Position numbers and translations under genes: made by a program
The notes under the pieces: model-generated
The model's input: the letters and a program-made list of their open reading frames with translations, nothing else
Database searches by the model: none
What the model was told of the DNA's origin: nothing
Assembly: GCF_019551475.1 (NCBI RefSeq)
Contig: NZ_CP047159.1
Coordinates: forward strand, 2,542,001-2,606,000
From: Prevotella sp. Rep29
GTDB lineage: Bacteria; Bacteroidota; Bacteroidia; Bacteroidales; Bacteroidaceae
DNA length: 64,000 nucleotides
Direction: 5' to 3'
Shown here: positions 1 to 64,000 of the stretch, piece after piece
Layout of the letters: each line of letters opens with the position of its first letter
How positions within the stretch are numbered: the first letter of the stretch is position 1

Positions 1-1877
<1,877 letters not shown>

Positions 1878-1879
1878 GG

Positions 1880-1955
1880 GAGCCCCCTCCTGACCTCCCC
1901 CCAAATGGGGGAGGAATGAGCCCCACCCTAACCCTCCCCCACCGGGGAGGGAACG
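1880..1955. repeat. C-rich palindromic repeat, two adjacent units
   Basis: Two units built around CCCCCCAAATGGGGGAGG and CCCTCCCCCACCGGGGAGGG lie directly behind the gyrB stop. The same type of element recurs behind the FAH gene (6923), behind porV (11903), inside the ispF leader (12005) and behind both tRNA genes (47356, 47503). A hairpin of this kind could stop transcription or protect mRNA 3' ends, but no U-tract follows. Confidence 0.7.
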
Positions 1956-1977
1956 CCTGGCGGCAGGAAAAGCCCAA

Positions 1978-2060
1978 GGACCTCAACGACCCTAAAGACC
2001 CTAAAGTCCCTAATGACCTTAAAGACCCTAATGACCTTAAAGTCCTTAAAGACTCTTAAA
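1978..2060. repeat. 9-bp minisatellite, consensus GACCCTAAA
   Basis: About nine degenerate copies of a 9-bp unit (GACCCTAAA, GTCCCTAAT, GACCTTAAA and variants). The reverse-complement version (TTTAGGGTC-like) occurs at 6958-7005 behind the FAH gene, and a short remnant at 12515-12540 behind ispF. All three follow a stop codon. The 9-bp period keeps any reading frame open, producing a spurious D/P/K-rich translation. Confidence 0.75.
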
Positions 2061-2112
2061 AGCTTCAAGCCCCTCCTTCTGCCAGACCACCAATCCAGCA
2101 GGAAGGGGTTTC

Positions 2113-2325
2113 GCATATTTATGCACCGCGACGGTTTGGGAAGCACATTTGTAAACTCTTGTACTTCAATACGTTAGGAAGTGCTTCCCAAAAGTGCCAC
2201 TTTCGCACTCCAAAAGGGGTACTTTTAGAAGCTAAAAGGGGAACTTTTGCAACCTGAAAGTGCCACTTTTGGAAAACGAAAGTTGACGTATGAATATACA
2301 ATACCTTTTTGTATATTTATACACA
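2113..2325. repeat. 22-bp phased palindrome array, copy A
   Basis: Five AAAAG/GAAAG cores start at 2190, 2212, 2234, 2256 and 2278, exactly 22 bp apart. Each full unit is an imperfect dyad AAAAG-N5-CTTTT with centres TGCCA, GGGTA, GGGAA and TGCCA. The array is preceded by a conserved block (GTAAACTC...CGTTAGGAAG) and flanked by palindromic TATTTATA-type elements (GCATATTTATGCAC on the left, TGTATATTTATACAC on the right). Copies B, C and D share the same plan. No gene overlaps it. Confidence 0.85.
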
Positions 2326-2891
2326 CCGAAAGAAAAAACAAAGATTTAAGGATTCTTAACATACAAAGGCAGTGATAAATAAAAATAAATGCGTACTTTT
2401 GCACCCGATTTTTGTTGATACAACGGCGGAAAAGTAACAAATTGCACATAAAACGATTTAAACAGTAACAAATTATTACAAATTAAGTGGCAAGTGCAAG
2501 CCTGAAAGTAAGCCTCGGATAGTGGATAAAGTTAGTATGGTGGATGACACATGGGAAAAGGTGCGATATGCGCAAAAAAAATGAAAGAAGAAAGCAAAAC
2601 TGAAGAAATAAAGTAAGTAGCACGAAACCTCCCATACAAGTCTATATAATCCCAACATCCGCGACATAAAGAAAACATTACTGACCATCTGCGTATTAAG
2701 CATACATGCTTGGTGACGAGCAAGACGGTAAAACGGCGCGATGCGTCCCTTATATATATAATAATGTGTAAAGGGAAAGAAGCGACCACCGTCCGCCACA
2801 TAGCGCAATAGTGCTGACAAAGAAGCGATTATAAACAAGATCTGATAATAACAACAAGTAAAGAAACAAAAAAGTCGCTGTCAATTCTGCA
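2326..2891 (+). other. Long non-coding stretch with promoter and signal-peptide remnant
   Basis: A Bacteroidetes -7 element TACTTTTG lies at 2394-2401. At 2666-2716 the plus strand reads (ATA)-KKTLLTICVLSIHAW-stop, which looks like a bacterial signal peptide whose start codon is ATA instead of ATG. The frame differs from that of the following large gene, and about 175 nt separate the two. I see no other coding signal here. The remnant may be the lost leader of the downstream protein. Confidence 0.4.
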
Positions 2892-5800
2892 ATGGCACAA
2901 GTCGACATCTTAAATTTTGATGAATACGACGACAAGGGATTCCTCAAATTAAATACGAACAAGAAGTATCCGAAGGTGGACAACCTCTACGTAGAGAAAC
3001 TGTTAGGACACCACTGGAAAGGTGAGCAATTGAAGGCATCCGGCATGGACAGCATCTACCTTGTAAATGTCAAGACCGGTGAATACTTCACACTTGGCGA
3101 CTATAAGGGTCAGGTAGGAATGACTGACCACGTGGGACTGCTCTGGCGCATAGAAAGCGTGACCGACGGGACTGCCGTGAAAAACGCACGCTTCCCCAAC
3201 GACACACAGACACCTTTCCATATCGTCACACAATCGGGACACAACACCGGTCGCAATGTTCGCTTCCTCGGACGACAGAACTTTTCCGACGGTCAGATTG
3301 GTAATTTCGAGTACAACAGGTACTTAGGTCTCAGAGACAAGAAAGAATATCAGGTCCATGTCAATTCCCATACAGACCCTGGTGGCTTTGTCTGGTATTT
3401 CCATCCTGTGAAAGAAGACCCAAACGATGGTTATCACTACATCATTTATACACATAGGCAAACACGTATTTACCCAGCAGCAGAACAGATTCCCAATTAT
3501 TATAATGACAACGACGTTCTCCGCATACGGGAATATGCAAACCGCGAGTCTTATTTGTGCCTCTCATCAGTAGATGGTAATAGTGTTCCCGGACAAGCCC
3601 GTGATTATAACAATGTACGCTTTAAGAAATTTGCAGGTCAAATGTTTTATGAGGAAGGTGATACTATCCGCTATGCAAATATGCCAAATGGAGGAGAATA
3701 CCAAGATGTTGATCCTGCAGTTTCGGACTGGGCTGCCGACCAAGTTTTCATTGTAAAGAAAACCGACAACTGGAAGCCTATGGAAGACGAAGTTGGCAAG
3801 AACAAATTTGTAGATCTTGAATCAGGCTTGGTCGATCTTGCCAATGACGAAGCGAACCTTTGGAAAATTGTCACCTTCAAGGAGCGAAAAGCATACCGCG
3901 TCACGGCGTCGGAAGAACATCCCGTAGATGTCACTTTCAACATTTCAAACAACAAGTTCTTCACGTCATATGACTATGCCGTCGAAGACACCGTAGGCGG
4001 ATTCACACGCCCGTCTTTCGACTGGCAATGGTTTGACAAGGACGAAAACAATCCTAAAGGATACCACGCACACCCCTACAAAACAGACGTGGGCACAGCA
4101 GCAGGACAGTATAATGAGAAAGATGAGTTCCACAAAGTAGGAACGGGCTATTATTACTGCTTCTCACACGGCATCGCAGATGAACATGGAGATGCAACCC
4201 ATGACTATCTTGACAGAAACCGACAGCATGAACAAATGATGACCGAAGGACATGATGGAAATTTCTGCGGTACCATCTACAACGGTTCAGCAGTGCTGGA
4301 GCAAAAGATTACAGGACTGCGCCCGGGCAACTATATCGTCTATGCACGCGCATTCTTCGCACCCCACTCCATGATGAACTATTCCGTCAACAGTGAAGGA
4401 ACACCTTATCTTCGCACAGGCGACGATATTTACGCATTCAATGAGGCAGAAGCAAAAGCTGCCATCAACGCCAAAAAGATGAGCCACGACTCATATCTCT
4501 TCGCATGGTCGATACCTAACGGAACGGATACCGTGGAGTACAAGCGCCGGTTGCCCTCCATCTATGAAGGACTGACGCCCTACACCGACGAGAAGAAGAA
4601 AACACTCAGCAAAGAAACGTTCATGGCGAGCGAGGAATTCAAATACAACCAATTGGGATTCCAATATAAAACAAATCCCACCAGCAAGATGTATAATGTA
4701 GAACACCGCATACGCTACAACGCACTGAAAGACAGCACAGTCTTTGCAAAGATTCCCGGAAGCTGGGTTACAGGCGGAACAGCAGACTCCTATATTGTGC
4801 CGAGAACCGTCTCTGGAGCCGGACGCTTCTTCAACGCCATCGACCACGAGAAACACCCCGAAGCCAACAACTACCGAATTGGTATTCCTGTCGTAGTTGG
4901 TCTCAATGGAGAATTGACCATCGGAGTGGACCACACCTATGACACGTCACTGGAGGGAGCCGACAAGAGCGAACACGGAGAATGGGTATGCTTCGACGAT
5001 TTCGAACTCATCTATCTCGGACAAAGAAAGCCGAACGAGTTCGTCCTCGACGAGACAGACGGTATCAACAACACTTACATCACCGACTACGAGGAGTTCC
5101 TAACTCCGACAATTGCCGAAGAAACTGATGCCAAGGGCGGAGCTTATAAGAAACTCGTCATACGCCGCACACTCTACCGCGACAAGTTCATGCCCATCGT
5201 CCTACCGATTTCTCTCACCAAGAAACAAGTGAAAGAAGGATTTGGAGACGATACGAAAGTATCTAAACTCAAAGGACTGACAGGAACCACCATCTTCTAC
5301 GAAGCAGTTCCACTCAGCGGCGCACAGACCGACATCGCCATGGAAGCAGGAAAACCATACATCATCAAACCCTCTGCATTCCCTATCATCAGTGCGGATT
5401 CCACCTATCAACGTCTGAAATTCCCAGACAATTATGAGGCTGCAGGAGGAGGAAAATCTCCCTATGCAGGAAGATATGTATGGGGTGAGACACGAAACAA
5501 ATGGATAGATGAACATCGAGACGGTAAAGTCAGAGGTCCCATTTACATCATAGATAGCGTTCTTATCAAAAAATCAGAAGTCTTCCCTAATATTGAAAAG
5601 CGTGATGAAAACGCATGGAAATATGCAGTCGATTATGGCGCTAATGTTGATAATATCTATAAGACGATTGATAAATTCCAACCGCAAAACCCCGTCCAAG
5701 TTGTTGGAGACAATTCTGGAAAAACTTATAAGCTTACAGCAAAGGCATATTATAGACCAGATAATTCAACAAATGGTAATGCCAATATTGCACAAATTCA

Positions 5801-6167
5801 ATGGCTGAATGGTATCATTCCGAACTACTCATACTACCACGCTGTAGATGGTAACATGTATTTTACAGGTAAGAGAACAGCTTCGGCTAAAAGAGGTTTT
5901 GGTGCCTATCTCCAACTTCTCGAACAAGTCAACGGCACTGACGGAGATCCGCAACAAGGAGCAAAGGAGATTATTTTCTCTGACTCTTGGTTGAATGGAG
6001 AGTACTTTTTCATCGAAATCACAGAAACCACTGGAATTAAGACCATTGAAGATGAAAAAGCTAACGATGACGATGCGTGGTACACGCTGGAAGGAATTCG
6101 TCTTGACGGGCAACCAACCATGCCAGGTGTCTATATCAATGGTGGAAAGAAGAAGATTGTGAAGTAA
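2892..6167 (+). CDS. Large secreted-type protein with Prevotella C-terminal sorting-like domain
   Basis: A 1091-residue protein without a recognisable enzymatic motif. The last ~30 residues follow the common Prevotella tail WYTLEGIRL...PTMPGVYINGGKKKIVK, which resembles a type IX secretion C-terminal signal; porU and porV lie just downstream. The N-terminus is odd. The only ATG follows codons reading VAVNSA, so the local sequence VNSAMAQ looks like the end of a signal peptide, but the hydrophobic core is absent and a TAA at 2859 closes the frame. Either the signal peptide has decayed or the assembly carries an error there. The N-terminal half contains ricin/fascin-like W/F/Y-rich stretches, but I cannot assign a family. 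Function unknown. Confidence 0.75.
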   Translation: MAQVDILNFDEYDDKGFLKLNTNKKYPKVDNLYVEKLLGHHWKGEQLKASGMDSIYLVNVKTGEYFTLGDYKGQVGMTDHVGLLWRIESVTDGTAVKNARFPNDTQTPFHIVTQSGHNTGRNVRFLGRQNFSDGQIGNFEYNRYLGLRDKKEYQVHVNSHTDPGGFVWYFHPVKEDPNDGYHYIIYTHRQTRIYPAAEQIPNYYNDNDVLRIREYANRESYLCLSSVDGNSVPGQARDYNNVRFKKFAGQMFYEEGDTIRYANMPNGGEYQDVDPAVSDWAADQVFIVKKTDNWKPMEDEVGKNKFVDLESGLVDLANDEANLWKIVTFKERKAYRVTASEEHPVDVTFNISNNKFFTSYDYAVEDTVGGFTRPSFDWQWFDKDENNPKGYHAHPYKTDVGTAAGQYNEKDEFHKVGTGYYYCFSHGIADEHGDATHDYLDRNRQHEQMMTEGHDGNFCGTIYNGSAVLEQKITGLRPGNYIVYARAFFAPHSMMNYSVNSEGTPYLRTGDDIYAFNEAEAKAAINAKKMSHDSYLFAWSIPNGTDTVEYKRRLPSIYEGLTPYTDEKKKTLSKETFMASEEFKYNQLGFQYKTNPTSKMYNVEHRIRYNALKDSTVFAKIPGSWVTGGTADSYIVPRTVSGAGRFFNAIDHEKHPEANNYRIGIPVVVGLNGELTIGVDHTYDTSLEGADKSEHGEWVCFDDFELIYLGQRKPNEFVLDETDGINNTYITDYEEFLTPTIAEETDAKGGAYKKLVIRRTLYRDKFMPIVLPISLTKKQVKEGFGDDTKVSKLKGLTGTTIFYEAVPLSGAQTDIAMEAGKPYIIKPSAFPIISADSTYQRLKFPDNYEAAGGGKSPYAGRYVWGETRNKWIDEHRDGKVRGPIYIIDSVLIKKSEVFPNIEKRDENAWKYAVDYGANVDNIYKTIDKFQPQNPVQVVGDNSGKTYKLTAKAYYRPDNSTNGNANIAQIQWLNGIIPNYSYYHAVDGNMYFTGKRTASAKRGFGAYLQLLEQVNGTDGDPQQGAKEIIFSDSWLNGEYFFIEITETTGIKTIEDEKANDDDAWYTLEGIRLDGQPTMPGVYINGGKKKIVK

Positions 6168-6196
6168 TTTCTAACTATCTAACTATATTATTGATG

Positions 6197-6233
6197 AGAG
6201 AGGCAGACATAGAACCAGTCTGCCTCTCTTTTT
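6197..6233 (+). terminator. Rho-independent terminator
   Basis: Stem AGAGAGGCAGAC / GTCTGCCTCTCT (12 bp) with a 9-nt loop and a following T-tract, 30 bp behind the large secreted protein gene. Confidence 0.9.
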
Positions 6234-6266
6234 ATCAAAAAACTCGTCTTTCTCAATTATTTTGTT

Positions 6267-6274
6267 TATTTTTG
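6267..6274 (+). promoter_or_regulatory. -7 element TATTTTTG for the FAH-family gene
   Basis: TATTTTTG matches the Bacteroidetes TAnnTTTG element and lies 30 bp before the chosen ATG at 6305. It argues against the upstream ATG at 6194, which lies inside the terminator. Confidence 0.65.
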
Positions 6275-6304
6275 TCGCAAAATAATCGTTTAAAACCGCA
6301 CAAT

Positions 6305-6922
6305 ATGAAAATCTTTGCTATCGGTATGAACTATGCACTGCACAATAAAGAGCTGCATGGCACGTTATTAAAAACGGAGGAACCGGTAATCTTCACGAAA
6401 GCCGACTCTGCGTTGCTGAACAACGGCAAGCCGTTTTTCGTTCCCGAAGAGATGGGACGCATCGACCACGAGACGGAAATCGTGGTGCGCATCTCCCGTC
6501 TGGGAAAGGGCATCCCCGAACGGTTCGCCCACCGCTACTATGATGCGCTGACTGTGGGCATCGACTTCACGGCACGCGATGTGCAGGCGAAACTGAAAAA
6601 GGCGGGACGACCATGGGAGATTGCCAAGGGATTCGACGGCTCGGCAGTCATCGGTACATGGACGAGCATCGAGGAAATCAAGGACATACAGGACTTGCAC
6701 TTCCACCTCGATATCAACGGCAAGACGGTCCAAAGCGGATATACGGGCGACATGCTCTACCGCGTGGATGAAATCATTGCATACATCAGCCGCTTCTTCA
6801 CGCTGAAGACGGGCGACCTGCTCTACACGGGAACGCCTGCCGGCGTGGGACCGGTACACCCCGAAGACCATCTCGAAGGGTATCTCGGCGACAAGAAGGT
6901 GCTGGAGTTTGACTGCAAGTAG
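6305..6922 (+). CDS. Fumarylacetoacetate hydrolase family protein
   Basis: A 205-residue, single-domain FAH-fold protein, the size of bacterial FAHD1-like enzymes (acylpyruvate hydrolase / oxaloacetate decarboxylase type). It begins KIFAIGMNYALHNKEL. The metal-binding acids are in HETEIVVRI and a downstream Asp in GIDFTARDVQ. It ends with the family motif LLYTGTPAGVGPV. The start at 6305 is chosen because upstream codons run through a terminator and a promoter. The exact substrate cannot be read from sequence. C-rich palindrome and minisatellite sequences follow. Confidence 0.85.
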   Translation: MKIFAIGMNYALHNKELHGTLLKTEEPVIFTKADSALLNNGKPFFVPEEMGRIDHETEIVVRISRLGKGIPERFAHRYYDALTVGIDFTARDVQAKLKKAGRPWEIAKGFDGSAVIGTWTSIEEIKDIQDLHFHLDINGKTVQSGYTGDMLYRVDEIIAYISRFFTLKTGDLLYTGTPAGVGPVHPEDHLEGYLGDKKVLEFDCK

Positions 6923-7005
6923 GAGCCCCCTCCGGCTCCCCCCAAATGGGGGAGGGATTTTTAGGACTTTAGGGTCTTTAAGGTCCTTAGAGTCTTTAGG
7001 GTGAA
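6923..7005. repeat. C-rich palindrome plus 9-bp minisatellite
   Basis: GGCTCCCCCCAAATGGGGGA is nearly identical to the unit behind gyrB. It is followed by a TTTAGGGTC/TTTAAGGTC 9-bp ladder in the opposite orientation to the one at 1978. The pair thus recurs as a compound intergenic element. Confidence 0.7.
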
Positions 7006-7019
7006 ACTTAAATGAGGAA

Positions 7020-10000
7020 ATGAAGATGAGGAAGCACACATATATATTAAAGGTGGTGAGGAGCGTGTTGCTGCTCGCCCTCTTTGTCGTGCTCCCACAG
7101 AAACTGTCGGCACAACGCTTCTTCAACCTGACGGCTGACGAGGTGAGAATAGACTCCGTGCTGCCGCAGTTCACCTACTCGATACCGCTGAGCGGCGACT
7201 ATGCCGACTCGGTCTATACGGTGCGCATCGTGTATCCGGAATTTGTTCCGATGACGGCTTCGGATGTGCGGAAATACCAGTCCATCACTACTGATTCATT
7301 GCCGCAACTACCCATCGTGGAACAGCGCATCGTGACCGAACGGAAGAAAGGAAAGCTGGAGGTGATGTTTGTACCTTTGGCGATGCGCAATGGCAAGCCA
7401 CAGATTCTTGCCAGCTTCATGCTTGAACTCCAATCGGCACCCGTCAAGCGCTCCATGCGGAAACTCAACCAGCGCAAGGCTCCGGAAACGGGCAGCCGAT
7501 ATGCGGAACACTCGGTGCTCGCCACAGGCAAATGGGCAAAGATACGTGTTCCTTCGACGGGTGTCTATCAACTGACAGACGCGCTCATCAAACAGGCAGG
7601 TTTCACCGACCTGAGCCGCGTGAAGGTCTATGGCTACGGCGGCGCATTGCAGAACGAACAACTGGTGGCTGAAGAACTGATTGCCACCGACGACTTGAAA
7701 GAGGTGGCTACCTACACTGTCGGCGGACGACGACTGTTCCATGCGCAGGGACCTGTGACGTGGAACGGCACCCAGCTGACCGACGTGACCAACCAGTCGG
7801 GCAGAAGGACGACGGTGAACATCAAGAATGTACGCGTGAGAAACTATTTCTCTGACTACGGATACTATTTCCTTACCCAGGACGAAGGGACACCGCTGAC
7901 GGTGGACAGCGCCTCGTTCGTAGGCAGTTTCTATCCCTCAGACGAAGACTATAACACGCTTTACGAGAACGACAGCTTCGCCTGGTATCACGGTGGACGG
8001 AAACTGTTCGACGCAGAAACAATCGCCGCAGGCAGCAGCCGCCAGTACAGCGTCGCAGCCAAAGGAAGCGGCACGGGCAGGGTTATCGTGGTGCTCTCAT
8101 CCGATGCTGCCGGCAGTGCACAGATATCGCTGAACGGAACGGCAATAGGCGACATGACGATTCTCCCTCCTGAAGACTATGATAAAGGTTGTCTGTCGAG
8201 TCAATATTTTGAGGTGGTGAACAACCTCCAATCCTCTAACACGGTGACAATAGCCAACACGGGTGCTGCAGCAATTCGCCTGGACTTCATCCAAATCACC
8301 TCGACCGACAAAGCAGCTGCCCCGCGCCTGACTACAGGAACCTTCCCCGTGCCGGAATACGTGCACAATATCACCAACCAAGACTTGCATGGCGACGGTG
8401 CGGCAGACATGGTCATCATCATCCCCACCTCACAAAAACTGCGCACACAGGCAGAACGTCTGAAAACGTTCCACGAGGAGTGGGACGGGCTGCGCGTACG
8501 CATCGTGCCAGCCGATGAGTTATATAACGAATTTTCAAGCGGTACACCCGACGGCAATGCCTACCGCCGCTATCTGAAGATGCTCTATGACCGCGCAGAG
8601 AACGACGACGACTTGCCCAAACACCTGCTGCTTTTCGGCGACTGTGCATGGGACAACCGAATGAAGAGTGCGTCGTGGAGAGGATTCTCGCCCGACGATT
8701 TCCTCCTGACATTCGAAAGCGAGAACTCATTCAACGAGGTGTATTGCTACTTGGACGACGGCTGGTTCTGCCTGCTGGACGACGGCGAGGGCATCAACCC
8801 ACAAAGTTCCGACAAACTGGACATGGCGGTGGGCAGATTCCCGGTGCGCAACGAGGAAGAAGCAAAGATTATGGTGGACAAGACCATCAATTACGCCAAG
8901 AACGAACAGGCAGGCAACTGGCAGAACGTCATCATGTTCATGGGCGATGACGGCAATGCCAACACACACATGAACGATGTGAACGACGCTGCCAACGATG
9001 TGGCTTCGAGATATCCCGGCTACCACCTGAAGAAAGTGATGTGGGACGCTTATACCCGAGAGACCAACTCCACTGGCAACACCTATCCCGAAGCATCGAA
9101 AATCATCCGCCAGCAGCAAGCTGCCGGAGCACTGATCATGGACTATGCCGGACATGGTTCTGCCGTCAGCATCTCCCATGAGCGGGTGTTGGAACTCATC
9201 GATTTCCAGAATTTCCAGAACACTAACCTGCCGCTGTGGATTACCGCCTCGTGTGACATCATGCCGTTTGACGGTGCCACAACGAGCATCGGTGAAGAAG
9301 CCGTGCTGAACAAGAAAGGCGGTGCCATCGCTTTCTTCGGAACAACCCGCACGGTGTATGCCTCTTATAATAAGGTCATCAACATGGCATTCCTCAAACA
9401 CGTGCTCAGCCTCGACAACGGAAAGGCAATTACACTCGGCGAAGCGCAGCGACGGGCAAAGAATGAGATGATTACCAGCGGCAGGGACCGCACGACCAAC
9501 AAACTGCAATACTCTCTGTTGGGCGACCCGGCACTGTCTCTGCAACTGCCAACCATGAAAGTGGTCGTCGATGCTATCAACGGAGAAACCCCACAGCCCG
9601 GCAATCAGCCACTGCTAAAAGCCGGTTCGAAGGTGAGCGTGACCGGACATATTGAGCAGGACGGCGAAAAGGTGAGCAACTTCAACGGCACGCTCTACAC
9701 CACCGTCCGTGACTCAGAAGAAGAGGTGGTGTGCAAACGCAACGACCCTGAAATGGACAAGGCGGAACCACCGACTCCCGCATTTGTATATAAAGACCGG
9801 ACAAAGATTCTTTTCAACGGTTCGGACAGCATCCGCAACGGAGAATTCTCGTTCGTCTTTGCCGTGCCGATGGACATCAACTATGCTGACCTGACCGGTA
9901 TGATGAACATGTATGCCGTCAGCAACGACCGACAACAGAAGGCACACGGAGCAAACAGCAATTTCATCATCGGCGGTTCAGAAACGCTGGGCAACGACTC

Positions 10001-10661
10001 TATCGGTCCGTCCATCTATTGCTATCTGAACAGTCCGTCGTTCACGAACGGCGACAAAGTGAACAGCACGCCCTATTTCGTGGCACAGATATCCGACAAA
10101 GACGGTATCAACGCCTCGGGAGCCGGCATCGGTCACGACATGGAACTCATCATCGACAGTGACATGACGAAGACCTACATACTGAACAATAACTTCACCT
10201 TTGATTTCGGCAGCTATACGACCGGCTCAACCTGGTATAACATCCCCGAACTGAGCGAAGGACAACACCGGCTGAAGTTCCGCGCATGGGACATCCTGAA
10301 CAACTCTTCGACAGCTGAACTGACCTTCCGGGTGGTGAAAGGACTCGAGCCGAACCTCTTCAGTGTCAGCTGCACGAACAACCCAGCCTCAACCACCACG
10401 ACCTTCATCATCAACCACGACCGCACGGGCAGCAATATGGATGTAGAGATAGAGGTGTTCGACATGAGCGGACGGCTGCTTTGGAAGCACAGCGAAAGCG
10501 GCGTATCGACCGGTTCAGCCTACACCGTGGACTGGGACCTCACCGTAGATGGCGGCAGAAGACTGCAGACCGGTGTCTATATTTACCGTGCCCGCATCAG
10601 CAGTGACAACAGCCCGAAAGCCTCTAAAGCCAAGAAACTGATTATCTTAGACAATAAATAA
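7020..10661 (+). CDS. porU: Type IX secretion system sortase PorU
   Basis: Cell-surface C25-family cysteine protease that removes C-terminal signals from type IX cargo and attaches cargo to A-LPS. It has 1213 residues, the usual PorU size. An N-terminal signal peptide (VVRSVLLLALFVVLPQKLSA) is followed by a beta-rich propeptide-like half. The C25 catalytic region has His in DYAGHGS (about residue 711) and Cys in ITASCDI (about residue 745). The C-terminus has an Ig-like part and its own type IX tail (QTGVYIYRARI...KKLIILDNK). ATG at 7020 and ATG at 7026 are both possible starts. porV follows after 51 bp, the common porU-porV pairing in Bacteroidetes. Confidence 0.95.
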   Translation: MKMRKHTYILKVVRSVLLLALFVVLPQKLSAQRFFNLTADEVRIDSVLPQFTYSIPLSGDYADSVYTVRIVYPEFVPMTASDVRKYQSITTDSLPQLPIVEQRIVTERKKGKLEVMFVPLAMRNGKPQILASFMLELQSAPVKRSMRKLNQRKAPETGSRYAEHSVLATGKWAKIRVPSTGVYQLTDALIKQAGFTDLSRVKVYGYGGALQNEQLVAEELIATDDLKEVATYTVGGRRLFHAQGPVTWNGTQLTDVTNQSGRRTTVNIKNVRVRNYFSDYGYYFLTQDEGTPLTVDSASFVGSFYPSDEDYNTLYENDSFAWYHGGRKLFDAETIAAGSSRQYSVAAKGSGTGRVIVVLSSDAAGSAQISLNGTAIGDMTILPPEDYDKGCLSSQYFEVVNNLQSSNTVTIANTGAAAIRLDFIQITSTDKAAAPRLTTGTFPVPEYVHNITNQDLHGDGAADMVIIIPTSQKLRTQAERLKTFHEEWDGLRVRIVPADELYNEFSSGTPDGNAYRRYLKMLYDRAENDDDLPKHLLLFGDCAWDNRMKSASWRGFSPDDFLLTFESENSFNEVYCYLDDGWFCLLDDGEGINPQSSDKLDMAVGRFPVRNEEEAKIMVDKTINYAKNEQAGNWQNVIMFMGDDGNANTHMNDVNDAANDVASRYPGYHLKKVMWDAYTRETNSTGNTYPEASKIIRQQQAAGALIMDYAGHGSAVSISHERVLELIDFQNFQNTNLPLWITASCDIMPFDGATTSIGEEAVLNKKGGAIAFFGTTRTVYASYNKVINMAFLKHVLSLDNGKAITLGEAQRRAKNEMITSGRDRTTNKLQYSLLGDPALSLQLPTMKVVVDAINGETPQPGNQPLLKAGSKVSVTGHIEQDGEKVSNFNGTLYTTVRDSEEEVVCKRNDPEMDKAEPPTPAFVYKDRTKILFNGSDSIRNGEFSFVFAVPMDINYADLTGMMNMYAVSNDRQQKAHGANSNFIIGGSETLGNDSIGPSIYCYLNSPSFTNGDKVNSTPYFVAQISDKDGINASGAGIGHDMELIIDSDMTKTYILNNNFTFDFGSYTTGSTWYNIPELSEGQHRLKFRAWDILNNSSTAELTFRVVKGLEPNLFSVSCTNNPASTTTTFIINHDRTGSNMDVEIEVFDMSGRLLWKHSESGVSTGSAYTVDWDLTVDGGRRLQTGVYIYRARISSDNSPKASKAKKLIILDNK

Positions 10662-10712
10662 ACATCTTCTGCGTTATTGTTTAGCATAACGTTTCACCGA
10701 AAACAGAGAAAG

Positions 10713-11894
10713 ATGATCAAGACAATCCGAATATCGGCTATCGCATGCCTGCTCCTCATCGCAGCAACCACGCAAGCCCAAAATGAAAAAAGGGATATGT
10801 TCAATCCCGTGAACACTTCCGTAACGTCACAAAGTATCGCTCCCGATGCCCGGGCTGCCGGTATGGGTGACGTGGGTGCGGCAACTGACCCCGATGTGGT
10901 TTCACAATACTGGAATCCCGCCAAATATCCGTTCTGCATCTCCCGCGCCGGTGTGGCACTGAACTACACACCGTGGCTGCGCCAGTTGGTCAACGACATG
11001 TATTTGGCATATCTGTCGGGATATTACCGCATTGGTGAATACAGTGCCGTATCAGCATCACTGCGCTATTTCTCGCTCGGTGAAGTATATACAAACGCCG
11101 GACAGACCGACGACAACAGCATGACAATCAATCCCTACGAGATGTCGCTTGACGTGGCTTACTCGCTGATGCTGAGTGAGAAATTTTCAATCGGCGCTGC
11201 AGTCCGTTGGATTCACTCTGACCTCACCTACGACTATACCGACGACACGAGTCCCGGCTCAGCCTTTGCCGCCGACATCGCCTGCTACTATCAGAACTAT
11301 CTGAATCTCGGCTCGCGCGAATGTCAGCTCGGACTGGGTCTGAACATCTCGAACATCGGTTCGAAAATCACTTTCGGAGGCGACAACCGTAGCGAATTTA
11401 TCCCGACCAACCTGCGACTGGGTGCTTCACTCATGGTGCCTATCGACGAATACAACCGCATCACGATTGCCGCAGATGCTAACAAACTGCTGGTTCCCAC
11501 TTACCCGAAACAAGAGGAAGGAGAAACGACGGAAGACTATCAGGAGCGAGTACAAAGAGACTATTATGACGTGTCGAGCATCAGCGGTATTTTCAAGAGC
11601 TTCGGCGATGCACCAAACGGTTTCAAGGAGGAGCTGGAGGAGATTCAATGGAGTGTCGGTGCAGAATATACGTACCACGACCAGTTCTCTATCCGCGCCG
11701 GATATCACCACGAGAGCGAGAACAAAGGTAACCGCAAGTATTTCACGGTCGGTGCAGGATTCCGCATGAGTGTGTTCTCACTCGATGCCGGATATGTGAT
11801 TGCCACGGCAAAGAGCAACCCACTCGACCAGACACTGCGATTCACCCTGTCGTTCGACATGGACGGAATCAAAGATTTGTTTAGGAGAAGGTAA
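10713..11894 (+). CDS. porV: Type IX secretion outer-membrane protein PorV
   Basis: FadL-like outer-membrane beta-barrel that shuttles type IX cargo from the SprA translocon to the PorU sortase. It has 393 residues, with signal peptide TIRISAIACLLLIAATTQA followed by the PorV hallmark DARAAGMGDVGAATDPD. Aromatic-ended beta strands continue to the end (LRFTLSFDM). The start at 10713 is chosen because it gives a clean signal peptide; the frame is also open further upstream. Probably co-transcribed with porU. Confidence 0.95.
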   Translation: MIKTIRISAIACLLLIAATTQAQNEKRDMFNPVNTSVTSQSIAPDARAAGMGDVGAATDPDVVSQYWNPAKYPFCISRAGVALNYTPWLRQLVNDMYLAYLSGYYRIGEYSAVSASLRYFSLGEVYTNAGQTDDNSMTINPYEMSLDVAYSLMLSEKFSIGAAVRWIHSDLTYDYTDDTSPGSAFAADIACYYQNYLNLGSRECQLGLGLNISNIGSKITFGGDNRSEFIPTNLRLGASLMVPIDEYNRITIAADANKLLVPTYPKQEEGETTEDYQERVQRDYYDVSSISGIFKSFGDAPNGFKEELEEIQWSVGAEYTYHDQFSIRAGYHHESENKGNRKYFTVGAGFRMSVFSLDAGYVIATAKSNPLDQTLRFTLSFDMDGIKDLFRRR

Positions 11895-11902
11895 ATCAAA
11901 AC

Positions 11903-12040
11903 CCACCCTTTATCCCTCCCCAAGGGAGGGAATCATAAAGAATTGATAGATACTAATATTCAGCCCCATGCTTCCGACAGATTCTCAAGATATAAATACT
12001 AAAAAGAATCCCTCCCCTCGGGAGGGACATAGGGTGGGTA
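11903..12040. repeat. Two C-rich palindromes flanking the porV-ispF gap
   Basis: CCTCCCCAAGGGAGGG (about 11920) and CCCTCCCCTCGGGAGGG (about 12010), each joined to CCCACCCT / AGGGTGGG, face each other as an inverted pair. The right-hand one runs straight into the ispF coding sequence. Confidence 0.65.
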
Positions 12041-12516
12041 TCCGCGTAGGTTTTGGTTATGATGTCCACCGATTAGCGGAAAACCGTAAGTTGTGGTTAG
12101 GCGGAATATGTATTGACCACTCTATGGGCTTACTGGGACACAGCGATGCCGACGTGCTGATTCATGCTATCTGCGACGCACTGCTCGGAGCTGCCAATAT
12201 GCGTGACATCGGCTACCACTTCCCCGACACATCAGACGAGACGCTCGATATGGACAGTAAGATTATCCTGAGAAAGACCATCGAGCTCATTGCCTCGAAG
12301 GGATATGTCGTAGGAAATATCGATGCCACTGTCTGCGCCGAGCGTCCGAAACTCAACCCACATATCCCAGCCATGCAACAATGCCTGGCGGATGTCATCG
12401 GAACCGATCCTGACAATATTTCCATTAAGGCGACGACAACCGAACGGCTCGGCTTCGTTGGAAAAGAAGAAGGTATCGCTGCCTATGCAACAGTGCTGAT
12501 TACGAAGAATGCTTAA
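12034..12516 (+). CDS. ispF: 2-C-methyl-D-erythritol 2,4-cyclodiphosphate synthase
   Basis: MEP-pathway enzyme that converts CDP-ME-2-phosphate to MEcPP with loss of CMP. The zinc-binding and active-site signatures are present: GYDVHRLAE, GLLGHSDADVLIHAICDALLG (Asp and His ligands) and IKATTTERLGFVGKEEGIAA. The family starts right before IRVGFGYDVH, so I place the start at GTG 12034 (V-G-I-R-V-G). An ATG 66 nt upstream would add residues coded by the C-rich repeat. The native ATG seems to have been replaced by repeat sequence AGGGTGGGT. Confidence 0.93.
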   Translation: MGIRVGFGYDVHRLAENRKLWLGGICIDHSMGLLGHSDADVLIHAICDALLGAANMRDIGYHFPDTSDETLDMDSKIILRKTIELIASKGYVVGNIDATVCAERPKLNPHIPAMQQCLADVIGTDPDNISIKATTTERLGFVGKEEGIAAYATVLITKNA

Positions 12517-12587
12517 AGAGCTTAAGGACCTTAGCCCTTAAAACCGCATTTATCCATCATCCATTTTCAATTCTCAATTATTTTGCT

Positions 12588-12595
12588 TACTTTTG
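12588..12595 (+). promoter_or_regulatory. -7 element TACTTTTG before the glycosyltransferase pair
   Basis: TACTTTTG matches the Bacteroidetes -7 consensus and lies 19 bp upstream of the ATG at 12615. Confidence 0.65.
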
Positions 12596-12614
12596 CACCT
12601 ATAACTGCAAAAAG

Positions 12615-13889
12615 ATGAGGGTATTGATTGTCAACACAAGTGAGCGGACGGGAGGCGCAGCCATTGCTGCTCATCGACTGATGGACGCACTGAACAACAA
12701 TGGCGTCAAGGCAAAGATGCTGGTTCAGAAAAAGGAGACCGAAGACATTTCCATCGTCGGACTGAACAAGCCATGGCTGCAACGATGGCGCTTCCTTTGG
12801 GAACGGTGGTGCATCTTTGTTCGCATGTGGTTCTCACGCAAGAATCTATTCAACATCGACATTGCCAATGCGGGTGCTGATATTACCCGATTGCGCGAAT
12901 TCCGCGAGGCAGACATCATCCACCTGCATTGGATCAACCAAGGATTTTTATCGCTGAAAAGCATCCAACGCATCCTCGAAAGCGGAAAACCAGTAATATG
13001 GACCATGCACGACGCATGGGCAGCGACTGGCATTTGTCATCTCACAATGGAGTGTCAACACTTCAAGACCTCCTGCCATCATTGTCCGTATCTGCCGAAC
13101 AGAGGAGGGAAAAACGACCTCTCCAGTCAAATATGGAAACAGAAGAAACTGCTTTATAATAGATATAATGTGTATTTCGTGACATGCAGTCAATGGCTGG
13201 CAAAGGAAGCTAAACAGAGTGCGCTGCTGACCGGGCAGAAAATCACGAACATACCCAACGCTATTGATACGCACATCTTCTGCAAAAGAGATAAAAACTC
13301 AGCACGCGAAGAATTGCAACTGCCACTGGATAAGAAACTGATTCTCTTCGCTTCGCATAAAGTGACGGATGAAAGAAAAGGTATGGGATATCTTATCAAC
13401 GCCATTCAGCAGCTGGAAAAAACTCACACGGAAGTGAGAGAACAACTTGCATTGGCAGTGCTCGGAGGACAGTCTGACGAGATTCAGGCACAAATTGGAT
13501 TACCGGTTTTCCCATTAGGATACACCACCGACGTGAAAACACTCGTCAATGCCTATAATGCTGCCGACTTATTTATCCTTCCGTCACTTTCCGACAACCT
13601 GCCAAACACCATCATGGAAGCGATGGCTTGCGGAGTGCCATGCGTAGGTTTTGAAGTTGGAGGCATTCCCGAAATGATTGAACACAAAAAGAATGGATAT
13701 GTAGCGGCATACAAAAATGCGGAAGATTTGGCAAAAGGCATTTTCTGGACACTCTATGAAAGCGATAGTGAAATGCTCTCTGACAATGCTGTCAAGAAAG
13801 TAACAAAAGACTATTCACAACAAAGCGTGGCGGCAAAATACACCGAAGTGTATCAGCAAGCCATGACCTTCAAACACTATCAATTATAA
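12615..13889 (+). CDS. GT4-family glycosyltransferase
   Basis: A 424-residue GT-B fold glycosyltransferase. The N-terminal Rossmann half opens RVLIVNTSERTGGAAIAA and contains MHDAWAATGICHL plus a Cys/His-rich patch (MECQHF..CHHCPYLP) typical of a Bacteroidetes subgroup. The C-terminal half has the nucleotide-sugar region LILFASHKVTDERKG and the GT4 signature FILPSLSDNLPNTIMEAMACGVP followed by EVGGIPEMI. It sits 7 bp before a GT2 gene, so the two are probably co-transcribed and act in surface polysaccharide assembly. Donor and acceptor are unknown. Confidence 0.9.
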   Translation: MRVLIVNTSERTGGAAIAAHRLMDALNNNGVKAKMLVQKKETEDISIVGLNKPWLQRWRFLWERWCIFVRMWFSRKNLFNIDIANAGADITRLREFREADIIHLHWINQGFLSLKSIQRILESGKPVIWTMHDAWAATGICHLTMECQHFKTSCHHCPYLPNRGGKNDLSSQIWKQKKLLYNRYNVYFVTCSQWLAKEAKQSALLTGQKITNIPNAIDTHIFCKRDKNSAREELQLPLDKKLILFASHKVTDERKGMGYLINAIQQLEKTHTEVREQLALAVLGGQSDEIQAQIGLPVFPLGYTTDVKTLVNAYNAADLFILPSLSDNLPNTIMEAMACGVPCVGFEVGGIPEMIEHKKNGYVAAYKNAEDLAKGIFWTLYESDSEMLSDNAVKKVTKDYSQQSVAAKYTEVYQQAMTFKHYQL

Positions 13890-13896
13890 ACCTGAC

Positions 13897-14679
13897 ATGA
13901 TTACGTTTACCATCATAACGGTCACTTATAATGCTGCGAAGTTTTTTCCTTCAACGGCAGACAGCGTTATGGGGCAGCGTTATGAGCACGTGGAGCACAT
14001 CATCGTCGATGGTGCCTCGACTGACAGCACGCTACAACTCGCCAATGAGTATAAAAAGCGGTCGGATGAAGAAGATAACGGACATCAAATCATCATCATA
14101 TCGGAAGCCGACAAGGGTTTGTACGATGCGATGAACAAAGGACTACAACGGGCAACGGGCGACTACATCTGCTTCCTGAATGCCGGTGACAGTCTGCCCA
14201 GCGAAGAGACGCTTGAAGTGATTGCACGGACAGCAGAAGAATCGGGCGATGGAGATATGCCCGCGGTGCTCTATGGCGATACGGATATTGTCGATGAAAA
14301 CGGGCGTTTTGTGCGACACCGGCGCCTCTCTCCACCCGACCGACTCACATGGCGCTCTTTTCGCCACGGGATGCTGGTGTGTCATCAGGCATTCTACGCC
14401 GCCACCAACATTGCCCAACAACTACCCTACGATTTGAGATTTCGCCATTCTGCCGATGTGGACTGGTGCATCAGAGTGATGAAAGAGGCTGAGAAACAGC
14501 GAAAAAAACTCGTGAGAGTGCCTGTCGTTGTCGCCAATTTCCTTCAAGGAGGAGACAGCATGACACACCACAAAGACTCTCTCCGTGAGCGTTTTCAAGT
14601 GATGCGCAGACATTACGGAATCGTTACGACCACTGCCATGCACCTGTGGTTTTTAGTCCGCCAACTGACACACCGTTAA
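13897..14679 (+). CDS. GT2-family glycosyltransferase
   Basis: A 260-residue GT-A fold enzyme. It begins FTIITVTYNAAKFFPST, contains the nucleotide-sugar motif IIVDGASTDST and the acceptor-side segment SEADKGLYDAMNKGLQRATG, then the metal-binding-like FLNAGDSL. The C-terminal part has VCHQAFYA and ADVDWCIRVM, typical of WcaA/EpsE-like polysaccharide transferases. It follows the GT4 gene after 7 bp. No transmembrane segment is evident. The sugar specificity is not inferable. Confidence 0.9.
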   Translation: MITFTIITVTYNAAKFFPSTADSVMGQRYEHVEHIIVDGASTDSTLQLANEYKKRSDEEDNGHQIIIISEADKGLYDAMNKGLQRATGDYICFLNAGDSLPSEETLEVIARTAEESGDGDMPAVLYGDTDIVDENGRFVRHRRLSPPDRLTWRSFRHGMLVCHQAFYAATNIAQQLPYDLRFRHSADVDWCIRVMKEAEKQRKKLVRVPVVVANFLQGGDSMTHHKDSLRERFQVMRRHYGIVTTTAMHLWFLVRQLTHR

Positions 14680-14698
14680 TATTTAATAACTAAAAAAG

Positions 14699-14730
14699 TT
14701 TGTCGGTTCTGCCAAAAGCCATTATTTTTG
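14699..14730 (+). promoter_or_regulatory. Strong Bacteroidetes promoter for the Cys-rich protein
   Basis: TTTG (14699-14702), a spacer of exactly 20 bp and TATTTTTG (14723-14730), a textbook Bacteroidetes promoter. The ATG lies 57 bp downstream. Confidence 0.85.
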
Positions 14731-14786
14731 CAAACACATAACATAAAAAAACAATTTAAGTCATTACTAATTAAAAAAGAAACGAT

Positions 14787-15242
14787 ATGAAAAAGATGAT
14801 TTTCAGTGCAGCACTTGTAGTTGCTGCCATGTGTTTTTCCACTTCAGCCAATGCACAAGCCGTAAAGGCTAAAGGCCAGGTTGCTACCGAGAAGAAGGAA
14901 TGTTGCAAAGCAAAGGCTGCCGCTCAGCAGGTAGATGTGACAACAGCTGCAACAAAAGCGGAAGCCAAAGAGTGTCATAAGGAAAAAGCTACTGCTCAGG
15001 CTAAGAAATGTGACGGATGTAAGAAAGAAGGCGGATGCAAGAAGGCTGCTGCAGAGAAGAAAGACTGCTGCAAAGCAAAGGCTGCCACTGCAGAGAAGAA
15101 GGATTGCTGCAAAGAAAAGGCTGCTACCGCAGAAATGAAGAAATGTGACGGCAAGAAAGACTGCAAGAAAGATTGCAAAAAAGCTACTGCTGCCGCAGAG
15201 AAGAAAGACTGCTGCAAGAACAAAGTGACGGCTGCAAAATAA
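14787..15242 (+). CDS. Exported Cys/Lys/Ala-rich low-complexity protein
   Basis: A 151-residue protein. A clear signal peptide (KKMIFSAALVVAAMCFSTSANA) precedes a mature part of degenerate repeats in which KK(D/E)CCK alternates with Ala/Thr-rich linkers such as AKAATAE. About 15 mature cysteines are mostly in CC, CDGC or DC context, with many lysines and no aromatic residues. The spacing suggests a metal-binding or redox-buffering periplasmic protein of metallothionein type, but there is no family match I can name. It has its own strong promoter and a bidirectional terminator, so it is a monocistronic and probably abundant product. Confidence 0.8.
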   Translation: MKKMIFSAALVVAAMCFSTSANAQAVKAKGQVATEKKECCKAKAAAQQVDVTTAATKAEAKECHKEKATAQAKKCDGCKKEGGCKKAAAEKKDCCKAKAATAEKKDCCKEKAATAEMKKCDGKKDCKKDCKKATAAAEKKDCCKNKVTAAK

Positions 15243-15262
15243 GAAACTTATCTGTCAAATAC

Positions 15263-15304
15263 AAAAAAGAGCCTGTAGGCAATTGCTTACAGGCTCTTTT
15301 TTTA
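15263..15304. terminator. Bidirectional rho-independent terminator
   Basis: Stem AAAAAAGAGCCTGTA / TACAGGCTCTTTTTT with an A-tract on one side and T-tract on the other, between the convergent Cys-rich gene and the ABC transporter gene. Confidence 0.92.
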
Positions 15305-15312
15305 TTTTCCCG

Positions 15313-16986
15313 TCAACGGTGTATTTCCAGAGATTGGTGACAATATTCTATCACCGCCGGACGGTGTGTGATGAAAATGATTGTCTTATCGCTTGATGCA
15401 AGAATGTTATTCAACAACTGCCGCTCCGTTTCCGGGTCAAGGGCACTTGTCGCCTCATCGAAAATCATAATGCTCCGGTTGCGCAACAGGGCACGCGCAA
15501 TACTGATACGCTGTGCCTGTCCTTCGCTCAGTCCGCCTCCCGACTCATCGCAAACGGTGTCAATCCCCTCCGGAAGGTCGAACACAAAGTCAGCACAACT
15601 CTTCATCAGCGCATCATGAATCTCTTCTTCCGTCGCGGTCGGCTTTCCCAGCAACAGGTTTTCACGGATAGTACCGCTCATCAACGTGTTTCCCTGCGGC
15701 ACATACACCAAATTGCAGCGCATGCGTGGCGAAAGCTCATGACTTTCCTGGTCGTTGTACATTTCTATTGAGCCTTTCTGCGGATGAAGCAAGGCAAGCA
15801 CCATTCGCACCAAGGTTGTTTTACCAGCACCAGTTTCGCCTATTACTGCGGTGCAAGAACCTGGATAGAAATCGAACGAAAGGTCGGAAATCACTTCCCC
15901 GTCTTCCGGTGTATAGGCATACGAAACGTGATTGAAACGAACGCCACAAGGAGCAGTGAGTTCAACGGGCTCTCCCTGTTCCTCCTCGGGTTCTTCTTCC
16001 AATTCCAATAATCTCTCTGCGGCAGTGCACACTGCGACGAACGAAGGCACCAACTTTGTCAATGAGCGTGCCGGTCCCTGAATTTTGTTGACGAGTTGCA
16101 GGAACGCTGTCATTCCACCGAAGGAAAGTGTACCTTCATACATGCGGAGTGCGCTCCAAAGGAATGCAATCAGATAGCCCAAAGCGAAACCGAAGCTCAG
16201 CATGATATGTGAAAAGACGGAAAAGAACGTCCGGCGCACTACGTTATGGCGCAATTCGCTTTGAGAGCCTTCCAGTCGTCCAATCATCAGGTCATCGCTT
16301 TCCAATGTTTTTATCAACATGCGGTTCTGCACCGTTTCCTGAAGAATGCTCTGCACTTTAGAACCGCTGTCACGCACCTTACGTGTCAGGCGCCGCATCT
16401 GGCGCATATACACTTTACTGAACACGGCAAAAACGGGTAACATCCCAACGATGACGAGTGCCAACATCTTGTCCATCGAGAAAAGATAGACGAATGCTCC
16501 TATGAAGAGAGCGAGCGTAGCGAGCGTGTTCGGAATGGTTTCGGTGAGGAAAGTGACGATACTCGACACATCACCCTCCAGACGGTTGATGACATCGCCG
16601 CTATGGTGGGTTTCCCTGCCGTGCCATTCGGAACGCAGGATACGGTCGAGCATTCGCTGCTGCATCCGGTTTTGGGCTTTGATGCCGAGAATGTTCTTCA
16701 CCCAGACGCTGGCAACGCCCAGCGCGAAGTTGAAAAGCACAAGTACGCCCATCAGTGCGACCGACCAATAGACGGACCCTTCAATCGTCCTTGACGCCAC
16801 ATCAACGGCATGTTTTACAGCCCACACCTGAGTGAGGGAAAGCGCCACTCCGAGCAAGCCTATCAAGGCATTCAGGCTTGCCTGCAGCCGATTGCCCTTC
16901 CAAGCCTTCCAAAGCCATTTTATAATGACCCTATAACTGTACTTGGAGTCATATCTCCTTATGATATTTTTCCAATTTCCCATCAT
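15313..16986 (-). CDS. ABC exporter, fused membrane and ATPase domains
   Basis: A 557-residue half-transporter of the type I exporter family. The N-terminal half has about five to six membrane spans (for example LIGLLGVALSLTQVWAV and ATLALFIGAFVYLF). The C-terminal ATPase has Walker A GETGAGKTT, signature LSEGQAQRISIARALL, Walker B SIMIFDEATSALD and H-loop IFITHRP. It works as a dimer; the substrate is unknown (lipid, peptide or drug). The start overlaps the nadK stop by a few bases, so it is translated from the nadK message. Confidence 0.9.
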   Translation of the reverse strand: MMGNWKNIIRRYDSKYSYRVIIKWLWKAWKGNRLQASLNALIGLLGVALSLTQVWAVKHAVDVASRTIEGSVYWSVALMGVLVLFNFALGVASVWVKNILGIKAQNRMQQRMLDRILRSEWHGRETHHSGDVINRLEGDVSSIVTFLTETIPNTLATLALFIGAFVYLFSMDKMLALVIVGMLPVFAVFSKVYMRQMRRLTRKVRDSGSKVQSILQETVQNRMLIKTLESDDLMIGRLEGSQSELRHNVVRRTFFSVFSHIMLSFGFALGYLIAFLWSALRMYEGTLSFGGMTAFLQLVNKIQGPARSLTKLVPSFVAVCTAAERLLELEEEPEEEQGEPVELTAPCGVRFNHVSYAYTPEDGEVISDLSFDFYPGSCTAVIGETGAGKTTLVRMVLALLHPQKGSIEMYNDQESHELSPRMRCNLVYVPQGNTLMSGTIRENLLLGKPTATEEEIHDALMKSCADFVFDLPEGIDTVCDESGGGLSEGQAQRISIARALLRNRSIMIFDEATSALDPETERQLLNNILASSDKTIIFITHRPAVIEYCHQSLEIHR

Positions 16987-17882
16987 CTTTTCTCACGTGT
17001 ATCTCTTCCCCACATCATCTTTTCTTTCAGCATGGAAAAATAACTATAACCTTTTCGCTTGACAATCTGAATGCTGTAAGGCGCTTTTCGCAGTGTCAGC
17101 GCTGTCTGTTCCTGAAGCGTTACCGAACGCCCGTCCACAGCCACTAGATAGTTGTGTGAGCGACTATCAATCTGAAGCGATATCTCTGCCGTGTCGGGCA
17201 CTATCATCGGGCGCACCGTCAGCGAATGGGGGGCAACGAACGTAAGACAGAAGACATCTGTTTGCGGCACGACCACCGGACCTCCGTTAGACAATGCGTA
17301 TGCCGTACTGCCTGTCGGAGTGCTGACCACCATACCGTCTGCCTGACAAGTAATGAGGTGCTCGCCGTTGATTCCTGTACGGATTGAAATCATCGACGCA
17401 TCGGCACATTTCAGAATAGCCACATCGTTGAGGGCATAGGGATAGGTTGTCAGCGGTTCACCGTTGCTCTCGACAGCAATCAACGAACGACTCTCAACCT
17501 CATAGTCGCCATGATAAAGCATCCGCAGCGCCTCTTCAACATCTTGCAAACTCACATCCGTGAGGAATCCAAGCCGTCCCATGTTGACTCCCATGATAGG
17601 AATATTCCTGCTCCCCACCCTGCTGGCGGCTTTCAAGAACGTTCCGTCACCGCCTAAGGACACCACGAAATCAGCTTCGAAACTGTCGCCTTCAAACGAA
17701 TTACAGGGACCTACCTCAATCCCTTGTGACGTCAGGAAGCGGAAAAAGTCAGCTTCCACGACTACTTCAGCGTCGCAGGCAACCAGAAAGGAGAACATTT
17801 TCCGAACCAAAGCGGCATGTTCTTCTTGGAATTCCTTTCCAAAAAGTGCAAAACGAAAACGTTTCTGCTCATTATTCATCAT
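16983..17882 (-). CDS. nadK: NAD kinase
   Basis: Phosphorylates NAD to NADP. It carries the family motifs GGDGTFLKAA, NMGRLGFLT and TPTGSTAYALSNGGP, followed by the beta-sandwich tail. The start at 17882 (M-M-N-N-E-Q) gives the normal length of about 299 residues; longer in-frame extensions would use a TTG inside a repeated promoter module. It is the first gene of an operon with the ABC exporter (overlapping stop/start). The promoter is probably the TATCTTTG at 18013-18006. Confidence 0.94.
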   Translation of the reverse strand: MMNNEQKRFRFALFGKEFQEEHAALVRKMFSFLVACDAEVVVEADFFRFLTSQGIEVGPCNSFEGDSFEADFVVSLGGDGTFLKAASRVGSRNIPIMGVNMGRLGFLTDVSLQDVEEALRMLYHGDYEVESRSLIAVESNGEPLTTYPYALNDVAILKCADASMISIRTGINGEHLITCQADGMVVSTPTGSTAYALSNGGPVVVPQTDVFCLTFVAPHSLTVRPMIVPDTAEISLQIDSRSHNYLVAVDGRSVTLQEQTALTLRKAPYSIQIVKRKGYSYFSMLKEKMMWGRDTREKR

Positions 17883-17947
17883 ACTGCATTTTGTATTCCG
17901 CAAACTTTTTGTATATTTGCAAGTGCATTTATGTTTTGCAAAGCTCA

Positions 17948-18017
17948 TGCAAATCGAACGCAATCAAGCCACACTTGGAATTGCTGAGATGCAGCTTATC
18001 TTCTGCAAAGATAATGT
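17948..18017 (-). promoter_or_regulatory. Repeated promoter module, copy 1 (nadK)
   Basis: Read on the minus strand: TATCTTTG (-7, at 18013-18006), then a ~65-nt conserved leader with AAGCTGCATCTCAGCAATT, a CAAG..CTTG hairpin with variable loop, and GATTGCGTTCGATTTGCAT. The same module occurs twice at 61437-61575 and once at 63045-63110, each time before a minus-strand gene. Confidence 0.75.
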
Positions 18018-18054
18018 TTTTCATCGAAAACGGGCATAACAAACAAAAAATAAT

Positions 18055-18618
18055 ATGACAAAAGTCTATGAATTTCTTGCAGAAGGCTTCGAGGAACTGG
18101 AAGCACTGGCACCTGTGGACGTTCTCCGACGGGCTGATGTCCCGGTGCAGACTGTCAGTGTGACGGGTGAAAAAACAGTCTGCTCATCGCATGGCGTGCA
18201 GGTTGTTGCCGACTTGCTGTTTGAAGACCACTCGTTCGAGGATGCCGACCTGTTGCTCTTGCCTGGCGGAATGCCTGGCGCAAGCCATCTGAACGACCAT
18301 GAGGGACTCCGCCAACTGCTCCTGCAACATGTCGGAAGCGGCAAACGTGTGGGTGCTATTTGTGCAGCGCCAATGGTGTTGGGCACACTCGGACTGCTAC
18401 AGGGACGGCGTGCCACCTGTGCTCCGGGGTTTGAACAACACCTGAAGGGAGCGCAATACACCTCCGAACTGGTGACGGAAGACGGACCGTTCATCACGGC
18501 AAAAGGGGCAGCAGCGTCACTCCCCTATGCCTACCGGTTGCTTGCACTCTTCCGAAGCGAAGAAGAAATACACGAGATGCAACGAAAAATGCAATATCTC
18601 CAACTCATCGGTAAATAA
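18055..18618 (+). CDS. DJ-1/PfpI family protein
   Basis: A 187-residue class I glutamine amidotransferase-like protein of the DJ-1/YajL type (4-methyl-5-thiazole monophosphate biosynthesis / glyoxalase III-like annotations are common). Visible: the N-terminal acid in AEGFEELEA, LLLPGGMPGA, and the nucleophile Cys in VGAICAAPMVLG at about residue 103. It is followed 10 bp later by recG and may be co-transcribed with it. Biochemical role unproven; stress protection or carbonyl detoxification is plausible from the family. Confidence 0.9.
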   Translation: MTKVYEFLAEGFEELEALAPVDVLRRADVPVQTVSVTGEKTVCSSHGVQVVADLLFEDHSFEDADLLLLPGGMPGASHLNDHEGLRQLLLQHVGSGKRVGAICAAPMVLGTLGLLQGRRATCAPGFEQHLKGAQYTSELVTEDGPFITAKGAAASLPYAYRLLALFRSEEEIHEMQRKMQYLQLIGK

Positions 18619-18628
18619 AAAACAGCCT

Positions 18629-20728
18629 ATGTTTGATATACTGAATCAAGATGTGCAATATGTCTCGGGGGTCGGTCCGAAGCGAAAGGAGATTCTGAAG
18701 AAAGAACTCCAAATCAGCACTTATGGCGATTTGCTGGAATATTTCCCCTACAAACATGTTGACCGGAGCCGTATCTATCGCATCGACGAGCTGTCGCCCG
18801 ACATGCCGTTCGTGCAGATTCGCGGAAAGATTCTCAGCTTCGAGGAATTCTCGGTCGGCACTCGCAAGAAACGGGTGGTTGCCTATTTTTCTGACGGCAG
18901 AGGCGTAGTCGATTTGGTTTGGTTCTCGCGGGCGCAGTATATCACAAGAAACTATTCGGTTGAGAAAGACTATATCGTCTTCGGACGACCCACCGTCTAT
19001 GGCGGGCGCTACCAGTTTGCGCACCCGGAAATTGAAAAGGCGGAAGACGTGGAGCTGTCTGCCATGGGCATGCAGCCTTATTACGTGACGACAGAAGCGA
19101 TGAAAAAGGCGGGTATCACATCGCGGACGATGGAGAAAATCATGAAAAACCTGCTGGAAAAACTCACACAGCCACTGCCTGAGACGCTCCCGCCTTTCAT
19201 CACAGGACCGCTCCACCTGATATCCAGAGATGATGCCTTTCGGAAAATTCACTACCCGAAATGTGCCGAAGACACTCAGCAAGCGCGGCTGCGACTGAAG
19301 TTCGAAGAACTGTTTTACGTGCAGCTGAACATTCTCAGATACGCCAACGACCACCGAAGGAAGTACCGCGGATATGTGTTCAGCCACGTCGGTGAGCACT
19401 TCAACACGTTCTACCATGAACACCTGCCCTTCCCGCTCACCGGAGCACAGAAGCGTGTGATTCGGGAAATACGGAAGGACATGGGAAGCGGACAACAGAT
19501 GAACCGCCTGCTACAGGGCGACGTAGGGTCGGGAAAGACGCTCGTGGCGCTCATGTCCATGCTCATCGCACTCGACAACGGCTATCAGGCGTGTATCATG
19601 GCGCCGACAGAGATTCTTGCCGAACAGCACCTGCAGACCATACGCGAACTGCTGGGCGACATGCCTGTGAGGACGGAACTGCTGACCGGTGTCGTGAAAG
19701 GGAAGAGGAGAGAGGCGGTCATGCAAGGACTCATAGATGGCAGCGTCCATCTGCTGGTGGGAACACATGCCGTCATCGAAGAAAACGTGCAGTTCAAACG
19801 GCTCGGATTCGCTGTCATCGACGAGCAACACCGCTTCGGAGTGGCGCAACGCGCCAAACTGTGGTCGAAAAGCAACAACCCGCCACACGTTCTTGTCATG
19901 ACCGCCACGCCTATTCCGCGCACATTGGCAATGACGCTCTACGGCGATCTGGACGTCAGCGTCATCGACGAACTGCCACCCGGCAGAAAACCCATACAGA
20001 CAATCCACAAGTTCGACAACCAGTTGCACAGCCTCTACACGGGCATCCGCAAGCAGATACAGGAAGGACGACAGGCATATATCGTATTCCCGCTTATCAA
20101 AGAGAGCGAAAAAATCGATTTGAAAAATCTGGAAGAAGGATTTGAAACCCTGCGCGAAGCCCTTCCCGAAATGCGCATGAGCAAAGTGCACGGGAAGATG
20201 AAACCTGCCGAAAAAGATGCGGAAATGGCTAAATTCGTGAGCGGCGAGACACAGATTCTCGTGGCAACGACCGTCATCGAAGTGGGCGTGAACGTGCCCA
20301 ACGCTTCGGTCATGGTCATCATGGAGGCACAACGGTTCGGACTTTCACAACTGCATCAGCTGCGCGGACGCGTAGGACGCGGTGCCGACCAGTCCTATTG
20401 CATCCTCGTCACACCCTATAAGCTTTCAGCGGAAACACGCAAACGCATTGATATCATGTGCGAGACGAACGACGGATTTGAGATTGCTGAAGCCGACCTG
20501 AAGCTGCGCGGACCGGGCGATTTGGAAGGAACAGCACAGAGCGGCATGGCATTCGACCTGAAAATTGCCGACATCGCACGCGACGGACAACTCGTGCAAC
20601 TGGCACGCGACGAAGCGCAAAAGATTATCGACAACGACCCTAACTGCGAAAAAAACGAATATGCACTGCTGTGGAACCGGCTCCAAGCGCTCAGAAAGAC
20701 CAACGTCAACTGGTCTGCCATCTCCTGA
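18629..20728 (+). CDS. recG: ATP-dependent DNA helicase RecG
   Basis: Branch-migrating helicase that remodels stalled replication forks and Holliday junctions. It has 699 residues. An N-terminal wedge/OB region contains VQYVSGVGPKRKEIL. The helicase core carries Walker A GDVGSGKTLVALM, Walker B VIDEQHRFGV (DEQH box), TATPIPRTLAMT, QATTVIEVGVNVP-type motif V and HQLRGRVGRG (motif VI). The start ATG 18629 matches the family N-terminus. It stops at UGA (20726-20728), one of several host genes showing that UGA is a normal stop here. Confidence 0.96.
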   Translation: MFDILNQDVQYVSGVGPKRKEILKKELQISTYGDLLEYFPYKHVDRSRIYRIDELSPDMPFVQIRGKILSFEEFSVGTRKKRVVAYFSDGRGVVDLVWFSRAQYITRNYSVEKDYIVFGRPTVYGGRYQFAHPEIEKAEDVELSAMGMQPYYVTTEAMKKAGITSRTMEKIMKNLLEKLTQPLPETLPPFITGPLHLISRDDAFRKIHYPKCAEDTQQARLRLKFEELFYVQLNILRYANDHRRKYRGYVFSHVGEHFNTFYHEHLPFPLTGAQKRVIREIRKDMGSGQQMNRLLQGDVGSGKTLVALMSMLIALDNGYQACIMAPTEILAEQHLQTIRELLGDMPVRTELLTGVVKGKRREAVMQGLIDGSVHLLVGTHAVIEENVQFKRLGFAVIDEQHRFGVAQRAKLWSKSNNPPHVLVMTATPIPRTLAMTLYGDLDVSVIDELPPGRKPIQTIHKFDNQLHSLYTGIRKQIQEGRQAYIVFPLIKESEKIDLKNLEEGFETLREALPEMRMSKVHGKMKPAEKDAEMAKFVSGETQILVATTVIEVGVNVPNASVMVIMEAQRFGLSQLHQLRGRVGRGADQSYCILVTPYKLSAETRKRIDIMCETNDGFEIAEADLKLRGPGDLEGTAQSGMAFDLKIADIARDGQLVQLARDEAQKIIDNDPNCEKNEYALLWNRLQALRKTNVNWSAIS

Positions 20729-21018
20729 ACAGCGGCATAATGTTCCCAAAAATCGGCGGATAAACTTAAAAAATGTTTATAAATTAACAAAAAGTGGTCT
20801 TTTTTTTGGTTTTTTGCAATTATCAATCTATCCACCGACAGGAGGGCTGTTGAGAGGGATTCGACGGATGGCTGAAATGTTAAAACTCGAACAAAAACTG
20901 TTAATCGGAAAACAACCTTGGCAGAAAAACGTTATCTTTGCAATACGTTTGGAAAAACTATTTCATATAATTATTGTGAGATGGGCGCTTCCGAACAAAG
21001 TGAAACCAAAACCCAAAA
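20729..21018. other. Intergenic region with one promoter element
   Basis: An AT-rich stretch with T-tracts. The only clear signal is a -7 element TATCTTTG at 20933-20940 pointing to the M23 peptidase gene. A tmRNA-like word GGGATTCGACGG occurs near 20857 but without tmRNA context. Confidence 0.5.
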
Positions 21019-21021
21019 TTG

Positions 21022-21993
21022 ATGATACATTTAAAAGCAACCATAAAGACATTTGTAGTATTTTCATTCATGAGTCTCACCACATTGCCTTCGGCAGCGC
21101 AAGACCTGCTGGCACGTCAAGCACCGATTGACAAGAAGATGAAGGCAATCGACACACTCGCCCTGAACGCCCTCCTGGAAAAGGAACAATGGGAGTCACC
21201 GGCAGCAGATTTATACGAAGAATGGAGCAACAAATACACCCATAAAGTCAGTCCACTACCCGATGAATTCCGCATCAACCTGCGCGGATTCTGCATGCCT
21301 ACGCCCAGCCGCGTCATCACATCCAACTTCGGTGCACGCTGGGGAAGAATGCACAAGGGACTCGACATTAAAGTATATACGGGCGACACCATCCGCGCCG
21401 CCTTCACAGGCAAAGTGCGCATCGTAAGATATGATGCCAACGGATATGGAAAATATGTCGTCATCCGCCATGACAACGGACTGGAAACCATCTACGGACA
21501 CCTGTCGAAACAACTCGTGGCAGAGAATCAGAACGTCAGGGCTGGCGATGTCATCGGACTGGGTGGAAACACCGGACGAAGCACCGGTTCGCACCTCCAC
21601 TTCGAAACTCGTCTGTGCGGTGTGGCACTCAACCCGGCACTCTTCTTCGACTTCCGCGCACAAGATGTCACCTGCGACACCTACGTGTTCCGCAAGAGCA
21701 CCATCAACCGCGAATCGGCACAGGCAACACGCCTGCGTGGCAAAAACGACCAAAACGGATATAGCCGCGAAGATGTCGTCGGAAAAGAACAGGCATCAGC
21801 CAGCAGACGCACCGAGGACAACAGCAACGCATCATCGTCCTACTCAGGTGCCACGCGCTATCACAAGGTTGAAGCCGGCGAAACCGTCTATTCTATAGCC
21901 CGCAAGCACGGACTCACCGTTGAGGAGTTCTGCCGCATCAACCACATCAACAAGAATATGCGCATACGCCCAGGACAGATTCTGAAGTATTAA
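21022..21993 (+). CDS. M23-family peptidase with C-terminal LysM
   Basis: A 323-residue exported murein endopeptidase-like protein. A signal peptide (TFVVFSFMSLTTLPSAAQ) is followed by the LytM/M23 domain with zinc ligands in GRMHKGLDIKVYTG and GSHLHFETR, plus VIRHDNGLETIYGHL. A Ser/Asn-rich linker follows (about residues 235-275). The LysM domain is YHKVEAGETVYSIARKHGL...INHINKNMRIRPGQIL. It likely cleaves peptidoglycan cross-links or regulates amidases. All M23 ligand positions look intact. ATG 21022 is preceded in frame by TTG 21019. A strong terminator follows. Confidence 0.92.
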   Translation: MIHLKATIKTFVVFSFMSLTTLPSAAQDLLARQAPIDKKMKAIDTLALNALLEKEQWESPAADLYEEWSNKYTHKVSPLPDEFRINLRGFCMPTPSRVITSNFGARWGRMHKGLDIKVYTGDTIRAAFTGKVRIVRYDANGYGKYVVIRHDNGLETIYGHLSKQLVAENQNVRAGDVIGLGGNTGRSTGSHLHFETRLCGVALNPALFFDFRAQDVTCDTYVFRKSTINRESAQATRLRGKNDQNGYSREDVVGKEQASASRRTEDNSNASSSYSGATRYHKVEAGETVYSIARKHGLTVEEFCRINHINKNMRIRPGQILKY

Positions 21994-22030
21994 AGATTAC
22001 TTTTCATAACCCACTTTTATTTGATTATTA

Positions 22031-22066
22031 ACAAACCGCCGGCACGTGTGCCGGCGGTTTTTTGTT
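22031..22066 (+). terminator. Rho-independent terminator
   Basis: AAACCGCCGGCAC / GTGCCGGCGGTTT hairpin with minimal loop and a T-tract, 38 bp behind the M23 peptidase gene. Confidence 0.93.
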
Positions 22067-22130
22067 TGACGGTTCTTCTCTCACGCACAAACGACAGACC
22101 AAATCGCATGGTTTCCTTCAAAAACGAAGG

Positions 22131-22345
22131 CTGCATATTTATGCACAGGCGAAATTTTGATGTCCATTTTGTAAGCTGTTGAATTTCAAGACGTTAAGAA
22201 GTGGTTTCCAAAAGTTCAACTTTTAGCTTGCAAAAGTTGAACTTTTAGGAGGTGAAAGTTGAACTTTTAGAGCGCAAAAGTTCAACTTTTGGAAAACGAA
22301 AGTTCAACCGCATATTTATACGCCCTTTTCCGTATGTTTATACGC
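22131..22345. repeat. 22-bp phased palindrome array, copy B
   Basis: AAAAG/GAAAG cores start at 22210, 22232, 22254, 22276 and 22298, exactly 22 bp apart. All centres are TTCAA or TTGAA, so each unit is a near-perfect palindrome AAAAGTTNAACTTTT. A TGCATATTTATGCA palindrome lies to the left and TATTTATAC / TGTTTATAC elements to the right. Same orientation as copy A. It fills the gap between the M23 terminator and the cysteine hydrolase gene. Confidence 0.87.
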
Positions 22346-22441
22346 TGCGCAAAACGACAAACAACAGATGAGAAACGACAAATATGACAGACCGCTTTGG
22401 CTTTGACCAAGCATAAATGTCAACGCCCGCTGAGGAGATTC

Positions 22442-22984
22442 TCAGAACAAATCATTTACGCTGCAAATGGTTGCCCCGTAGATTTTCTCGATGTAGGCGA
22501 GCCCTCCGGTGTAACCTTCTTCAGTGTCGGTGTCGGTAGTTTCCCGTGGGACGATGATGTTGAATCCCCTGAAGAAAGCGTCGGCAGAGGTGTGACGGCA
22601 GCAGCAGTCAGCCTGCCATCCCGTAATCACCACGGTATCAACTCCGAGTTCCCTGAGAACGAGCTCGAGAGTTGTCTCGTAGAAGCCGCTGTAAGTCTTC
22701 TTGGGAATGATGTAGTCGCCCTTTGCAGGTTTGAGCTCGTCAATAATTTCCGCTCCCTTCGTGCCCTCTACAGCATGGGGTCCCCACACCTTGAACTCCT
22801 TGTCGATGTCGGGTGTGTGACAGTCATTGGCGTAGATGACAGGAATACCTTCGGCGCGGGCTTTTTCGCAAAGCTTCTTGATAGGTTCGATGATGTGGTT
22901 GACACGCGGTGAGGCGATGGGTCCTGTGACAAAATCATTGAGCATGTCAATGACGATTACGGCATACTTTTTCATGTCTTTCAT
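22442..22984 (-). CDS. Isochorismatase-family cysteine hydrolase
   Basis: A 180-residue single-domain hydrolase of the nicotinamidase/isochorismatase superfamily. The catalytic Asp is in VIVIDMLNDFV, Lys in IIPKKTYSGFYET and the nucleophile Cys in VVITGWQADCCCRHTSADAF, followed by RGFNIIVPRETTD. The triple Cys is unusual; the catalytic one by position should be the one before RHT. A metal-site pair D/H is in NDCHTPD. Substrate could be nicotinamide or a related amide. Start at M1 (22984) or M4 (22975). No operon partner is visible. Confidence 0.88.
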   Translation of the reverse strand: MKDMKKYAVIVIDMLNDFVTGPIASPRVNHIIEPIKKLCEKARAEGIPVIYANDCHTPDIDKEFKVWGPHAVEGTKGAEIIDELKPAKGDYIIPKKTYSGFYETTLELVLRELGVDTVVITGWQADCCCRHTSADAFFRGFNIIVPRETTDTDTEEGYTGGLAYIEKIYGATICSVNDLF

Positions 22985-23105
22985 TTTTTTAATTCTGGTT
23001 TCAACAACTCAGCACAACAATGTGTGCCAAATACTGCCACAAATATAAATATATTTTCCGGAATTACAAGCCTGTTGCATCAAGAAAATTCATTCCCCTG
23101 CTACG

Positions 23106-23149
23106 AAAAAACCTCTGCCTCCAGCCTTACGGGACTGAAAGCAGAGGTG
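23106..23149 (-). terminator. Rho-independent terminator for the C10 protease operon
   Basis: On the minus strand, ACCTCTGC ... GCAGAGGT followed by six T residues, about 25 bp behind the protease stop. Confidence 0.85.
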
Positions 23150-23171
23150 TTGAAATCTCCTCCAAGATTGG

Positions 23172-26054
23172 TTATTTGCTTATCTTCTGAGTAAAGACGC
23201 CATCACTGGTGGTGACGCGCACGAGATATACGCTGCTGCGCAAGTGTTCTGCCTCAACGTCGCTGCCGTTGCTCCGGCGGGCAACACAACGCCCGCTCAG
23301 GTCGAACACCTCGATGTTTTTCACTGCGACATCGCCCTTGACAGCCACACAGATACGGTCGCCGTCCATGAAGACTACCGGCTTGCTATCGGCGGAGCTG
23401 ACGGATGTGATGCCCGTAGATTCGTCCACGACATCAATCAACTTATAGATTTTATCGTAGCTGCCGATGCCCGACGTGGAGCTTGTTCCGATGCCCGACG
23501 TGGAGCTTGCTCCGAAGTCATAGACCAGGATGTAGCGTCCCACGTTATAGGTGATAGTCGATGAAATGTTGGCGGTGTATTGTGCTCCTGCTGCCAGGTT
23601 CACTCTTTCCATTTTGAGGATGCCGCCACTGCTCAACGTATATTGGCGCATGCGCACATAGATATACCCGTTATAGGCAGCAGGGGCTTCGAAAGTCACG
23701 GAGCCTGTCAGCTTCGTACCCTTCACCACTTGGTCGGGCATATTGATAGACACGCCGTTGAGACGGATGTCGGTGCCTGTGCCGACGCTGATAGTGTCGC
23801 CATAATAGGCTGAACGGGTATCGTCAACAATCTGACCGTCGCCCGTGAGATAGCTCACCTGGATGAAATAGTTGCCCGGATTAACAGGCATCTGCCGATA
23901 GAACGTGAGCGTCTTCGACTCACCTTTTTCCAACGTAGCGTCTGCCTGCTGATACATATAGCGCTTGGTGGGATCGTTCGCATCCACAAGATAGAGTATC
24001 ACGCCGACCTTTCCGGCTGCTCCATAGTTGCGGCTGTTGAGTGCGAAATAGACCATATCGCCCTGATTGGCAATAATCTGACCGTCGCGGCGCTGCCAGA
24101 GCACATTCTGCGTCAGGTGCATCACGGGATAGTCTGCCTCAGGCAACACGGTCAGTATGTCCGATGCGACCGTCTCGGTGAACGGATGCTCAGGGAATCC
24201 CTTTTCAAAGAGGACAATCCTATAATCACCTGCAGGCATTTCATCGCTGAGGTTGATGAGAAATCTGAGCGACTCGGTGCTCTCGTCATAGATGTTCACG
24301 GCGTTCTCGTAGTCATAATGGGTGTCATTTTCCACTGACTGGAAGCGCACCACGACATTCTTCAGATGCAAATGCTTTGAGTTGTTCTGCAGAACGAGCG
24401 GCAGGACAATCGAACCCTTGGCGTAAACCTCCGGAAATTCCGATTCCACTTTCTCGAGGATGGTGACATCGGGAACCGGTGTATCGACTCCTTCTGTTTC
24501 GATATATCCGTTGTTGACATTCACCTTGATGCGGTTGCTGTATGGGATGCCCTGCGGATTGCGCCCGATGCCGTGTCTCAAGAACTTCCATTCATCGGTA
24601 GCACTCTCACGGAACATCAGGCGGATATATGCCAGACCGTTGGCGATGGTGCTCGACACCGTTTTAGGAACATCGCGCACGACGAACCCCATGATATATC
24701 CCGTCCGACGGTTGGTATAGGCATTGATTGTCTTATCCTCTGTCTTCAGGATCTGCAACACCTCACCGTCGCGCTCCAACACGGCAGCAATCTGACCGTT
24801 GAACGGGGTCACGTCATAGTTCTCCACCGTTCCTCCTATGGAGAATTGGTCGCCGAAATCGTTGTTTGTCATCATCGTTGAGAAGTAGAGCGGGCGCTCA
24901 TAGACGGTCGTCCCACTAGTCGGCGGCTGAATGCCTGTGATGATTTCCTGGTCGATATTGTAAGCACCTTTTCCACCACCCTCACCCAATCCGGCGGGCT
25001 CGAGATGGTTGACACTGAAATAGCCGTTGTAGTCGCCATACCATCCCCAGTTGATGTGAACGAAGTCCTCCGTATCATATCCGTCACAGACAAAAGCGTG
25101 ACCACCCAGTCCGTCTTCGCTCGAAGCAGCATAATAGACGGGGCGCTGCGCATCGATTTCGCTCTTGATGATGCTGAGCCACTCGGAAGTGTCGTAGTAA
25201 TTCCGTTTGCGCATCGTCGTACCGCTGTCATAGCGGAAATAATGGCGGAACGCATTTGGCACGATGGGCGATACGGCACCGCTGCCACCTGCCACATATT
25301 CCATCTCAACAGCCACTCCGAAATGGAATGCGAGTGTCGAGATGGCATCTTTCTGAGCCTCCGTCGCCTCTACTCCGCGATACGTGTTGAGGATGTTCGC
25401 CCAGTCGTAGGTGGTGTTTCCGAAGTCTGCACTCAGTGTCTGTCCACATCCCTTGGTATCGGTATAGGTTTTCGTGTCGTTTCCCTGTGCGGGATAACCA
25501 TGATATCGCATAATCTGCGTTGCTGCCGTAGCCACACAGCCAACGTAATAATGCTTGGTCTCTCCGCTGGCGGTGTAGGTGGGACACTTCAGATTGTAAG
25601 GAGTGTCCTGTCCCCACTTGATTTCGCCGAGCAATGGAGCCTGGACGGGAGTTCCCACACGACTGGGCGAGTGTACGACGCCCGTCTTGTTGCGACAACT
25701 CTCAATATACATCTCGTTGAGCTTCATCCACTCGCGCAGATTCTCCGGCATACTTTCCCAGTCGAAAGTACCCTTGTCTGAATAGCCAAGCACGGGAATA
25801 GCCGTATCATCGCCCGACACAATCACAAAGCCGTCGCCGTCACCTATATTAAATATATAATAAGGTGTGTCGGCAGCTGTGGCATTTTTCATCAACCTCT
25901 TGGCTGACACAGATTTGAGCGGAGCGGCTTTCTTGCCGCCACGCTTACTGAAGAATTGTCGTGCCGTCTGCTCTGCCGTCTGTTGGTCAACGGGACCTGC
26001 CCATGACAACAGGCAAGCAAACAACGCGACAAAAAGAAATCTACTTCTTTTCAT
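23172..26054 (-). CDS. C10-family (streptopain/interpain-like) cysteine protease, type IX cargo
   Basis: A 960-residue secreted protease. A signal peptide (FLFVALFACLLSWAG) is followed by a Spi/propeptide domain (residues ~20-130). The C10 catalytic domain has nucleophile Cys in YYVGCVATAATQIMRYH (about 176) and His in GGHAFVCDGYD (about 319), plus NWGWYGDYNGYF. Several beta-sandwich modules and a C-terminal type IX tail follow (IEVFDLSGRCVARR...SVYLVRVTTSDGVFTQKISK). An 8-residue tandem duplication (SSTSGIGT / SSTSGIGS) sits at about residues 845-862. It follows the FnIII gene after 12 bp in one operon. The relation to Prevotella interpains suggests host-protein degradation. Confidence 0.94.
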   Translation of the reverse strand: MKRSRFLFVALFACLLSWAGPVDQQTAEQTARQFFSKRGGKKAAPLKSVSAKRLMKNATAADTPYYIFNIGDGDGFVIVSGDDTAIPVLGYSDKGTFDWESMPENLREWMKLNEMYIESCRNKTGVVHSPSRVGTPVQAPLLGEIKWGQDTPYNLKCPTYTASGETKHYYVGCVATAATQIMRYHGYPAQGNDTKTYTDTKGCGQTLSADFGNTTYDWANILNTYRGVEATEAQKDAISTLAFHFGVAVEMEYVAGGSGAVSPIVPNAFRHYFRYDSGTTMRKRNYYDTSEWLSIIKSEIDAQRPVYYAASSEDGLGGHAFVCDGYDTEDFVHINWGWYGDYNGYFSVNHLEPAGLGEGGGKGAYNIDQEIITGIQPPTSGTTVYERPLYFSTMMTNNDFGDQFSIGGTVENYDVTPFNGQIAAVLERDGEVLQILKTEDKTINAYTNRRTGYIMGFVVRDVPKTVSSTIANGLAYIRLMFRESATDEWKFLRHGIGRNPQGIPYSNRIKVNVNNGYIETEGVDTPVPDVTILEKVESEFPEVYAKGSIVLPLVLQNNSKHLHLKNVVVRFQSVENDTHYDYENAVNIYDESTESLRFLINLSDEMPAGDYRIVLFEKGFPEHPFTETVASDILTVLPEADYPVMHLTQNVLWQRRDGQIIANQGDMVYFALNSRNYGAAGKVGVILYLVDANDPTKRYMYQQADATLEKGESKTLTFYRQMPVNPGNYFIQVSYLTGDGQIVDDTRSAYYGDTISVGTGTDIRLNGVSINMPDQVVKGTKLTGSVTFEAPAAYNGYIYVRMRQYTLSSGGILKMERVNLAAGAQYTANISSTITYNVGRYILVYDFGASSTSGIGTSSTSGIGSYDKIYKLIDVVDESTGITSVSSADSKPVVFMDGDRICVAVKGDVAVKNIEVFDLSGRCVARRSNGSDVEAEHLRSSVYLVRVTTSDGVFTQKISK
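23470..23517. repeat. 24-bp in-frame tandem duplication inside the C10 protease gene
   Basis: Two copies of the unit beginning CCGATGCCCGACGTGGAGCT, differing at one base, encode SSTSGIG(T/S) twice. Copy number could change by slippage without breaking the frame. Confidence 0.85.
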
Positions 26055-26066
26055 ACACCTATCGTT

Positions 26067-27857
26067 TTACTTAACAAGCACCTTCTTCCCGTTCACGATA
26101 TAGATGCCCTTCGTGGTCGGCTTGCCATTGAGAAGAACGCCTTGCAGGGTGTACCACTTGCCGTCTTTCACCGTTTCCTGCTCGCGGTCGATGTCGTTGA
26201 TGGCGGTCGGGTCAGAATAAGACACTTCTATCTCGTTCGATTTGTCAGAATAGATGTTGTCAACGTAATATCCTGTATAAGAAGAGCCTTTCACCGTCGG
26301 CGCGTAGGCAGCTACCTTATAGGAATAGCTGATATTGTCGGTAAACGCCACGTTGAACAGACAAGAGGTCACATCGCCCACGTCTTTGGTCTCTACTAAC
26401 GAAGTCGCTTTGTCACCTGCTGCCAAGTCTTGTGACACAGTAAACTCGTCCATGTAGAACTTGTTAGTACCACCATATTCGATGTAAACATAGGTCTCGG
26501 CATTTCCTTTTTCCGACTCAATCGTATAGTTGGCAAAACCGCCCGACACTTTCACCGTCGCGCTGTCCACAGCATCGTCACCACCATTATAGATATATAC
26601 TTTCACAGAGTCTTCCTTGTAGGTGCCGTAAGAATTAGAAGCAGCTTTCATCGTCAACTTGAACTTGCCACTGTTCTTAGACAGGTCGATGGCTGGTGTA
26701 CAGATATAACCCGTACCGCCAAACGGACCGATGCCGAAATAGCCGTTGGCAGCGCAAATATTAGATGCCGTCCACCCCGGATCGGCTGTATAGGTATCCA
26801 ACGCATAAGTCGAAGGATATGAGGGAGAACTCAAAGTGCCTTCTGTGAATCCAGAGAAGTCATCATGAAGTATATTCACCGTGCTGTCGTTTGCCAGTAT
26901 CTCGTGCTTATAGAGACTCACTTCGTAGCCCTCTGCACCCTCAACAGCATTCCAGTTGGCAGTGAAGCCCGTTGCCGTCACATCGGTTGCTTCCGTTGCT
27001 TCCGGAGCCGAAACACTTGATATGGGCTTCACCACGCGGATTTCATTCGAATAGGCAGAAACATATTCGTCGCGCTTCGCACGCACCGTGAAATAGTATT
27101 TCTTGCCGGCAGTCAGTCCCGTCACCTGCTTCGAGTGGGTAGTGGCGTATGATGAAGAGGGTTTATCTACTGCTTCATCCTTCAACAGATATTCTTTCTC
27201 CTCGCCGTTCTTGCTATAAACGTCAAGCAGATAACTTGTCGCTCCAGCCACTACCTTCCACGTTGCAGTGAAAGAATTGTCGCTGGCTGTTGTCGGCTGT
27301 GTCGCCTCCGGTGCACCGATAAATGCCTGACTGGCTTCTATCTTCAGGTCGTCGATGAGCATGCCACTGGCAATCAGATAGGGTTTGATGCGCAGGTAAC
27401 CAGAAGCCTTTCCGCCACCGCACATCACTTCAATCGTCGTCCAATCACCATTGTCGAGATAGATGGTCGCCGTAGCCGTATAAGAGCTGTTTAGCAAAAT
27501 CTGGATTCCTCCGCCCGTAGCGTCCAATGCCTTCGCACGGAACGTGATTCTCAGGTTACCACCATTGCCCGACATGTCGGTATTGGCAGTCTGAAGATAA
27601 CCGTTATCACCAATTTTCAGACTACCGCCAGCCTCATAAACTCGCGAACCCGACCAACTGGCAAGGGTATTACGAAGCTTATTGCTGGAATACGAACTGA
27701 TGTCTGTCGTAGCAGGTGTAGATTCTGTGCCTTCCGTGAAAGCATCAAAATTCTGTTCAAGCACCACGATGGTATCGCCCTCGGCTGCAAAAGCAGATGC
27801 ACAAGGCAACAATAACATCATCAACAAATGTTTGAGGAAATGTTTTTTCATATACAT
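26067..27857 (-). CDS. Secreted multidomain FnIII protein with type IX-like tail
   Basis: A 596-residue exported protein. A signal peptide (HLLMMLLLPCASAFAA) is followed by a jelly-roll/carbohydrate-binding-like module (residues ~30-180, ending LIDDLKIEAS). Two fibronectin III-like domains follow (each with APEAT...FTATW / FTANW...A.GYEVSLY and a G-Y-Y-F-T-V-like strand), with a second jelly-roll (ICTPAIDLSKNSGKFKLTM) between. The tail is WYTLQGVLLNGKPTTKGIYI...KKVLVK. First gene of an operon with the C10 protease (12-bp gap); probably a surface adhesin or glycan binder. Start M1 27857 or M3 27851. Confidence 0.85.
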   Translation of the reverse strand: MYMKKHFLKHLLMMLLLPCASAFAAEGDTIVVLEQNFDAFTEGTESTPATTDISSYSSNKLRNTLASWSGSRVYEAGGSLKIGDNGYLQTANTDMSGNGGNLRITFRAKALDATGGGIQILLNSSYTATATIYLDNGDWTTIEVMCGGGKASGYLRIKPYLIASGMLIDDLKIEASQAFIGAPEATQPTTASDNSFTATWKVVAGATSYLLDVYSKNGEEKEYLLKDEAVDKPSSSYATTHSKQVTGLTAGKKYYFTVRAKRDEYVSAYSNEIRVVKPISSVSAPEATEATDVTATGFTANWNAVEGAEGYEVSLYKHEILANDSTVNILHDDFSGFTEGTLSSPSYPSTYALDTYTADPGWTASNICAANGYFGIGPFGGTGYICTPAIDLSKNSGKFKLTMKAASNSYGTYKEDSVKVYIYNGGDDAVDSATVKVSGGFANYTIESEKGNAETYVYIEYGGTNKFYMDEFTVSQDLAAGDKATSLVETKDVGDVTSCLFNVAFTDNISYSYKVAAYAPTVKGSSYTGYYVDNIYSDKSNEIEVSYSDPTAINDIDREQETVKDGKWYTLQGVLLNGKPTTKGIYIVNGKKVLVK

Positions 27858-27910
27858 ATTATAGTTTAAGATTAATAATAAGCGAAATAAAATTCATAGA
27901 TATCTGGCTA

Positions 27911-27940
27911 CAAAGATAAACAATTTTCATAAAAAACAAA
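27911..27940 (-). promoter_or_regulatory. Promoter of the FnIII-C10 protease operon
   Basis: On the minus strand TATCTTTG (27918-27911), with TTTG at 27940-27937 and an 18-bp spacer. The ATG lies about 53 bp downstream. Confidence 0.65.
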
Positions 27941-28108
27941 ATAAAATGTACATTTTTTTTGAATATTTTTATTCACATTGAAGTAAATAAGCGAACGAAA
28001 CATTGCAGAAAGTCAGTGTAAACCGAGCTTAGAAGAAAGAATGTCTGCTTTCTTTTTATATTGAGACGCTGCCCGATTTGCCTTTCAGAATTCTAAAAGT
28101 CGGAGCGT

Positions 28109-28699
28109 TTATTGGGAAAGTTCCGCAGCCAGCTGGCAGAGTTCGTCGTACCAGTCTTTACCGAAACGTTGGATGAGGGGCTCGCGAAGGAATTGGTAGA
28201 GCGGTATGCGGAGTTCACGCCCTTTGGTGATGGCATCGCGACAGATGTCCCAACGGCTGTAGTTGAGTCCGACGGTTCCGTTGGAGAAGCGCTTTTCCCG
28301 TATGGGATAAAGTGAACAACTGATGGGTTTGCAAAAGGTGGTTTTTCCCTGTCGATAAGCCCGTTCCAACGCACACAAACAAGCCTCTCCCTGATAGCAG
28401 GTAAATACGCAGTCTTTCCCGTTGACGATGCTGGTGACAAGGTCGCCCTCGCTGTCCACATAGCTCACGCCCTGTCGGTCGATAACCGCTTGTGCCTGTG
28501 CCGAGAGGTCATCCCAAACGGTGTCTAGCGAATCTTCTATTCCGCTGATTTCATCGAGTGTCACCGGTGCCCCGGCATCGCCTTCGACGCAACAGATACC
28601 CTTGCATTTCTCGTAGTCGCAGCAGAAATATTCGGTCAGGATTTCTGAAGTGAGCAATACGTCGCCTACTTGCACGATGGTGGGATGCTGTGTTACCAT
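28109..28699 (-). CDS. DUF3109 family cysteine-rich protein
   Basis: A 196-residue protein of a conserved Bacteroidetes family with a CxxxC/Cys cluster (YFCCDYEKCKGICCVEGDAGAP, then CVFTCYQGEACLCAL and CKPISCSLYPIR). The cysteine pattern resembles YkgJ-like zinc or iron-cluster proteins; the role is unknown. The start at 28699 (MVTQHPTIVQVGDVLL) is preferred because a longer N-terminus would be antiparallel to ung coding sequence. It overlaps the ung stop by 7 bp and is probably the last gene of gpmI-ung-DUF3109. Confidence 0.85.
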   Translation of the reverse strand: MVTQHPTIVQVGDVLLTSEILTEYFCCDYEKCKGICCVEGDAGAPVTLDEISGIEDSLDTVWDDLSAQAQAVIDRQGVSYVDSEGDLVTSIVNGKDCVFTCYQGEACLCALERAYRQGKTTFCKPISCSLYPIREKRFSNGTVGLNYSRWDICRDAITKGRELRIPLYQFLREPLIQRFGKDWYDELCQLAAELSQ

Positions 28700-29358
28700 T
28701 GTATCGGGGTTATCTGGTGGTTTTCCAAGTATTGGTTGCACTGTGAGAAGTGATGGTTTCCGAACCATCCGCCGCGGTTGGCACTGAGCGGTGAGGGGTG
28801 CACGCTTTCGAGCACGAGGTTCTCCGATTTGTCAATCATATAGCTTTTCCCCCGTGCATAGCCTCCCCAGAGCATATAGACGAGGTGTTTGCGCTGGGTT
28901 GCCAGCGCCTTGATGGCTGCATCGGTGAAAGTCTGCCAGCCTAACTGTGCGTGTGAATTAGGCTGACTTGCCCGTACGGTGAGCGTGGCATTGAGCAACA
29001 ACACGCCCTGTTGTGCCCACCGTGTGAGGTTTCCGCTGTTGGGAATGGGTGTTCCCAAGTCGTTTTGGATTTCCTTGAAGATGTTTTGAAGCGACGGCGG
29101 AAACGGCACTCCGTCTTGTACGGAGAAGCTGAGTCCGTGCGCCTGTCCGGGCTGGTGATAGGGGTCTTGTCCGATGATGACCACCTTCACCTGATGGAAC
29201 GGACACAGGTTGAAAGCGTTGAAGATGAGTTTTCCCGGTGGATAGCACACACCCGACGCATATTCCTTCCGCACGGCATCGGTCAGCAGGGCGAAATAGT
29301 TTTTGTCAAATTCTCCCTGCAGTTGTTGTTTCCACGAGGCTTCTATCTTTACATCCAT
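28693..29358 (-). CDS. ung: Uracil-DNA glycosylase
   Basis: Family 1 UDG that removes uracil from DNA. It has 221 residues, the full family length. The water-activating motif VIIGQDPYHQPGQAHGLSFSV, LLLNATLTVR and the DNA-intercalating leucine loop HPSPLSANRGGWFG are intact. It starts with MDVKIEASWKQQL, 31 bp behind gpmI, and overlaps the next gene; likely co-transcribed from the gpmI promoter. Confidence 0.97.
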   Translation of the reverse strand: MDVKIEASWKQQLQGEFDKNYFALLTDAVRKEYASGVCYPPGKLIFNAFNLCPFHQVKVVIIGQDPYHQPGQAHGLSFSVQDGVPFPPSLQNIFKEIQNDLGTPIPNSGNLTRWAQQGVLLLNATLTVRASQPNSHAQLGWQTFTDAAIKALATQRKHLVYMLWGGYARGKSYMIDKSENLVLESVHPSPLSANRGGWFGNHHFSQCNQYLENHQITPIQW

Positions 29359-29389
29359 ACGCTGGGTGATGTTGCTAAGGTGATTCTTT

Positions 29390-30913
29390 CTAATGGTCGC
29401 TGATGAGACACTCGCCCGTCATGTCGGCAGGCTGTTCCAGTCCCATGATGTGGAGGATGCTCGGTGCCACGTCTGCCAGTCGTCCGTCTTTCACTTTCGC
29501 CGAATTATTGTCGGTCACGTAGATGAACGGCACGGGGTTGAGCGAATGGGCGGTGTTGGGCGTACCGTCGTCGTTGACGGCATGGTCGGCATTTCCATGG
29601 TCGGCGATGATGATAGCTTCATAGTCGTTTTTCTTCGCTGCCTCTATGACGTCTTTCACGCATTGGTCTATCGCCCATACGGCTTTGGCTATGGCATGAT
29701 ACACGCCGGTATGTCCGACCATGTCGCCGTTGGCGAAGTTCACGACGATGAAGTCATATTTCCCCTGATTGATGGCTTCCACCAGGCGGTCTTTCACTTC
29801 GTATGCCGACATCTCTGGTTTCAGGTCGTATGTAGCCACTTTAGGACTTGGCACTAATATGCGGTCTTCGCCGTCGAACGGTTCCTCGCGTCCGCCGTTG
29901 AAGAAGAATGTGACGTGTGCATATTTCTCCGTTTCAGCCGTGTGCAGCTGTTTTTTGCCCTGCTTGGAGAGATATTCCCCTAACGTGTCCTCCACGTTTT
30001 CTTTCGGGAAGAGGATGTGTACGCCCGTGAACGAGGCGTCGTAAGGCGTCATGCAGTAGTATTGCAGTCCGGGAATCGTTTTCATTCCCTGCTCCGGCAT
30101 GTCCTGTTGCGTCAGTACGACAGTCAGTTCCTTTGCCCGGTCGTTGCGGAAGTTGATAAAGATAATCACGTCGCCCTCTCCGATACATCCATCGACGGCA
30201 CAGTTGTGGATGGGTTTGATGAACTCGTCGGTCACGTCTTCATCATAACTTTCCTGCATGGCAGCCAGAAGGTCAGTTGCCTGTTTGCCCTTGCCGCCGA
30301 CGAGCAGGTCGTATGCTTCCTTGATGCGCTCCCACCGCTTGTCGCGGTCCATCGCGTAGAATCTTCCGACGATGCTGGCAATGGCTGCGTCGTTGGCTTC
30401 GCATCGCTGCATCACTTGCTCGATAAATCCTTTTCCGCTCTTCGGGTCGGTGTCGCGACCGTCCATGAAGCAGTGCACAAACGTCTGGTTTTTCAGTCCA
30501 TACGCCTTGCCCACTTCTATCAGTTTGAACAGATGTTCGAGGCTGGAGTGCACGCCGCCGTCGCTGCAAAGCCCCATCAGATGGAGTTTTTTGCCCTTCT
30601 CTTTGGCGTAGGTGTAGGCAGCTTTCACCTGCGGATTCTCCACGATAGAGTTATCCTTACATGCCCGGTTGATTTTCACCAGGTCTTGATAGACGATGCG
30701 TCCTGCACCGATATTGAGATGCCCCACCTCAGAATTTCCCATTTGTCCGTCGGGCAGCCCCACATCTTCGCCGCTTGCCTGCAGCTGACTGTGTGCCGAC
30801 ACTGCCGTGAGATAATCCAAATAGGGTGTCGGGGTATTAAAAATCACGTCACCCTTATCCTTTTTTCCGATTCCCCAACCGTCGAGAATCATGAGTAATG
30901 CTTTTTTTGCCAT
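29390..30913 (-). CDS. gpmI: 2,3-bisphosphoglycerate-independent phosphoglycerate mutase
   Basis: Manganese-dependent glycolytic enzyme interconverting 3- and 2-phosphoglycerate. It has 507 residues, the standard length. The catalytic Ser is in [17 protein letters not shown] after MILDGWG. The substrate loop is [14 protein letters not shown]. The second metal site is [12 protein letters not shown] with [11 protein letters not shown]. It has a module-type promoter at 30976-31006 and leads the gpmI-ung-DUF3109 operon. Confidence 0.97.
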
Positions 30914-30975
30914 CGTCTTTTTCTTTTTGTTTTTTGTTCTTTTTACCTTTTCTCAGCCCTCGCTGAATTTCCCTG

Positions 30976-31006
30976 CAAAGTTACGATTAAGCGAGGACAA
31001 TACAAA
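30976..31006 (-). promoter_or_regulatory. Promoter of gpmI, 'CTCGCTTAATCGTAACTTTG' module
   Basis: On the minus strand TTTG (31006-31003), 19-bp spacer, TAACTTTG (30983-30976). The spacer word TCCTCGCTTAATCG recurs at the pnp and sufD promoters, marking a dispersed promoter module. Confidence 0.85.
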
Positions 31007-31073
31007 ATTTATTCGTTCATTTCTTATTTTTCGTCACTGTTCCGCAGTCCTTTCGTTGAGCGGCTGTAGAGCG

Positions 31074-31245
31074 TTGGTTGTCGCTACGTTAAAGTTTCGT
31101 AAACCAAACTCGTACGAAGTTGATGACCAAACTCGTACGAGATTGGTATGGAAAGTCGTACGAAGTTGGTATGGAAACTCGTACGAGATTGGTTGATGAA
31201 ATCGTATGGGATTGGTCAACGAACGTGCAACGTAGCGATAACCAA
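31074..31245. repeat. TCGTACGA palindrome array, 23-bp phase, between inverted arms
   Basis: TCGTACGA starts at 31110, 31133, 31156 and 31179, with a decayed fifth (TCGTATGG) at 31202; every spacing is exactly 23 bp. The units alternate between ACTCGTACGAGATTGGTATG and GTCGTACGAAGTTGGTATG types. The array lies between 17-bp inverted arms, TTGGTTGTCGCTACGTT (31074-31090) and its complement with one mismatch (31229-31245). No coding signal is present. Confidence 0.88.
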
Positions 31246-31287
31246 TGTTTAATATAGCGACAACGAATGTTTAACGCTCGGATAACG

Positions 31288-31324
31288 AAACGTGCCACTC
31301 CCGGGTGGCGGGAGTGGCACGTTT
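31288..31324 (-). terminator. Perfect 15-bp hairpin terminator
   Basis: AAACGTGCCACTCCC / GGGAGTGGCACGTTT with a 7-nt loop, 41 bp behind the stop of the STAS-kinase gene. Confidence 0.88.
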
Positions 31325-31365
31325 GGGTGGTGAAAGGATGCTGGAAAACGGCTTCCTAAGGCGGT

Positions 31366-32562
31366 TTACAGTGTCCAGTCGGCAAACGTCTTGCTCGTTT
31401 CGACGATGAAATCCCACTGTTTTATGATGCGCTCTTCGAACGTTGCCTTGCATTCTTCGATGACTTCCTCGGGGAAGGAGTCGGAGAGCGAGAGCCAGCT
31501 GAAGTTGCGGATGTAGGACACTGCCCGTATCTGGTCGCACCGGTGCGCGATGGTTTCTTCGCTTTCGCCCTCGAAATAGTAGCGAATCATCTTGTCCCAC
31601 ACTTGTATTCCGAGCTCCATGGGGATGCCGATGATTTTCTCGTAGTCGCCCACCAGCCCGACCATAGCCGAGTAGGCGTGTCCGAGGTCGATGAGCGGAT
31701 GACCGTAACCCACCTCGCCCATGTCGATGAGCATCAGTTCGTCGCCCTGCATCATCGCGTTTTTCGCCTGCAAATCGCAGTGTAGCAGTCTGTTGCCTTG
31801 CGGAATGGCGCGGTGTATCTGCAAAAGCATCTCCACCCGTTCGTCACCGAAATAGCGGCGGACATGGTTGATGCTCCGCTCGTCGTTCTCGTGAGCGTTA
31901 GGGATATTGCTGGAGGGCGGCACCTCGATGTCGTGCAACTGGCGGAACAAGCCGGCGTATTGTCGTGCATACTCATCCACGTTTTCAGGATGGTTCTTGA
32001 TGCACTGGCTCAGCGTCTGGGCTTTCAGCAGTTCATAGACTAGTCCGTACTGCTTGCCAACCTGCACCATGTCGAACGAAATGGCGGTCGGCATTCCCAG
32101 GACGAACGCTTCCTTCGCCATCGAAATCTCGTTGGTGATGTCGTTCATGCTTGTCCCTTCGCGGAACACTTTGATAATCGTGTCGTCCGAAACGCGATAG
32201 ACCACGCCGACGCCTCCGCGCCCTATTTCCTCGCACCCTTCGACACACATTTGCCGAAGTCCGCGCTCGACGGTCATCATCTTCGTGAATCCCGTCATCT
32301 CGAACACGTTGTACACGTCGGGGCATACGTTGACCAACTTAAAGGAGGGATATTTCTTCTTCAGCATGAGCATCAGTCGCAAGCCCGAACTCGAGATGTA
32401 TTCCATCCCGCAGCCGTCCCACGTCAGTTCTTTCACGCCGGGTGCGTCGTTGAGCTTTGTCGCCAGCTCTTGCTGTATCTCTGTTGTGAGCGATGAATCC
32501 AGTCGCCCGTCAAACGAAATGGTCATGCAACCATTTTCTTCTTTAATCTGTATTATGTCCAT
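31366..32562 (-). CDS. STAS domain fused to aminoglycoside-phosphotransferase-like kinase
   Basis: A 398-residue fusion. Residues 1-100 form a STAS (anti-sigma antagonist-like) domain with LTWDGCGMEYISSSGLRLML, whose SSS segment contains the usual phospho-acceptor position. From ~108 there is a kinase-like fold: glycine loop EIGRGGVGVVYRV, Lys in TIIKVF, catalytic loop LLHCDLQAKNAM and metal-binding LIDMGEVGYG. It resembles the TIGR02172 family (first noted in Fibrobacter). Last gene of the GH20 / beta-helix operon (12-bp gap). It may phosphorylate its own STAS domain or a partner; this is inference. Confidence 0.85.
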   Translation of the reverse strand: MDIIQIKEENGCMTISFDGRLDSSLTTEIQQELATKLNDAPGVKELTWDGCGMEYISSSGLRLMLMLKKKYPSFKLVNVCPDVYNVFEMTGFTKMMTVERGLRQMCVEGCEEIGRGGVGVVYRVSDDTIIKVFREGTSMNDITNEISMAKEAFVLGMPTAISFDMVQVGKQYGLVYELLKAQTLSQCIKNHPENVDEYARQYAGLFRQLHDIEVPPSSNIPNAHENDERSINHVRRYFGDERVEMLLQIHRAIPQGNRLLHCDLQAKNAMMQGDELMLIDMGEVGYGHPLIDLGHAYSAMVGLVGDYEKIIGIPMELGIQVWDKMIRYYFEGESEETIAHRCDQIRAVSYIRNFSWLSLSDSFPEEVIEECKATFEERIIKQWDFIVETSKTFADWTL

Positions 32563-32574
32563 GTTTTCTGTGTT

Positions 32575-33549
32575 TTAGTGTGGTCCTATTCCCCGTTCGG
32601 GCAGTTCTTCGACGAATTCGTCATGCCATATATTGTCTCTGCCGTCTGCATCCACGAAGTTGGTCGTGCCTACCGCCTCGAAAGGGTGGTGGATTTCGCA
32701 TCCGCTCAACACGATGGTGTTGTTCAACTGGAAGAGCGGCGCCGTCTGATGGTTGCCGTAGATGCGGCAGTTGGTGAAGTTGACGTTCTCGCTCCATCTG
32801 CTTGTGATGAGTTCAAATCTCTCGTTTCTGAAGAAGTCGCACGTCATGAAGTTGATGTTATTGCAGTCGAGCACCTCCATGATGCCGTAGGAACAATCGC
32901 GGATGATGCTCTGCGTCATTGTCAGTTGGTGTGTCTTCGACGCCACGATGCCGTATGTGCCGCATCCGTAGAGGTCGCAACTGGAGATGAGTATGTTCTC
33001 GCAATTGGACGTGCCGATGACGCCACCTTCGCAATAGCCATCTTCCGTATGGCCGAGCACGAGATTGTCTATCGTCACATTCCGGCACCCCATCAGGTAG
33101 AACACGAAGGCATATCGCGGTTGGACGACAATCTTCGCCCCATGCTTACCGCGTATGGAGAGATTGCTGATGTTGACGAGCGTCAACTGCCGTCCGTCAA
33201 ACATTTTTTCACTCATGATCCATTGCTCGTTACTTGCTGCCAGTCTGCCCTCAACGAGGAAATGCTCTCCGTCGTAGGCGTTGATGAAACGGCGGTTGGC
33301 GGTGCGGAAATTATCCTCGTTTTCCAACACGCGCGACAGGTTCAGCGTCACGTTCTCACTGATGATAATCTCGCGGTCCGAGCCCAATGCAATCAAGAAA
33401 TCCAACTCGTTGTCCACCTCGAACACCTGACTGGATGGTGATGCCCCGTCAGCAGGCATGCGGTCTTCCGCCGCCTCTTGCACCAAAGGGGAAGCAGACA
33501 AGGCAGCAAAGCTCATGCCCACCACTAACATTGATATCATTCTTTTCAT
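32575..33549 (-). CDS. Exported right-handed beta-helix protein
   Basis: A 324-residue protein. A short signal peptide (MISMLVVGMSFAALSA) is followed by parallel beta-helix rungs with regular N/C-x-x-I ladders (NVTIDNLVLGHTED, NCENILISSCDLYGCGTYGIVAS, TQSIIRDCSYGIMEV). The fold is that of pectate-lyase/pectinesterase-like surface proteins, but I see no lyase catalytic motif. Middle gene of a three-gene operon (27 bp behind GH20, 12 bp before the STAS-kinase). Confidence 0.8.
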   Translation of the reverse strand: MKRMISMLVVGMSFAALSASPLVQEAAEDRMPADGASPSSQVFEVDNELDFLIALGSDREIIISENVTLNLSRVLENEDNFRTANRRFINAYDGEHFLVEGRLAASNEQWIMSEKMFDGRQLTLVNISNLSIRGKHGAKIVVQPRYAFVFYLMGCRNVTIDNLVLGHTEDGYCEGGVIGTSNCENILISSCDLYGCGTYGIVASKTHQLTMTQSIIRDCSYGIMEVLDCNNINFMTCDFFRNERFELITSRWSENVNFTNCRIYGNHQTAPLFQLNNTIVLSGCEIHHPFEAVGTTNFVDADGRDNIWHDEFVEELPERGIGPH

Positions 33550-33576
33550 TGTCCTTTGTTTTTTATTGTGTTTGAT

Positions 33577-35625
33577 TCAATTTATCACGATTTCATCGGT
33601 AAAAATCCATCCTCCGAACTTTCCTTCCGAAGCCTGCAGACGCACATACCGGGCACGCGCCTTGCCCTCCCATCGGAAGTGGCGGATGAAGTAATCCTTG
33701 TCCCGGCTCACCTCCCTCACTTCAAGGTCGCCTACCTTCCAGGTCGTGCCGTCGTCCGAGAAAGAAACGCGAACTTCAGCCGGTTCGAAAATCTCCGGTC
33801 CGGTGAACTGCATGAAGTCGGCTGCCACGCTGCGGATAGTCTGCTTCCTGCCCATGTCGATGACGACGTCGAGCCGTTCCGAACTGATGAATCCTTGCCA
33901 CCGACCGTCGCCGTAGGACCAGCCGCCGCGCTTCCCGTCGGTCAGCGAACCGTCGCCTCCCGCCCTGTATGCGTCCGAATAGGGAGCCAGATATTGCACC
34001 TTCTTGCCCCTGCCTTTGTGGCGTATCTCTGTCCGCGATTCGACACGTGCACCCGTCTCGTTCTTCAGGTCGAAGGGATGATAGCCGTTTTGTTGCAGCC
34101 AACCGACAGCCTTCAATGCCCGACGGCGGAAGTCAGCATAGTCGTCTGACTGCGGACTCCATCCTCTTTCGGCTATGGCAAGCATCCGCGGATAGAGCAT
34201 ATACTCCACATGCTCAGGTGTTTCAATCATCTCAGTCCACAGGTTCCCTTGTATTCCGATGATATATTTTTCCTGTTCCGTCCCTTTCATTTCCGGAGGA
34301 ATGGGGTCGTAGCCGAATACTTTTTCCAACGGAAGGAAACCGCCGAAGGCTTTCGGCTGACTTTCAGGCGCATCCTGATAACCGTCCAGGTAGCAGTATC
34401 CGCCAGGCGACATGACGACGCGGTGCCCCATCCGGGCAGCTGCCAGACCACCTTCCGTCCCCCGCCACGACATCACCGTTGCGTTCGGAGCCAATTCGCC
34501 CTCGAGAATCTCGTCCCAACCCAGCAGTTCCCTGCCGTGACGGTTCAGGAATTTCTCGATGCGGGCAGTCAGATAAGCCTGCAACTGGGCAGCCGTCTCC
34601 AATCCTTCAGCCTTCATTCTTGCCTGGCACCTGGGACATTTCATCCATGCCTGCCGCCCCGACTCGTCGCCTCCGATATGGATATACTTCGAGGGGAAGA
34701 TGCGCATCACTTCCAAAAGCACGTTTTCCAAGAACTCAAACGTCTGCTCGTTGCCTACGCACAAATCGCCGCAATCCTGCCCTGCATTCACACACTTCAA
34801 CTCGGGATAGGCGAACAGCACCTCTTCAGAGTGACCGGGCATCTCTATTTCGGGGATAACCGTGACGTGGCGATCCATGGCGTAGCGCACCAAGTCGCGC
34901 AGTTCGTCCTGCGTGTAATAGCCTCCGTATGCGCCCGTCGCATCTTTCCCGCAATAGCGCCGGTCCTTTTCAATCCACCATCGCGTCCAGTCCGACTGCG
35001 TGCGCCAAGCCGTTTTTTCCGTGAGCAGCGGATATTTCTCCGTCTCCATGCGCCATCCGGCAGCGTCGGTCAGGTGCAGATGCAACCTATTCAACTTGAA
35101 ACGCGCCATGGCATCGATTTGTTTTTTGATGAAATCCACGTCCCAGAAATGGCGCGAACAGTCGAGCATCATGCCACGATAAGCAAATCTTGGCGCATCT
35201 TCTATATCCACGAACGGCACTTTCCCGTCGTCCGATAACTGGCTAAGCGTCTGGAAAGCATAGAAAAAGCCCGACGCACTGCCAGCCTGAATACGGATGC
35301 CACTGCCATCGACATGCAAGGTGTAGCACCCTTCTTCACGCAACTCCGAGCGTGACTCTATCAGTATGAAGTTCTCGGTTGAACGCTCGCGCATCACGGT
35401 CAAATCCTTCCCCACACAACGGCGCAGGGAAGCCACCGTTCTCCGTGCCGCCTTGTCCTGCATGTTGGTGTGAATGACCGTCTCGTCGCTGATTGTAAAA
35501 GTGCCTTTACCGACCGTCATTGATGACGGCAACGGCAAAACCGATTGCGACATGGCACTTACGCTGCCGAACAATACGAACAGCAGGCACATGCAACAGC
35601 GCTCTATACTCACTTCAAATCTCAT
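33577..35625 (-). CDS. Beta-N-acetylhexosaminidase, GH20
   Basis: A 682-residue exported exo-hexosaminidase that removes terminal GlcNAc/GalNAc. A signal peptide precedes the GH20b domain (~25-150). The GH20 barrel has FAYRGMMLDCSRHFW, HLTDAAGWRMETEKYP, IEMPGHSEEVLFAYPE and the catalytic DE pair in YIHIGGDESGRQAW (about residue 320). The C-terminal ~120 residues look like a discoidin/F5/8C carbohydrate-binding module (DVVIDMGRKQTIRSV...ARYVRLQASEGKFGG). The -7 element TATATTTG ends only 6 bp before the ATG, so the mRNA may be almost leaderless. First gene of the minus-strand operon. Confidence 0.93.
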   Translation of the reverse strand: MRFEVSIERCCMCLLFVLFGSVSAMSQSVLPLPSSMTVGKGTFTISDETVIHTNMQDKAARRTVASLRRCVGKDLTVMRERSTENFILIESRSELREEGCYTLHVDGSGIRIQAGSASGFFYAFQTLSQLSDDGKVPFVDIEDAPRFAYRGMMLDCSRHFWDVDFIKKQIDAMARFKLNRLHLHLTDAAGWRMETEKYPLLTEKTAWRTQSDWTRWWIEKDRRYCGKDATGAYGGYYTQDELRDLVRYAMDRHVTVIPEIEMPGHSEEVLFAYPELKCVNAGQDCGDLCVGNEQTFEFLENVLLEVMRIFPSKYIHIGGDESGRQAWMKCPRCQARMKAEGLETAAQLQAYLTARIEKFLNRHGRELLGWDEILEGELAPNATVMSWRGTEGGLAAARMGHRVVMSPGGYCYLDGYQDAPESQPKAFGGFLPLEKVFGYDPIPPEMKGTEQEKYIIGIQGNLWTEMIETPEHVEYMLYPRMLAIAERGWSPQSDDYADFRRRALKAVGWLQQNGYHPFDLKNETGARVESRTEIRHKGRGKKVQYLAPYSDAYRAGGDGSLTDGKRGGWSYGDGRWQGFISSERLDVVIDMGRKQTIRSVAADFMQFTGPEIFEPAEVRVSFSDDGTTWKVGDLEVREVSRDKDYFIRHFRWEGKARARYVRLQASEGKFGGWIFTDEIVIN

Positions 35626-35631
35626 CTTCTG

Positions 35632-35639
35632 CAAATATA
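35632..35639 (-). promoter_or_regulatory. -7 element TATATTTG of the GH20 operon
   Basis: On the minus strand TATATTTG lies 6 bp before the ATG at 35625. A start point 5-7 nt downstream would give an essentially leaderless transcript, unless translation starts at the internal Met-12 (35592). Confidence 0.65.
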
Positions 35640-35703
35640 GCAAAACTTCTGCAATAACCATAAAAAAACAACGTAAAAACATCACCTTATCAATTATTTT
35701 CAC

Positions 35704-35711
35704 TATCTTTG
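35704..35711 (+). promoter_or_regulatory. -7 element TATCTTTG of the capA-GH29 operon
   Basis: TATCTTTG lies 20 bp before the ATG at 35732. Together with the element at 35632 it forms a divergent control region of about 100 bp. Confidence 0.7.
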
Positions 35712-35731
35712 TACATCGTAAATGAACTATC

Positions 35732-36868
35732 ATGAAAACTGTAATGCAAAAAATCAGAACACTCGCCATCTCACTTATCATCTGCTCGTGCGCACAGAAC
35801 AACGGCAGCCGAGTGCAGGCGCAAAACACAACACCTGAGGACACCACGACCCGGCAAGTCACACTCCTTTTTGCCGGCGACCTCATGCAGCACGACGGAC
35901 AGATAAAGGCTGCCCGCACTGCCGACGGATATGATTACACCGACGTCTTTGCACGGGTAAAGCCCGAAATCAGCCGCTACGACATTGCGGTGGCAAACTT
36001 CGAGGTGACACTGGCAGGACCACCATACAAAGGCTATCCGTGTTTCTCGGCTCCTGACGAATATCTCCGGGCGATTATCGATGCCGGATTCGACGTGATG
36101 CTCACCTCAAACAACCATAGTTGCGACACACGCGCGAAAGGACTGGAACGCACCATCGTCATGATGGACTCACTGAAAATGCCCCATCTGGGGACTTACC
36201 GCCATCAGAAAGAGCGCGAGCAGAACTATCCGTTCATCATCGAGCGCAACGGCATACGCATCGCCATGCTCAATTTCACCTACGGAACGAACGGCATTCC
36301 CGTGCCGTCACCATACATCGTCAATCTGGAAGACACGGCGCAAATAGCAAAAGACATCATTGCAGCAAAGAAAAAGGATGCCGACGTCATCATCGCATTC
36401 CCACACTGGGGCATCGAATATGCGTCACTGCCCAGCAATGCGCAGCGGAAACTCACGCAATGGATGCTCAACAAGGGCGTGGGCCATGTCATCGGCGGGC
36501 ATCCGCACGTCGTACAGCCGTTCGAAGTGAGCGAAGACAACAAGGGCAACAAGCACCTCACCGTCTATTCGCTCGGCAACTACGTCTCCAACATGACCAA
36601 ACCGCATACCGACGGCGGCGCCATGGTCACCATGACACTGACCAAGAAAAACGGGAAGACAGCGATGACCGACTGCGACTACTCGCTCTTCTGGGTGTCA
36701 CGCCCACTGACTTCGGGGCGAAAGAACTTCCGCATCTACCCGGCGGGATGGACCACCGACGAGATGAACGCAGCAGAGCGCAGCCTCCGCGAGCGATACC
36801 TCAGCCTCACACGCACGCTGTTTGAGAAACACAATAAAGGCATTAAAGAAAAATTAGTCACTGAATAA
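35732..36868 (+). CDS. CapA/PGA-synthesis-type metallophosphatase-like lipoprotein
   Basis: A 378-residue CapA-family protein (metallophosphoesterase-like fold; named for poly-gamma-glutamate capsule synthesis). The N-terminus has a lipobox-like SLIICSC. The family motifs are LLFAGDLMQHDGQ, IAVANFEVTLAG, GFDVMLTSNNHSCD, IIAFPHWGIEYA, VIGGHPHVVQPFE and VYSLGNYVSNM. No capB/capC neighbours exist here, so a capsule role is not supported. It is paired with a GH29 gene (5-bp gap), suggesting a surface or glycan-related function. Confidence 0.88.
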   Translation: MKTVMQKIRTLAISLIICSCAQNNGSRVQAQNTTPEDTTTRQVTLLFAGDLMQHDGQIKAARTADGYDYTDVFARVKPEISRYDIAVANFEVTLAGPPYKGYPCFSAPDEYLRAIIDAGFDVMLTSNNHSCDTRAKGLERTIVMMDSLKMPHLGTYRHQKEREQNYPFIIERNGIRIAMLNFTYGTNGIPVPSPYIVNLEDTAQIAKDIIAAKKKDADVIIAFPHWGIEYASLPSNAQRKLTQWMLNKGVGHVIGGHPHVVQPFEVSEDNKGNKHLTVYSLGNYVSNMTKPHTDGGAMVTMTLTKKNGKTAMTDCDYSLFWVSRPLTSGRKNFRIYPAGWTTDEMNAAERSLRERYLSLTRTLFEKHNKGIKEKLVTE

Positions 36869-36873
36869 TTCCT

Positions 36874-38259
36874 ATGAAAAAGAAAATCTTACTACCGTTA
36901 CTGCTGCTCGCCCTCTCACCCGTGATGAGAGAAAGCGGAGCAGGATGTGCCCTGGCACAAGGAAACATCCACAAGCGTTCAACCACCTATGAGTGGCCCA
37001 AAGAAAAGGATGTAGTCGAAAACCTCAAAGCATGGCAAGACCTCAAATTCGGAGTGCTCATCCATTGGGGGCTCTATGCCGTGCCGGGCATCGTGGAGTC
37101 GTGGTCCATCGTTGATGAAGACTGGATCACACGCGACACCACCATGACCTATCAGCAGTACAAAGACTGGTATTGGGGCTTTGCCGAGCAGTTCAACCCG
37201 ACCAAGTTCAACCCCGAACAGTGGGCACAGGCGATGGATGACGCCGGCATGAAATACATGATTTTCACCACCAAGCACCACGACGGATTCTGCATGTTCG
37301 ACAGTCGGGAGACCGACTTCACCATTGCCAAGCACGCCTTCAAGGACAATCCCAAGCGCGACGTGCTGAAATACGTGCTCGAAGCATTCAGAAAACACCA
37401 GTTCAAGATAGGAACATACTTCTCCAAGCCCGACTGGCACTCGCAATATTACTGGTGGGATGTCTATCCGACGAAAGGCAGGAATGTGAATTATCCCGTT
37501 GACAAATTCCCATGGCGCTGGGAACAGTTCAAGAAGTTCACTCACAACCAGATGCAGGAAATCCTCACCCGCTACGGCAACGTGGACATCCTCTGGCTCG
37601 ACGGCGGATGGGTTTGCAAGGAACGCAAGCAGGACATCGACATGCCGCGCATCGCACAGATGGCACGCAGCCACCAGCCGGGACTCATCATCGTGGACAG
37701 AACCATACACGGACCGTACGAAAACTATCAGACTCCCGAGCGCACCATCCCCGAAACACAGCTCGACTATCCGTGGGAAAGCTGCATACCGCTGTCCGAC
37801 GACTGGGGATACGTGAAGCGACCGCGCTGGAAATCACCCGAAAAGGTGGTCAATACGCTCATCGAAATCGTTGCCAAAGGCGGCAACCTCGTGCTCGGAG
37901 TGGGACCGACTCCTGAAGGACTCATACAGCCCGAAGCCGTGGAGCGCCTGAAGAAAATCGGCGACTGGATGAAACGCAACGGCAAGGCGCTATACAATAC
38001 GACCACCACTCCGCACTATAATGAAGGCGATGTGTGGTTCACGGCATCCAAAGATGGAAAGACACACTATGCCGTTTATATGCTCCAAGAAGGAAAAAGT
38101 CTGCCAGCGCAAATCAGTTGGACGACCAATCTTCCCAAAAAGGAAGTGCGTCTCGTGAGCAATGGAAAGAAATTGAAGACGAAAGTGAAAGAAGGAAAAG
38201 TAACCGTCACGCTGCCTGCAGGACTGCCGCAGCAATCGGTAGCTATGGAAATCAAGTAA
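36874..38259 (+). CDS. Alpha-L-fucosidase, GH29
   Basis: A 461-residue exported fucosidase. A signal peptide (KKKILLPLLLLALSPVM) precedes LKFGVLIHWGLYAVPG, YMIFTTKHHDGFCMFDS and the nucleophile Asp in VDILWLDGGWV (about residue 243). LDYPWESCIPLSDDWGY and GGNLVLGVGPTPEG follow, then a short C-terminal beta domain. It is co-transcribed with the capA-like gene and divergent from GH20. GH20 plus GH29 suggests trimming of host mucin or N-glycan ends. Confidence 0.94.
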   Translation: MKKKILLPLLLLALSPVMRESGAGCALAQGNIHKRSTTYEWPKEKDVVENLKAWQDLKFGVLIHWGLYAVPGIVESWSIVDEDWITRDTTMTYQQYKDWYWGFAEQFNPTKFNPEQWAQAMDDAGMKYMIFTTKHHDGFCMFDSRETDFTIAKHAFKDNPKRDVLKYVLEAFRKHQFKIGTYFSKPDWHSQYYWWDVYPTKGRNVNYPVDKFPWRWEQFKKFTHNQMQEILTRYGNVDILWLDGGWVCKERKQDIDMPRIAQMARSHQPGLIIVDRTIHGPYENYQTPERTIPETQLDYPWESCIPLSDDWGYVKRPRWKSPEKVVNTLIEIVAKGGNLVLGVGPTPEGLIQPEAVERLKKIGDWMKRNGKALYNTTTTPHYNEGDVWFTASKDGKTHYAVYMLQEGKSLPAQISWTTNLPKKEVRLVSNGKKLKTKVKEGKVTVTLPAGLPQQSVAMEIK

Positions 38260-38284
38260 AGGAAATCATACATATATATATAAT

Positions 38285-38317
38285 AAGGTGGCTTTGAGAA
38301 AATCTCAAAGCCACCTT
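38285..38317. terminator. Bidirectional terminator between GH29 and pnp
   Basis: AAGGTGGCTTTGAGA / TCTCAAAGCCACCTT, a perfect 15-bp stem with a 3-nt loop between convergent genes. Confidence 0.9.
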
Positions 38318-38339
38318 TATTTACAGCAAATATCTGTAT

Positions 38340-40682
38340 TTAGAAATCAGCCTCGTGGTCGAGCGAGTCGTTGAAGTCGCGCGGCTCACGCTCTTCCATC
38401 GGGTCGTGATAGTTGCGGTTGTCTTCGCGCGTTTCATAACGGTTGAAGTTGTTGTGCGGACGGCGCTCTTCATGATGGCCGTTGCGCTCCGGACGTGGGC
38501 GACGCTCTCCGCGCTCGGGGCGTGGACGGCGTTCGCGCTCAACGTATCCTTCCGGTTTCGGCATGAGCACGCGGTGTGAGAGCTTGTATTTGCCCGTCTT
38601 CGGGTCGATGTCGAGCAGCTTCACCGTAATCTTGTCGCCTTCGTGCAGACCGGCATCTTCCACGGTTTCGAGACGCTTCCAGTCTATTTCGCTGATGTGG
38701 AGCAGTCCGTCTTTGCCCGGCAGTATCTCTACGAAGCAGCCGTAAGGCATGATTGACTGGATGGTGCCCTCATAGACTTCGCCCACTTCGGGTACGGCAA
38801 CGATTGCTTTGATTTTCTTGATGGCTCCGTCGATGGCGTCTTTGTCGGGTGCACTTACCTGCACTTTTCCTACGCCGTCTTCCTCATCGATGACGATGGT
38901 TGAGCCGGTTTCTTCCTGAATCTGCTGGATAATCTTTCCGCCAGGACCGATGACAGCTCCGATGAATTCTTTCGGTATCTCGAATGCCACGATGCGCGGT
39001 ACGTGCGGTTTGAGTTCGGCGCGCGGTTCAGCGATTGCTTCGGTGAGTTTTCCGAGGATATGCTCGCGTCCGGCTTTTGCCTGCATGAGGGCTTTCTCGA
39101 GGATTTCGAACGACAGTCCGTCGCACTTGATGTCCATCTGTGTGGCTGTCAGACCGTCTTTCGTACCTGTTGTCTTGAAGTCCATGTCGCCGAGGTGGTC
39201 CTCATCGCCGAGGATATCGGAGAGGACGGCATATTTCTCTTCGCCCGGATTCTTAATCAATCCCATTGCAATGCCGCTGACGGGCTTTTTCATGGGCACT
39301 CCGGCATCCATCAGTGCGAGTGTTCCGGCGCATACGGTTGCCATCGACGACGAGCCGTTTGACTCGAGAATCTGACTGACGAGGCGCACGGTGTAGGGGA
39401 AATCTGCCGGGATTTGGTCTTTCAGTCCGCGCCAAGCGAGGTGTCCGTGACCGATTTCGCGGCGTCCGACTCCGCGCTGTGCCTTTGCTTCACCCGTGCA
39501 GAACGGCGGGAAGTTGTAGTGGAGCAGGAACTTCATGTAGCTCTTGTCGAGCACGTCGTCGACGAGTTTTTCATCGAGCTTGGTTCCCAAGGTACACGTT
39601 GAGAGACTCTGTGTCTCGCCACGCGTGAAGATAGCGCTTCCGTGGGGCATTGGCAGAGCATCCACTTCGCACCAGATGGGGCGTATCTCGTCGGTCTTGC
39701 GCCCGTCGAGGCGGATTCCTTCGTCGAGGATGCAGCGGCGCATAGCATCGCGCATCACGTCGTGGTAGTATCTTTCAGCCTCAGCATGCTTCTCTTCGAG
39801 TTCCTCATCGGAGAGTTCTGCATGGGCAGCGTCGTACTTCTCGAGGAAGTCGGTGATAATCTTGTCGAATGCTTCCTGACGTGCGTGCTTCTCAAGTGCC
39901 TGCTTGGTCACGTCGTATGCCGGCTGATAGAGTTCGTTGTTGATTTGCTCGCGCAGAGCCTCGTCGTTCACCTCATGGTCATACTCGCGCTTCACGTCGG
40001 TACCGAGTTCGCGACTGAGTTCCTTCTGCAGTTCACACATCGGGCGGATGGCATCCATGGCGGCTTTCAATGCACCGAGCAGGTCTTGTTCAGACACTTC
40101 CTTCATCTCACCTTCCACCATCATGATGTTCTCGGCAGACGCTCCGACCATGATGTCCATGTCGGCTTCTTTCATCTGCTGGAACGTCGGGTTGATGACG
40201 TACTCGCCGTTGACGCGTGCCACGCGCACCTCACTGATGGGGCATTCGAAGGGGATGTCCGAGCAAGCGAGTGCTGCCGATGCGGCAAATCCTGCGAGAG
40301 CGTCCGGCTGGTCAACGCCATCGGCACTGAACAGTATGATGTTTACGTAAACCTCTGCGTGATAGTTTGAGGGAAAGAGCGGTCTGAGCACCCGGTCAAC
40401 GAGCCTTGAGGTAAGGATTTCGTTGTCACTCGGTTTTCCCTCTCGTTTAGTGAATCCTCCTGGGAATCTGCCTGCTGCCGCATACTGTTCGCGGTAATCT
40501 ACCTGCAACGGCATGAAATCTGTTCCCGGAACAGCATCTTTTGCTGCGCATACGGTTGCGAGCAGCACAGTGTTCCCCATTCGAAGCGTTACGCTTCCGT
40601 CGGCTTGTTTAGCCAGTTTTCCTGTTTCAATGGTGATGGTTCTCCCATCAGCCAACTGAATCGTCTTGTTAATAACGTTCAT
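38340..40682 (-). CDS. pnp: Polyribonucleotide nucleotidyltransferase
   Basis: Phosphorolytic 3'-5' exoribonuclease of RNA decay. It has 780 residues: first RNase PH domain, alpha-helical domain, second RNase PH domain ([15 protein letters not shown]...[23 protein letters not shown]), KH domain ([20 protein letters not shown] at ~575) and S1 domain ([29 protein letters not shown]). A ~65-residue tail is unusually rich in Arg, Glu, His and Asn ([15 protein letters not shown], then [11 protein letters not shown]) and looks disordered; it could bind RNA or a partner. Promoter module upstream at 40763-40793. Confidence 0.97.
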
Positions 40683-40747
40683 CTAAAAAATCTTTATTGT
40701 TTTAACTACATCTAAAAATATATATCTGAGCGAGTCGGAATACCTCC

Positions 40748-41000
40748 CCGCAAAAAACGCTGCAAAGTTACGAATAAGTGAGGGAAGAACAAAATAAATT
40801 CATTTATTTTTTATTCCGAACGAAAGTAACTTCTTGAAAGTTACGAATAAGTGAGGGAAGAACAAAATAAATTCATTTATTTTTTATTCCGAACGGAAGG
40901 AGTTCCCTTGAGCTGTGCGAAAAACTTCTTAAAAGTTACGAATAAGTGAGCACACTACAAAATAAAAGCTTGTTTCTATTTTTATTGTCGAACGAAAGTC
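40748..41000 (-). repeat. Three tandem copies of the CTCACTTATTCGTAACTTTG promoter module
   Basis: The word GTTACGAATAAGTGAG occurs at about 40767, 40840 and 40934, each followed by an AT-rich palindromic block (ATAAATTCATTTATTTTT type) and CCGAACG / TCGAACG. Only the copy next to pnp has an intact CAAAGTTA. The same module serves gpmI and sufD. Confidence 0.8.
40763..40793 (-). promoter_or_regulatory. Promoter of pnp within a triplicated module
   Basis: On the minus strand TTTG (40793-40790), 19-bp spacer CTCACTTATTCG-type, TAACTTTG (40770-40763). Two further upstream module copies have lost the C of the -7 element. Confidence 0.85.
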
Positions 41001-41122
41001 ACTTCATTTCGCTTACCTCCCCGCTTACTTCCTGCGATGATGACGACAATCACCCACCTCGGTCTGCGGGAGTTCCTAAAAGAAGGGACACTAATTCGCA
41101 TCCTCCGACTTTTTTGCACAAA

Positions 41123-41152
41123 AAAAAGCGACCCCGCCAAGGGTCGCTTTTT
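41123..41152 (-). terminator. Terminator of cassette R1
   Basis: AAAAAGCGACCC / GGGTCGCTTTTT hairpin right behind the R1 stop codon. The same hairpin, with one loop change, ends R2. Confidence 0.9.
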
Positions 41153-41157
41153 CGTTT

Positions 41158-42921
41158 CTATTTCACCACCAGTTTCTTTCCGTTGCGGATATAGACGCCG
41201 GGCTTTGTCGGACGCTTTGAGAGCTTCTGACCTGAAATGGTGTACCACACATTGCTTGCGGTTTGGCTGTCGGCTTCGATGCCACCTACGCCCGTCACTT
41301 TGCCTTTCAGCATGACGGAGAAGGTTTTGGAGAGGTGGTTGAGTCCGTTCCACTCATCATCCACGGCAACGATGGTGCCCTCGATGGTGTCGCCGTCGTT
41401 GTAGCCGTATTGCTGCATGAGTTCGCCGTTGAGTCTCCACTGGAGTGTCATCGGGTTTTCTGCCATGACGAGGGTGCTGTTTTCGTTGCTGAAGGCAATC
41501 CACTGGTCATTGATAAGCACCTCGGCACCTGCGATGAGGAACGCCACGCCGTTGTAGAAATGTTTATTGAGGGGTAGCGTCTCGCCGATCTTGATTTCGG
41601 TGGGCAGTTCCTGCGGCATGTTGTATTTTTTGAATACGCCGGCGGGATTGATCAGCTGGAGAGGCTGAGTTTCTGGCTGATCGATATGTCCATCATCAGT
41701 ATCTACCTGCACTATATCATCAGTATCTCCATCTCAGTTGAGATCAAATCTGATATAGTCGGTCAGCGCAGTAGTTCTCATCCTATCTAACAGAGCATCC
41801 ACATCCTCGATGTCGGCGCCCATCTGGAAGCATAAATCAGCCAAGGCTACATTTACATAGTTTACAAGAGATGTAGCATATTTTCACTTATTGGCAAAAA
41901 CTTGTCAATCGGACGCAGCGCTATATGGGAAGATGCGTCCAGCAAATAATGATTTGTTATGAAATCATATAGGCATTTTGGAAGACTCATATATTTCGTT
42001 AGTTTGGGTAATGTCTCAATCTTTATTTGTTCATATTGTAACCATAACATGGTTGTTTGGATCTTTATTTAATGTTCAATTTGCTGCAGATGAAAGCTCA
42101 TAAACGCCACTATTATCTCAATTAACATCTTCATGATATATCTTATTTTTTAGTATTCGCTCTCAATTTTCATTTTTTTCACTAATATTTGTTCACGCAG
42201 TAAAGATAAGAAAATTTTTGGATCTTGCTAATTGAGATTTTAGATTCTCGCTGTTTTGCGTAAGCCACCAAGCTTTATCGCTTTGTCAGTATACTGAATT
42301 TCAAAAGATATAAATATGATTTGGATTAGCATCCACGCGTTCCTTGATGCTACCCCACCAAGGACTTCATCCATTCTGCACTATAAAATTCGCCTTATCA
42401 TCTATTATAGAGTTTAGAATATTCCATTCATTAGTTGCATGATTACTTGGAGTGGATCCGCTTCATCATATAAACTCATAATTGTCATATCATATAGGCT
42501 CTTCCAGAGTCATACCTGTATGTAGTCTAGACATTAGTTGCTGATACTCCTGTGGTGAGTAGGATCATGCTCAGTACGCTCGCATCATATCTCTAATCTT
42601 GGTAGCCTCAGCGATACCCAGATGCTCTATATGCTCGTATGCCTTTTTATCTCACCATTCAATTTTTTGTCATAAGATAGGTAAGATTTCTCCAGGTTTT
42701 AGAAAATTGATCTGCATGGGAGAGTACGCTTTGGCTTTGTGGATAGTTGAAACGGTCTGGGAACTGATGGTGTCGGGAACCGCTGCCACGGCAACGGGCG
42801 AGCCCGCCATCATCATGGCTGGAACTCACAATAAAACGGCAAGGAACGTCTTTACTCCTTGCTTGAATCAATAAGCGTGGTTCGAAATAACCCTGTCAGG
42901 GCTGGTGTTTTTTCAAGCCAT
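41158..42921 (-). CDS. UGA-recoded S8-like exported protein, copy R1 (open only if UGA is sense)
   Basis: Under the standard code only the last ~190 codons (41158-41733) stay open. Reading on in the same frame, 20 in-frame UGA codons occur between 41734 and 42816 (23 if the ATG at 42921 is used), with no UAA, UAG or frameshift. With UGA = Gly the product has a signal peptide (FKQGVKTFLAVLLG.P.MMMAG), an AT-rich core and a Prevotella C-terminal tail (VWYTISGQKLSKRP...YIRNGKKLVVK). Core motifs are weakly subtilase-like: an HAT(H/N) segment, NFLIFTAGTN, VMVTIGTNKDG and ATSLVNY near the Ser position. UGA at DLN-UGA-DGDTDD faces GGC in copy R2. The frame may be decoded by the nearby tRNA(UCA) or be a transferred remnant. 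Confidence 0.6.
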
Positions 42922-43272
42922 AGGCTGTTTTCCGGTTGTTTCTGTGAGCCTTGTCCGTTTCGCTTGGCGGGCTTTCGAGGGTCAGGAACTGCCCCTTCAG
43001 TGTGTGGAACGACGTCTTCTTTACCCTGTGCCTATCTATGGGCGACAGCCATGCTAACTTGCCTATATATCCCTATACAGCTTAATATAGCACGCTTTTC
43101 ATTCCCCGCCCTTGCACCCGTCGTTTCCCTTGGGGCTTCCTCTTCCACCGTCGCGGGCTGTGAACGCAGATAAACGCTACCCCCGCCGTGGCCTCTTCCG
43201 CACGCTTGCGAGCAGGACTGCTCGGTTGGATATTTTCATTCGGAGAAACTGCAAAAGCGCAATCCTCCGCCA

Positions 43273-43304
43273 CAAAGTTAAGAAATGTTTTCGGAACTGC
43301 CAAA
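43273..43304 (-). promoter_or_regulatory. Host-type promoter of cassette R1
   Basis: On the minus strand TTTG (43304-43301), exactly 20 bp, TAACTTTG (43280-43273). It is identical to the R2 promoter and is a perfect Bacteroidetes promoter, so the UGA-rich gene is under host transcription signals. Confidence 0.85.
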
Positions 43305-43319
43305 ATTTTTCGTCGCTTT

Positions 43320-43468
43320 TTCGTTTTTATTTCACCACCAGTTTCTTTCCATAGGTCTGCCCTACTCATCATCCACGGCAACGATGGTGCCCTCGATGGT
43401 GTCGCCGTCGTTGTAGCCGTATTGCTGCATGAGTTCGCCGTTGAGTCTCCACTGGAGTGTCATCGGGT
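43320..43468 (-). pseudogene. Third, internally deleted cassette remnant
   Basis: The fragment begins with the last codons of the cassette gene (reverse of TTTCACCACCAGTTTCTTTCC) and jumps, after a ~10-bp unrelated joint, to the DDEWNG...LQWRLNGEL region of the same C-terminal domain, ending at a shared GTGTCATCGGG edge. It shows that at least three cassette copies once stood in tandem. Confidence 0.8.
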
Positions 43469-43531
43469 AAAAAAAATGCCAATGTTGGAAGATTTTTAAT
43501 GTGAAACTTGTGTGGTATAATATAAAAACGT

Positions 43532-43539
43532 TACCTTTG
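43532..43539 (+). promoter_or_regulatory. -7 element TACCTTTG of the truncated ATPase gene
   Basis: TACCTTTG lies 45 bp before the ATG at 43584, in unique sequence between two cassette copies. Confidence 0.6.
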
Positions 43540-43583
43540 CATCGTAAAAAGTTGCCAATACTGGCAAAAACATAATGTAAACG

Positions 43584-43700
43584 ATGGAGATAAAAAGAGA
43601 TCGGTATCTAAGACAGCTGATAGAAAGCCGTCAGAATGGATTTATCAAGGTAGTGACGGGAATCCGCAGGTGTGGCAAGTCATATCAATCCCGAATCCTT
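43584..43700 (+). pseudogene. 5' fragment of an AAA+/DUF4143-type ATPase gene
   Basis: About 35 codons read MEIKRDRYLRQLIESRQNGF and then IKVVTGIRRCGKSY, the N-terminus and Walker A (GIRRCGKS) of the common Bacteroidetes ATP-binding protein that carries DUF4143. Homology ends after GKSY, and the cassette R2 terminator begins about 30 bp later. The rest of the gene is gone, so cassette insertion or recombination destroyed it. Confidence 0.85.
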
Positions 43701-43717
43701 AGACCTATAAACCACAA

Positions 43718-43747
43718 AAAAAGCGACCCCGCCGAGGGTCGCTTTTT
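43718..43747 (-). terminator. Terminator of cassette R2
   Basis: AAAAAGCGACCC / GGGTCGCTTTTT hairpin, 6 bp behind the R2 stop codon. Confidence 0.9.
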
Positions 43748-43752
43748 CGTTT

Positions 43753-45510
43753 CTATTTCACCACCAGTTTCTTTCCGTTGCGGATATAGACGCCGGGGGT
43801 TGTAGGACGCTTTGAGAGCTTCTGGCCTGAAATGGTGTACCACACATTGCTTGTTGCGGTTTGGCTGTCGGCTTCGATGCCACCTACGCCCGTCACATTG
43901 CCTTTCAGCATGACGGAGAAGGTTTTGGAGAGGTGGTTCAAGCCGTTCCACTCATCATCCACGGCAACGATGGTGCCCTCGATGGTGTCGCCGTCGCTGT
44001 AGCCGTATTGCTGCATGAGTTCGCCGTTGAGTCTCCACTGGAGCGTCATCGGGTTTTCTGCCATGACGAGGGTGCTGTTTTCGTTGCTGAAGGCAATCCA
44101 CTGACCATTGATAAGCACCTCGGCACCTGCGATGAGGAACGCCACGCCGTTGTAGAAATGTTTATTGAGGGGTAGCGTCTCGCCGATCTTGATTTCGGTG
44201 GGCAGGTCTTGCGGCATGTTGTATTTTTTGAATACGCCGGCGGGATTGATCAGCTGCAGGGGTTGCGATTCGGGCTGCTGGATATTGGAGCCGTCGTCGG
44301 TGGGGACATCTACGATGTCGTCCGTATCGCCATCGCCATTCAGGTCGAGTCTGATATAGTCAGTCAGCGCAGTAGTTCTCATCCTGTCTAACAGAGCATC
44401 CACATCCTCGATGTCGGCGCCCATCTGGAAGCATAGCGACGCCATGGCAACGTTGAGGTAGTTTGGATATGATGTAGTATAGTTTCAAGATTCAGCTACA
44501 ACACTTCAATTAAATGCACTATGATATGGAAAGGCGCGACCGGCAAACAATGCCTGATTATGAAATCATACTGGGAAATTAGATCAGTTATCTTCAGGAG
44601 AAGCGTCTCCATTTTTATTTGTTCATACTGTAACTACAACATGGTTATTCGGATCTTTATTTAATGTTCAATTTGCCGAAGAAGCAAGACTATAAACTCC
44701 ACTTTCATCTCAATTAATATCTCCATGATTAATTTTATTTTTAAATATTCGCTCTCCATTTTCTTTCGTTTCTCAAACATTTGTTCAGGCTGCAAAGATA
44801 AGAAAATTTTTGGATCTTGCTAATTGAGATTTTAGATTCTCCCTGTTACTACTAAGCCACCATGCTTTATCGCCTTCTCAGTATATTGAATTTCAAAAGA
44901 TATAAATATGATTTGGATTAGCATCTACGCGTTCCTTGATGCTACCCCACCAAGGAGTTCACTTATTCTGCACTATAAAATTCGCTTTATCATCGATTAT
45001 AGAGTTTAGAATATTCCATCCATGAGTTGCATGATCACTTGGAGTAGATCCAGATCATCATATAAATTCATAATTATTGTATCATATAGGCTCCTCCCTA
45101 GTCATACCTGTATGCAGTCTAGCCATTAGCTGCTGATACTCCTGTGGTGAGTAGGTTCCTGCTCAGTACGCTCGCATCATATCTCTAATCTTGGTAGCCT
45201 CAGCGATACCCAGATGCTCTATATGTTCGTATGCTTTTTTATCTCCAGCTTCTATCTGTCCCACTATAGGAAGAATGTCAGCAGGTTTTAGAAAATTGAG
45301 CTGCATAGGGGAGTACGCTTTGGCTTTGTGGATAGTTGAAACGGTCTGGGAACTGATGGTGTCGGGAACCGCTGCCACGGCAACAGGCGAGCCCGCCATC
45401 ATCATGACTGGAACTCACAATAAAACGGCAAGGAACGTCTTTACTCCTTGCTTAAATCAATCAACGTGGTTCGAAATAACCCTGTCAGGGTTGGTGTTTT
45501 TTCAAGCCAT
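43753..45510 (-). CDS. UGA-recoded S8-like exported protein, copy R2 (open only if UGA is sense)
   Basis: Under the standard code two separate open stretches remain (43753-44445 and 45163-45405), both in the same frame. Between them only UGA interrupts: 16 times, never UAA or UAG (19 counting from the ATG at 45510). As Gly, UGA fills expected positions: LAVLLG in the signal peptide, NFLIFAAGTN (compare the subtilase AAGN oxyanion motif), VVVTVGTNKNG and NFPVGFHN. Possible catalytic segments are DHATHGWN (His) and GNYTTSYPNY (Ser), both degenerate. The tail is an EF-hand/dockerin-like LDLNGDGDTDDI plus a ~170-residue domain ending YIRNGKKLVVK, a type IX-like signal. The core is AT-rich; the ends look host-like. 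Confidence 0.62.
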
Positions 45511-45862
45511 AGGCTGTTTTCCGGTTGTTTCTGTGAGCCTTGTCCGTTTCGCTTGGCAGGCTTCGTGAGGGTCAGGAGCTGCCCCTTCAGTGTATGGAAC
45601 GACGTCTTCTTTACCCTGTGCCTATCTATGGGCGACAGCCATGCTAACTTGCCTATATATCCCTATACAGCTTAATATAGCACGCTTTTCATTCCCCGCC
45701 CTTGCACCCGTCGTTTCCCTTGGGGCTTCCTCTTCCACCGTCGCGGGCTGTGAACGCAGATAAACGCTACCCCCGCCGTGGCCTCTTCCGCACACTTGCG
45801 AGCAGGACTGCTCGGTTGGATATTTTCATTCGGAGAAACTGCAAAAACACAATTCTCCGCCA
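45511..45862 (-). other. Conserved transcribed leader of cassette R2
   Basis: About 350 nt between promoter and gene, almost identical to 42922-43272 in R1. GC-rich with several short open frames (for example one ending TLTGLFRTTLIDLSKE that overlaps the gene start) and a hairpin GCAAGGA...TCCTTGC at about 45430-45452 near the gene start. Such strong conservation suggests a functional leader RNA or leader peptide. No known riboswitch is recognised. Confidence 0.55.
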
Positions 45863-45894
45863 CAAAGTTAAGAAATGTTTTCGGAACTGCCAAA
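45863..45894 (-). promoter_or_regulatory. Host-type promoter of cassette R2
   Basis: On the minus strand TTTG (45894-45891), 20-bp spacer, TAACTTTG (45870-45863), identical to the R1 promoter. Confidence 0.85.
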
Positions 45895-45911
45895 ATTTTT
45901 TCGCGGAAAAA

Positions 45912-45943
45912 TTTGTGCGGATGATATCTTATCTGTATTTTTG
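45912..45943 (+). promoter_or_regulatory. Promoter of the Fic gene
   Basis: TTTG (45912-45915), 20-bp spacer, TATTTTTG (45936-45943), 70 bp before the ATG; divergent from the R2 promoter. Confidence 0.85.
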
Positions 45944-46012
45944 CAGCAGAAACGCTAAAAAGGTAGCCAATGGATACCTTTGAAAGTATATTTAACACTT
46001 ATAAAATAGAAA

Positions 46013-47080
46013 ATGATGGAAAATCTAAAGTCGTTGTACGAGCAGTGGATGGCTCTCCAACCACTCGAAGAGCGCAAAAGATATTTGTTGAGTCAGCGTT
46101 TTACGATTGACTATAACTACAACAGCAACCACATTGAGGGCAACACGCTGACCTACGGGCAGACGGAGCTGCTGCTGCTCTTCGGCAGGGTGAGCGGCGA
46201 GGGCGAACTGCGCGACTTCGACGAGATGAAGGCGAGCCAGGTGGGCTTGAAGATGATGACCGAGGAGGCGACGACGGGAAAAATGCCGCTGACGCAGAAC
46301 TTCATCCGCCAGCTGCACAAGACGCTCTTACGCGAAGACTACACCGTGTATCGGAACCTGCCCGGCGGCATGTACACCAGCTTCGTGATTCATGCAGGTC
46401 AGTACAAGACGCGCCCCAACAGCGTCATCACGCGCTATGGCGACCGTTTCGAATATGCCTCGCCCGAGGAGACACCGACGATGATGACCGAGCTCGTGGA
46501 CTGGTACAACGAGGCGGAGCAGTCGGGGAAATACACGCCCGTGGAGCTGGCTGCCCTGTTCCACTACCGCTACATCCGCATCCACCCCTTTGAGGACGGC
46601 AACGGGCGCATTGCCCGCCTGATGGTGAACTACATTCTGGCTCGCCACGACTGGCCGATGATTGTGGTGAGAAGCCGGAAGAAAAGCGAGTATCTGGAAG
46701 CGCTGCACCGCAGCGATCTTATCGTGGGAAGTAATCCTTCGAAAGGAGCTGCTGCAACACTGACCGACATTCGGCATTTCTTTAAATTCTTTGTATCTAT
46801 CGTTGCATCGGAGTTGAAATATAACATCGAATTTGCGAACGAACAATCGCCCGACGTGTGGTGGCACGATGGCGAACGCATTGCATTCAGGAGTGACTCT
46901 ACTGCCAAACTGCTTCAGGCTATGAATTTGGAGCCGGAGATAACGATTGAACAGTTAAGTGCGGTAGCAAACATCAATACGGCAGCCGTAAAAAAACAGC
47001 TTCGGCAGATGACTCAAAAAGGCTACATTCAGCGGCGCGAGAATGGCGACTGGCACGTGTTTGCCACGTCGTCGGTTTAG
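46013..47080 (+). CDS. Fic-domain protein (class II, self-inhibited)
   Basis: A 355-residue Fic protein, a family that usually transfers AMP from ATP to protein hydroxyls. The catalytic loop HPFEDGNGRIARL is complete (His near residue 192). An N-terminal inhibitory helix motif S-x-x-x-E-G is present (NSNHIEGNTL, residues ~37-45), as in class II Fic proteins. The flap region precedes the core, and the C-terminal ~60 residues form a winged-helix-like DNA-binding segment (EQLSAVANINTAAVKKQLRQM). It sits between the UGA-rich cassettes and the unusual tRNA genes; whether it belongs functionally is unknown. Start ATG 46013 or 46016. Confidence 0.92.
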   Translation: MMENLKSLYEQWMALQPLEERKRYLLSQRFTIDYNYNSNHIEGNTLTYGQTELLLLFGRVSGEGELRDFDEMKASQVGLKMMTEEATTGKMPLTQNFIRQLHKTLLREDYTVYRNLPGGMYTSFVIHAGQYKTRPNSVITRYGDRFEYASPEETPTMMTELVDWYNEAEQSGKYTPVELAALFHYRYIRIHPFEDGNGRIARLMVNYILARHDWPMIVVRSRKKSEYLEALHRSDLIVGSNPSKGAAATLTDIRHFFKFFVSIVASELKYNIEFANEQSPDVWWHDGERIAFRSDSTAKLLQAMNLEPEITIEQLSAVANINTAAVKKQLRQMTQKGYIQRRENGDWHVFATSSV

Positions 47081-47205
47081 TTTATTTCATGCTTTTTTTG
47101 CTTGCCCATTCATGTGTTTTTCTCCGAACAAGACAAGATTTCGGAGGGGATAAAATTAGCATTGTATTCAGAAAAACCTCATGTGTTAATGATTTTTAAC
47201 AAAAT

Positions 47206-47243
47206 GGGGGGGGGGGTAAGATTTACATTTATTATTACCTTTG
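47206..47243 (+). promoter_or_regulatory. Promoter of the tRNA pair with G11 tract at the -33 position
   Basis: A run of 11 G (47206-47216) is followed 19 bp later by the -7 element TACCTTTG (47236-47243). The first tRNA starts 17 bp after it. The place where TTTG would be expected (20 bp before the -7) lies inside the G run. Slippage would change spacing and could switch the tRNAs on or off. Confidence 0.6.
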
Positions 47244-47259
47244 CACCCGAAAGATAGAA

Positions 47260-47351
47260 GCGGGTGTAGTGTAACGGCAGCACGCAAGATTTCAGATCTT
47301 GATCGGCGTACCTCCAGTGCGCAGGCGCGGGTTCGACTCCCGTCACCCGCT
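47260..47351 (+). tRNA. UGA-decoding tRNA, anticodon UCA, tRNA-Gly-like acceptor, long variable hairpin
   Basis: A complete cloverleaf of 92 nt. Acceptor GCGGGTG / CACCCGC (7 bp), discriminator U73; D-arm GTG / CAC with loop TAACGGCAG; anticodon stem CAAGA / TCTTG with loop TTTCAGA, giving anticodon UCA; T-arm GCGGG-TTCGACT-CCCGT. G1-C72, C2-G71, G3-C70 and U73 are bacterial glycine identity elements, and the 5' half resembles tRNA-Gly(CCC). Unlike tRNA-Gly it has a 25-nt variable region with a 6-bp hairpin (GCGTAC / GTGCGC) between two 4-nt spacers. It is not selC: the acceptor and D-arm do not fit. CCA is not encoded. Confidence 0.85.
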
Positions 47352-47540
47352 CAAGAACCCACCCCCGAAGGGGAAGGGAGTATAAATTGTCAAATAGTCA
47401 AATCAGATTACGGGCTTAGTGTAACGGCAGCACACAGGTTTTCGGGGCCTGACGTTCGGTTTCCAACCCGACTGAGGCGGTTCGATTCCGCCAGCCCGTG
47501 CAACAGCTCCCCCCAACCTCCCCCCGAAGGGGAGGAGTGA
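47352..47540. repeat. C-rich palindromes behind each tRNA gene
   Basis: CCCACCCCCGAAGGGGAAGG follows the first tRNA and ACCTCCCCCCGAAGGGGAGG the second. They belong to the family found behind gyrB, the FAH gene and porV, suggesting a 3'-end or processing role. Confidence 0.65.
47410..47500 (+). tRNA. tRNA with anticodon UCG (reads CGA/CGG), long variable hairpin
   Basis: A 91-nt cloverleaf: acceptor ACGGGCT / AGCCCGT, discriminator G73, a D-arm identical to the preceding tRNA (TAGTGTAACGGCAGCAC), anticodon stem CAGGT / GCCTG with loop TTTCGGG, giving anticodon UCG, and T-arm GGCGG-TTCGATT-CCGCC. It again has a ~24-nt variable region with a TCGG-TT / AA-CCCGA hairpin. A1-U72 with G73 recalls tRNA-Trp (also tRNA-Gln) rather than a clear tRNA-Arg. 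The charged amino acid is therefore uncertain. Co-transcription with the UCA tRNA is likely (58-bp gap). Confidence 0.8.
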
Positions 47541-47576
47541 TGGTTGAAGGAGGAAGTTTATTGGTTATTGTTAGAA

Positions 47577-48557
47577 ATGCAGCAGCCTAATCCGAAAGAC
47601 AATTTCAAGCGCTGGGACGACCCGTTGTACAACGATCTGCGGCGCATTTTCTCACGTGTGAAACTGCGCGAGGTGATGACGCACAGCTCCTTCTACGAGC
47701 AGGAGGGGAAAGGCAACAGCCGCCTTGTGTTTGCCGGAATGTATGTGTTTCGGGGGCAGGTGGCTGAAGTGCTCTTCCGCTATGCCACGGGCGAGGGCAC
47801 GCGCTTGCAACACCTGCTCGGAAATATGTTTCGCAACGAGCGATTGGAGAGGATGTTCGACGAATGGCGGCTCTGGCAGTTTGCCCGCGCAGGCGAGAAA
47901 TTTGATATCAGCAAACACAAACACATCTTTATATATGCCCTTTTCGGCTACGTATCGACCTTGGACGAAGACCTGCGGCAGTGGTTCATCGGGAAATATC
48001 TTCTGACCGAGTCGGAACATCTTTTCAAGCATCGCCGGCGCAACCTCGACCTGCTGGCGCAAGCCAACGACATGCTGAAACAGGCTGACGACAGACAACT
48101 CACGCTGGAAATGGAGGTGACCGAAGAGGGGATGAACAAGGCGAAGGTGATGCTTTCAGACGGCACGGTGTTGTGTGAGGCTGAGAGCAAGAGCTGGCGC
48201 TACGCCCGACAGAAAGCCACGAAGCTGGCACTGAACCTGTTGGCTATGCCTGCCAGAAAATATATACTCTCCAATCCAGAGTACCATGCCCGCGTGTTGG
48301 CTCGTGAAGAGGAAAAACGTGCCGCCCGCAAGGCTGAAATTGAAGCCCGCGATGCTGCCAAAAAAGAAGAGCGCCTCAAAAAGAAAGAAGAGCGCAAGGT
48401 GCAGGCACGCATCCGCGATGCGAAACGCAGAGAAAGCCAGGCTGCAGCGAAAATCAGGAAGGCTGAGAATGCCCGCCGCGCCGCCATCAAGGCAGCAAAG
48501 GAGGCTCGCCCGATGAGTGCCAACAAGCGTCGTTACTTAGAAGACAAGAAAAAATAG
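47577..48557 (+). CDS. RNase III-fold / dsRBD-like protein lacking catalytic acids
   Basis: The N-terminal ~150 residues line up with RNase III: LREVMTHSSF, then NSRLVFAGMYVF where the enzyme has NERLEFLGDAVL, and TRLQHLLGNMFRNERLERM. The two catalytic acids of the signature are replaced by Val and Met, so it is probably inactive. A dsRBD-like segment follows (VMLSDGTVLCEAESKSWRYARQKATKLALNLL), then a ~90-residue K/E/A/R-rich helical tail. I chose ATG 47577; an in-frame TTG at 47544 would add 11 residues. It lies just behind the unusual tRNAs. A role in dsRNA or tRNA binding is inference. Confidence 0.65.
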   Translation: MQQPNPKDNFKRWDDPLYNDLRRIFSRVKLREVMTHSSFYEQEGKGNSRLVFAGMYVFRGQVAEVLFRYATGEGTRLQHLLGNMFRNERLERMFDEWRLWQFARAGEKFDISKHKHIFIYALFGYVSTLDEDLRQWFIGKYLLTESEHLFKHRRRNLDLLAQANDMLKQADDRQLTLEMEVTEEGMNKAKVMLSDGTVLCEAESKSWRYARQKATKLALNLLAMPARKYILSNPEYHARVLAREEEKRAARKAEIEARDAAKKEERLKKKEERKVQARIRDAKRRESQAAAKIRKAENARRAAIKAAKEARPMSANKRRYLEDKKK

Positions 48558-48738
48558 TTTTTATTTCCCCGCGACGATTCTCCAAATGTCGTTGAGCGGT
48601 GGCGAAAAACACAAAATAAAAGCCTGTTTTTATTTTTTAATAATGTTTGAGTGAGTAAAAATGTGCTGCGATAAGTTTTGTCGGTTTCTAAAAAAGCACT
48701 ACCTTTGCATTGTTTGCTTGTAAGAACTAAGAAGACCA
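48558..48738. other. Intergenic region with promoter remnant
   Basis: Holds an AT-rich AAAATAAAAGCCTGTTTTTATTTT palindromic block resembling those in the pnp/sufD promoter modules, and the promoter at 48677-48707. No gene is seen. Confidence 0.5.
48677..48707 (+). promoter_or_regulatory. Promoter of the YjbR-family gene
   Basis: TTTG (48677-48680), 19-bp spacer, TACCTTTG (48700-48707), 32 bp before the ATG. Confidence 0.85.
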
Positions 48739-49077
48739 ATGGATATTGAATCGTATCGGGAATATTGCCTCTCGCTGGGGGATGACGTCATCGAGAAACT
48801 GCCTTTCCAGGCATTTCGATATGCAAGTGGCGTGCTGGTGTTCTATGTGCATGGACACATGTTTTCATTCTTCGACTGCGACAATTTCAAGGTGGTCACG
48901 CTGAAATGTGCCCCTGAGCGCATTGAGGAGCTCTATGCGCAGTATGACTGCATCGTGAAACCTTTCAACATGTCGCCGAAATATTGGATTGGCATTGACC
49001 CCCATGAAGCTCCCGACGACCTCTTGTGTGAACTGACCCGCAACTCTTACGAGATTGTGAAGGCGAAATATCGTTGA
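48739..49077 (+). CDS. MmcQ/YjbR family protein
   Basis: A 112-residue protein of the small MmcQ/YjbR fold (double-wing, related to DNA-binding CyaY-like proteins). It begins DIESYREYCLSLGDDVIEKLPF and includes MFSFFDCDNFKVVTLKC and SPKYWIGIDPHEAPDDLL, typical family features. Full length for the family. It stops at UGA. Biochemical function in Bacteroidetes unknown. The SLC13 transporter gene follows after 56 bp. Confidence 0.88.
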   Translation: MDIESYREYCLSLGDDVIEKLPFQAFRYASGVLVFYVHGHMFSFFDCDNFKVVTLKCAPERIEELYAQYDCIVKPFNMSPKYWIGIDPHEAPDDLLCELTRNSYEIVKAKYR

Positions 49078-49133
49078 CGACTTGTCGCTGCCGGTTGGCA
49101 GTCAAAATAATAAATGAACGTAGCAAAAATCAG

Positions 49134-50933
49134 ATGGAAACAATCATGTTAGGTGGTTTTGGCATTGATGCCTGGATTGTAATAGCAACGGTGTGTGTGA
49201 TGTTTGCCGTGCTGCTCTTCACGAAGCTGCGTGCCGACCTCGTTTTTATGGGTGCTGTCGGTGTGCTCTTTTTGTCGGGCGTGCTTGGTGCTGACGAAGC
49301 CTTTGCGGGCTTCTCGTCGCCGTCGGTGGTAGTGATAGGCGTGCTGTTTGTCGTCGTGTCGGGATTGATGCATACGGGTGTGTTGCAATGGATTGTGAGG
49401 AACCTGCTGGGTCAGCCCAAGAGTTACGCGAAGGCAGTTGTGCGGTTGATGTTGCCTGTGGCGGCTTTAAGTTCGTTTCTGAGTAACACGACGGTCGTTG
49501 CCTTGTTCGTGAACATCGTGAAAATATGGTCTAAGAAACTGGGCATTTCCCCTGCTAAACTGCTGATACCATTGAGCTACGCTTCCGGCATGGGCGGCAT
49601 CTGTACACTGATAGGAACTCCCCCGAACTTGATTATCTCGGGTTTGTATGGCGATCGTACGGGTGAGCACATGAACATCTTCGCCACTGCCCTGCCCGGC
49701 GTGTTTTGCCTGTTGGTTGGTGTCCTCTCCGTGATTGCCTTGCGCCGATTGCTTCCCAGCCACGACTCTCCCGATGCTGCTTTCGAGACAACCTCCGAAT
49801 ATACGGTTGAATTGCTCGTGGCATCCGACAATCCCCTCATCGGGAAGACCGTTGAGGAGGCGGGACTGATGTCTGTGCCCGGTGGCAGTCTGATTGAGAT
49901 TATCCACTACGACGAGTACGTCGTTCAAGCCCGTGGCGAGGAGTTCATCATGGGTGGCGACCGACTTGTCTTCGCCGGTCAGATTGATGAGATTCTGAAA
50001 CTGAAGAAAAGTCACGGACTGGTGAGCGCCAGCACACACCTGTTCCACATGAAGGATGCTGACAGCAGTCGCCAACTGCGCACGGCGTACGTCAGGTTTG
50101 GCAGCAGCCTGGCGTCGCATACCATTGCCGAAACTCAATTTGAGAAGAAGCACAACGTGAACTTGGTGGCAGTAGCCCGTCGGGGTGAGCGCATCGAAGA
50201 GGCTCCCCATCAGGTAGTCCTGCGCGCCGGCGACACATTGTTGCTGGAATGTCCGCCACGCCTGAAGATAGACACCAATCAGTTCCGCAAGGACCTTCAC
50301 TTCTTCGACTCCGACGATGTGCCCAACATAGGTAGCAAAACGCTCGTCTCCACTGCCATCATGATAGCCATGGTCGTCGTGTCAGCCTTAGGCATCATGC
50401 CGTTGCTGCAATGCGCATTCATTGCTGCCGGAGCGATGCTGCTGTTCCGTTGCTGCTCGCCCGAACAAGCCATGAAGTCTATCAACTGGGACATTCTGAT
50501 GGTCTTTGCCGGCAGTGTGGTACTCGGATTGGCTGTACAGAAAACAGGCATTGCGGAACGCTTGGCGTTTGGCATTCTTGATGTTTGCGGCGACAACCCG
50601 TATGTCGTGATGACCGCTGTCTGCCTCGTGGCAACATTTGCAACCGAGTTCATATCGAACACTGCCGCCGGCGCCATGTTCTTCCCGATTATGTATGAAA
50701 CGGCTGAAAAGTTGGGATACGAACCCTACCCCTTCCTCATCGCCCTAATGATTAGTGTGAGTTCCAGCTTCGCCACTCCCATCGGTTCGCCAACCCACAT
50801 GCTGGTCTATGGTCCGGGAGGTTATCAATTCAAGGACTTCATCAAAATCGGATTCTGGATGAACCTGATTATCCTGGCAGCCAATATCGTCATTACCAAT
50901 ATCGTCTATCCATTGACGCCCATCAATAATTGA
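49134..50933 (+). CDS. SLC13/DASS-family transporter with two TrkA-C (RCK_C) domains
   Basis: A roughly 599-residue inner-membrane anion/sodium symporter-like protein. The N-terminal membrane half contains SLSNTTVVALFVNI-type (FLSNTTVVALF) and GTPPNLIISGLYGDRTG signatures. Two cytosolic RCK_C-like domains follow (VELLVASDNPLIGKTVEEAGL and ...SHTIAETQFEKKHNVNLVAVARRGE). The second membrane half has FATEFISNTAAGAMFFPI and the matching TPIGSPTHMLVYGPGGY loop. Substrate could be sulfate or a dicarboxylate. The start at METIMLGGF avoids translating through the intergenic region. Confidence 0.9.
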   Translation: METIMLGGFGIDAWIVIATVCVMFAVLLFTKLRADLVFMGAVGVLFLSGVLGADEAFAGFSSPSVVVIGVLFVVVSGLMHTGVLQWIVRNLLGQPKSYAKAVVRLMLPVAALSSFLSNTTVVALFVNIVKIWSKKLGISPAKLLIPLSYASGMGGICTLIGTPPNLIISGLYGDRTGEHMNIFATALPGVFCLLVGVLSVIALRRLLPSHDSPDAAFETTSEYTVELLVASDNPLIGKTVEEAGLMSVPGGSLIEIIHYDEYVVQARGEEFIMGGDRLVFAGQIDEILKLKKSHGLVSASTHLFHMKDADSSRQLRTAYVRFGSSLASHTIAETQFEKKHNVNLVAVARRGERIEEAPHQVVLRAGDTLLLECPPRLKIDTNQFRKDLHFFDSDDVPNIGSKTLVSTAIMIAMVVVSALGIMPLLQCAFIAAGAMLLFRCCSPEQAMKSINWDILMVFAGSVVLGLAVQKTGIAERLAFGILDVCGDNPYVVMTAVCLVATFATEFISNTAAGAMFFPIMYETAEKLGYEPYPFLIALMISVSSSFATPIGSPTHMLVYGPGGYQFKDFIKIGFWMNLIILAANIVITNIVYPLTPINN

Positions 50934-50981
50934 GAATTGATAAATGATAATTGATAAATATGATTAGAGAAGGCTTAAACG

Positions 50982-51761
50982 CTATCCCATCACCACGTCA
51001 AGAACCATCATCAGAACGAAGCCGACGGCGAAACCAATGGTGCTGAGATTGCTGTGCGGACCGCCCGAAGCCTCAGGAATCAACTCCTCTATCACCACAT
51101 AAATCATGGCACCGGCAGCGAATGCAAGCATGTAAGGCAGTACCGGCATCAGGAAAGAAGCGAGCAACATCACGCACAAGGCACCTATCGGCTCGACAAC
51201 GCCGCTGAGCGAACCTATCACAAACGAGCGCCAACGGCTGTTTCCGGCTGCCCGCATCGGCATGGAGATGATGGCTCCTTCGGGAATGTTCTGAATGGCG
51301 ATGCCGAGCGATACCGCCACCGCACTTGCAAGGGAGATGTTGGAAATACCGTTTTCAGCCCCTGCGAAGACTACTCCCACAGCCATTCCTTCAGGCAGGT
51401 TGTGAATCGTCACCGCCAATGCCAGCATGGCTGTCCGCGAGAGGTGCGCAGGCAGTCCCTCGGGGCGGTCGGTACCAAGATGCAAGTGGGGCGTGAGACA
51501 GTCAATCATCAGCAAGAAGCCCATTCCCATCAAAAAGCCGACGGCGGCAGGAAAGACCGCCCACTTGCCGCTGTCTGCCACCATGTCCATCGACGGAATC
51601 AGCAACGACCACACCGAAGCCGCCACCATCACACCCGAGGCAAACCCCAACAAAGCTTTCTGCACACGCGGCGAAAGACCGTCTTTCATCATAAACACAA
51701 ATGCCGAACCCAACATCGTTCCAAGTAAAGGTATCAGCAAACCGATAATCAGTGTTTCCAT
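50982..51761 (-). CDS. zupT: ZIP-family metal transporter (ZupT-like)
   Basis: A 259-residue inner-membrane divalent metal importer. Eight hydrophobic segments can be traced. The metal-binding helices are LALAVTIHNLPEGMAVGV (TM4) and GIAIQNIPEGAIISMPM (TM5), the ZIP hallmark pair, with an HLHLG segment in the loop between. The start at 51761 (METLIIGLLIPLLG) is chosen because the upstream in-frame extension has no membrane or family character. A -7 element TATCTTTG lies at 51787-51780, about 20 bp upstream. Confidence 0.92.
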   Translation of the reverse strand: METLIIGLLIPLLGTMLGSAFVFMMKDGLSPRVQKALLGFASGVMVAASVWSLLIPSMDMVADSGKWAVFPAAVGFLMGMGFLLMIDCLTPHLHLGTDRPEGLPAHLSRTAMLALAVTIHNLPEGMAVGVVFAGAENGISNISLASAVAVSLGIAIQNIPEGAIISMPMRAAGNSRWRSFVIGSLSGVVEPIGALCVMLLASFLMPVLPYMLAFAAGAMIYVVIEELIPEASGGPHSNLSTIGFAVGFVLMMVLDVVMG

Positions 51762-51779
51762 ACTCCAAGATTTATGGCG

Positions 51780-51787
51780 CAAAGATA
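51780..51787 (-). promoter_or_regulatory. -7 element TATCTTTG for the ZIP transporter
   Basis: Minus-strand TATCTTTG, 18 bp before the ATG at 51761; supports the shorter start. Confidence 0.65.
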
Positions 51788-51844
51788 CTACTTTTTTCTG
51801 ATTTGTGCCACTCTTTACGCAAATGCAACATCCACAAAACACAA

Positions 51845-52085
51845 CCTGCATAAACATGCAGAAAAGGGGTTATAAATATACAGTTCAACTTTCGCTTTCC
51901 AAAAGTGCCACTTTTGCGTTCCAAAAGTTCCCCTTTCAGCGTCTAAAAGTTCCCCTTTCAGCGTCTAAAAGTTCCCCTTTTGCAAGCCGAAAGTTGAACT
52001 TTTGGAAAGCATATCTTAACGTCTTGAAATTCAAGAGTTTACAAAACACGTTTCAATCGCTCACCCTCTGTATAAATATACAGAA
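51845..52085. repeat. 22-bp phased palindrome array, copy C
   Basis: Cores at 51901, 51923, 51945, 51967 and 51989, exactly 22 bp apart, plus a half unit before the first. Centres are TGCCA, TTCCC (three times) and TTGAA. The second and third units are almost identical, suggesting recent unit duplication. It is inverted relative to copies A and B (conserved CTTAACGTCTTGAAATTC block on the right). Flanking palindromes CTGCATAAACATGCAG and CTGTATAAATATACAG. Confidence 0.87.
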
Positions 52086-52109
52086 GCGGCAAATGGCTGA
52101 ACGAGTGAA

Positions 52110-52340
52110 ATGAGATAACTTTTTACAAATCCCTCACGCTCGACAACTCGTGTCCTCGTTTAATCGTATTTGGCTGTCGCCCAAGTTTCTAACGCTCGAC
52201 AATAAAAAAGAATGTGATTCTTTTTGTATTGTCCTCGCTTAATCGTATTTGGCTATTGCCCAAGTTACTCACGTTCGGAAATGAAAAGAAAAACAGGCTT
52301 TTCTTTTGCATTTCTCTCACTTATTCGTAACTTTGCAGGC
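52110..52340 (+). repeat. Degenerate tandem promoter modules before sufD
   Basis: Two decayed units (TCCTCGTTTAATCGTATTTG near 52151, TCCTCGCTTAATCGTATTTG near 52230) precede a functional-looking unit ending CTCACTTATTCGTAACTTTG. Each unit carries an AT-rich inverted repeat and a CGCTCGACAA / CGTTCGGAAA word. Confidence 0.75.
52305..52335 (+). promoter_or_regulatory. Promoter of sufD
   Basis: TTTG (52305-52308), 19-bp spacer, TAACTTTG (52328-52335). The ATG at 52346 lies only 10 bp downstream, so the leader is very short. Confidence 0.85.
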
Positions 52341-52345
52341 AGTGA

Positions 52346-53692
52346 ATGATGCAAAGTGAACAACAATATATAGAACTTTTCAAGGAATGCCGCGACTTGC
52401 TTTGTGAGTATTCGGCAGCCCCTATGAATGCCTTGCGCGAAGAGGCTTTTGAGAATTTCCAGCGACAGGGATTCCCAACGAAGAAGGTGGAACGCTATCG
52501 GTATTCAGACATCCAGGCAATGTTTGCGCCGGACTATGGACTGAACCTGAAGCGGCTGCGAATACCCGTGAATCCTTATCATGCCTTCCGCTGCGACGTG
52601 CCGAACCTCAGCACATCTCTCTACTTCGTAGTCAACGACATGTTCTACACCGAAGAGAAACCGAAGGGACATCTGCCCGAAGGGGTTTATGTGGGGTCGC
52701 TGAAGGCGTTTGCAGAGGAAAGACCGGACATCGTGGCGCGCCATTACGGAAAGATTGCCCGAACGGAACGCGACGCGCTCACGGCACTCAACACGATGCT
52801 GGCACAGGACGGGCTGGTGGTATATGTGCCGAAGGGGGTTGACGTGGGAAAGACCATACAGGTCATCAACATCCTGCGGAGCGATGTGCCGCTGATGGTC
52901 AACCGCCGCGTGCTCGTCATTGCAGAGCCGGAAGCCTCGGTGCGCCTGCTCTTCTGCGACCATGCCGCCGACGACCATGCGTTTCTCACCACGCAGGTGG
53001 TAGAAGCCTTCGTGGACGAGAGGGCAAAACTCGAACTCTATTGCCTCGAAGAAACACATTATAAGAATACGCGCGTAAGCAACGTATATATCGAACAGAA
53101 GAAAGAGAGCAGCGTGAAGCACAATATCGTTACGCTGCACAACGGCACGACCCGCAACCAGACCGACGTCATGCTGCAAGGCGAGGGAGCCGAATGCGGT
53201 CTTTACGGCGGCGTGATAGCCGACAAGCAGCAACACGTGGACAACAATACGCTCATCACGCATCACGTTTCCAACTGCAAGAGCCACGAACTTTACAAGT
53301 ATGTGCTCGACAATCAGGCGGTGGGTGCCTTTGCCGGACGGGTGCTTGTGGAGCATGGCGCACAGAAGACAGAGTCGGAAATGCGCAACCAGAATCTCTG
53401 TGCCACACGCGAAGCGCGCATGTTTACACAGCCGATGCTCGAAATCTATGCCGACGACGTGAAGTGTGCGCACGGCTCAACCGTCGGACAACTCAACGAT
53501 GCCGCCGTATTCTACATGCAACAGCGAGGCGTCAGCATCGAACAGGCACGGCTGTTACTCGAAATCGCTTTCATCAACGAGGTCATCAATCTCATCGACC
53601 TCGACCCTCTGCGCGACCGCCTACACTACCTCGTAGAAAAACGCTTCCGAGGCGAACTCAGCAAATGCGAAGGCTGCAAGCTGTGCAAATGA
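52346..53692 (+). CDS. sufD: Fe-S cluster assembly protein SufD
   Basis: Partner of SufB and SufC in the SUF iron-sulfur scaffold complex. It has 448 residues. The N-terminal helical part has FPTKKVERYRYSDIQAMF. The beta-helix core has HNIVTLHNGTTRNQTDVMLQGEGAECGLYGGVIAD and HHVSNCKSHELYKYVLDNQAVGAFAGRVLVEHGAQKTES. The C-terminus has KCAHGSTVGQLNDAAVFYMQQRGVS. Unusually it is separated from sufC, which lies on the other strand 10 kb away. It probably heads a transcript with the CDF gene (39-bp gap). A start at ATG 52349 is equally possible. Confidence 0.94.
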   Translation: MMQSEQQYIELFKECRDLLCEYSAAPMNALREEAFENFQRQGFPTKKVERYRYSDIQAMFAPDYGLNLKRLRIPVNPYHAFRCDVPNLSTSLYFVVNDMFYTEEKPKGHLPEGVYVGSLKAFAEERPDIVARHYGKIARTERDALTALNTMLAQDGLVVYVPKGVDVGKTIQVINILRSDVPLMVNRRVLVIAEPEASVRLLFCDHAADDHAFLTTQVVEAFVDERAKLELYCLEETHYKNTRVSNVYIEQKKESSVKHNIVTLHNGTTRNQTDVMLQGEGAECGLYGGVIADKQQHVDNNTLITHHVSNCKSHELYKYVLDNQAVGAFAGRVLVEHGAQKTESEMRNQNLCATREARMFTQPMLEIYADDVKCAHGSTVGQLNDAAVFYMQQRGVSIEQARLLLEIAFINEVINLIDLDPLRDRLHYLVEKRFRGELSKCEGCKLCK

Positions 53693-53731
53693 TGACATCC
53701 TTTTGAATCAACAAAACCAAGACAATAGCCT

Positions 53732-54655
53732 ATGGAAGGAACAAACCGTCAAATGGCAACCAGAACACGGCAAATCACAAAAATAACCCTCTGGGGATGC
53801 CTCGTCAACATCGTCCTCTTCGTATTCAAACTGGTAGCAGGAATCGTAGGAGCATCGGCAGCCATGATTGCCGACGCCGTGCACTCACTCTCAGATTTCC
53901 TGACCGACATCATCGTACTGATTTTCCTCAAACTCAGCAACAAGCCACAAGACGAAACCCACGACTACGGGCACGGAAAATTTGAAACGCTCGCCACGGT
54001 CATCATCGGCATGCTGCTCATGATAGCAGGAATCGTCATCGGGTATCATGCGATTGCGAAAATCGTTTCATTCAGCCGGGGCGTTCCCATCCCCTCTCCA
54101 GGAATCATCGCACTGATAGCCGCCATCGTGAGCATCGCCCTGAAAGAATGGGCATATCGCTTCACCGTGCGCTGCGGAAAAACAGAGAAGTCGCACATGG
54201 TCATCGCCAATGCCTGGCACCACCGCACGGACGCCCTCTCATCGGCTGGCACCGCGCTCGGCATCGGAGGCGCCATCTTCTTAGGTTCCAAATGGACGGT
54301 ACTCGACCCCATAGCCGCAGGAATCGTCTGCCTTTTCATCATCCGGACAGCATACTATCTGATAGACCAAGCATTAGGAGAGTTGATGGAGAAAAGTCTT
54401 CCGAAAGACGTTGAGGACGAGATTGTGCAGATAGCGGAGCGCGAACCCGGCGTGAGCAAGACGCACCACCTGCGCACACGCTGCATCGGAAATCACTACG
54501 CCATCGAAATGCACGTGCGAATGGACGGAAATCTCTCGTTGCTTGATGCCCATGAGCACACTACGAATATAGAGAAACAACTAAAAATGCGTTTCGGAGA
54601 GATGACACACGTCATCATTCATGCCGAACCGCTAAAGGAAGAAAAGGCTGATTGA
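53732..54655 (+). CDS. Cation diffusion facilitator (CDF) transporter
   Basis: A 307-residue metal/proton antiporter of the FieF type that exports divalent metals such as Zn, Fe or Mn. Six membrane segments; metal-site motif SAAMIADAVHSLSDFLTD in TM2 and HRTDALSSAGTALG in TM5 (HxxxD); HDYGHGKFETLA in between. A cytosolic C-terminal metallochaperone-like domain contains THHLRTRCIGNHYAIEMHV. It lies between sufD and an epimerase gene with short gaps; linkage to sufD suggests iron homeostasis. Confidence 0.93.
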   Translation: MEGTNRQMATRTRQITKITLWGCLVNIVLFVFKLVAGIVGASAAMIADAVHSLSDFLTDIIVLIFLKLSNKPQDETHDYGHGKFETLATVIIGMLLMIAGIVIGYHAIAKIVSFSRGVPIPSPGIIALIAAIVSIALKEWAYRFTVRCGKTEKSHMVIANAWHHRTDALSSAGTALGIGGAIFLGSKWTVLDPIAAGIVCLFIIRTAYYLIDQALGELMEKSLPKDVEDEIVQIAEREPGVSKTHHLRTRCIGNHYAIEMHVRMDGNLSLLDAHEHTTNIEKQLKMRFGEMTHVIIHAEPLKEEKAD

Positions 54656-54665
54656 ACGAAAGTTT

Positions 54666-55712
54666 ATGGAGAAACGTATTCTGATTACAGGCGCCAGCGG
54701 CTTCATAGGCTCGTTCATCGTCGAAGAAGCGCTCAGGAGAGGGCTCGAGACATGGGCAGCCGTCCGCAAAAACAGCCCACGGACATACCTTCAGGACCCG
54801 CGTATCCATTTCATAGAACTCGATTTTGCGGATACAGACAAACTGTATGAGCAACTGAAAGACACGCAGTTCGACTATATCGTCCACGCTGCCGGTGTTA
54901 CGAAATGTGCCGACAAACACGATTTTTATAAGGTGAACACGGAAGGCACGGCACACTTTGTAAAAGCCGTTCACTGCTCACAAACGCATCTTAAGCGATT
55001 CGTGTTCCTCTCGTCACTGAGCGTCTTTGGAGCCATTCGCGAAGAAATGCCCTATGAGGACATCAAAGAAACGGACAAGCCTCGCCCCAATACGGACTAC
55101 GGAAAGAGTAAACTCAAGGCAGAAGCTGCCGTCCGCAAGCCATACACCGTAACGTTGAAGGACGTAGAGGGCGAAGCGGCGGTTCTTCAGACACTGCCAT
55201 ACGTCATTCTGCGACCGACGGGTGTTTACGGACCACGCGAAAAAGACTACTTCCTCATGGCGAAGTCTATCAAACAGCATGTCGATTTCTCCGTGGGATT
55301 CAAACAGCAGGACATCACGTTCGTCTATGTGGACGACGTGGTACAGGCAGTCTTCTTAGCATTGGAGAAAGAGGGAGTGGATCGTCGGGCTTATTTCCTG
55401 ACCGACGGACAGGTATATACGAGTGCCGACTTCAGCCGCCTGCTCCACCAAGAACTCGGACGTCCATGGTGGATTCGCATCAAAGCACCGCTGTTCATCT
55501 TACGCCTCGCCTGCATGGTAGGCGACTTCATCGGCAAGAAGACAGGTAAAATCTCAGCACTCAACAACGACAAATACCATATACTCAAACAACGCAACTG
55601 GCGATGCGACATCACGTCTGCACGCCAACACCTGGGCTACGAACCGCAAGTCACGTTGGAAGAAGGAGTACGGCGGTGCGTCGCATGGTACAAAAAAGCC
55701 GGATGGCTCTAA
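54666..55712 (+). CDS. NAD-dependent epimerase/dehydratase (extended SDR)
   Basis: A 348-residue extended short-chain dehydrogenase. Rossmann motif ILITGASGFIGSFIVEEAL, DYIVHAAGVTK, catalytic YGKSK (in PRPNTDYGKSKLKAE) with Ser in FLSSLSVFG, and VILRPTGVYGPREKD. The family includes NDP-sugar epimerases and 3-beta-HSD-like enzymes. It is 10 bp behind the CDF gene and 26 bp before the PAP2 gene. The PAP2 partner hints at lipid or sphingolipid head-group metabolism; this is inference. Confidence 0.88.
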   Translation: MEKRILITGASGFIGSFIVEEALRRGLETWAAVRKNSPRTYLQDPRIHFIELDFADTDKLYEQLKDTQFDYIVHAAGVTKCADKHDFYKVNTEGTAHFVKAVHCSQTHLKRFVFLSSLSVFGAIREEMPYEDIKETDKPRPNTDYGKSKLKAEAAVRKPYTVTLKDVEGEAAVLQTLPYVILRPTGVYGPREKDYFLMAKSIKQHVDFSVGFKQQDITFVYVDDVVQAVFLALEKEGVDRRAYFLTDGQVYTSADFSRLLHQELGRPWWIRIKAPLFILRLACMVGDFIGKKTGKISALNNDKYHILKQRNWRCDITSARQHLGYEPQVTLEEGVRRCVAWYKKAGWL

Positions 55713-55738
55713 ATTGCACAGATGAAAGAATAAAAAAC

Positions 55739-56707
55739 ATGACACTATTTGCAAAAGAAAAGAAAGCTCGTCGGGGACTCATGGCGTTTGAATGGATAGT
55801 ACTGGCATACCTGCTGGGAACAACGCTCATGATTCTTTTTATGTACACCCGCATGAAACATCCCGAGACTATGCTCTTAGGACGAACGAAAATCCTTGCA
55901 ATGACATTGGCGTTGTGGGGCGTCTATCGCCTCTACCCCTGCCGTTTCACGAGGTTGACACGCGTCGTTGCCCATCTGGCACTGCTGTCATGGTGGTATC
56001 CTGACACATACGAGCTCAATCGGGTGCTGCCCAACTTAGACCATATCTTTGCAAATTGGGAACAGGCAGTCTTCGGCTTTCAACCTGCACTCTTGTTCTC
56101 AAAAGCCATTCCAAACCATATTTTTAGTGAACTGATGGATCTCGGATATGCCAGCTACTTCCCCATGATAGCACTCGTATCGGGCTTTTACTTCTTTTGC
56201 AGGTACAAAGAGTTTGAACGCGCCACGACCATCATACTTGGAGCCTTCTTCATCTATTACGTGATTTTCGTCTTCTTGCCCGTTACCGGACCGCAATACT
56301 ACTTCCAGGCGGTGGGCGAACACCAAATCGCACAAGGCATCTTCCCCAACCTGCACGACTATTTCAACACCCACAACGAACGAATGATCAGTCCCGGATG
56401 GACCGACGGAATCTTCTATCAACTCGTAGAAGATGCGCACAATGCCGGTGAACGCCCCACAGCCGCCTTCCCCAGCAGCCATGTGGGCATCACAACTATC
56501 CTGATGCTACTGGCATGGCACACGCGTAACCGACACTTCTTTTGGATACTGATGCCCTTCTTCATACTGATGTGCTTCGCAACCGTGTACATCAAGGCGC
56601 ATTACGCTATCGACGCAATAGCCGGACTCGTCAGCGGTGTCCTTATATATATAATAATGTGGAACCTGACTCGACGACTTGGCGAGCAGCAACGAAAAAA
56701 ATCATAG
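55739..56707 (+). CDS. PAP2-superfamily membrane phosphatase/transferase
   Basis: A 322-residue integral membrane protein with six or more spans. PAP2/AUR1-like motifs are FPSSHVGITTILML (C2) and YIKAHYAIDAIAGL (C3). It has a large periplasmic loop containing GPQYYFQAVGEHQ and HNERMISPGWTDGIF. This layout resembles inositol-phosphorylceramide-synthase-like (AUR1) enzymes known in sphingolipid-making Bacteroidetes as well as simple PAP2 phosphatases. The start ATG 55739 follows the epimerase stop by 26 bp. The stop abuts the convergent neighbour with no gap. Confidence 0.85.
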   Translation: MTLFAKEKKARRGLMAFEWIVLAYLLGTTLMILFMYTRMKHPETMLLGRTKILAMTLALWGVYRLYPCRFTRLTRVVAHLALLSWWYPDTYELNRVLPNLDHIFANWEQAVFGFQPALLFSKAIPNHIFSELMDLGYASYFPMIALVSGFYFFCRYKEFERATTIILGAFFIYYVIFVFLPVTGPQYYFQAVGEHQIAQGIFPNLHDYFNTHNERMISPGWTDGIFYQLVEDAHNAGERPTAAFPSSHVGITTILMLLAWHTRNRHFFWILMPFFILMCFATVYIKAHYAIDAIAGLVSGVLIYIIMWNLTRRLGEQQRKKS

Positions 56708-57730
56708 TCACACATTCTTGGGCACAAGCACCGAGAAGGTGTGCATACGAGCATAATCAAACGACATATACACCAAGCCACGGTAAGGATTCTTAATGCC
56801 TCTTGAATCCTTACAGATGAAGTATTTCTGCCCTTCTCCGTCAACCGCAAGCCCAATCATACTCAAGCCGTGGAGCTTCTCTCCGCGAAATCTCTCGAAA
56901 GCCGCCTGACGCTTTTCCTGAGTAACCGGTTCGGACGCTTCTTCTATTCGGGCAATTCCCTCCTTGAAAGAATATTCACCGTCAACGGCATTACCCTCCC
57001 AATACACGGCATGCTCAGCCCGAAGCGTTTGTTCCATCGTGCTGATAAGTGTGTCAATCGGAACATTCTGGTAGTATTCCTGAGCGTAGTTGCCAGGCGT
57101 TTCAAGGGCAAACGGACTACCGAAGGGATGATGCGTGAAACTCGTCAGCGGTAAAAAATCGTCTTTCTTACAGACACTTTGCGCAAACTGAAGCGGCGTG
57201 TATTCACAACCATACATAAAAACAAAGCGCGGAGCGGGACTCATTTTCCTGTCAAGCAAATCGCCCACCTCGTTTCTGAGCTCTTCCCATTTCCCCCGAT
57301 GAGCCCACGACACATCAGTCATCATGGTCAGTTGGCGGATGAGCAAGCTCCAATTTAAAGACTGGGAAACCCGATAACTATCAAATGCTATGACACCTTT
57401 TCGCTCCAATAAATGCAAGGCTGCCATCCCTGTCCCTTGAACGGTGATTTCCTGAGCGCCATGCGTCTGATACCGCCGTTCAACCTGGTCCATCAGATAC
57501 AAGCGTGCCAAGTATGCCGGAGACAAATTGACGGAGTCTCCCAGCATCAGACGCTCTGTCTCGATAGTTGCAAGCATTCCGTAAATCCAACCGAGCCCTT
57601 CCGCTTTTGCGTTCTTTACAGGCGTCATCTTCAGAAGCACTTCTGTCTTAAAATGCTTCTTCTGTACTGGGGGCTCACTACATGCTACCACCATCAGCGC
57701 CACCGCTAACAACAAAAATAATCTTTTCAT
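56708..57730 (-). CDS. Lipoprotein with bleomycin-hydrolase (C1) fold lacking the catalytic Cys
   Basis: A 340-residue lipoprotein (lipobox in LLLAVALMVVACSEP). The N-terminal motif reads TPVKNAKAEGLGWIYGMLATIE where active C1B/PepC enzymes have TPVKNQ...GTCW(S/A)F; the Cys position holds Gly (GGT, one base from TGT). The His region LHGLSMIGLAVDGEGQKYFICKDS is retained. It is therefore probably a pseudo-protease. Its stop codon directly touches the PAP2 stop. The start at 57730 is chosen for the lipobox. Confidence 0.78.
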   Translation of the reverse strand: MKRLFLLLAVALMVVACSEPPVQKKHFKTEVLLKMTPVKNAKAEGLGWIYGMLATIETERLMLGDSVNLSPAYLARLYLMDQVERRYQTHGAQEITVQGTGMAALHLLERKGVIAFDSYRVSQSLNWSLLIRQLTMMTDVSWAHRGKWEELRNEVGDLLDRKMSPAPRFVFMYGCEYTPLQFAQSVCKKDDFLPLTSFTHHPFGSPFALETPGNYAQEYYQNVPIDTLISTMEQTLRAEHAVYWEGNAVDGEYSFKEGIARIEEASEPVTQEKRQAAFERFRGEKLHGLSMIGLAVDGEGQKYFICKDSRGIKNPYRGLVYMSFDYARMHTFSVLVPKNV

Positions 57731-57849
57731 CAGATTCGCAAAGGTTATGTAAACCGAACACCGCCAATACATTCTTGAAAAATGCGGTTTACTTTCTGCA
57801 AAGATAGCACAAATCGTGCAAGTTAAAAAGATTTCCCCTTTCTTTTTAC

Positions 57850-57857
57850 TACCTTTG
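57850..57857 (+). promoter_or_regulatory. Duplicated promoter element, distal copy
   Basis: ACTACCTTTGCATCAAGTA occurs here and again around 57924-57942, each with a TACCTTTG -7 element; the distal copy lies 93 bp before the MGMT-like start. Confidence 0.6.
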
Positions 57858-57902
57858 CATCAAGTAGGCTGCACTTCGGGATAAAAAGCAAATGAGGTTT
57901 GC

Positions 57903-57933
57903 TTTGTTCTCCGCTCAGTTTGCACTACCTTTG
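57903..57933 (+). promoter_or_regulatory. Promoter of the MGMT-like gene, proximal copy
   Basis: TTTG (57903-57906), 19-bp spacer, TACCTTTG (57926-57933), 17 bp before the ATG. Confidence 0.8.
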
Positions 57934-57949
57934 CATCAAGTAAACTGAA

Positions 57950-58309
57950 ATGACGATGAAGGATCATTTTGTAAAAATGGATATCGAGCAGGCACAAATG
58001 TTTCAGCATGATGTGCTTAGCATTGTGAAGGCAATACCTTCCGGACGTGTCACGACCTACGGTTATATTGCCACGCTGGCAGGATACCCGAGCCATGCGC
58101 GGATGGTGGGACGCATTTTGCGATATGCGCCAGAAGCCATCTCATTGCCTTGCCATCGGGTTGTGAATGCCGTTGGGCGAACAGCTCCCGGATGGGGGCA
58201 GCAGCGCATACTGCTCGAGGGCGAAGGCGTCATGTTCAAACCGAACGGACACGTTGACATGAAACAATTTTTATGGAATCCCGAATCCATGATAGATAAA
58301 GAACAGTGA
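57950..58309 (+). CDS. MGMT-family DNA base-repair/alkyltransferase-like protein
   Basis: A 119-residue protein corresponding to the C-terminal DNA-binding domain of O6-alkylguanine transferases, without the N-terminal domain. The helix-turn-helix and arginine finger region reads PSGRVTTYGYIATLAGYPSHARMVGRIL. The active-site motif LPCHRVVNAVGR keeps the alkyl-acceptor Cys, so it is not a Cys-less ATL protein. GWGQQRILLEGEGV follows as in small MGMT-like proteins. A direct repair or damage-sensing role is likely. ATG 57950 or 57956. Confidence 0.9.
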   Translation: MTMKDHFVKMDIEQAQMFQHDVLSIVKAIPSGRVTTYGYIATLAGYPSHARMVGRILRYAPEAISLPCHRVVNAVGRTAPGWGQQRILLEGEGVMFKPNGHVDMKQFLWNPESMIDKEQ

Positions 58310-58350
58310 ACGGTGTTTTTGAAGGGTTGGTAAAAAAACTCTGCACATTT

Positions 58351-58382
58351 CTTGCAGTTTTCTGTAAAAAACTCTATCTTTG
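58351..58382 (+). promoter_or_regulatory. Promoter of the acyltransferase gene
   Basis: CTTG (58351-58354), 20-bp spacer, TATCTTTG (58375-58382), 66 bp before the GTG start. Confidence 0.75.
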
Positions 58383-58448
58383 CAACTCTAATAGGGTGAA
58401 TCAGAGAAATTTTCGCCTTGTTGGAAAGTTAGTTATGATCATTACATT

Positions 58449-59390
58449 GTGAAAAGAATATTATATTACATATCCTATCTCTTCTGGTATCTGATGTCCC
58501 TGTTACCATTGCGCGCGTTGTATGTGCTGTCAGATATCATATATATCATCGTCCGATACATTCTGAAGTATCGCCGGAATATCATCAGGAAAAACCTGCA
58601 AAAGTCTTTTCCTGAGAAGGATGAGAAGGATTTGCGCAGGATAGAGACAGAGTTCTATCACTACTTTTGCGATTACCTCGTGGAAACAATCAAGATGATG
58701 ACCATGAGCGAACGGCAAATCCGGAAACGGATGGTCTTCACCAACATGGAAGAGGTGAGAAAAATACTCGGTGAGGGACAGTCGGTAGCGTTCTATCTTG
58801 GTCATTACGGTAACTGGGAGTGGATTTCGTCAACTCCTTATTGGATTCAAGAAAATGTTGTCTGCGGACAGATATACCATCCGCTTGAGAACAAATATTT
58901 CGACCGCCTGTTCAAGTATGTCCGCGAACGCCATCATGCCCATTGCATCCCCATGAAAGAGACGCTCCGGCGAATTGCAGAATGGAAGCAGCAAGGAAAT
59001 ACGTACATGATTGGATTCATCTCTGACCAGACGCCCACTTGGCTCAACATACACCATTGGATGACGTTCCTCCATCAAGATACTCCCGTGCTCACAGGGG
59101 CGGAACGCATCATCAAAGCGACGAAACTGGCGGTGGTTTATGGCGACGTGCATCGCATCAAGCGGGGCTACTACACTTGCGAGATGCGTGTTCTCACCCG
59201 TCAACCGGAGAGCAAAGAGACATGGGAAATCACAGAAATGTATTTCCGCGAATTAGAAAAGACCATCTGCCGCGACCCGCAATACTGGCTCTGGAGCCAC
59301 AACCGATGGAAGCGCACGCGCGAGGAGTTCAACCGTGAATATGAGGTGGTGGACGGACGGGTCGTAAAAAGACAGTCAAAAGACGATTAG
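58449..59390 (+). CDS. Lysophospholipid/lipid A acyltransferase family protein (LpxL/HtrB-like)
   Basis: A 313-residue membrane-anchored acyltransferase. An N-terminal hydrophobic segment (YYISYLFWYLMSLLPL) is followed by RRNIIRKNLQKSFPEK. The catalytic H(x)4E-type motif is YLGHYGNWEWISS, and FISDQTPTWLNIHHWMTFLHQDTPV is the usual second block. It probably adds secondary acyl chains to lipid A or acylates related lipids. The start is GTG at 58449; the nearby ATG (58435) is out of frame. A terminator follows. Confidence 0.9.
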   Translation: MKRILYYISYLFWYLMSLLPLRALYVLSDIIYIIVRYILKYRRNIIRKNLQKSFPEKDEKDLRRIETEFYHYFCDYLVETIKMMTMSERQIRKRMVFTNMEEVRKILGEGQSVAFYLGHYGNWEWISSTPYWIQENVVCGQIYHPLENKYFDRLFKYVRERHHAHCIPMKETLRRIAEWKQQGNTYMIGFISDQTPTWLNIHHWMTFLHQDTPVLTGAERIIKATKLAVVYGDVHRIKRGYYTCEMRVLTRQPESKETWEITEMYFRELEKTICRDPQYWLWSHNRWKRTREEFNREYEVVDGRVVKRQSKDD

Positions 59391-59423
59391 ACTCTTGATA
59401 AGACGCTTCTTTTCACTGAAAAC

Positions 59424-59465
59424 AAAATGGGGTGCACTTCTATCAGTACACCCCATTTTTGTTTT
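59424..59465. terminator. Terminator between convergent genes
   Basis: AAAATGGGGTG / CACCCCATTTTT hairpin with a 14-nt loop between the acyltransferase gene and the minus-strand zinc-ribbon gene. Confidence 0.85.
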
Positions 59466-59488
59466 ATCAAAAGCCGCTATTCCTTCCG

Positions 59489-60196
59489 CTACTTCACACT
59501 CTCGTCAATCGCTTTCTGGCATCCGACGAGCAGGGCTACATAGATAGTAAACAGCAGGATACCGACCAGCACGAACAGAATCCAAACGTCGATTACCTTT
59601 CCGAAGAGCCATATCATAATGGCGGCAACAATCGCATAGGCAAAATAGACGGCGATGCTGACTACCATCGACACGAACTTATAGCCTTTGATTTTCTTTT
59701 TGTCACCGGCGATGGCAGCGGGCGGATTGTCCAGTTTGCTGAACATGTAAAAGACGTGTATGCCCCAGCCTACGATGATGAGGAAGAAGGGAATCATTCC
59801 TCCCACGAGACCGCCGACCATCTCGTCGCCTACGCCTTTCAGCAGGATGATGAGAATCAAGAGGGCAATGGTCGTCATGCAAATACCGAACAGATTGTTC
59901 ATCGTGTTCTTCAACCCATCACAAAACGCCTTGGTGATAGATGATTTCTGTCCTTCGAAATCGTCGGCAATGTTTTTGAACTGATTGCCGAGGTCGTCCA
60001 CTGCCGTCTTTGCCTCTTCCGCAAATTCCTCTTTCGGTGGAGGTGGCGGCGGCATGGTTGCCGTTTGTTCGGCAACAGGCTCCTCTGATGGCTGTTGCGT
60101 ATCAACGTCGTCCAGCCACTGTCCGCAATAGCGGCATTTCTTGGCTACTGCCTTGATTTCTTCGCCACAGTAGGGGCATTTCTTTGTTTCTTCCAT
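59489..60196 (-). CDS. Zinc-ribbon membrane protein
   Basis: A 235-residue protein. An N-terminal double-Cys zinc ribbon (KKCPYCGEEIKAVAKKCRYCGQ, residues ~6-27) is followed by a Pro-rich linker (MPPPPPPKEE), an amphipathic helix, and four hydrophobic segments (for example TIALLILIILLKGV, MIPFFLIIVGWGIHVFY, YFAYAIVAAIMIWLF, WILFVLVGILLFTIYVALL). No enzymatic motif. It lies 32 bp behind another zinc-ribbon protein gene and probably shares its promoter. Role unknown; perhaps a membrane sensor or assembly factor. Confidence 0.82.
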   Translation of the reverse strand: MEETKKCPYCGEEIKAVAKKCRYCGQWLDDVDTQQPSEEPVAEQTATMPPPPPPKEEFAEEAKTAVDDLGNQFKNIADDFEGQKSSITKAFCDGLKNTMNNLFGICMTTIALLILIILLKGVGDEMVGGLVGGMIPFFLIIVGWGIHVFYMFSKLDNPPAAIAGDKKKIKGYKFVSMVVSIAVYFAYAIVAAIMIWLFGKVIDVWILFVLVGILLFTIYVALLVGCQKAIDESVK

Positions 60197-60228
60197 AGTC
60201 GTTTCTGTTTTTAAGTGGATGATTCTAT

Positions 60229-61380
60229 TTAAATCGGTTCGAGGCGGAAGCCTGTCCCTTGGTTTTCCACTGGCGGCTCGGGCTCAGAGGGCGCAGCTGT
60301 TGCCGGTTCCGAAGGCTTCGGGGTCTTTGTCTGAGACCTCGGCTTTGTCTGAGCGGGCTTACTTTCTTTCTCAGTGTTCTGGAGTTCCTCGGGCAGTCCC
60401 GGGTCAAATTCGCGGGTAATGTTTCCCGTGTTGTCGATGTGGCGTTCGTTGTTGATGCCGTGGATGATGTAGCCACTGCCGTATTCTTCTATCTCGCCTA
60501 CGCCGAGCACGTCCACCCGTGACCCTTCCACATTATATTTATAGAGGGCTCTCTCCGAATCTTTGGGAGTGACCACGAGCAAGATGTCTTTCTCGTCGGG
60601 TGTTGGTGTGGCTTTGATGATGCCACCTTTCAAAATATCTACCGACGCTTCGGGGTTCAACGATGCGAGGTCGATTTCGATGGTCTGCTTTTCCTTGGCA
60701 TCGAAACGATGGAAATGTCCGTTGTTCAGGAAGAAGAGGCAGGGCGCATCGCCGCTCGTCACCCGTAGTACGGTCTGTGCACCTGGCGGCAGCACTTTCT
60801 GAATACTGTCAATTACTTCCACTGCCGACTTCTCTGCCACGGAGACAGTGGGAACAGTTTCCTGCGTGTCCGATTTATTGTCGTTTAAGAAGAGGAAATA
60901 GACTCCTGCGCCGATGACCGCCAGCAGCAACAGCGTGAAGGCAATCCATCCCCATGACGACTGTTTCTTTTCCTCCACGACGGGAGTTGGCGGAACGGGT
61001 GTTGCAGGTGGAATGGGTGGAGGTACTGCCGCAGGCTTGGGGATGGGCGGAGGCGTCACTACAGCTTCCGGTTTTACCTCAGGCACAGGTGTTTCCACAA
61101 TAGGGGGCGGCACCACTTCCTGGTCATCAATTGATAATGGTATCATTTCCTGGTCATCAATTGATGGTGGTATCACTTCCTGATTTTCAATTGCCGACAC
61201 CAATTCTTCCTGACTATCAATTAACGATGAGTCCTGAATTGTTTTTTCTTCCTCTTGTGGTGAGGGTTGCACCGGAATTTCAGCAGGGAAACCCGTCGGT
61301 TCGCCACAGATAGGGCAAATCTGAGCATGCGCATCTATCAGCTCACCGCAAACAGGGCATAATCTTGTTACTTTTTCCAT
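60229..61380 (-). CDS. Zinc-ribbon, proline-rich single-pass membrane protein
   Basis: A 383-residue protein. An N-terminal zinc ribbon (CPVCGELIDAHAQICPICGEP) leads into an acidic repeat region with near-identical blocks (IDDQEMIPLS / IDDQEVVPPP) and a Pro-rich stretch (PPPIPKPAAVPPPIPPATPVPP). One membrane helix (WGWIAFTLLLLAVIGAGVYFLFL) follows, then an extracytoplasmic beta-rich domain and a K/P/S-rich tail. The plan resembles signalling or cell-envelope adaptor proteins. Operon with the following zinc-ribbon protein. Repeated promoter modules lie upstream (61437-61575). Confidence 0.8.
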   Translation of the reverse strand: MEKVTRLCPVCGELIDAHAQICPICGEPTGFPAEIPVQPSPQEEEKTIQDSSLIDSQEELVSAIENQEVIPPSIDDQEMIPLSIDDQEVVPPPIVETPVPEVKPEAVVTPPPIPKPAAVPPPIPPATPVPPTPVVEEKKQSSWGWIAFTLLLLAVIGAGVYFLFLNDNKSDTQETVPTVSVAEKSAVEVIDSIQKVLPPGAQTVLRVTSGDAPCLFFLNNGHFHRFDAKEKQTIEIDLASLNPEASVDILKGGIIKATPTPDEKDILLVVTPKDSERALYKYNVEGSRVDVLGVGEIEEYGSGYIIHGINNERHIDNTGNITREFDPGLPEELQNTEKESKPAQTKPRSQTKTPKPSEPATAAPSEPEPPVENQGTGFRLEPI

Positions 61381-61436
61381 AATATTTTTGTTTTGATGAA
61401 TAATTTAGTCTATGCTTTTCCATGAAGTAAGATGCC

Positions 61437-61575
61437 ATATCGAACGCAATCAGCGGGTCGATACATTGATCGACCCCTACGGATGCAGCTTATTTTCTAC
61501 AAAGATAATGCAAATCGAACGCAATCAAGCTTGCTTGAAATTGCTGAGATGCAGCTTATTTTCTACAAAGATAAC
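61437..61575 (-). promoter_or_regulatory. Repeated promoter module, copies 2 and 3
   Basis: Two tandem modules with -7 elements TATCTTTG at 61507-61500 and 61573-61566. In copy 2 the central hairpin is replaced by a different inverted repeat (GGGTCGAT / ATCGACCC), whereas copy 3 has CAAGC / GCTTG. Confidence 0.75.
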
Positions 61576-61634
61576 ATAAATTTCCCTAAACACAAAATAA
61601 TGTGTCGTTTATTTTCAAGCTCCCAACGGCTCCA

Positions 61635-63005
61635 TTATTTGTGGTCGGAACTCCATTCGTGCAGCCGGTCTTCCCAAAGATATTTCCTCGTTTCGCGCAC
61701 CAGCACTCCGCTCAGCAGCAACAGCGAGACGAGGTTGGGCAACGCCATAAGCGCGTTCATGCAGTCGGCGAGGTTCCACACCATGCCTAAACCGACCACA
61801 CTGCCCACAAACACCGTCACAATATATACCGCCCGATAGGCGATGACGGCGGTATTCGGCTTGCGACGTGCAAGATATTCCACACAGCGCTCGCCATAAT
61901 AACACCAGCCCAGTATGGTGCTGAAGGCAAAAGTGAATAGGGCTATCGACAAAAATGGTGTCCCCACGACGGGTATCTTGGAAAATGCCATCTTGGTGAG
62001 TGTGCCGCCATGGCTATAGTCGATGTCGGGATGCATCAATATGCTGCTCACAATCACGATGCCCGTGAGCGCACAGATAACAACGGTGTCCCAGAAGGTT
62101 CCCGTTGCCGACACCAAAGCCTGCCTCACTGGGTTGCGTGCCTGTGCGGCGGCTGCAGCAATGGGTGCCGAACCCAGTCCCGACTCGTTGCTGAACAACC
62201 CGCGCGCAATACCGTAACGTGCCGCCATAATAATCGAACCACCCACAAAGCCGCCACCGGCAGCCTCTGACGAAAAGGCTGAAACGACTATCAGCTTAAT
62301 GGCTGGCAGCACAAACGCACCGTTGACACAGAGGATATAGATGCAGCCTACGACATAGAACGCTGCCATGAAAGGCACCAGCGCTCCGCACACCTTGGCG
62401 ATACTCTTGATGCCTCCCAGCACGACGAGTGACACAAGGAGGGTGACAACCACTGCCGTAACCCAGGGAGAGATGCCGAAACCTTCCTCTGCCATGACGG
62501 AAATGGCGTTCGCCTGCACGGTGGACCCGATGCCGAACGATGCCATAAATGCAAAGACGGCGAACAGCACAGCAAGCCACTTCCATCCCAGACCGCGCTC
62601 TAAGGCATACATAGGACCGCCGAGCATGGTGCCCTGGGCTGTCTTGACACGATATTTCATAGCCAACAGCCCTTCGCTATACTTGGTGGCGATGCCAAAC
62701 ACGCCCGTCAACCAGCACCAGAAGACGGCTCCCGGACCTCCCAGCGACACCGCCGTTGCGATGCCGATAATGTTTCCCGTACCGATGGTTGCCGCCAAGG
62801 CTGTTGCCAAGGCTCCAAACTGCGACACATCGCCCTTGGCGTCCTTGTCGGGAACGACACTGAGGTGTATAGCGGTGAAAATCTTGCGCTGTGGAAAACG
62901 CAGTCGGATGGTGAGATAGACATGCGTGCCGAGCAAGAGAATAATCATCGGCCATCCCCATAGAAAGTCACTGGCTTGGGTGAGAAAGTGGTTGATAGTC
63001 TCCAT
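61635..63005 (-). CDS. AGCS-family sodium:alanine/glycine symporter
   Basis: A 456-residue inner-membrane amino-acid symporter of the AlsT/AgcS type. About 10-11 helices. Signatures: ATALAATIGTGNIIGIATAVSLGGPGAVFWCW (substrate site), LLAMKYRV, GGPMYALERGLGWKW, and the family block ARGLFSNESGLGSAPIAAAAAQ. The start METINHF at 63005 is chosen because the longer in-frame start falls inside the repeated promoter module. It takes up alanine or glycine with Na+. Confidence 0.94.
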   Translation of the reverse strand: METINHFLTQASDFLWGWPMIILLLGTHVYLTIRLRFPQRKIFTAIHLSVVPDKDAKGDVSQFGALATALAATIGTGNIIGIATAVSLGGPGAVFWCWLTGVFGIATKYSEGLLAMKYRVKTAQGTMLGGPMYALERGLGWKWLAVLFAVFAFMASFGIGSTVQANAISVMAEEGFGISPWVTAVVVTLLVSLVVLGGIKSIAKVCGALVPFMAAFYVVGCIYILCVNGAFVLPAIKLIVVSAFSSEAAGGGFVGGSIIMAARYGIARGLFSNESGLGSAPIAAAAAQARNPVRQALVSATGTFWDTVVICALTGIVIVSSILMHPDIDYSHGGTLTKMAFSKIPVVGTPFLSIALFTFAFSTILGWCYYGERCVEYLARRKPNTAVIAYRAVYIVTVFVGSVVGLGMVWNLADCMNALMALPNLVSLLLLSGVLVRETRKYLWEDRLHEWSSDHK

Positions 63006-63044
63006 ATATGCGTAGTCGTTTTTATTGTTTTCTACAAAAATAAT

Positions 63045-63110
63045 GCAAATCGAACGCAATCAAGCTCGCTTGAAATTGCTGAGATGCAGCTTATTTTTTA
63101 CAAAGATAGT
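63045..63110 (-). promoter_or_regulatory. Repeated promoter module, copy 4 (AGCS symporter)
   Basis: Minus-strand TATCTTTG (63108-63101) followed by the conserved leader with a CAAGC / GCTCG..G hairpin; a second -7 candidate TATTTTTG lies at 63042-63035, 30 bp before the ATG. Confidence 0.7.
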
Positions 63111-63222
63111 ATTTTTCTTTGGAAACACCAACGATGTGCGGGTCTTTTTGTAAAACAAAAATCAACAACCCGGTTCTGGAAAACAAGCGAAAAAGGAACT
63201 CAAACTTCCGCTTTTTCCTTGA

Positions 63223-63450
63223 CTGTATATTCATACAGAAAGGCAGAATGTTTATGCAGTTTTCCCGTCGTTGAACTATCGTTTTCCAAAAGGGGAACTT
63301 TTAGGCTCCAAAAGGGGAACTTTTAGCTTCCAAAAGTGGCACTTTTAGGACGCGAAAGTGGCACTTTTGGAAAGCACCTTTTAACTACCTGTAAATCAAA
63401 ATATTACAAAACAGCCTCCACAAACGCGCAGACTGAATAAATATACATTT
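63223..63450. repeat. 22-bp phased palindrome array, copy D
   Basis: Cores at 63288, 63310, 63332 and 63354, exactly 22 bp apart, with centres GGGAA, GGGAA, TGGCA and TGGCA. Same orientation as copy C. Flanked by CTGTATATTCATACAG on the left and a TGAATAAATATACAT element on the right. It lies between the AGCS promoter and the sufC 3' end. Confidence 0.87.
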
Positions 63451-63504
63451 TGAGAGGAGTGCCGAAGTGCCTCGTGAGGGAGGGTAATGCCTCGCTACCG
63501 ACTC

Positions 63505-64000
63505 CTATTTTTTAATCCAGTCGTAACCTCGCTTTTGTATCTCTTGTGCGAGTTCCATGCCGCCGGTGCGGACGATGCGCCCGTCGTAGAGGATGTGTAC
63601 CACGTCGGGGCGAATCATTTCGAGCAGACGGTCGTAGTGGGTGATGACGATGCGGCAGTTGTCCGCCGTACGCAGTTTGTTGACTCCCTCAGCCACGATG
63701 CGCATGGCATCAACATCGAGCCCCGAATCGGTCTCGTCAAGGATGGCAAGACGCGGTTCGAGCATCGCCATCTGGAAGATTTCGTTGCGCTTTTTCTCAC
63801 CGCCGCTGAAGCCTTCGTTCACCGAACGGCGGGTGAACTTCGAATCGAGTTCCACCACCTGCCGTTTCTCATTCATGAGTTTCAGGAAATCGGCAGCCTT
63901 CAGTTCGGGCAAGCCTTGATATTTGCGCTTCTCGTTGATGGCTGTCTTCAGGAAATTGGTCATCGACACGCCCGGAATCTCCACCGGATATTGGAACGAG
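63505..64000 (-). CDS. sufC: Fe-S cluster assembly ATPase SufC (5' part beyond window)
   Basis: ABC-type ATPase of the SufBCD scaffold. Only the last ~165 codons are in the window; the frame runs off the edge reading S-F-Q-Y-P-V-E-I-P-G-V. Visible: signature region EGFSGGEKKRNEIFQMAMLEPRLAILDETDSGLDVDAM (ABC signature plus Walker B) and H-loop VITHYDRLL. The C-terminus is ELAQEIQKRGYDWIKK. In most Bacteroidetes sufD follows sufC directly; here array copy D follows instead, and sufD is at 52.3 kb on the other strand. Confidence 0.95.
   Translation of the reverse strand, partial: SFQYPVEIPGVSMTNFLKTAINEKRKYQGLPELKAADFLKLMNEKRQVVELDSKFTRRSVNEGFSGGEKKRNEIFQMAMLEPRLAILDETDSGLDVDAMRIVAEGVNKLRTADNCRIVITHYDRLLEMIRPDVVHILYDGRIVRTGGMELAQEIQKRGYDWIKK

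Follow-up and report, generated by a model that had tools for sequence, protein, structure and literature searches.

The window analysed here is a 64,000-nt stretch of the Prevotella sp. Rep29 genome, a single contig of 99.62% completeness. Two recoded genes, which we call cargo, lie in it together with their leader RNAs, two tRNA genes and an RNase III-like gene (RN3), all within one 7.4-kb stretch flanked by ordinary host genes. The cargo genes are R1 (43753..45510, minus strand, 585 aa, 19 in-frame UGA and two CGA codons) and R2 (41158..42921, minus strand, 587 aa, 23 UGA and two CGA codons), which are 86% identical. Under table 25 both frames are open from an ATG to a TAG stop. Counted from the ATG, 17 UGA codons are common to the two genes; without the three N-terminal UGA found in both copies the counts are 16 for R1 and 20 for R2, with 14 shared. 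The UGA-rich intact frames reported in a preliminary description of this DNA are therefore real, and its counts are reproduced if the gene it called R1 is the 41158-42921 copy. It also placed six unshared UGA opposite glycine codons, and these are the six unique to the 41158-42921 copy, which face GGA five times and GGC once. Two UGA are unique to the 43753-45510 copy; one is opposite AGT, as had been described, the other, which had been placed in an indel, is opposite TCT.

The R1 protein comprises a signal region, a subtilisin-like core and a C-terminal domain resembling domains of many host proteins, relatives of which were found in the host genome. The modelled R2 copy has a predicted subtilisin fold of the S8 subtilase type. 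Searches with the cargo of Pfam, of NCBIfam and, by sequence, of the PDB gave no match. In alignment A1 residues H161, N245 and S351 are invariant, and the Asp position of the Asp-His-Ser triad looks like Asn or His by motif reading. The subtilase fold matches include a toxin subunit, tied with many other subtilases, which to us signifies no more than a common fold. R2 has 28 matches in the complete genome (2.73 Mb in one contig); among these, TGA is present in R1 and R2 alone, and one short remnant has TAG.

Between R1 and R2, dN/dS over codons 61-400 is 0.25 if UGA is read as Gly and 0.30 if it is read as Trp, and the differences at codon positions 1/2/3 number 60/25/86. The frames are constrained, as both the ratio of 0.25 and the distribution over codon positions indicate, and on these results we rejected the reading of the cargo as pseudogenes. 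This codon-wise comparison had been proposed in the preliminary description, whose inferences of UGA as Gly and of ongoing constraint are both supported.

For homology-based assignment of codon meaning, TGA, CGA and CGG were masked as X before alignment and a consensus threshold of 60% was used; because the copies are related, the counts do not represent separate events. TGA, tallied over 23 genes or gene segments of Bacteroidales, is found at Gly in 210 of 230 informative positions and at Trp in none. The other 20 informative columns are opposite a non-Gly residue, Cys once, and another 117 TGA positions have no 60% consensus. UGA as Trp was rejected on the zero count, despite Trp in most database homologues. 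Given that count and the DNA of the fetched loci, we infer that the database Trp is a product of gene calling with table 4; proteins of the cargo family would thus have been deposited under the wrong code, with Trp where Gly belongs. L061a and L062 each have one TAG or TAA inside the matched span.

Cargo CGA is opposite Trp at 14 of 22 informative positions and opposite another residue at eight, Arg at two of them; 18 more positions have no consensus. CGA appears to be reassigned to Trp in the recoded cargo, where it falls mostly at Trp positions. In 14 RN3 genes CGA has the opposite meaning, with Arg 23 times, Lys eight times, Glu once and Trp never among 32 positions, and CGG is at Arg in 64 of 79 positions and at Trp in none. 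A Fisher test on the Trp and Arg counts of cargo and RN3 gives 8e-9, a value that is too small because the copies are related.

The host itself keeps UGA as a stop codon, as had been claimed. The window genome encodes RF2 (prfB, 453 bits against a cut-off of 370), and the lack of RF2 associated with table 25 is not seen here. RF2 is above cut-off in 14 of the 16 Bacteroidales genomes with recoded genes, the window genome included. Seven of the 25 window ORFs taken as ordinary (RN3 among them) end in TGA, and CGA or CGG makes up 181 of their 722 Arg codons.

Two class II tRNA genes are present on the plus strand, both encoding a long variable arm, with 7 bp in the acceptor stem and 5 bp in the T stem. 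The first (47260..47351) has the anticodon UCA and G1:C72, C2:G71, G3:C70 and U73, which are the identity rules for tRNA-Gly(UCA) in the available text of PMC8629427, and is predicted to be a tRNA-Gly reading UGA. By reading, these rules hold in the other 10 aligned UCA tRNAs too. The second (47410..47500) has the anticodon UCG and is predicted to be a tRNA-Trp reading CGA and possibly CGG; its A1:U72, C20 and G73 agree by reading with the tRNA-Trp(UCG) rules of the same source (G73, not A20, A/G1:U72). In the remaining UCG tRNAs of the alignment G1 pairs with U72, G73 is present and position 20 is C or U. A CCG tRNA at locus L063 has G1:U72 and G73 but carries A20, contrary to the Trp rule. 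In the UCA tRNA set 99.7% of cells are paired and six pairs have two-sided change, against 0 of 500 shuffles.

The anticodon UCA and the long variable arm are also what a selenocysteine tRNA would have, and ARAGORN labels this tRNA SeC. Selenocysteine at UGA was nevertheless rejected and has in our view a negligible probability: selA is above cut-off in none of 18 carriers (with six weak matches) versus one of 14 named control genomes, the tRNA has U73 and 7- and 5-bp stems, and the UGA columns are opposite Gly, with the single Cys. Allo-tRNAs and selC* tRNAs have a long variable arm, a non-standard anticodon and unusual cloverleaves, the acceptor and T stems of allo-tRNAs being 8/4 or 9/3 bp. 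The module tRNAs share the arm and the non-standard anticodon with them, but have 7/5 stems and Gly/Trp rather than Ser/Cys elements.

RN3 (47577..48557, plus strand) encodes a predicted RNA-binding protein with a degenerate RNase III-like domain, a dsRBD-like domain and a long basic helix, and has no in-frame UGA. It matches Pfam Ribonucleas_3_3 with 26.8 bits, below the cut-off of 35. A low-confidence model of the N-terminal half (mean pLDDT 62.6, pTM 0.36) suggests by fold match an RNase III and dsRBD arrangement, which RN3 would share with the RNase III family and mitoribosomal mL44. Unlike these, RN3 adds the long basic helix. The stretch that may correspond to the catalytic motif reads R-x-(V/I)-F-A-G-M in 14 homologues, where the acidic residues expected of the motif are not seen. 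A PDB sequence search with RN3 gave weak matches that were set aside, most of them pairing the basic tail with eukaryotic ribosomal protein L24. In L074 and L139 the RN3 match is split in two pieces, so the gene may be broken or misassembled there.

A conserved structured 5' leader RNA precedes each cargo gene on the minus strand, at 45540..45880 for R1 (3' domain 45617-45708) and at 42951..43289 for R2 (3' domain 43027-43118). The common element is a covarying RNA of ~200 nt in which 11 pairs, over 28 cells, have two-sided change, against 0 of 500 shuffles; Rfam, searched with a permissive threshold as well, gave weak and unconvincing matches only. The leader is also found ahead of cargo without detected similarity to R2 (L136), and the tandem downstream genes L053b, L055a, L070a, L061a and L061c lack a leader of their own. 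Upstream of each leader a TAACTTTG box of the Bacteroidota -7 type is assigned, at 45863..45870 for R1 and at 43273..43280 for R2 (both minus strand). The tRNA genes have their own promoter box, TACCTTTG (47236..47243, plus strand), 24 nt upstream of the first tRNA. As a raw count, 13 of 15 loci have a TAnnTTTG box, the Bacteroidota-type -7 consensus, 16-26 nt upstream of the tRNAs.

Both cargo genes begin ATG GCT TGA, with UGA at codon 3 (45502..45504 in R1 and 42913..42915 in R2, minus strand). Codon 3 or 4 is UGA in 16 of 17 leader-bearing genes when starts are located by searching for that pattern, and in 11 of 16 when the longest frame is simply started at its first ATG; L070 has no start-proximal UGA. 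The preliminary description had suggested that the region is possibly decoded locally, which the nearby tRNA genes, RN3 and leader RNAs support; it mentioned none of these, nor the CGA opposite Trp.

We favour, with moderate confidence, a leader-marked, self-decoding module that would let the cell read chosen mRNAs in a second code, UGA being a stop and CGA Arg elsewhere. Host enzymes would load Gly onto the UCA tRNA and Trp onto the UCG tRNA. The leader, to which RN3 may bind via its dsRBD-like domain, would mark the mRNA or its ribosome, on which the module tRNAs could outcompete RF2 and tRNA-Arg, and UGA at codon 3 or 4 may be a checkpoint that aborts unmarked ribosomes. To the full scheme, in which two codes in one cell are selected per message by leader and pseudo-RNase III, with class II tRNAs and a UGA check at codon 3 or 4, we give an even chance.

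As the main rival, the parts could instead form an inducible switch acting on all mRNAs, in which tRNAs made only at certain times would give every UGA and CGA in the cell an ambiguous reading; the leader would then regulate the cargo in the usual way, and RN3 would be a factor for processing or for the ribosome. The tRNA genes' own Bacteroidota-type box in 13 of 15 loci is consistent with this, as are the suppressor tRNAs reported, in the part of PMC10746230 available, for phages of ordinary-code hosts with in-frame stops in late genes. Such a switch should, however, be costly, because seven of 25 ordinary ORFs end in UGA and 25% of their Arg codons are CGA or CGG, and it leaves unexplained both the one leader RNA ahead of dissimilar cargo and the start-proximal UGA. 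We consider it rather unlikely.

Some or all of the module was seen in 19 genomes of Bacteroidales. In each of the 16 genomes seen to bear the tRNAs, RN3 is next to the one with anticodon UCA. Of the 16 Bacteroidales genomes that have recoded genes, 13 carry class II tRNAs. Neither these tRNAs nor the leader or RN3 were found in the four Bacteroidales with ordinary-code copies only or in the three Absconditabacteria-like genomes searched. A single tRNA match of 49.8 bits in G307 was left uncounted, and the leader match in that genome is partial. The leader is found in 16 of 18 carriers versus 0 of 12 other genomes, and RN3 in six of eight carriers versus 0 of 27. Two genomes (G309 and G314) have recoded genes and neither class II tRNA nor RN3 in their assemblies, which are perhaps incomplete. 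Three (G304, G310 and G311) have the UCA tRNA only, yet CGA codons occur in L058 (G310; a single CGA, opposite Trp) and L061 (G311).

A first search for the cargo protein, over 301 genomes and with E up to 1e-40, picked out the window genome only. The tRNA search of 399 genomes gave three further matches, G378, which is the genome of L051 as judged by coordinates, and G139 and G195, which had no match in the cargo protein search and whose tRNA contigs lack the R1/R2 cargo family. A search of 393 genomes with the leader only matched just the window genome and G482. The 8.3-kb contig of G482 holds both tRNAs, an RN3 gene of 48% identity and an ORF whose codon 4 is UGA, a new carrier with a complete set found blind through the leader model.

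Most of the other carriers are titled as metagenome assemblies, which might point to assembly error or contamination with Absconditabacteria DNA. This is scarcely credible for a set lying between ordinary host genes in the single-contig window genome, and similar sets occur in many separate Bacteroidales assemblies, at loci of 43-53% GC.

Cargo copies from three low-GC genomes, whose loci are TGA-rich throughout, interleave with the Bacteroidales copies in the tree. These three genomes seem to use the UGA=Gly code throughout, and the cargo, which includes subtilisin-like proteins of the secreted type among others, has probably moved between Absconditabacteria and Bacteroidales. Horizontal acquisition, as proposed earlier, stands to that extent; the simple gain of an Absconditabacteria gene is too little, since the class II tRNAs, RN3 and the leader were found only in Bacteroidales and in none of the three Absconditabacteria-like genomes. 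The shared family and code and the interleaved tree would also suit cargo passively taken up from Absconditabacteria and poorly decoded or decaying. That reading is very improbable given the core dN/dS of 0.25, the covariation in the UCA tRNA and leader RNA, and the lack of tRNAs, leader and RN3 in those three genomes. A role of the cargo in contact between Bacteroidales and Absconditabacteria is a guess.

To our knowledge, codon reassignment has been viewed as something that characterizes a genome, organelle or phage, and SECIS-type redefinition as a single-codon matter. Here a second code appears to apply to a whole frame, sense codon included, on selected mRNAs of an ordinary-code cell. No published description of such a module was found in the open-licence literature, most subscription papers and bioRxiv being beyond reach. 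The proposed leader-marked module opens the coexistence and separation of two codes in one cytoplasm to direct tests, provides tRNAs, a leader and a candidate adaptor as natural parts for orthogonal translation, and suggests a route by which genes may pass between organisms with different codes.

The logic of the module would resemble SECIS-directed insertion extended to an entire reading frame. In selenocysteine insertion (SECIS, SelB and tRNA-Sec), UGA takes on a new meaning on chosen mRNAs through a signal in the RNA, the SECIS logic of PMC7609411, and through a UCA tRNA with a long arm. Unlike it, the module appears to insert Gly and to redefine CGA too, its carriers have no selA above cut-off, and its leader lies ahead of the gene, from where it would affect the frame as a whole. 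Phage code switching (PMC10746230, in the part available) likewise involves a gene set that supplies a tRNA for a stop codon. The module differs in that a sense codon also appears reassigned and that a leader RNA and RN3 are present. Its cargo and both tRNA patterns have no match in IMG/VR, nor has RN3 in plasmid and phage records (INPHARED for phage).

The Absconditabacteria (SR1) code, as given in PMC8629427 in the text available, has UGA as Gly and CGA and CGG as Trp, with tRNA anticodons UCA and UCG; the module has the same anticodons and, by homology, the same codon meanings. The Absconditabacteria code spans the whole genome, whereas that of the module is limited to a small number of genes, and its host has RF2 and the ordinary code. 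The Absconditabacteria-like genomes G301-G303 have no RF2 match above cut-off. One UCA tRNA was seen in an Absconditabacteria-like genome (L083), it is of class I, whereas that of the module is of class II.

R1 (43753-45510, minus strand) and R2 (41158-42921, minus strand) are two subtilisin-like genes of the window, referred to here as the cargo, which the preliminary description had claimed to be constrained frames with UGA as a glycine codon. Both run uninterrupted from ATG to TAG when UGA is read as glycine, R1 with 19 UGA codons and R2 with 23, 17 of them common to both. The claimed constraint is also borne out, as dN/dS between R1 and R2 over codons 61-400 is 0.25, indicating purifying selection. 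The two genes differ at 60, 25 and 86 first, second and third codon positions. The genome containing the window is a single contig of 2.73 Mb with a completeness of 99.62%.

Between the leader of R2 and R1 lies a decayed third copy (43361-43465, minus strand), reduced to a piece of the C-terminal region of the cargo that keeps 97% identity over 35 residues and has one TAG in frame. By eye, the opening part of an apparent ATPase gene occupies about 43583-43720 (plus strand), between the promoter of R2 and the 3' end of R1; this piece enters the terminator region of R1, as if severed by R1 or a duplication. Again by eye, a segment of some 60 nt (gttacgaataagtgag...) is repeated between a PNPase gene and R2 (40770-40960).

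The cargo has 250 database relatives, of which 120 are listed and the first 79 were aligned. Tryptophan is found at several R2 UGA columns in 72 of these 79, as if UGA had been called with translation table 4; the other seven have glycine at those columns. At least 17 tryptophans are present in 91 of the 120 listed homologues (P0002-P0121; 250 in all). Proteins of this family in public databases seem to have been predicted with the wrong code.

At the DNA level, 24 cargo loci were drawn from species genomes. Sixteen, from Bacteroidales or Bacteroidia, contain 5 to 26 in-frame TGA codons per best match and 0-1 TAA or TAG, four (L059, L060, L068 and L071) are free of TGA, and we infer that the remaining four are of the Absconditabacteria type. 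In a codon-facing alignment TGA, CGA and CGG were masked as X, with 19 proteins and four loci taken as ordinary-code as the reference and a 60% consensus threshold for a conserved facing residue. In 23 Bacteroidales recoded genes or segments TGA faces 230 conserved residues, 210 of them Gly and none Trp (the others are Ser 4, Glu 4, Ala 4, Leu 3, Pro 2, Tyr 2 and Cys 1), and a further 117 TGA positions lack a 60% consensus. CGA in the same set faces 22 conserved residues (Trp 14, Gly 3, Arg 2, Val 2, Ser 1), with a further 18 positions below consensus. UGA as glycine with CGA as tryptophan is the code reported for Absconditabacteria in PMC8629427, and the codon meanings predicted for the cargo match it.

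The low-GC loci L056, L064, L072 and L073 come from three genomes of 1.1-1.2 Mb, and their frames are TGA-rich throughout. None of the three genomes has a release factor 2 (RF2) over the cut-off. In two of them a release-factor match scores below it, in a gene that itself has 13-14 TGA codons and that we read as RF1; the third has no such match. These genomes are probably Absconditabacteria-like. The only UCA tRNA seen in such a genome (L083) is class I, of 74 nt.

The window contains two tRNA genes with long variable arms (class II), with anticodons UCA (47260-47351, plus strand) and UCG (47410-47500, plus strand). A TAnnTTTG box, the Bacteroidota -7 promoter consensus, precedes the UCA tRNA by 16-26 nt in 13 of 15 loci. 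In the UCA tRNA set 99.7% of cells are paired and six pairs are changed on both sides, equalled in 0 of 500 shuffles. By the identity rules for tRNA-Gly(UCA) and tRNA-Trp(UCG) in PMC8629427, the window tRNA-UCA has every glycine identity element and tRNA-UCG has the tryptophan elements; on reading, the other aligned UCA and UCG tRNAs retain them. Beside recoded genes in L063 (1820-1911) and L141 (1922-2013) there is a further class II tRNA, whose anticodon is CCG; it has G1:U72 and G73, but also A20, which counts against tryptophan identity.

Both tRNA genes are adjoined on the same strand by RN3 (47577-48557), a 326-residue protein with weak, below cut-off matches to RNase III and dsRBD families. 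Its predicted fold, a low-confidence model with a long basic helix, matches RNase III/dsRBD, mitoribosomal mL44 being among the matches; on reading, the catalytic acidic motif appears to be absent. RN3 adjoins the UCA tRNA in 16/16 genomes where this tRNA is seen. It had no match in 20 genomes of the same genus, in four Bacteroidales carrying ordinary-code copies or in three Absconditabacteria-like genomes.

Upstream of R1 and of R2, after a promoter-like box, is a leader RNA roughly 200 nt long; it is conserved upstream of recoded genes in other carriers, including genes not clearly related to R1 and R2 (L136, L063/L140, L141). Two-sided covariation is seen in 17 of 38 pairs of the full alignment and in 11 of 25 pairs of the 3' domain (0/500 shuffles); an Rfam search gave no convincing match. 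UGA is codon 3 or 4 in 16 of 17 leader-bearing genes (the exception is L070), with starts located by searching for the ATG-UGA pattern itself; the proportion is 11/16 if each start is simply placed at the first ATG of the longest frame. Rough arithmetic puts the chance of the pattern within 190 nt in the cargo frame at about 0.03 per gene. In the 16 genes the ATG lies 85-106 nt after the leader and is followed by UGA and, by eye, mostly a signal-peptide-like stretch. Fifteen of the 91 tryptophan-rich homologues among the 120 listed (of 250) begin M-x-W or M-x-x-W, which we read as the start-proximal UGA called with table 4; many of the rest of these 91 look to have an internal start or an N-terminus of another type.

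Among genomes with recoded genes, 13 of 16 have class II tRNAs, compared with 0/4 Bacteroidales with ordinary-code copies only and 0/3 Absconditabacteria-like genomes. The leader is found in 16 of 18 carriers versus 0 of 12 other genomes; in G305, one of the two misses, the contig seems to end within a leader (L138, a weak match). G307 has no class II tRNA match, and its RN3 begins 99 nt from a contig end. Prevalence, counting the window's genome, is low, at 4/399 family genomes for the tRNAs and 2/393 order genomes for the leader. The leader alone led to G482, from another family, whose 8344-nt contig contains tRNA-UCG, tRNA-UCA, the leader, an RN3 homologue (48% identity) and an ORF whose fourth codon is UGA. 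Nineteen carriers were seen in all, the assemblies of G309 and G314 being without tRNAs and RN3. A Fic-domain gene with a winged-helix C-terminus (46013-47080, plus strand) lies between cargo and tRNAs in the window and was not found in any other fetched carrier locus. A PNPase gene is near the cassette in both L074 (1-1335) and the window (38340-40682), on different sides, which may reflect chance, a shared locus or an insertion preference.

The host had been described as using UGA as a stop, and RF2 is indeed over the curated cut-off in the window's genome, as in 14 of 16 Bacteroidales genomes bearing recoded genes. Twenty-five window ORFs taken as ordinary genes, Fic and RN3 included, end in TAA (13), TGA (7) or TAG (5), and CGA or CGG make up 181 of their 722 Arg codons. 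In 14 RN3 genes CGA (n=32) faces Arg 23, Lys 8, Glu 1 and Trp 0 times, and CGG (n=79) faces Arg 64 and Trp 0 times. Fisher's test on Trp and Arg counts at CGA, cargo versus RN3, gives 8e-9, a value that is too small as the copies are related. These opposite meanings imply that decoding is either message-specific or time-varying; the principal rival to message-specific decoding is a time-dependent code switch affecting all mRNAs. For message-specific decoding, the likelier reading, we propose that the host's own enzymes would charge both tRNAs and that the leader, perhaps together with RN3, would mark the message. On marked ribosomes UGA would be read as glycine and CGA as tryptophan, and unmarked ribosomes would be halted by the early UGA after two or three codons. 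No description of a leader-marked recoding system was found in the openly licensed literature searched.

The cargo is predicted to have a subtilisin fold at residues about 74-437 (pLDDT 82, pTM 0.79), and His, Asn and Ser are invariant in the alignment of the first 79 of 250 relatives. Many ordinary-code proteins of the same genome have a C-terminal domain similar to that of the cargo. In the tree, Absconditabacteria-like copies fall among the recoded copies of Bacteroidales (4 changes, of which well-supported branches force at least 3), and ordinary-code copies are mostly separate (2 changes). The interleaving suggests that the cargo was probably transferred between the two groups more than once. 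A co-occurrence study of microbial mats (PMC8406219) reports moderate support for an association there between Absconditabacteria and Bacteroidetes. One Absconditabacteria-like copy (L056:10001-11524) has the same type of C-terminal domain as the Bacteroidales copies, hinting that it moved from Bacteroidales.
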